A DNA stretch of 15,851 nt. Source: Methylocapsa sp. (lineage in GTDB: Bacteria; Pseudomonadota; Alphaproteobacteria; Rhizobiales; Beijerinckiaceae). The notes beneath the pieces were generated by a model. That model was not told the DNA's origin, ran no database searches, and was given only the letters and a program-made list of their open reading frames with translations. The position numbers and the translations under genes were made by a program. The first letter of the stretch is position 1. Each line of letters begins with the position of its first letter. Location of the stretch: contig JAFMSB010000011.1 of assembly GCA_017353815.1 (NCBI GenBank), forward strand, positions 1-15,851, in the 5' to 3' direction. Shown here one piece after another: positions 1-15,851 of this stretch.

Positions 1-1
1 G

Positions 2-778
2 CCCTATGTCGCAAGCCGCAAGATCGCCCAAGAGAAGAATCCGTGGAAGACTCTTACCGCTATCGAAAACAAGGTTGAGGTGGAATTTTTGCGCCCCGCG
101 CTGCTCGGCGAAAGCATTTTGCCTTATCGCGTCTTCGGGCCGTTTGAGGCGGTCGTCCCCGTAACGGCCAAAGGCGAAATGGTTAATGCCGAGGGCGCGG
201 CCAATCGCGGTTTCGAAGGCTTGCATGGCTGGATGACCAAGGCGGAGAAGGTTTGGGGCGATAACTCCGAAAGCGGCTCCATGACTTTGATCGGCCGCTG
301 GAATTACCACAATGAATTGGGCGCGCAATTTCCGCTCGCGCCGCTGCGCGTCGTTTATGCGAAAGCGGGCAAGCAGCCCGCCGCGTGTCTTCTAAGACAC
401 TCGACGCATGTGATTGATCACAAGCTTTATTGGGCTTCGCTCCAAACCGAAATCGAAGCCAATTATTTGACAGCGATCCTAAACAGCGAAACGGCTCGCT
501 CAAGAATTGAGGCCCAACAATCAAAAGGCCAATGGGGTGCGCGCGATTTCGACAAGGTGATGTTCAACCTGCCGATCCCGCGCTTCGATGCAAAGAACCG
601 CCTTCACAACGCCATCGCTAATGCCGCGCGCGAGGCCGAGAAGATCGCCGCCGCCGCCGCCCTGCCCCAAAACATCAAATTCCAACGCGCGCGCGGCCTC
701 ATCCGCGCGGCGCTGAAAGATGCGGGCATCGCACAAAAAATCGATGCTCTCGTTGCGCGGCTCCTCGATCGGAAATGA
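2..778 (+). CDS. C-terminal part of a probable N-6 adenine DNA methyltransferase / restriction-modification protein (5' end outside window)
   Basis: The frame is open from the left edge (first complete codon at 2) to a TGA at 776-778, so this is the 3' part of a longer gene; the GTG at 80 is internal and not a real start. About 258 residues are visible. The stretch around NYLTAILNSETARSRIE, then GARDFDK and LPIPRFD, resembles the C-terminal target-recognition region of large type II/IIG-like DNA methylases, which modify and sometimes cleave DNA. The SAM-binding and NPPY catalytic motifs would lie upstream and cannot be seen, so the assignment rests on this tail alone. The end is helical and alanine-rich. 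The same reading frame reopens immediately after the stop (see 779-919). Whether a partner nuclease lies upstream is unknown. Confidence 0.6.
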   Translation, partial: PYVASRKIAQEKNPWKTLTAIENKVEVEFLRPALLGESILPYRVFGPFEAVVPVTAKGEMVNAEGAANRGFEGLHGWMTKAEKVWGDNSESGSMTLIGRWNYHNELGAQFPLAPLRVVYAKAGKQPAACLLRHSTHVIDHKLYWASLQTEIEANYLTAILNSETARSRIEAQQSKGQWGARDFDKVMFNLPIPRFDAKNRLHNAIANAAREAEKIAAAAALPQNIKFQRARGLIRAALKDAGIAQKIDALVARLLDRK

Positions 779-919
779 AAGCCAGAATGTCAGGAGCGAG
801 CCAGGCTCACGCTCGATGAAATCAACCATGTGTCTGCTGTTGCGGACGCGCTTGCCTTCACAATCGCACAGATGGCGCGGATCGACGAGGCTTACCTCGC
901 CGCATTTCCCGCTCAGTAA
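779..919 (+). pseudogene. Coding-looking in-frame continuation after the methylase stop codon
   Basis: Directly after the TGA at 776-778 the same frame stays open for 46 codons to a TAA at 917-919. Its translation reads like real protein, with a segment around LTLDEINHVSAVADALAF and an end at EAYLAAFPAQ. There is no ATG with a ribosome binding site, so it is not a convincing independent gene. It may be the original C-terminus of the methylase cut off by a nonsense mutation, the remnant of another gene, or chance. A sequencing error at the TGA would also explain it. Confidence 0.35.
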
Positions 920-942
920 TATAGATCGTGAATTAAAATCTT

Positions 943-1076
943 GCCCGGCATTGAAGCCCTCACCCTGAGGAACGCGCGAAGCGCGTGTCTCGAAGGGGCG
1001 AGGGCGCCTGACGCTACTGGCGCATCCTTCGAGAGGGCCGCTGCGCAGCCTCCTCAGGATGAGGCCGGGCTTTTTT
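943..1076. repeat. Large inverted intergenic repeat (Rhizobiales-type palindrome), terminator-like
   Basis: Two arms in opposite orientation share the same pattern. The left arm (about 956-1007) carries CCTGAGG, then GCGCG, then TCTCGAAGG. The reverse complement of the right arm (about 1018-1063) carries CCTGAGGAGG, GCTGCGCAGC and TCTCGAAGG. The outer boundaries are GCCCGGC (943-949) and GCCGGGC (1064-1070), followed by six T at 1071-1076. Elements of this design are scattered in many copies between genes in Rhizobiales. The outer stem plus T-run could terminate transcription coming from the left. Confidence 0.75.
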
Positions 1077-1119
1077 GCGCGCACATTATTTAAATTCCAC
1101 ACAAACCGGCTTTGGATAA

Positions 1120-1320
1120 CTTTCCGCAAAGCTCGCCTGTGGCAATGCATTGGTGCATTATGCCAGTGATTCGCCATGTTGCGCGGTGGTTCATGGTGTG
1201 TGCCCGTCAACCGTCTATCGCACGATTTTCCCGCAGATGACGTTCTTTTTGCCCAAAGAGGAAAGGGCGCAATTCCGCTTTGAATTCGAGACGGAGATGA
1301 AGCGGCTGCAAAAGGCTTGA
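1120..1320 (+). pseudogene. Possible gene remnant with a coding-looking C-terminal tail
   Basis: A frame open from 1120 (after a TAA at 1117-1119) ends at a TGA at 1318-1320. The last third, reading VYRTIFPQM, then FFLPKEERAQF and EMKRLQKA, looks like a genuine protein end, with charged amphipathic helix character. There is an in-frame ATG at 1237 and a GTG at 1153, but neither has a ribosome binding site. The upstream part is cysteine-rich and less convincing. I do not recognise the family. It lies between two intergenic repeats in a region that looks decayed. Confidence 0.3.
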
Positions 1321-1326
1321 TCAGCG

Positions 1327-1370
1327 CCCTCACCCGGCCTTCGGCCACCCTCTCCCGCAAGGGGAGAGGG
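1327..1370. repeat. Intergenic palindromic repeat with two hairpins
   Basis: This has the common alphaproteobacterial pattern CCCTCACCC followed by GGCC-TTC-GGCC (1336-1346) and CCCTCTCCC-GCAAG-GGGAGAGGG (1348-1356 paired with 1362-1370, a perfect 9-bp stem). Such elements are dispersed in many copies in Rhizobiales genomes. It ends 26 bases before the cupin ATG, so its hairpin would lie in that gene's 5' leader if transcription starts upstream of it. Confidence 0.75.
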
Positions 1371-1396
1371 CAAAAATCTTGCCATGTTTGCTTCTC

Positions 1397-1735
1397 ATGC
1401 AGCTTTCATTCGGCAATCTTTTTGAGGCGGTGGAAAGCAACGAAGCCCAAGAAAGCGTCACGCGCCTTATCGATATGCCGCGTCTCAAGATCGAGCGCAT
1501 CGTCTCTTTGGGACAAAAAAGCCCGCCGGGATTTTGGTATGATCAGCCCTTCGCCGAATGGGTTGCGGTCTTAGCCGGCTCGGCGGGGCTGCGCTTCGAG
1601 GGAGAGGATGCGATCAAAGTAATATCATCGGGCGGCTATGTCCTCATTCCGGCGCGCGCAAAACACCGCGTGGAGTGGACGGAAAAGGACCGCCCCACCA
1701 TCTGGCTTGCGGTGCATTTCCCCGAAACCGGCTAG
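1397..1735 (+). CDS. Small single-domain cupin protein with a degenerate metal site
   Basis: The gene encodes 112 residues. The pattern FWYDQPFAEWVAVLAG (about 46-61), then the glycine turn SSGGYVLIPARAKHRV (77-92), is the two-motif cupin beta-barrel. Function within the cupin superfamily cannot be assigned. Most metal-binding cupins have HxH...E in motif 1; here Tyr48 and Gln50 stand at the two histidine positions, while Glu54 and the motif-2 His90 remain, so metal binding may be altered or lost. The ATG at 1397 is chosen; a TTG at 1379 in the same frame would add six residues. Neither has a clear ribosome binding site, which leaves the start uncertain. A palindromic repeat ends just upstream. 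The next gene, dedA-like, starts 97 bases downstream on the same strand. Confidence 0.8.
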   Translation: MQLSFGNLFEAVESNEAQESVTRLIDMPRLKIERIVSLGQKSPPGFWYDQPFAEWVAVLAGSAGLRFEGEDAIKVISSGGYVLIPARAKHRVEWTEKDRPTIWLAVHFPETG

Positions 1736-1832
1736 AGGGGCGGGCGCGCAGGCAAAAGCCACATTTGCGCGCGGCTCAAATTTAGGGTTCACTCCAAATC
1801 GTGCTGCAAGCGCCGAAAAGCTGGGCAAGCCA

Positions 1833-2462
1833 ATGGCCGTGACCGCCGAAATCGAGCATCTTTTTGGGAATCTCGCGCCCTACATCCATAGCTACGGCGC
1901 CGCGGCGGTCGTCGTCATTCTGACGTTTGAGTCGATCGGGGCGCCGCTACCTGGCGAATCATTGCTCATCTTCGCGTCGGTGCTCGCCGCGCGCGGCGAA
2001 ATATCGCTTCCCGTCCTCATGCTCGCGTCTTGGGCGGGCTCGGTGTTGGGCGATAATATTGGCTATCTTCTCGGCTGGCGTTTTGGCCGCGGCCTCATCC
2101 TGCGCTACGGAGCAAGGTTTGGCATCAACCAGGAGCGCATGGGCAAGGTCGAAGCAGTGTTTGCACGCTATGGCGCTTTTACCGTTGCTTTCGCGCGGTT
2201 CGTCAACGTGCTCCGCCAGCTGAACGGCGTCGTGGCAGGCATCTTGCGCATGGATTGGAGGCACTTTGTCTTCTTCAATGCGCTTGGCGGCGCGCTTTGG
2301 GTTACGGTCTGGTCGCTCGCAGGCTATTATCTTGGCAAGCACGTCATGAACCTCGGGGCGGCTGCGCATACACTCGAGCATGGCGGCGCGCTTGTGGGCG
2401 TCGCCGTGCTGGCACTCGTGCTTATCTACGCCGCCGCATCGCGAGGCCACAACAAGGGCTGA
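1833..2462 (+). CDS. DedA family inner-membrane protein
   Basis: This is a 209-residue DedA/SNARE-associated (VTT-domain) integral membrane protein. The characteristic run is visible: FESIGAPLPGE (32-42), GSVLGDNIGYLLG (69-81), then RFVNVLRQLNGVVAGILRM (122-140), with the conserved arginines Arg122 and Arg128 and acidic Glu33 and Glu42. Hydrophobic helices lie at about 22-31, 43-53, 60-82, 145-168 and 185-201. DedA proteins are linked to membrane lipid (undecaprenyl-phosphate or phospholipid) flipping and to proton-motive-force homeostasis. The ATG at 1833 matches the usual family length; the same frame is open further upstream but that part has no membrane or domain character. The gene converges on pheA, with 53 bases between the two stop codons. 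Confidence 0.92.
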   Translation: MAVTAEIEHLFGNLAPYIHSYGAAAVVVILTFESIGAPLPGESLLIFASVLAARGEISLPVLMLASWAGSVLGDNIGYLLGWRFGRGLILRYGARFGINQERMGKVEAVFARYGAFTVAFARFVNVLRQLNGVVAGILRMDWRHFVFFNALGGALWVTVWSLAGYYLGKHVMNLGAAAHTLEHGGALVGVAVLALVLIYAAASRGHNKG

Positions 2463-2467
2463 CCATA

Positions 2468-2494
2468 GCTCGCGCCAAAAAGCCCGCCGCGAGC
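2468..2494. terminator. Inverted repeat between convergent dedA-like and pheA genes
   Basis: A perfect 7-bp dyad, GCTCGCG (2468-2474) and CGCGAGC (2488-2494), has a 13-base loop and lies between the two convergent stop codons. The position suits a shared bidirectional terminator. There is no T-run on either side, so intrinsic termination is not certain. Confidence 0.35.
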
Positions 2495-2515
2495 CGCACA
2501 GCGTTGTTGGGTCCC

Positions 2516-3379
2516 TCACCGTGCGCCGTTTCGCCTTTGACTTTCGAGCCGGTAGGGATGAGCCGGATAGACACCGAGGATCTTCAGTTCCTTGCAAAAG
2601 AAGGCAAGCTCTTCCAGCGCGCGCGCAAGACCCGGCTCCTCGGGGTGTGCCTCCACATCGGCCAGAAATTGGGTCGCGATGAACTCGCCTCCGACCATAT
2701 AGCTTTCGAGCTTGGTCATGTTGACCCCGTTTGTGGCGAAGCCGCCGAGCGCCTTGTAAAGGGCGGCCGGCACATTGCGAACCCGGAAAACGAAACTTGT
2801 CACGACACATCCCGGCACGGGCTTCGTCCATTGCGGATCTTTCGCCAGCACGGCAAAGCGCGTCGTGTTGTGCGGCTCGTCCTCAATATCGGCGGCGAGC
2901 ACCTTTAGGCCGTGGATCTCGGCAGCAAGCCGGGTCGCAATCGCCGCACGGCTTGGGTCGGCGCATCCAGCAACCTCGCGCGCCGATCCTGCGGTATCGC
3001 CGGCGACATGTGCCGCAAGCCCATGGGCGCGGATGATCTTGCGGCATTGGCCGAGCGCATGGATATGACTGTAGACGGTGCGGATCTGGTCGAGTCGCGC
3101 CTCTTTTATGCCAAGCAGCTGGAAATGAATGGGCAGAAAATATTCCCCGACAATGAAGAGCCCTGAGGCCGGTAAAAGATGATGGATATCGGCCACCCGC
3201 CCGGCAATCGAGTTTTCGAGCGGGATCATTCCGAGCGCCGCGGTGCCGTCCGTGAGCGCCCCGAGGGCGTCCTCGAACGTCGCGCAGGGTAAGGGCTCCC
3301 AATCCGGATAGACGCCGTTGCAAGCGATATGGGAATTGGCGCCCGGTTCGCCCTGATAAGCGATTTTCTTGGCCGTCAA
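2516..3379 (-). CDS. pheA: Prephenate dehydratase
   Basis: This 287-residue monofunctional prephenate dehydratase converts prephenate to phenylpyruvate in cytosolic phenylalanine synthesis. The N-terminus KKIAYQGEPGANSH (4-17) is typical of alphaproteobacterial PheA. The catalytic motif NTTRF is at 171-175, with the essential Thr-Arg-Phe. An ACT regulatory domain spans about 193-270, with the GVNMTKLESY stretch (218-227) corresponding to the phenylalanine-binding region, so feedback inhibition by phenylalanine is expected. No chorismate mutase domain is present. The best-fitting start is TTG at 3377-3379, because it gives the family N-terminus and no ATG fits; the ribosome binding site is weak. 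It lies 41 bases after the five-helix membrane gene on the same strand and may be co-transcribed with it. Confidence 0.95.
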   Translation of the reverse strand: MTAKKIAYQGEPGANSHIACNGVYPDWEPLPCATFEDALGALTDGTAALGMIPLENSIAGRVADIHHLLPASGLFIVGEYFLPIHFQLLGIKEARLDQIRTVYSHIHALGQCRKIIRAHGLAAHVAGDTAGSAREVAGCADPSRAAIATRLAAEIHGLKVLAADIEDEPHNTTRFAVLAKDPQWTKPVPGCVVTSFVFRVRNVPAALYKALGGFATNGVNMTKLESYMVGGEFIATQFLADVEAHPEEPGLARALEELAFFCKELKILGVYPAHPYRLESQRRNGAR

Positions 3380-3420
3380 CTCGATACCCAGTGCGGATGG
3401 ATTCGTGCGGCTGTCCGCTT

Positions 3421-3960
3421 CTATAAAGACCGGAATGCGAGCGGCACGGAGAAATACACCATGATGACAACCAGGATCGCAATGGCAAAGGCCATCACCA
3501 CCTCGGCGCGGTAGGAGCGGCGGAACAAGAATGCATAGACAAAAATGTTCCAGACATAGATTGGAAACAGCAGAAATGCCTCGAGTTCCCGCACATTGAC
3601 TTCCGGGAGTTCCGAGAAAACAGGCGAGATATAAATGAAAAAGCCAAGCGCCGTCCGGATGAAGATGACAATCGCGCCACCCAGCGCCAGCGCCGACAGC
3701 GTCTGGAGCAAGCGATCCCTATAGCCGGAAAGATAAGCCCATCCCGACGCGACCGCAGAGAGCACAACGGCCGCGCCAATTCCGCTTGCCGCCGCCCTTG
3801 CCGGAGAAAAGGAAGTGCCTTGAAACAGAAAGACCGCCACCGCGAAGGCCGCGAGGCAGATCGCAAGCAACGACCGCGATTTCGGCAGCACGTCCGCGCC
3901 AAGCGTGAAGTTCAATATACCAGCGACCTTCTGGATCGGTGTTGGGAGCGCGAATTTCAT
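3421..3960 (-). CDS. Five-helix inner-membrane protein of unknown function
   Basis: This 179-residue protein has hydrophobic segments at about 30-47, 55-78, 88-112, 127-146 and 154-174, separated by short polar loops such as SGYRDRLLQ (78-86) and FRRSYRAE (146-153). Its arrangement is broadly like Yip1-type or similar small polytopic proteins, but I do not recognise a named family and give no function. The ATG at 3960 is preferred; a TTG at 4020 would add 20 polar residues and has its nearest GGGAGG too far away. The start at 3960 itself lacks a strong ribosome binding site. It is on the same strand as the pmo genes, 159 bases after the secreted protein, and 41 bases before pheA. It could belong to the end of the pmo transcript or form a unit with pheA. 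Confidence 0.85.
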   Translation of the reverse strand: MKFALPTPIQKVAGILNFTLGADVLPKSRSLLAICLAAFAVAVFLFQGTSFSPARAAASGIGAAVVLSAVASGWAYLSGYRDRLLQTLSALALGGAIVIFIRTALGFFIYISPVFSELPEVNVRELEAFLLFPIYVWNIFVYAFLFRRSYRAEVVMAFAIAILVVIMVYFSVPLAFRSL

Positions 3961-4071
3961 GATTTGATACGCTGATTGCTTGAGGCAGAGACTTTTTGCT
4001 GTGCCTATTTTAGCCGCCAAAGTTGATGCCGCCGTTGCCTCCCTCTGGACAAGGCGGGCGGCAGTGCACCC

Positions 4072-4095
4072 GAGCCGGGCCCCTTCACCCGGTTC
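4072..4095. other. Weak hairpin in the spacer before the five-helix gene
   Basis: GAGCCGGG (4072-4079) and CCCGGTTC (4088-4095) pair except at one position, around an 8-base loop. It lies 25 bases past the stop of the secreted pmo-linked gene. No T-run follows in the minus direction, so it is at best a weak candidate for the end of the pmo transcript. Confidence 0.25.
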
Positions 4096-4119
4096 AGAGC
4101 CGAGGCGGCCAGACAGTAA

Positions 4120-4734
4120 TCACGCCGCTTTCTTTGGCGTCTCCTGTTGTTTCAGATAGAAGCGCCACAACCCGAAACCCGCAGCCCCTACGAGCGCAGC
4201 CAAAAGACCCCAGATCGCGAAAGTTTTTCCAACAGGGGTGCCAACCGAGAAGGGAAACTGCGAGACATAGGTCTGGCCGTGGTCATTCTTCACGGTCACG
4301 AGTCCAATGAACTTTCCCTGCTCCGGAAACGTATGTTCGAATGTCAACGTGCCTGTTGGATATTTTTTCGGCGCCGAGTAAAACACCGTTTTCGATTGAA
4401 GGGTTGCCGTGTCGCCGAGTTCCGCTTCCGTCAGATAGGGATAGCCATTCAATGTTGTATGGGTACCCATATCCTTGATGATCCGAATCTCCGTCGTCAT
4501 ATCGCGGAGTTCTTTTTCCTGCATGTCGAGCGCGACGACCATTTGACCGGCATTTGGGATGTCGTCGCAAAATTCTTCCCGGGAAAGCTGCGGCTGATAG
4601 CCTGTGAAATACATGATATCCGGGCCTATCTTCATGATGCATTTGTTGCCCTGCACCGAGACGCCGCCATGCGCAAAAGCGGCCGATGTACCTAAAACCA
4701 TGGCGAAAAGCCAGGCTGCACTTGCGCGTATCAT
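4120..4734 (-). CDS. Exported, C-terminally membrane-anchored protein encoded directly after pmoB; putative copper/assembly partner, function unknown
   Basis: The protein is 204 residues long. A signal peptide (1-21, ending SAAFA) should be cleaved before HGG, giving a mature N-terminal histidine (His22). A periplasmic domain of about 150 residues follows, then one membrane helix at about 171-194 and a short lysine-rich cytoplasmic tail. Visible features are Cys32 and Cys56 (possible disulfide or metal pair), the segments MYFTGYQPQLSREEFCDDIP and TGTLTFEHTFPEQGKFIG, and His92, His134 and His152. The family resembles, from memory, uncharacterised exported proteins of nitrifiers and methanotrophs. 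The topology matches PmoD/AmoD, but I do not see their copper-site pattern and do not name it so. A GGGAGG ribosome site lies 10 bases before the ATG. It follows pmoB by 98 bases, with a strong hairpin between. A copper-related role is inferred from context and the mature N-terminus only. Confidence 0.9.
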   Translation of the reverse strand: MIRASAAWLFAMVLGTSAAFAHGGVSVQGNKCIMKIGPDIMYFTGYQPQLSREEFCDDIPNAGQMVVALDMQEKELRDMTTEIRIIKDMGTHTTLNGYPYLTEAELGDTATLQSKTVFYSAPKKYPTGTLTFEHTFPEQGKFIGLVTVKNDHGQTYVSQFPFSVGTPVGKTFAIWGLLAALVGAAGFGLWRFYLKQQETPKKAA

Positions 4735-4760
4735 GACAGGATTACCTCCCTAAATGAATT

Positions 4761-4790
4761 CCCCCGCCGGGGCCTGGGCTCCAGCGGGGG
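4761..4790. other. Strong stem-loop between pmoB and the downstream exported-protein gene
   Basis: CCCCCGCCGG (4761-4770) pairs with CCAGCGGGGG (4781-4790), a 10-bp stem with a single G.U-type position and a 10-base loop. It lies 42 bases past the pmoB stop and upstream of the next ribosome binding site. In the minus direction no T-run follows, so it looks more like an mRNA 3'-end stabiliser or partial attenuator after pmoCAB than a full terminator. Confidence 0.7.
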
Positions 4791-4832
4791 AAGCATCACA
4801 TTATATTGACCTTCTGTTGCCGTTCCGATGGC

Positions 4833-6110
4833 TCAGACGGGAAGGAAGGACGGGATGACAGCGCCGCTGAGCTCCACCATATACCGTTCACCGCTCGGGG
4901 AGAAGAAGAACAGCATACCTGCGAAGGAGCTATCGACGTCATACGCCAGACCCGAGAGGCGCTCGGTATCCCACCTTGCGTCCTGGATGGTTATGGTCAC
5001 ATCCCTCGTCTCGCCCGGCTGGATCGGAGACGGATCGCTGAGCGACAAGCCTCTTTCTGCCAGCAGATAGTCCGGGTAATCCACCTTGGAGGTGTAGACG
5101 TCCGGATTCAGGAAGCGCAAGCCAGCGGTGATGAACTCGCCCACCCGCAGCGGCTCTTTGCCGCTGTTGGTGATCTTTAAGTTTGCCGTGAGCTCGCGGC
5201 CCGGCACCTTGTAGGTCCCGCCAAGGAATTTAATCTGGACCGGGGATGCCGGCTCGTCGATCGCCGGGATGTTCCGGAAATCACCAGCCTGCAGCGGGAT
5301 GGTGTTCGGATAATTGCTGGCCGCAATCGAATAGCCGATGATTACGACGAGCAGTGTTGCACCAAGCGTGACTGCCCCCACCAAGCGTTCTTGAGGCGTG
5401 ATGACCTCTTCCTCCTTGCCGGAAGCCACCCACATGAACCGGCCAAGCAGACCGCGGCGTGTGAACCAGTACCAAATCCACGCAGCCGCCACGATCATCC
5501 AGAAGGCATGCCAGAGATAGATGCTGGTGATGCCATAGGTCTCGAGGTTGATCGTCGAGCCGTTCAGCAACTTCACGGGATCCGTGAAGTCAGCAAAGTT
5601 GCCCTTGATGTCGATATATTGACCCGGGCCAGGGATCGGGCCGCCGGTCTCGACACTCAGCTGAACATGCGTGTGCCAATGCCCTGGACGGCGCGCCCTG
5701 AGCAGCATGCGGAACTCATAGGTCTTGCCGACTTTGAGCTCCATCGAACGGGGTGTGAACTGACCGCCCACCCAGACGCCAATGCGGTTTGCCATGGCGC
5801 CGGGCTGTCCGACGTTGACGAAGCACCGCTCGGGAACACGAATAGACGCCGGCCAAGCGTTCATGATGTGAAGCTTGCCGGTGATCTCATATTCCTCGTT
5901 GACGTTGACCTGCGTCTTCGACCACTTGAGATCATACCATCCCAAAGTCCGCATGCGGAGGAAAGCCGCCTGCGACTTCTCGCCATGGGCATCGGCCGGT
6001 CCGGCGGACGCCATGGTAAGGGCGAGTCCAGCAGCCAGGGCGAGAGCCCAGAGCCTCCCCGCATGGCGCGTTACCAGCCGCGCCAGCTCAGTCAATATTC
6101 TTGTTTTCAT
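4833..6110 (-). CDS. pmoB: Particulate methane monooxygenase subunit B
   Basis: PmoB (425 residues) is the largely periplasmic, copper-binding subunit of the membrane enzyme that oxidises methane to methanol. The signal peptide ends at Ala41, leaving His42 as mature N-terminus (His33 in Methylococcus capsulatus). The other CuB ligands are His146 and His148 in WHTH. Two cupredoxin-like domains flank two membrane helices at about 197-216 and 243-264. At the bis-His site, position 57 (Methylococcus His48) is Gly, while His81 (His72) is kept. The numbering offset of nine holds at all these sites without gaps. The ATG at 6110 is chosen because GGGAGAG lies 8 bases upstream; an in-frame GTG at 6134 would bury that site. 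It sits 75 bases after pmoA and ends in the typical FFF...IPSF tail. Confidence 0.98.
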   Translation of the reverse strand: MKTRILTELARLVTRHAGRLWALALAAGLALTMASAGPADAHGEKSQAAFLRMRTLGWYDLKWSKTQVNVNEEYEITGKLHIMNAWPASIRVPERCFVNVGQPGAMANRIGVWVGGQFTPRSMELKVGKTYEFRMLLRARRPGHWHTHVQLSVETGGPIPGPGQYIDIKGNFADFTDPVKLLNGSTINLETYGITSIYLWHAFWMIVAAAWIWYWFTRRGLLGRFMWVASGKEEEVITPQERLVGAVTLGATLLVVIIGYSIAASNYPNTIPLQAGDFRNIPAIDEPASPVQIKFLGGTYKVPGRELTANLKITNSGKEPLRVGEFITAGLRFLNPDVYTSKVDYPDYLLAERGLSLSDPSPIQPGETRDVTITIQDARWDTERLSGLAYDVDSSFAGMLFFFSPSGERYMVELSGAVIPSFLPV

Positions 6111-6126
6111 TGCGTTTACTCTCCCA

Positions 6127-6141
6127 CACGGCACAGCCGTG
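6127..6141. other. Hairpin just upstream of the pmoB ribosome binding site
   Basis: CACGGC (6127-6132) and GCCGTG (6136-6141) form a perfect 6-bp stem with a 3-base loop. The stem ends next to the GGGAGAG ribosome binding site of pmoB (about 6119-6125), so it could modulate translation or protect the 5' end of a processed pmoB message. Confidence 0.5.
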
Positions 6142-6160
6142 GTTGTCTCGGATTACCCCT

Positions 6161-6177
6161 CAGTCCCTTCGGAACTG
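6161..6177. other. Second hairpin in the pmoA-pmoB spacer
   Basis: CAGTCCC (6161-6167) pairs with GGAACTG (6171-6177) with one G.U-type position and a 3-base loop. It lies immediately downstream of the pmoA stop codon on the transcript. Confidence 0.45.
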
Positions 6178-6185
6178 TGCGGCGC

Positions 6186-7052
6186 TTAGATGGACTTCAT
6201 GTATTTCACGGTGGAGAACATCTTCCCGACGTGCCACCACACGAAATACACAATGATCGAGACGAAGCCGCCGAAGAACGCCGCCACGCCGACCACGTCC
6301 TTACCGAAGGTCCGCATCGTGCCGCGCTCGATAATCCGGATGTACTCGGGCATCGAGGTGCGCACATAGTGATAACCAATGAGATCGGCGACCGTCATGA
6401 GCTGGCCATACTGCTCGCTCGGCAGATGGAACTGCGCGAGGATGACCCAGTTATTGGGATACATCAGCAGCGAGAATCCCATCGAGCCCACGATCATGGT
6501 GATGATCCAGCTCCTGCTCAGCAGCAGCACGATGTCCATGAACAATGCCATCGGGATGAGAGAGGTCGGCCAAATGAGGTTGACCGGATAATAGGTCCAG
6601 CCCCAAAAGTTGACGTAGCGGTCGATCCACTCGCCGACAAGCAGCGCGGCGCAAAGGAAGGTCGCGCCGAACGGCAACCGGTAGTGCACCCAGAAGAAAT
6701 ACTGGGCCGCGGCCGGGAATGTCACCAGCAGAATCGGCACAACGGTCGGCCACATGCGGCGGTCTTTCCAATCTACCCAGAAATCCCAGTCGCCCATGGT
6801 CAGCATGGCATGGACGTGGTAGCCGCCAATCATGATGAGGAACAGGAACACCAGCGCCAAGAGATCGGCGGTCTGGATGGCTCCCGCAGCCTCGGCGCGC
6901 GAAGTGAACGGGGAGGACCCCCCACCCGCAAACGCTATGTTGGGGGCCGCACGCGGCACATTGGCGCCGGCGCCGCCCTCGATTCCTGGCGACGCCAGGA
7001 TCGATTCGGTCACCGGAGCAGCCCCGGTTTTCCCTGTTTTGTTTCGTAGCAT
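6186..7052 (-). CDS. pmoA: Particulate methane monooxygenase subunit A, with extended N-terminus
   Basis: PmoA (288 residues) is the integral membrane subunit widely used as a marker of methane oxidisers. Diagnostic stretches are GGYHVHAMLTMGDWDFW (76-92), WKDRRMWPTV (95-104), GEWIDRYVNFWGWTYYP (140-156), YPNNW (198-202) and VRTSMPEYIR (230-239). About seven hydrophobic segments run through the rest. The family is usually about 247-252 residues; here about 37 extra residues rich in Gly, Ala and Pro precede the conserved FTSRAEAAG (49-57). The start is well supported: GGGAGG lies about 6 bases before the ATG at 7050-7052, and no internal Met occurs before residue 74. These features are PMO-like rather than ammonia-monooxygenase-like. 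It lies 192 bases after pmoC and 75 before pmoB. Confidence 0.98.
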   Translation of the reverse strand: MLRNKTGKTGAAPVTESILASPGIEGGAGANVPRAAPNIAFAGGGSSPFTSRAEAAGAIQTADLLALVFLFLIMIGGYHVHAMLTMGDWDFWVDWKDRRMWPTVVPILLVTFPAAAQYFFWVHYRLPFGATFLCAALLVGEWIDRYVNFWGWTYYPVNLIWPTSLIPMALFMDIVLLLSRSWIITMIVGSMGFSLLMYPNNWVILAQFHLPSEQYGQLMTVADLIGYHYVRTSMPEYIRIIERGTMRTFGKDVVGVAAFFGGFVSIIVYFVWWHVGKMFSTVKYMKSI

Positions 7053-7127
7053 ACTATCCTCCCAGTTACTCCCCCGGACACGGTGGCCGGATCGACAGAG
7101 TAGGTTTCAGTTGGAATGTGTTTTCTA

Positions 7128-7200
7128 GCTCAGCCCTGGCGGGGCCGCCTCCCGGGGCAGGATTGGTCCCGGAAAACGGCCCGCGCTGGTTGGGCTGAGC
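7128..7200. other. Long-range stem-loop in the pmoC-pmoA spacer
   Basis: GCTCAGCCC (7128-7136) and GGGCTGAGC (7192-7200) are a perfect 9-bp inverted repeat enclosing 55 G+C-rich bases. Inside, GGCGG (7138-7142) and CCGCC (7145-7149) form a smaller hairpin. It starts 44 bases past the pmoC stop. Stem-loops between pmoC and pmoA are expected where pmoC message is processed and stabilised separately. Confidence 0.7.
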
Positions 7201-7244
7201 GCCTCGCGATCAGACCAACGGGTCCTCAACACACGAAGCGCTTG

Positions 7245-8036
7245 TTATTCCGCCGGCTCAAGTCCGACGAGATCCTCATGTCCCTGGGCAAGCTCCATCA
7301 TGCGCCCATGAATCTGCAGCACAACGCCGAAGACCGCGAGCGAGAACCAGCCAAAGAACACAAACATCCAGTGCAACGGAGCAACGAACAGTTCCTCCAT
7401 GAACCAGAAGGTGTGGCCCCATTCATTGAGCCCGACGTTCGGGAAGATCATGAACGGGCCAACAAACAGAAGGACATAGGCGATCGACCAGCCCTTGCAG
7501 GCAAAGGTCGGAAGCCGCGTCCTTGCATACATGAAGCCGCCCACGCCGACGACGATATAGAGCGGATAGCTCATGTAGAACTCAATGATGTGGCTCGGCG
7601 TGAAGTCGGTGTCGCGGATGACCGTCATATGCCAGGTGCCATCCTGCTCGGTGAAGAAGCTGGCGCCCCAGTAGATCGCGATGCCATAGCAGAAGATCCA
7701 GCCCAGCAGGGCGAACATGCGGCGCATTTCCTCCCGGGGCTGGACCTGGGCGACATTTGTGTCGCGGGTCTTCCACATCCAGCCGATCAAGGCGAGGAAG
7801 GAGATCAGCTCGACCGGCTCCTCGATATAGAGGATGGTCATCCAATAGGTGGTGAACTCGGGCGCGAAGGAGTCAAGCCCATAGAGCTGGCCAAAGGCCT
7901 GCTCATATATCCGCACGCAGACATAGAAGATGCAGATCGCAGCGGCTCCGAGGATCACCGGTACCCCGTTGAATACGGGCTTCTCGGCAACAGCGGCGGC
8001 TTCGCCTGCGCGTGTCGTTCCTGTTACTAAGCTCAT
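7245..8036 (-). CDS. pmoC: Particulate methane monooxygenase subunit C
   Basis: PmoC (263 residues) is the integral membrane subunit carrying the CuD and CuC copper sites now thought central to methane oxidation. The CuC ligands (Asp156, His160, His173 in Methylococcus) appear as Asp132, His136 and His149 in QDGTWH and FTPSH. The CuD ligands (Asn227, His231, His245) appear as Asn204, His208 and His222 in LNEWGH and APLHW. Hydrophobic segments alternate through the protein as expected. The ATG at 8036 is chosen because GAGG lies 8 bases upstream and the length then fits the family; the frame extends to 8135 but that stretch has no PmoC character. It is the first gene of the pmo operon, which begins downstream of typA on the same strand. 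Confidence 0.98.
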   Translation of the reverse strand: MSLVTGTTRAGEAAAVAEKPVFNGVPVILGAAAICIFYVCVRIYEQAFGQLYGLDSFAPEFTTYWMTILYIEEPVELISFLALIGWMWKTRDTNVAQVQPREEMRRMFALLGWIFCYGIAIYWGASFFTEQDGTWHMTVIRDTDFTPSHIIEFYMSYPLYIVVGVGGFMYARTRLPTFACKGWSIAYVLLFVGPFMIFPNVGLNEWGHTFWFMEELFVAPLHWMFVFFGWFSLAVFGVVLQIHGRMMELAQGHEDLVGLEPAE

Positions 8037-8316
8037 GATACTAGCCTCATAGCTTGATTGGCTTTTCAGCCTCGTTACCACGTGCCAACGCCTGCAGGGC
8101 CTATTGGCCATGCATGCGGCTAGCACTAGCAACACTGCCGGAAAAATATGCGCGGCAAAAAAGAAGGGAAATCGTTTGTTCTTATCGGCTGCAGAGAAGC
8201 TGCTTATAGGCTTTTAAAACCATCGCCTCCCTGGCAGCATGAGCCCAGCACGCGCTTGCGGATTGCAACGTTTTCCAATGGCATCGCCGGAGCCAAAGCT
8301 GCAACATAGACTTGGG
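8037..8316 (-). promoter_or_regulatory. Upstream control region of the pmo operon
   Basis: These 280 bases between the typA stop and the pmoC start must hold the typA end and, most likely, the pmo promoter and leader. I cannot identify a convincing -35/-10 pair. Features seen: dyads GGCC-tatt-GGCC (8098-8109) and GCTAG-ca-CTAGC (8119-8130), a T6 run on the minus strand near 8157-8162, an A+T-rich patch with TATAAG around 8205-8217 (minus strand), and a CACGTG palindrome near 8079-8084. The role is inferred from position. Confidence 0.45.
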
Positions 8317-10137
8317 TCAGGCGCTTTCCCTGGCGCGAAGAGCACGCTTGCGATCGTTTGGGTCGAGGAGCGCCTTGCGCAGCCGGATCGACTTCGGCGT
8401 AACCTCGACGAGCTCATCGTCCTCGATATAGGCAAGGGCCTTCTCAAGCGTCATCCTGACTGGCGGGGTCAGGCGCACTGCCTCGTCTTTACCTGCGGCG
8501 CGAATATTTGTGAGCTGCTTGCCTTTCAGTATATTGACCTCGAGGTCGTTGCCGCGGCTGTGCTCACCGACGATCATGCCCCGGTAGACCTTGCAGCCGG
8601 GATCGATCATCATCGGGCCGCGATCCTCGAGCTTCCACATGGCATAAGCGACGGACTCGCCGCCGTCGTTTGAAATCAAGACGCCCGTGCGCCGCCCGGC
8701 AATCTCGCCCTTCCATGGCGCATAGGCATGAAATAGCCGGTTCATGACCGCCGTGCCGCGCGTGTCGGTCAAAAGCTCCCCCTGATAGCCGATAAGCCCG
8801 CGCGTCGGCGCATGAAAGACGAGCCGCAGCCGCCCGCCGCCCGAAGGGCGCATTTCAACCATCTCGGCCTTGCGCTCCGCCATCTTCTGCACGACGGCGC
8901 CGGAAAATTCCTCGTCGACATCGATCACCACTTCTTCCACCGGCTCAAGAAGCTGGTTCATCGCTTCGTCTCTCTGCGACACGACTTTTGGCCGCGACAC
9001 GCCAAGCTCAAATCCCTCCCGGCGCATGGTCTCGATCAAAATGGCAAGCTGCAATTCGCCGCGCCCAGATACGAGGAAAGAATCGGAGCCTGGCGAGTCT
9101 TCGACACGCAACGCGACATTGCCTTCGGCCTCTTTATAGAGCCTTTCGCGGATTACGCGGCTCGTCACCTTATCGCCTTCGGTTCCGGCGAGCGGCGAGT
9201 CATTGACCATGAATCGCATCGACAAGGTCGGCGGATCGATCGGCTGCGCCCGCAGGGGGTCTTCGATTTCAGGAGAGCAAAGCGTGTCGGCGACGGTGAA
9301 TTTTTCAAGCCCCGCGATCGCAACGATGTCGCCCGCCTCCGCTACCTCAAGCGGCACGCGCTCGATACCGCGGAAGGCAAGGATCTTGGAGACCCTGCCC
9401 TGCTCGGATAAATTGCCAGCGCGATCTAAAACCTTGACCGCCTCATTGGGCCTTATGCTGCCAGAAAAAATCCGCCCAGTGATGAGCCGCCCGAGATACA
9501 GATTGGCTTCAAGCAATGTGCCGAGCATGCGAAAGCCGCCCTCTGCGACAGAGGGCGAAGGGACATGCGCAAGGATAAGATCGAAGAGCGGCGCCATGCC
9601 TTCGTGCGGCCCGTCTGGGCTTAAGGACATCCAGCCTTGCTTTGCCGAGCCGTATAAGATCGGAAAGTCGAGCTGCTCCTCGCTTGCGCCGAGCGCGGCG
9701 AAGAGATCGAAAACCTCATTGACGACCTCGCCAGGGCGCGCGTCCGGCTTATCGATTTTGTTGACCGCAACAATAGGTTTGAGGCCGATCTTCAGCGCCT
9801 TGCCCACAACGAATTTGGTCTGCGGCATCGGACCCTCGGAAGCATCGACGAGCAAGATCGCGCCATCCACCATGGAGAGAATGCGCTCCACTTCGCCGCC
9901 GAAATCGGCATGGCCGGGGGTGTCGACGATATTGATCCTCGTATCCTTCCACGCAATTGAGGTGACCTTGGCAATAATTGTTATGCCGCGCTCCCTTTCG
10001 AGATCGTTCGAATCCATGACCCGCTCGGCGACCCGCTGATTTGCGCGGAACGCGCCGGATTGTTGCAGCAGACGGTCGACGAGCGTCGTCTTGCCATGGT
10101 CGACATGAGCGATGATAGCGATGTTGCGAAGCTTCAT
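8317..10137 (-). CDS. typA: Translational GTPase TypA/BipA
   Basis: This 606-residue ribosome-binding GTPase is related to EF-G and LepA and acts in ribosome assembly and stress or cold adaptation. The GTPase motifs are complete: G1 AHVDHGKTT (10-18), G2 ERGITI (49-54), G3 [11 protein letters not shown] (72-82), G4 NKID (126-129) and G5 GSAK (about 163-166). The rest covers domain II, the EF-G-like domains III and V, and the TypA-specific C-terminal domain, including [22 protein letters not shown] sequence. Length equals the E. coli protein almost exactly (about 607). The ATG at 10137 gives the standard [11 protein letters not shown] start. It is a housekeeping gene immediately upstream of the pmo control region, with no obvious functional link. 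Confidence 0.98.
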
Positions 10138-10284
10138 TCCGGATCTGATCCATTCCTGCGCTCGCGCAAGTCAGCAAGGCGTTGCGCAAGCCGCGATGCA
10201 ATTGTTTGGGGTTTTTGCTGCCAGCCGGTCATTTTTTCATATGGGGTGGCATCTTGGAATTTGCAGCATTATGACCCGGGCAGG

Positions 10285-11088
10285 TCAGTGCTTCCAATAA
10301 CTATGGAAGTGATTTACGGGTCCGGGGCCATGGCCGGCGCCGAGCGCGCCGGAGGCCGCAAGAGCCCCATTGAGATAGGTTTTGGCCGCGCTGGCCGCCT
10401 CGGCGAGGGGCAAGCCGCGGGCGAGAAATGCCGCGATCGCCGAAGATAAGGTGCATCCAGTGCCATGCGTGTTGCAAGTTGCGACGCGCGGGGTGGAAAA
10501 CACCCGGCAGGACTCGCCGTCAAACAACAAATCGTCCGATGTTGCTCCTTCCGCATGGCCGCCCGTGATGAGAACTGCTTTTGCGCCGCGCCCATGGAGA
10601 AGAGAAGCCGCGCGGCGCATGCCTTCCGCATCCGGCGCAATGACATGGCCCGAAAGCCGGGCCGCCTCCGGAATGTTCGGGGTGATCAGCGTCGCAAGCG
10701 GAAAAAGGTGCCGGATGATAGCCGCGGCGGTATCGGATGTCGCCAGCGCTTCCCCGCTTGTTGAGGCAAGGACGGGGTCGAGGACAATGAAAGGGGGGGT
10801 GTAATAGGATAGGCGCGCCGCGACCTCCTCCACGATTGCCCCGCAAGCCAGCATCCCGATTTTGACAGCGGCGATCTGGGCGTCCTCGAAGATGGCATCG
10901 ATTTGCGCCGCGGCGAAATCGGCCGGCGGGACATGCAAGCCTTTGATGCCTTGGGTATTTTGCGCGGTTAGCGCCGTAATGGCGGCCATGCCGTTGCATT
11001 CAAGCGCGGCAAAGGTCTTAAGATCGGCCGCGACTCCTGCCCCGCCGCTAGGGTCAAAACCGGCAATCGAGAGAAGGTTCGGAATCAT
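10285..11088 (-). CDS. thiD: Hydroxymethylpyrimidine/phosphomethylpyrimidine kinase
   Basis: ThiD (267 residues) phosphorylates HMP and HMP-phosphate to HMP-pyrophosphate, the pyrimidine half of thiamine. It is a ribokinase-family enzyme: the N-terminal SIAGFDPSGGAGVAADLKTF (7-26) binds substrate, VLDPVLAS is at 102-109, and the anion-hole and catalytic motif HGTGCTLSSA (208-217) carries Cys212 next to the GTG turn. The ATG at 11088 with AAGG about 9 bases upstream gives the normal length; the frame is open a further 340 bases upstream but without kinase character. No other thiamine genes are adjacent and I see no TPP riboswitch upstream. It is on the same strand as typA, 147 bases upstream of it. 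Confidence 0.97.
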   Translation of the reverse strand: MIPNLLSIAGFDPSGGAGVAADLKTFAALECNGMAAITALTAQNTQGIKGLHVPPADFAAAQIDAIFEDAQIAAVKIGMLACGAIVEEVAARLSYYTPPFIVLDPVLASTSGEALATSDTAAAIIRHLFPLATLITPNIPEAARLSGHVIAPDAEGMRRAASLLHGRGAKAVLITGGHAEGATSDDLLFDGESCRVFSTPRVATCNTHGTGCTLSSAIAAFLARGLPLAEAASAAKTYLNGALAASGALGAGHGPGPVNHFHSYWKH

Positions 11089-11462
11089 GGCTCTGACCTT
11101 AGGCCGGCCCGGTTGTGGCGCATGACTAACATCGAAAGCAGCCGATTGTTTAGCGCCGGCCCATCCGTGCTTTGCGGCAAGCTCAGGTTCCTGCTTCCTT
11201 ACTATCGAGGAGCGCGATGCCGGCCAAGCTGGCCGGCCCCGAAACCGGAAATTTTTCTTGCTGCCAAGACTATCTCCGCACTCAGCTCGGGCGTTGGCCG
11301 CACGAGGGGGGAATGTGCCTGGCAGGCATGCGGATTTCTTTGTTCCGGCTAGCCGCTCCGCGCTTGAAAATGCCTCAATCTTTCCCACTTGCTGAAACGT
11401 CACCCGCACCGCTTCGATTGCGTCAAACAACCAAACGCAAAGCTAAGGTTTGAGTGCCGCCG
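11089..11462. other. Divergent intergenic region between thiD and the DUF2948 gene
   Basis: These 374 bases separate two divergent starts and should hold both promoters, though no clear promoter pair stands out. Frames open here have no recognisable protein character. The one structural feature is the perfect palindrome at 11219-11237. A short T-run (about 11250-11256) lies nearby. Confidence 0.4.
11219..11237. repeat. Perfect 8-bp palindrome upstream of thiD and the DUF2948 gene
   Basis: GCCGGCCA (11219-11226) and TGGCCGGC (11230-11237) are perfectly complementary around AGC. It sits in the divergent promoter region, 130 bases from the thiD start, so it could be an operator or a leader hairpin. 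No regulator can be named. Confidence 0.5.
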
Positions 11463-11948
11463 ATGACGGACCTTCCTCCGCTGATTGCTTTTGACGCCGA
11501 TGATCTTTCTGTCATCGCCGCAAATTTGCAAGACGCTTTGGTGCGGGTCACGGATATGACCTTTCTGCCGCATTCGAAACAATTCGCACTGGTGGCTTCG
11601 CGTTTCGATTGGCTCAACGCCGCCAAGCCAGGGCGGAAGCCTTGTTGCGAGCGCTGCCGCACCGGCGTGCTTTTCGGCCGGGTGCTCAAGGTTTCCTGCC
11701 GCGGTTTTTGCCGCCGGGATGGCGGCGAGGTACTTAATCTTCTCGACATCGCCTTCCGGGAAACGGCGCCGCCCGCCGGGACCGTGGAGTTGATATTTTC
11801 GGCTGGCCGGGCCCTGAGGCTTGAGGTTGAATGCCTGGAAGCTGAAATTCGCGACCTCGGCCATCGCTGGAAAGCCCGCGCCACTCCCTGTCATTTTGTT
11901 GGCGGCTGGTGGACAATTGCCGCCCCTGTGGCGCGCGGGACACAATAG
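11463..11948 (+). CDS. DUF2948 family protein (alphaproteobacterial, function unknown), cysteine-rich variant
   Basis: This 161-residue protein resembles DUF2948, a small uncharacterised family found in alphaproteobacteria. The segment DADDLSVIAANLQDALVRV (11-29), a central basic region and a C-terminal LEVECLEAEIRDLG (120-133) followed by a His/Trp-rich end (HFVGGWW, 144-150) fit the family. Unusually, cysteines cluster at 61, 62, 65, 79 and 83 (CCERC...C...C), plus 124 and 143, which could form a metal site. No signal peptide is present, so it is cytosolic. In many alphaproteobacteria the family lies beside murA/hisD; here it does not. The ATG at 11463 is taken by family pattern; an in-frame GTG at 11454 has AAGG 5 bases upstream and would add three residues. 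Confidence 0.85.
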   Translation: MTDLPPLIAFDADDLSVIAANLQDALVRVTDMTFLPHSKQFALVASRFDWLNAAKPGRKPCCERCRTGVLFGRVLKVSCRGFCRRDGGEVLNLLDIAFRETAPPAGTVELIFSAGRALRLEVECLEAEIRDLGHRWKARATPCHFVGGWWTIAAPVARGTQ

Positions 11949-12053
11949 GCGCAATTTTCTGCCACGCGATGCTCTCCCGGGAGCTTGGGCTTGCTCCAGC
12001 CCTGCTCGCATGCGAAGATTACGCTGCCGCTCCTAGGACCACGGAACGCATCA

Positions 12054-12314
12054 ATGACCTTTTTGAAGATTGCCGTTGCGGTAACCGCCTTGTGCCTGGG
12101 TTTGCTCTTGCCTGGAACCCCGCAGGCCCGGCCGGTCGGGACCGTGAACTGGATGCCCTTTTTTGCCCAGCCTTATCCTTTCGGCTTCGATTACCGTCCA
12201 CCGCCGATGCAATGTTACGACATTCAGGAGGTTCAGACACCGGCCGGACCCATGATCCAACAGATTTGGACCTGTGACGGCGGCGGCGAGGCACGGGTGC
12301 GGGCAAGGTATTGA
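12054..12314 (+). CDS. Small secreted hypothetical protein
   Basis: This 86-residue protein has a clear signal peptide (basic start, hydrophobic core 5-20, predicted cleavage after PQA at 25). The mature part of about 61 residues is rich in Pro, Tyr, Phe and Trp (for example MPFFAQPYPFGFDYRPPP, 34-51) and has two cysteines, Cys54 and Cys74, likely a disulfide in the periplasm. I do not recognise a family. The ATG at 12054 has only a weak ACGGAA upstream; the frame stays open to 11985 but that part is not signal-like. It converges on the transglutaminase-like peptidase gene with 43 bases between stops. Confidence 0.65.
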   Translation: MTFLKIAVAVTALCLGLLLPGTPQARPVGTVNWMPFFAQPYPFGFDYRPPPMQCYDIQEVQTPAGPMIQQIWTCDGGGEARVRARY

Positions 12315-12326
12315 CCGCAGCCAGGC

Positions 12327-12350
12327 CCCGGTTCCATCCGCGCTACCGGG
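12327..12350. terminator. Hairpin between two convergent genes
   Basis: CCCGGT (12327-12332) and ACCGGG (12345-12350) form a 6-bp stem with a 12-base loop between the stop at 12314 (+) and the stop at 12358 (-). Placement suggests a shared terminator, but there is no proper T-run after the stem in either direction. Confidence 0.3.
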
Positions 12351-12357
12351 AAAATCT

Positions 12358-12984
12358 TCAACGCGAAGCTTCTGGTGTGGCGTGTTCGTCGGGATTTTCA
12401 ATTAAAACCCAAAAATTGGGATTTTCTTGCGACTGCCGTTTGACGAAGCGGTAGCCCGTCGCAAACCAAAGTTTTATCTCGTCCGTCAGATTATCGAGAA
12501 TAAAATCGCCGCCGCTGGTCCTGACGGTCAAAATGGCATGGCCTTGATCGTTGCGATCTTTTGCGATGGTCATTAGAAGAGCTTGGCGGGGAAAGCCCTT
12601 CTGCATAAGTATCCGGCGCTTTTCGAGCGCATAAATCTTGCAATCGCCTTTTCCATCCGCCGGGTAATCCCAGTGATCGATCCGCGTCCCCCAATGATCG
12701 AGGTTTGAGACCGGCTCGATCGCGGAATTGACCGCTCGATTGACCGTGACCAACGCGCCCCAGGCCGAAGCCGTAAGATCCGCATTCGTTGGGGCGAGGG
12801 GCGGCAGGTTGCATTCTTGCGGCTGACGCGAGCAAAAATCCATCCAGCCGAAAGGCGCCGAGGTCCTGCCGCCCGTCGTCGCGAATCTTGCCATGGGCGG
12901 TGCGCCCGCCGGGTGCTCTCTGCAAACCAAGCTAGCTGAGGCAAGAGCAGCTGCCCATGCGGCGCAAAAAATCCTGTTCCTCAC
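12358..12984 (-). CDS. Bacterial transglutaminase-like cysteine peptidase (BTLCP / DUF920)
   Basis: This 208-residue exported protein of the bacterial transglutaminase-like cysteine proteinase family (PF06035) is common in alphaproteobacteria and related to LapG-type periplasmic proteases. The catalytic triad can be read as Cys115 in KGDCKIYALEKRRIL (113-127), His149 in GHAILTVRT (148-156) and Asp164 in FILDNL (161-166). Conserved family positions include the early FGWMDFC with Cys51 and Cys58, and INxAVNxAI-like VNRAVNSAIEP (81-91). The signal peptide is at 1-28. The GTG at 12984 is chosen because AAGGA lies 8 bases upstream and it gives a normal signal sequence; the frame runs on to 13074 with basic, unconvincing residues. 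Substrate unknown; no LapD partner or adhesin is visible nearby. Confidence 0.88.
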   Translation of the reverse strand: MRNRIFCAAWAAALASASLVCREHPAGAPPMARFATTGGRTSAPFGWMDFCSRQPQECNLPPLAPTNADLTASAWGALVTVNRAVNSAIEPVSNLDHWGTRIDHWDYPADGKGDCKIYALEKRRILMQKGFPRQALLMTIAKDRNDQGHAILTVRTSGGDFILDNLTDEIKLWFATGYRFVKRQSQENPNFWVLIENPDEHATPEASR

Positions 12985-13135
12985 TGCTTCTGTCCTTGGC
13001 CGCGAGGGACGGGTTTTCCTGCGGCCTTCGCGTTTAGGGAGGCAGCTTAGCGCCAGCGGTTTAGACTTCCGCAAATCGAACTGTTAAGATGCAAGCAAGC
13101 GATTTTGGTAGGGCCTTCGAGCAAAGGGCGAAAGC

Positions 13136-13969
13136 TCAGTCCCACGGCAAAGGGTGGCGGTGAGGAGGCTGCAGCAAAACGGGGGGGCTTGGCGGGTCGA
13201 ACCAGCGGAATGCAAATAGCCCGAAAAGAAACCCTCCGATATGCGCCTGCCAAGCGACGGCCGCATTCTCGATCCCCGCGGGGCCGGGAGCAATGCCGAA
13301 GAGGAAATTTGCGAGGAACCAGAAGAAAAGAAAACTGACGGCGCTGCGGTTCGAGAAAATGCCGCGCAAAGGAAGCGCTGGAAGCCGGTAGGCAAAATCG
13401 TCTTCCCGCCGGACCGAAAAACCTAGCTGGGCGCCCAGCGGCGCTCCTGGCTGGAAGACGAATCTTACGGCCGCCCCCATGACGCCCGAGACAACCGCCG
13501 AAGCACCAACCACCGGCTCCAAATTGGAGGGATGGGTGAGATAATGCGCGCCCGCTCCGGCAATCGCCCCCAAGGCGCAAAATAGCAGAAAGCGCAGGGC
13601 ATGAAACCGTCGCGCAACGGCCGAGCCAAAAGCAGCGAACCAGATCGAGTTTACCGCAATATGCAGCCAGCTGCCATGCAGGACCGCATAGGTGAGAGGC
13701 GTCCACCATAGCGGCTTGCCGTTGCCGAGGAAAAATTCTCTCGCCTCTGCCCGCGATGCGAGGTCTTGCGGCAGCCCAGCAAAATCTAGCGTGCCGCTAG
13801 GGTCGAACGCGTAAGTAAACCGGCCCGGCACGAAGGCAAAATTGCGGAGGATCTCAAGAAAAGTTTCAGGCGAGACGGATTGGCAAAGGCCTTCGATCAT
13901 TATGAGGAGCGCAACGATCCAAAGGACCGCGGGCGGCAGATTAAAGATTCGCTCTCTATAGCGCTGCAT
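13136..13969 (-). CDS. Rhomboid family intramembrane serine protease
   Basis: This 277-residue rhomboid protease cleaves membrane proteins within the bilayer. The catalytic dyad is visible: Ser157 in GASAVVSG (155-162) and His243 in AHIGGFLFG (242-250). The structural HxxxN motif (His103 to Asn107, in WLHIAVNSIWFAAFG) sits in the second core helix. An extra N-terminal helix is at 13-30, with a loop of about 60 residues before the core. Between the Ser helix and the His helix lies an unusually long loop (about 172-208), larger than in GlpG-type enzymes. The proline/histidine-rich tail (258-277) is cytoplasmic or disordered. The ATG at 13969 has AGG about 8 bases upstream. It is divergent from the phosphatase gene. 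Its substrate is unknown. Confidence 0.93.
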   Translation of the reverse strand: MQRYRERIFNLPPAVLWIVALLIMIEGLCQSVSPETFLEILRNFAFVPGRFTYAFDPSGTLDFAGLPQDLASRAEAREFFLGNGKPLWWTPLTYAVLHGSWLHIAVNSIWFAAFGSAVARRFHALRFLLFCALGAIAGAGAHYLTHPSNLEPVVGASAVVSGVMGAAVRFVFQPGAPLGAQLGFSVRREDDFAYRLPALPLRGIFSNRSAVSFLFFWFLANFLFGIAPGPAGIENAAVAWQAHIGGFLFGLFAFRWFDPPSPPVLLQPPHRHPLPWD

Positions 13970-14101
13970 GCTCGAGCCTGTTCCGGGGCGGGGCTAACAG
14001 CTAGCCGATTGGGACGGGGATGTCAGCCGCTCCCGCAGCGTGGCGCCGCATTCCCCTGTGCGCGAACCGCCGGGCCAGAGGGCGCGGCCAGATCTGGGTG
14101 G

Positions 14102-14137
14102 CCGGATCGCCCCTATCATCCGGATCGCCGCTATCAT
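14102..14137. repeat. Two-copy 18-base tandem repeat upstream of the phosphatase gene
   Basis: The unit CCGGATCGCC-N-CTATCAT occurs at 14102-14119 and again directly at 14120-14137, differing at one base only. It lies in the 232-base divergent region between the rhomboid and phosphatase genes, 65 bases before the chosen gph start. It could be a duplicated operator or simple slippage. Confidence 0.7.
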
Positions 14138-14201
14138 AAGGACTGGCGGGGAGGGCGCTTTTGCCTTGACTGGGATTGATGCGCGCCTTACCGCTTCTGC
14201 A

Positions 14202-14918
14202 ATGCAGCAATTTCCGCCTCCGCTCCTCGTTTTTGATCTCGACGGCACTTTGGCCGATACGGCGGCCGATCTTGTTGGAACCCTCAACGTCACCCTAGCC
14301 CGCGAAGGCCTTGGACCCGTTCCGCTTAAGGACGCCCGGGCCTTTGTCGGCGGAGGGGCGAGAGCGCTGATCGAGCGCGGGCTGGCGGCCCACGGCATAA
14401 CGGCAGCCGAGGCGCGCCTCGATGATTTGCTTGCCGCTTTCATGGCCCATTACGAGGACCATATCGCCGACAATACGGAACTTTTTCCAGGGGCAGCCGA
14501 AGCTCTCGGCCGGTTCGAGGCAGCTGGCTTTATCTTTGCCATCTGCACCAACAAGGCCGAGCATGCCTCGCTCTTGCTTTTGCGCGCGCTCGGCATTGAA
14601 TCGCGGTTCCGGACGATTTGCGGCAAGGACACGTTTGGCGTCAACAAGCCCAATGGCGCCGCCCTGCTCCGGACGATTGCGCGGGCGGGCGGTGATCCGG
14701 ACCGTGCGGTCATGATTGGCGACTCGAAGACCGACATCGATACCGCCCACAACGCCGGTGTTCCCGTCATCGCCGTCAGCTTCGGCTACACCAAAGAGCC
14801 CGCGGCCTTATTCGGCCCCGACCGGGTAATCGGAGACTACAGCGAATTATGGGATGCTATCCACGCACTCCGGATCGGGCAAGCGCGCGCCTTGACTCAA
14901 AAAAGAGCGCATCTTTAA
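14202..14918 (+). CDS. gph: Phosphoglycolate phosphatase-like HAD hydrolase
   Basis: This 238-residue HAD-superfamily phosphatase best matches phosphoglycolate phosphatase, which removes 2-phosphoglycolate. Motif I FDLDGTLADT (11-20) has the nucleophile Asp12 and Asp14; motif II is Thr116 in ICTNK; motif III is Lys149 in NKPNG; motif IV is GDSKTDIDTAHNAGV (173-187) with Asp174 and Asp178. The alpha-helical cap lies between about 22 and 90. The AVSFGYT segment near 191-197 is typical of Gph. The ATG at 14202 gives the usual start just before motif I, though no ribosome site is evident; the frame is open upstream to 14040. Other HAD substrates cannot be excluded by sequence. Confidence 0.92.
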   Translation: MQQFPPPLLVFDLDGTLADTAADLVGTLNVTLAREGLGPVPLKDARAFVGGGARALIERGLAAHGITAAEARLDDLLAAFMAHYEDHIADNTELFPGAAEALGRFEAAGFIFAICTNKAEHASLLLLRALGIESRFRTICGKDTFGVNKPNGAALLRTIARAGGDPDRAVMIGDSKTDIDTAHNAGVPVIAVSFGYTKEPAALFGPDRVIGDYSELWDAIHALRIGQARALTQKRAHL

Positions 14919-15021
14919 TGGTGGGATGAGGCGCTGCGGCGTCTGCGCGCTTTCCGCTCGGCTGGAATCGGCCGGGCGATAAGAAATCGCGCCAAATCAA
15001 CAAGCTGGAGCGAATTCGGGT

Positions 15022-15045
15022 CGCAAAAGTCTGCCAACTTTTGCG
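15022..15045. other. Perfect 9-bp inverted repeat between gph and tRNA-Val
   Basis: CGCAAAAGT (15022-15030) and ACTTTTGCG (15037-15045) pair perfectly around CTGCCA. It ends 13 bases before the tRNA and about 100 bases past the gph stop. It could terminate gph read-through or bind a regulator; no long T-run follows. Confidence 0.6.
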
Positions 15046-15058
15046 CAATTTGCTCTAA

Positions 15059-15133
15059 GGGCGCGTAGCTCAGCGGGAGAGCACTCCCTTCACACGGGAG
15101 GGGTCACAGGTTCAATCCCTGTCGCGCCCACCA
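15059..15133 (+). tRNA. tRNA-Val (anticodon CAC), CCA encoded
   Basis: The cloverleaf is complete: acceptor stem GGGCGCG (15059-15065) with CGCGCCC (15123-15129), D arm AGCTCAGCGGGAGAGC, anticodon stem CTCCC/GGGAG around loop TTCACAC with anticodon CAC at 15091-15093, and T arm ACAGG-TTCAATC-CCTGT (106-122 of the 15000 block). The discriminator A (15130) is followed by an encoded CCA. Anticodon CAC reads the valine codon GUG. Confidence 0.98.
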
Positions 15134-15738
15134 TCTCGGAATCAAAAACTTACATGCTTTAGTCCATGACACGAAGAATGATGAAGTCGCCAAGTCAATC
15201 GGGATCAGTTTGGAAATCACCTTTCTGCGGCCGGAAGGAGGCCTTCACACCGCGCGGTCTGCTATGCTGCGATGCAGGTTTTTGCCCAGCCATGCTAGCG
15301 GGAAATCTTCGCTTCCCTTTTCGCCATTTTGCCCGGAAGCCTGGGGAGGAATCCGCCGGTAAGGATCCACCGCTGCCTCTTACCGTCGCCCTGGCCGGAA
15401 CACCGATCCCCAAACCCCATTTAGCCCTTTTGGATCAGTCTCTTTGCAGTAGCCGCTTGACCAGGATCGGCAATTGAATTTATAGTGAAGGCATGTAAGT
15501 CCTGGATATGATCAGGCTGAGGATACCCTGCGGAAACCAGAGGCTCTCGCACAGGGTTCGCGCCAGGGAAATATCCAGCAACTGCTAACTAAATATCCGC
15601 AACTTCTAAAGAGACGTTTGGCCCGGATAATTGCTTGTGACGAGAAGATATTCGGCACAAGGGGTGTCCCGTTACCAAACGTATAGGCGCGCGGATCGCG
15701 CGAGCTGCAACAACAACTAAGGGCAAAGGAGGAAGGTA
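15134..15738. other. 605-base stretch without a convincing gene
   Basis: Between tRNA-Val and the gene running off the right edge I find no open frame with recognisable protein character; the longest (15166-15477, +) is basic, proline- and cysteine-rich and has no ribosome site. What is visible is a tandem direct repeat at 15569-15609, a CGCGCG-gat-CGCGCG palindrome (15688-15702), and a strong ribosome binding site before 15739. No copy of the tRNA 3' end marks an attachment site inside the window. Confidence 0.5.
15569..15609. repeat. Tandem direct repeat upstream of the right-edge gene
   Basis: AAATATCC-(A)-GCAACT-N-CTAA occurs at 15569-15588 and again at 15591-15609, differing by one inserted A and one substitution. 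The spacing of about 22 bases (two helical turns) on an A+T-rich patch is what tandem regulator sites look like. It lies about 130 bases before the start codon at 15739. Confidence 0.6.
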
Positions 15739-15851
15739 ATGGGCGAGCTCCTGGAAATCGCAAGCTGGGTCGGAACGCCAATTGGGGCTGTGACAGCGGT
15801 AGCTTTTGTCGTCGCCTTGTATTTTTTCGGCCGCTGGGTGCTGACCGACTG
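15739..15851 (+). CDS. N-terminal part of a membrane protein (truncated by window end)
   Basis: An ATG at 15739 follows a strong AGGAGGAAGG ribosome binding site with good spacing. The 37 visible codons encode MGELLEIASWVG followed by a hydrophobic helix (about 13-36, through VVALYFFGRWVL), so the protein is probably membrane-anchored by its N-terminus. The reading frame is still open at the edge. I cannot assign a family from so little. The tandem repeat and the palindrome upstream may belong to its promoter. Confidence 0.6.
   Translation, partial: MGELLEIASWVGTPIGAVTAVAFVVALYFFGRWVLTD

Follow-up and report, generated by a model that had tools for sequence, protein, structure and literature searches.

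A predicted operonic pmoD without two published dicopper-site residues in a methanotroph related to Methylocapsa and upland soil cluster alpha

Judged by its sequence and its modelled fold, the gene at 4120..4734 of the window, a stretch of 15,851 nucleotides of Methylocapsa sp. DNA, is a pmoD placed in the pmo operon, and its methanotroph host is related to Methylocapsa and upland soil cluster alpha. The predicted protein is of a known kind, in a variant missing two published dicopper-site residues. It has been proposed that PmoD could be a missing link in pMMO and AMO function, and its unusual CuA site is the headline property (Fisher et al. 2018, PMC6189053, cited throughout from parts of its main text). 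In that source, CuA was formed only by members with the motif Cx7MxHxnC, and the operonic pmoDs of alpha-proteobacterial methanotrophs are said to carry this motif. The window PmoD, as read from its alignments, is a variant that runs counter to this generalisation on alpha-proteobacterial pmo operons.

The features of the locus are as follows.

4120..4734 (minus strand): pmoD, 204 aa, ATG start, motif Cx8MYxnC, predicted mature N-terminus His22
4833..6134 (minus strand): pmoB (PF04744, E 2.5e-140; PmoB tree)
6186..7052 (minus strand): pmoA (PF02461, E 1.9e-107)
7245..8135 (minus strand): pmoC (PF04896, E 5.6e-103); open reading frame from GTG, the real start being probably more internal
4745..4750 (minus strand): ribosome-binding site of pmoD, GGGAGG, 10 nt before the ATG
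4672..4734 (minus strand): predicted signal peptide, residues 1-21, ending A-F-A (A19 and A21 invariance; helix 2-14 in the model)
4669..4671 (minus strand): codon of His22, predicted mature residue 1 (120/120 homologues, best 120 of 629)
4612..4641 (minus strand): Cys32-Met41 segment, then Tyr42, aligning to the CuA ligand segment C41...M49-x-H51 of 6CPD
4567..4569 (minus strand): codon of Cys56, equivalent to Cys65 of 6CPD in the alignments
4144..4233 (minus strand): predicted C-terminal transmembrane helix, residues 168-197 (AlphaFold2 model)
4759..4792 (minus strand): GC-rich hairpin in the pmoB-pmoD gap, TTCCCCCG...CGGGGGAA, found in the same place across the genus
3421..3960 (minus strand): conserved membrane protein, 179 aa, 3' of pmoD in the genus by genome comparison, with no family assigned

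The genes pmoC, pmoA and pmoB all lie upstream of pmoD on the same strand, the pmoB stop and the pmoD start are 98 nt apart, and co-transcription of pmoB and pmoD is plausible. An earlier note on this DNA had described an open reading frame directly after pmoB with a good ribosome-binding site of its own, and it is present as described. The two cysteines (Cys32 and Cys56), the three histidines beyond His22 (His92, His134 and His152) and the single C-terminal helix listed there are borne out by the translation and the AlphaFold2 model; the N-terminus is hydrophobic up to AFA, HGG follows, and a second hydrophobic stretch lies near the C-terminus. The same note held that the window contains no copCD genes, in agreement with a Pfam scan of 14 window ORFs, and no pmoD, which was wrong, the gene at 4120..4734 being pmoD itself. 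Its description there as uncharacterised is likewise not supported; it belongs to the PmoD/AmoD family, whose tested members bind copper (PMC6189053).

No Pfam or NCBIfam model matched the window PmoD, the sole NCBIfam row being Spo0A at E 0.1. Membership of the PmoD/AmoD family was recognised through 6CPD, the PmoD of Methylocystis sp. Rockwell (Met49242_1452; PMC6189053), which matched the window protein at E 2.9e-23 with phmmer and at E 1.8e-29 in a profile search. Homologues at E <= 0.001 number 629, far beyond chance; position counts given here for close homologues, CuA-type proteins and AmoD-type proteins refer to the best 120 of 629, 164 and 684 matches, respectively. Cys32 and Cys56 are strictly conserved, each in 120/120 homologues (best 120 of 629). 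An AlphaFold2 model built on 149 diverse homologues (pLDDT 90) predicts a helix at 2-14, a beta domain at about 25-164 and a lone helix at 168-197, and the predicted domain (about 28-165) adopts a cupredoxin fold resembling 6CPD. Model and sequence together match the PmoD/AmoD architecture of predicted signal peptide, periplasmic domain and one C-terminal membrane helix. A separate model from 25 close homologues reached pLDDT 64 and was set aside. Among the PmoD/AmoD members assayed, copper loading is described for five and was positive in all (PMC6189053). Published evidence on function comes from other organisms: in Methylosinus trichosporium OB3b, copper-replete growth on methane is impaired when the operonic pmoD is disrupted (PMC6189053), and Methylacidiphilum PmoD expressed in Methylomonas has been reported to couple with the host pMMO in acetone oxidation (PMC8764830).

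The genomic distribution of the family follows that of pMMO closely. A PmoD homologue (E <= 0.001) was found in 22 of 199 genomes of the taxonomic family and PmoB in 20, all 20 of which have both. Co-occurrence with pmoB, a check proposed in the earlier note, is thereby found in 20 of the 22 PmoD-positive family genomes and in 10/10 within the genus, and homologues proved far from widespread in genomes without pMMO, being carried by only 2 of the 179 pmoB-negative family genomes, G057 and G164. One PmoD gene of G057 begins 563 bases from the edge of its contig, so the assembly may have lost pmoCAB. Family membership and co-occurrence with pmoB together support the suggestion that the protein shares a compartment with pMMO and is its local partner in copper handling or assembly. 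Within the 15 genomes of the window's genus, ten have both PmoD and PmoB and five have neither; in one of the pmoB-negative members (G144), the 6CPD query gave only a weak match (E 0.19). The pmoD gene lies directly 3' of pmoB in eight genomes; in the Antarctic assembly RRmetagenome_bin15 (G587) the locus is split between contigs. The gene is not in this position in G185, which has six PmoDs elsewhere in the genome and a pMMO operon without one, an arrangement that counts against the reading preferred below.

The motif of the window protein sets it apart from the published dicopper site. The CuA ligands of 6CPD are Cys41, Met49 and His51, and replacement of Met49 or His51 abolished CuA (PMC6189053). 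Compared with 6CPD, the window PmoD retains Cys41 as Cys32 and lacks equivalents of Met49 and His51, having Ile40 and Tyr42 instead. It carries neither the CuA subclass motif Cys-x7-Met-x-His nor the AmoD subclass motif Cx8MHxnC, of which it retains Cys and Met with Tyr in place of His. It fits the Cx8MxnC class (Cys-x8-Met, a later Cys, no adjacent His), and the PmoD of this class assayed by Fisher et al., from Methylocystis parvus, showed no CuA (PMC6189053). Close homologues have Met at position 41 in 119/120, and at position 42 F in 94 and Y in 26 (best 120 of 629); in CuA-type proteins, position 40 is M in 120/120, position 41 is I or V, and position 42 is H in 119 and N in 1 (best 120 of 164).

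This pattern extends across the genus. Of 35 PmoD-like ORFs read across the ten genomes of the genus with pMMO, none has Cx7MxH, in a census that leaves out the fragments G586:C26:2-97 and one in G172:C148 (the latter without the Cys segment), and a Cx7MxH PmoD is present in 17/17 genomes of two sister genera; the difference in presence gives a Fisher p of 1.2e-7, ignoring phylogeny. The window genome is only 78% complete, so its own status as lacking a CuA-type PmoD is weak when taken alone. A CuA-type match in G164 carries one reported in-frame stop, although the same genome yielded an uninterrupted 203-aa ORF bearing the motif. Operonic PmoDs of the genus carry Cx8M[FY] in the window's genome (G000), USCa_AHI (G172), G198, Methylocapsa bog_942 (G586) and G588, Cx8MH in G584 and Methylocapsa palsarum NE2 (G585), and Cx9H in G126. 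In the PmoD tree, the window protein falls in a clade of 14 rows (support 100/99) that also holds G172, G198 and the Antarctic assembly; the sister group of this clade is unsure (80/70). A single clade (100/99) collects the listed alpha CuA-type proteins; it includes L068 of G185 without the motif, and the Nitrosomonas CuA-motif protein lies outside it on a long branch. A quick PmoB tree likewise groups the window with G172, G198 and bog_942 (99), away from both sister-genera PmoB groups.

Conservation is also strict around the predicted cleavage site. A19, A21 and H22 each occur in 120/120 homologues (best 120 of 629); because the A-x-A ahead of it is invariant, His22 is the predicted mature residue 1, and signal cleavage leaving it first would be the natural reading of A-x-A followed by an invariant His. 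A histidine brace of the LPMO, CopC and PmoB type, in which an N-terminal His and another His chelate a single copper, would need a second His, and the candidates are conserved: His92 in 120/120, His134 in 119/120 and His152 in 117/120 (best 120 of 629). The position equivalent to His22 is H in 120/120 of the AmoD-type set (best 120 of 684) and E in 102, A in 8, D in 5, Q in 3 and a gap in 2 of the CuA set (best 120 of 164). Among 369 genomes sampled from the class to which the Nitrosomonas genome G296 belongs, 12 have a homologue at E <= 1e-5, with 23 matches; 20 of these were read as distinct ORFs (the other three matches having no locus), and His follows the cleavage site, placed by eye, in 17/20, two of the 17 being near-identical copies in one genome. 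In G296 itself, a CuA-motif homologue beside AmoD also has His after its predicted cleavage site, so non-CuA forms are not alone in carrying an N-terminal His. Within the genus, the pattern appears in 19/35 ORFs, of which one (L140) is a false match; L129, which lacks the pattern, is incomplete. By these predicted cleavage sites, the N-terminal His is a widespread feature of the PmoD/AmoD family, though not a universal one. The mature start HGG proposed in the earlier note holds as a predicted start, its His22 invariant in 120/120 homologues (best 120 of 629), but as a widespread trait of the family, present in about half of the genus ORFs. All constructs of Fisher et al. carry N-terminal Ser and Met residues that come from the vector, so a free N-terminal His would be covered in the published proteins, and no discussion of this residue in PmoD was found in main-text passages of that paper (PMC6189053). 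The open-licence PMC literature yielded no title on the N-terminal histidine in AmoD or on pmoD in upland soil cluster.

On balance, we regard it as probable that the window PmoD is a membrane-anchored periplasmic copper carrier or pMMO assembly factor with an N-terminal surface site and no CuA. Export and signal cleavage would leave His22 as the first residue and place the PmoD domain in the periplasm beside pMMO. Copper would be bound on the N-terminal surface by His22, Cys32, Met41 and perhaps Cys56, not as a CuA dimer, and PmoD would pass it to pMMO, or steady pMMO during assembly, rather than move electrons through CuA. Several findings count against such a site: the CuA-motif homologue of G296 also has a predicted N-terminal His, many paralogues in the genus lack one, and a structural disulphide could join Cys32 to Cys56, as it does the equivalent pair in the 6CPD crystal (PMC6189053).

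An alternative that would fit any of these roles is that the N-terminal His is a by-product of constraints on the signal peptide and export, or a contact with a protein partner, rather than a metal ligand. PmoD subfamilies that differ in their downstream motifs share H-G after the predicted cleavage site, and so does the window's PmoB, with its predicted cleavage context ADAHGEKSQ. The CuA clade, however, has E, A, D or Q at this position and yet mostly retains Ala at -1 (117/120; best 120 of 164), so export itself does not require His. An N-terminal His is, moreover, commonly a ligand in copper proteins of the periplasm, PmoB and CopC among them, and we hold the by-product explanation to be rather unlikely. 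A structural or assembly subunit, with a Cys32-Cys56 disulphide, a C-terminal helix packed on pMMO and incidental copper binding, appears less likely still. It agrees with the disulphide in 6CPD, with the high-confidence AlphaFold2 prediction of the C-terminal helix and with the stabilisation of structure proposed among possible roles by Fisher et al., but all five PmoDs with loading described bound copper (PMC6189053), and a scaffold role alone leaves the invariant His22 and near-invariant Met41 unexplained. Least probable is a redox role, with electrons reaching pMMO by way of a dinuclear copper site rebuilt from Cys32, Met41 and, substituting for His51, His22. In its favour, the residue matching the bridging cysteine, Cys32, is invariant (best 120 of 629), Met41 is one residue off the lost Met49 position, a histidine is on hand at the N-terminus and electron supply is among the roles given by Fisher et al., but 6CPD without Met49 or His51 loses CuA and the assayed Cx8MxnC PmoD formed none, though the constructs had extra N-terminal residues (PMC6189053).

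We tentatively extend the preferred reading, copper delivery or assembly without CuA, to a broader and more speculative proposal. The pMMO of Methylocapsa and upland soil cluster alpha may work without any CuA-type PmoD, the operon PmoD using its N-terminal His, Cys32 and Met41 as a different copper-delivery site; that His might be an overlooked ligand of PmoD and AmoD generally, lost in the best-studied subclass and masked in published constructs. If some pMMO-positive genomes hold only PmoDs without the CuA motif, as those of this genus do as far as read, CuA chemistry would not be a general need of pMMO and the focus would shift to copper delivery. The shared N-terminal His makes an N-terminal copper site of PmoD testable, cheaply and directly. 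The window clade includes the upland soil cluster alpha assembly USCa_AHI, and this cluster has been linked to atmospheric methane uptake (passages of PMC6849597).

The gap between pmoB and pmoD contains a conserved hairpin. A 110-nt stretch with the hairpin at 4792..4759 folds at -45.6 kcal/mol (z -2.8), with 2/200 shuffles equally good. The CCCCCG...CGGGGG element lies in the pmoB-pmoD gap of the eight genomes with that order and after pmoB in G185. In G198 it also separates a lone pmoC from pmoD, and the pattern was not found at the lone pmoC-pmoD loci L083, L086, L087 and L179. In five whole genomes scanned, 6/9 distinct sites are at pmo genes, the others being G000:C14, G000:C238 and G198:2841383. 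Unlike many post-pmoB hairpins in sister genera, most copies have no strong U-run. Capping or trimming of the pmoCAB transcript is a possible role, which would set a lower pmoD level. By eye, one pair of the stem shifts from C-G through T-G to T-A across the genus.

Several other genes were observed around these loci. The 179-aa membrane protein follows pmoD in the eight genus genomes with the pmoB-pmoD order and follows pmoB in G185. It occurs in 23/199 family genomes, all 22 PmoD-positive ones plus one weak match (G097, E 1.6e-4), and on long contigs of sister genera its gene is far from pmoB (e.g., G078, G114, G146, G161, G177 and G190). It matched no Pfam or NCBIfam family, the best weak row being Yip1 (E 0.0018, for the G198 relative), and is possibly a pMMO-associated membrane protein. 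A lone pmoC followed by a pmoD homologue recurs in the genus as a spare pair (L080, L179, L083 and L086, from G198, G588 and twice G185). A search of genome contigs with an alignment found six loci, and a single-protein query none. A second PmoD-like gene of the window's genome, L002/L076 (G000:C41:9273-9719), has a methionine-rich stretch, MDMNMNMGCMLMAGMHE, and adjoins oxidoreductase-like and glycosidase-like ORFs (named by eye), as does its G198 counterpart L093; similar ORFs occur in G172, G185, G584, G586, G587 and G588. In bog_942, L177 (G586:C101) is a second, divergent copper monooxygenase cluster in the order A-B-C, with 39-43% identity to the window PmoA, PmoB and PmoC, which we take to be perhaps pxm; no pmoD match was found within the 6.5 kb searched there.

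The window PmoD was also compared with known systems. The copper resistance protein CrdA of Helicobacter pylori and CopC share about 12-14% identity with it, near the background of unrelated beta-sandwich rows, and no family link is claimed. Beyond the ligand positions, it differs from 6CPD in having residues around 92-98, including the invariant His92, that face gaps in 6CPD. Closer are the extra-operonic Cx8M PmoDs of the sister genera g18 and g42 (e.g., L007-L023), which like the window protein have A-x-A followed by HG[GD]V and Cx8M without the next His; L007-L023 show 50-57% identity to it, and the window clade is separate from them in the PmoD tree. No pmoA, pmoB or pmoC match was found in twelve 12-13 kb neighbourhoods of these genes (9/17 of L007-L023 plus L028, L030 and L031). 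The Nitrosomonas AmoD (L098:31-660) shares the predicted mature H-G start, the CxnC pair and a location near amoB, whereas the set found with it as query has His at position 42 in 120/120 (best 120 of 684), where the window clade has F or Y.
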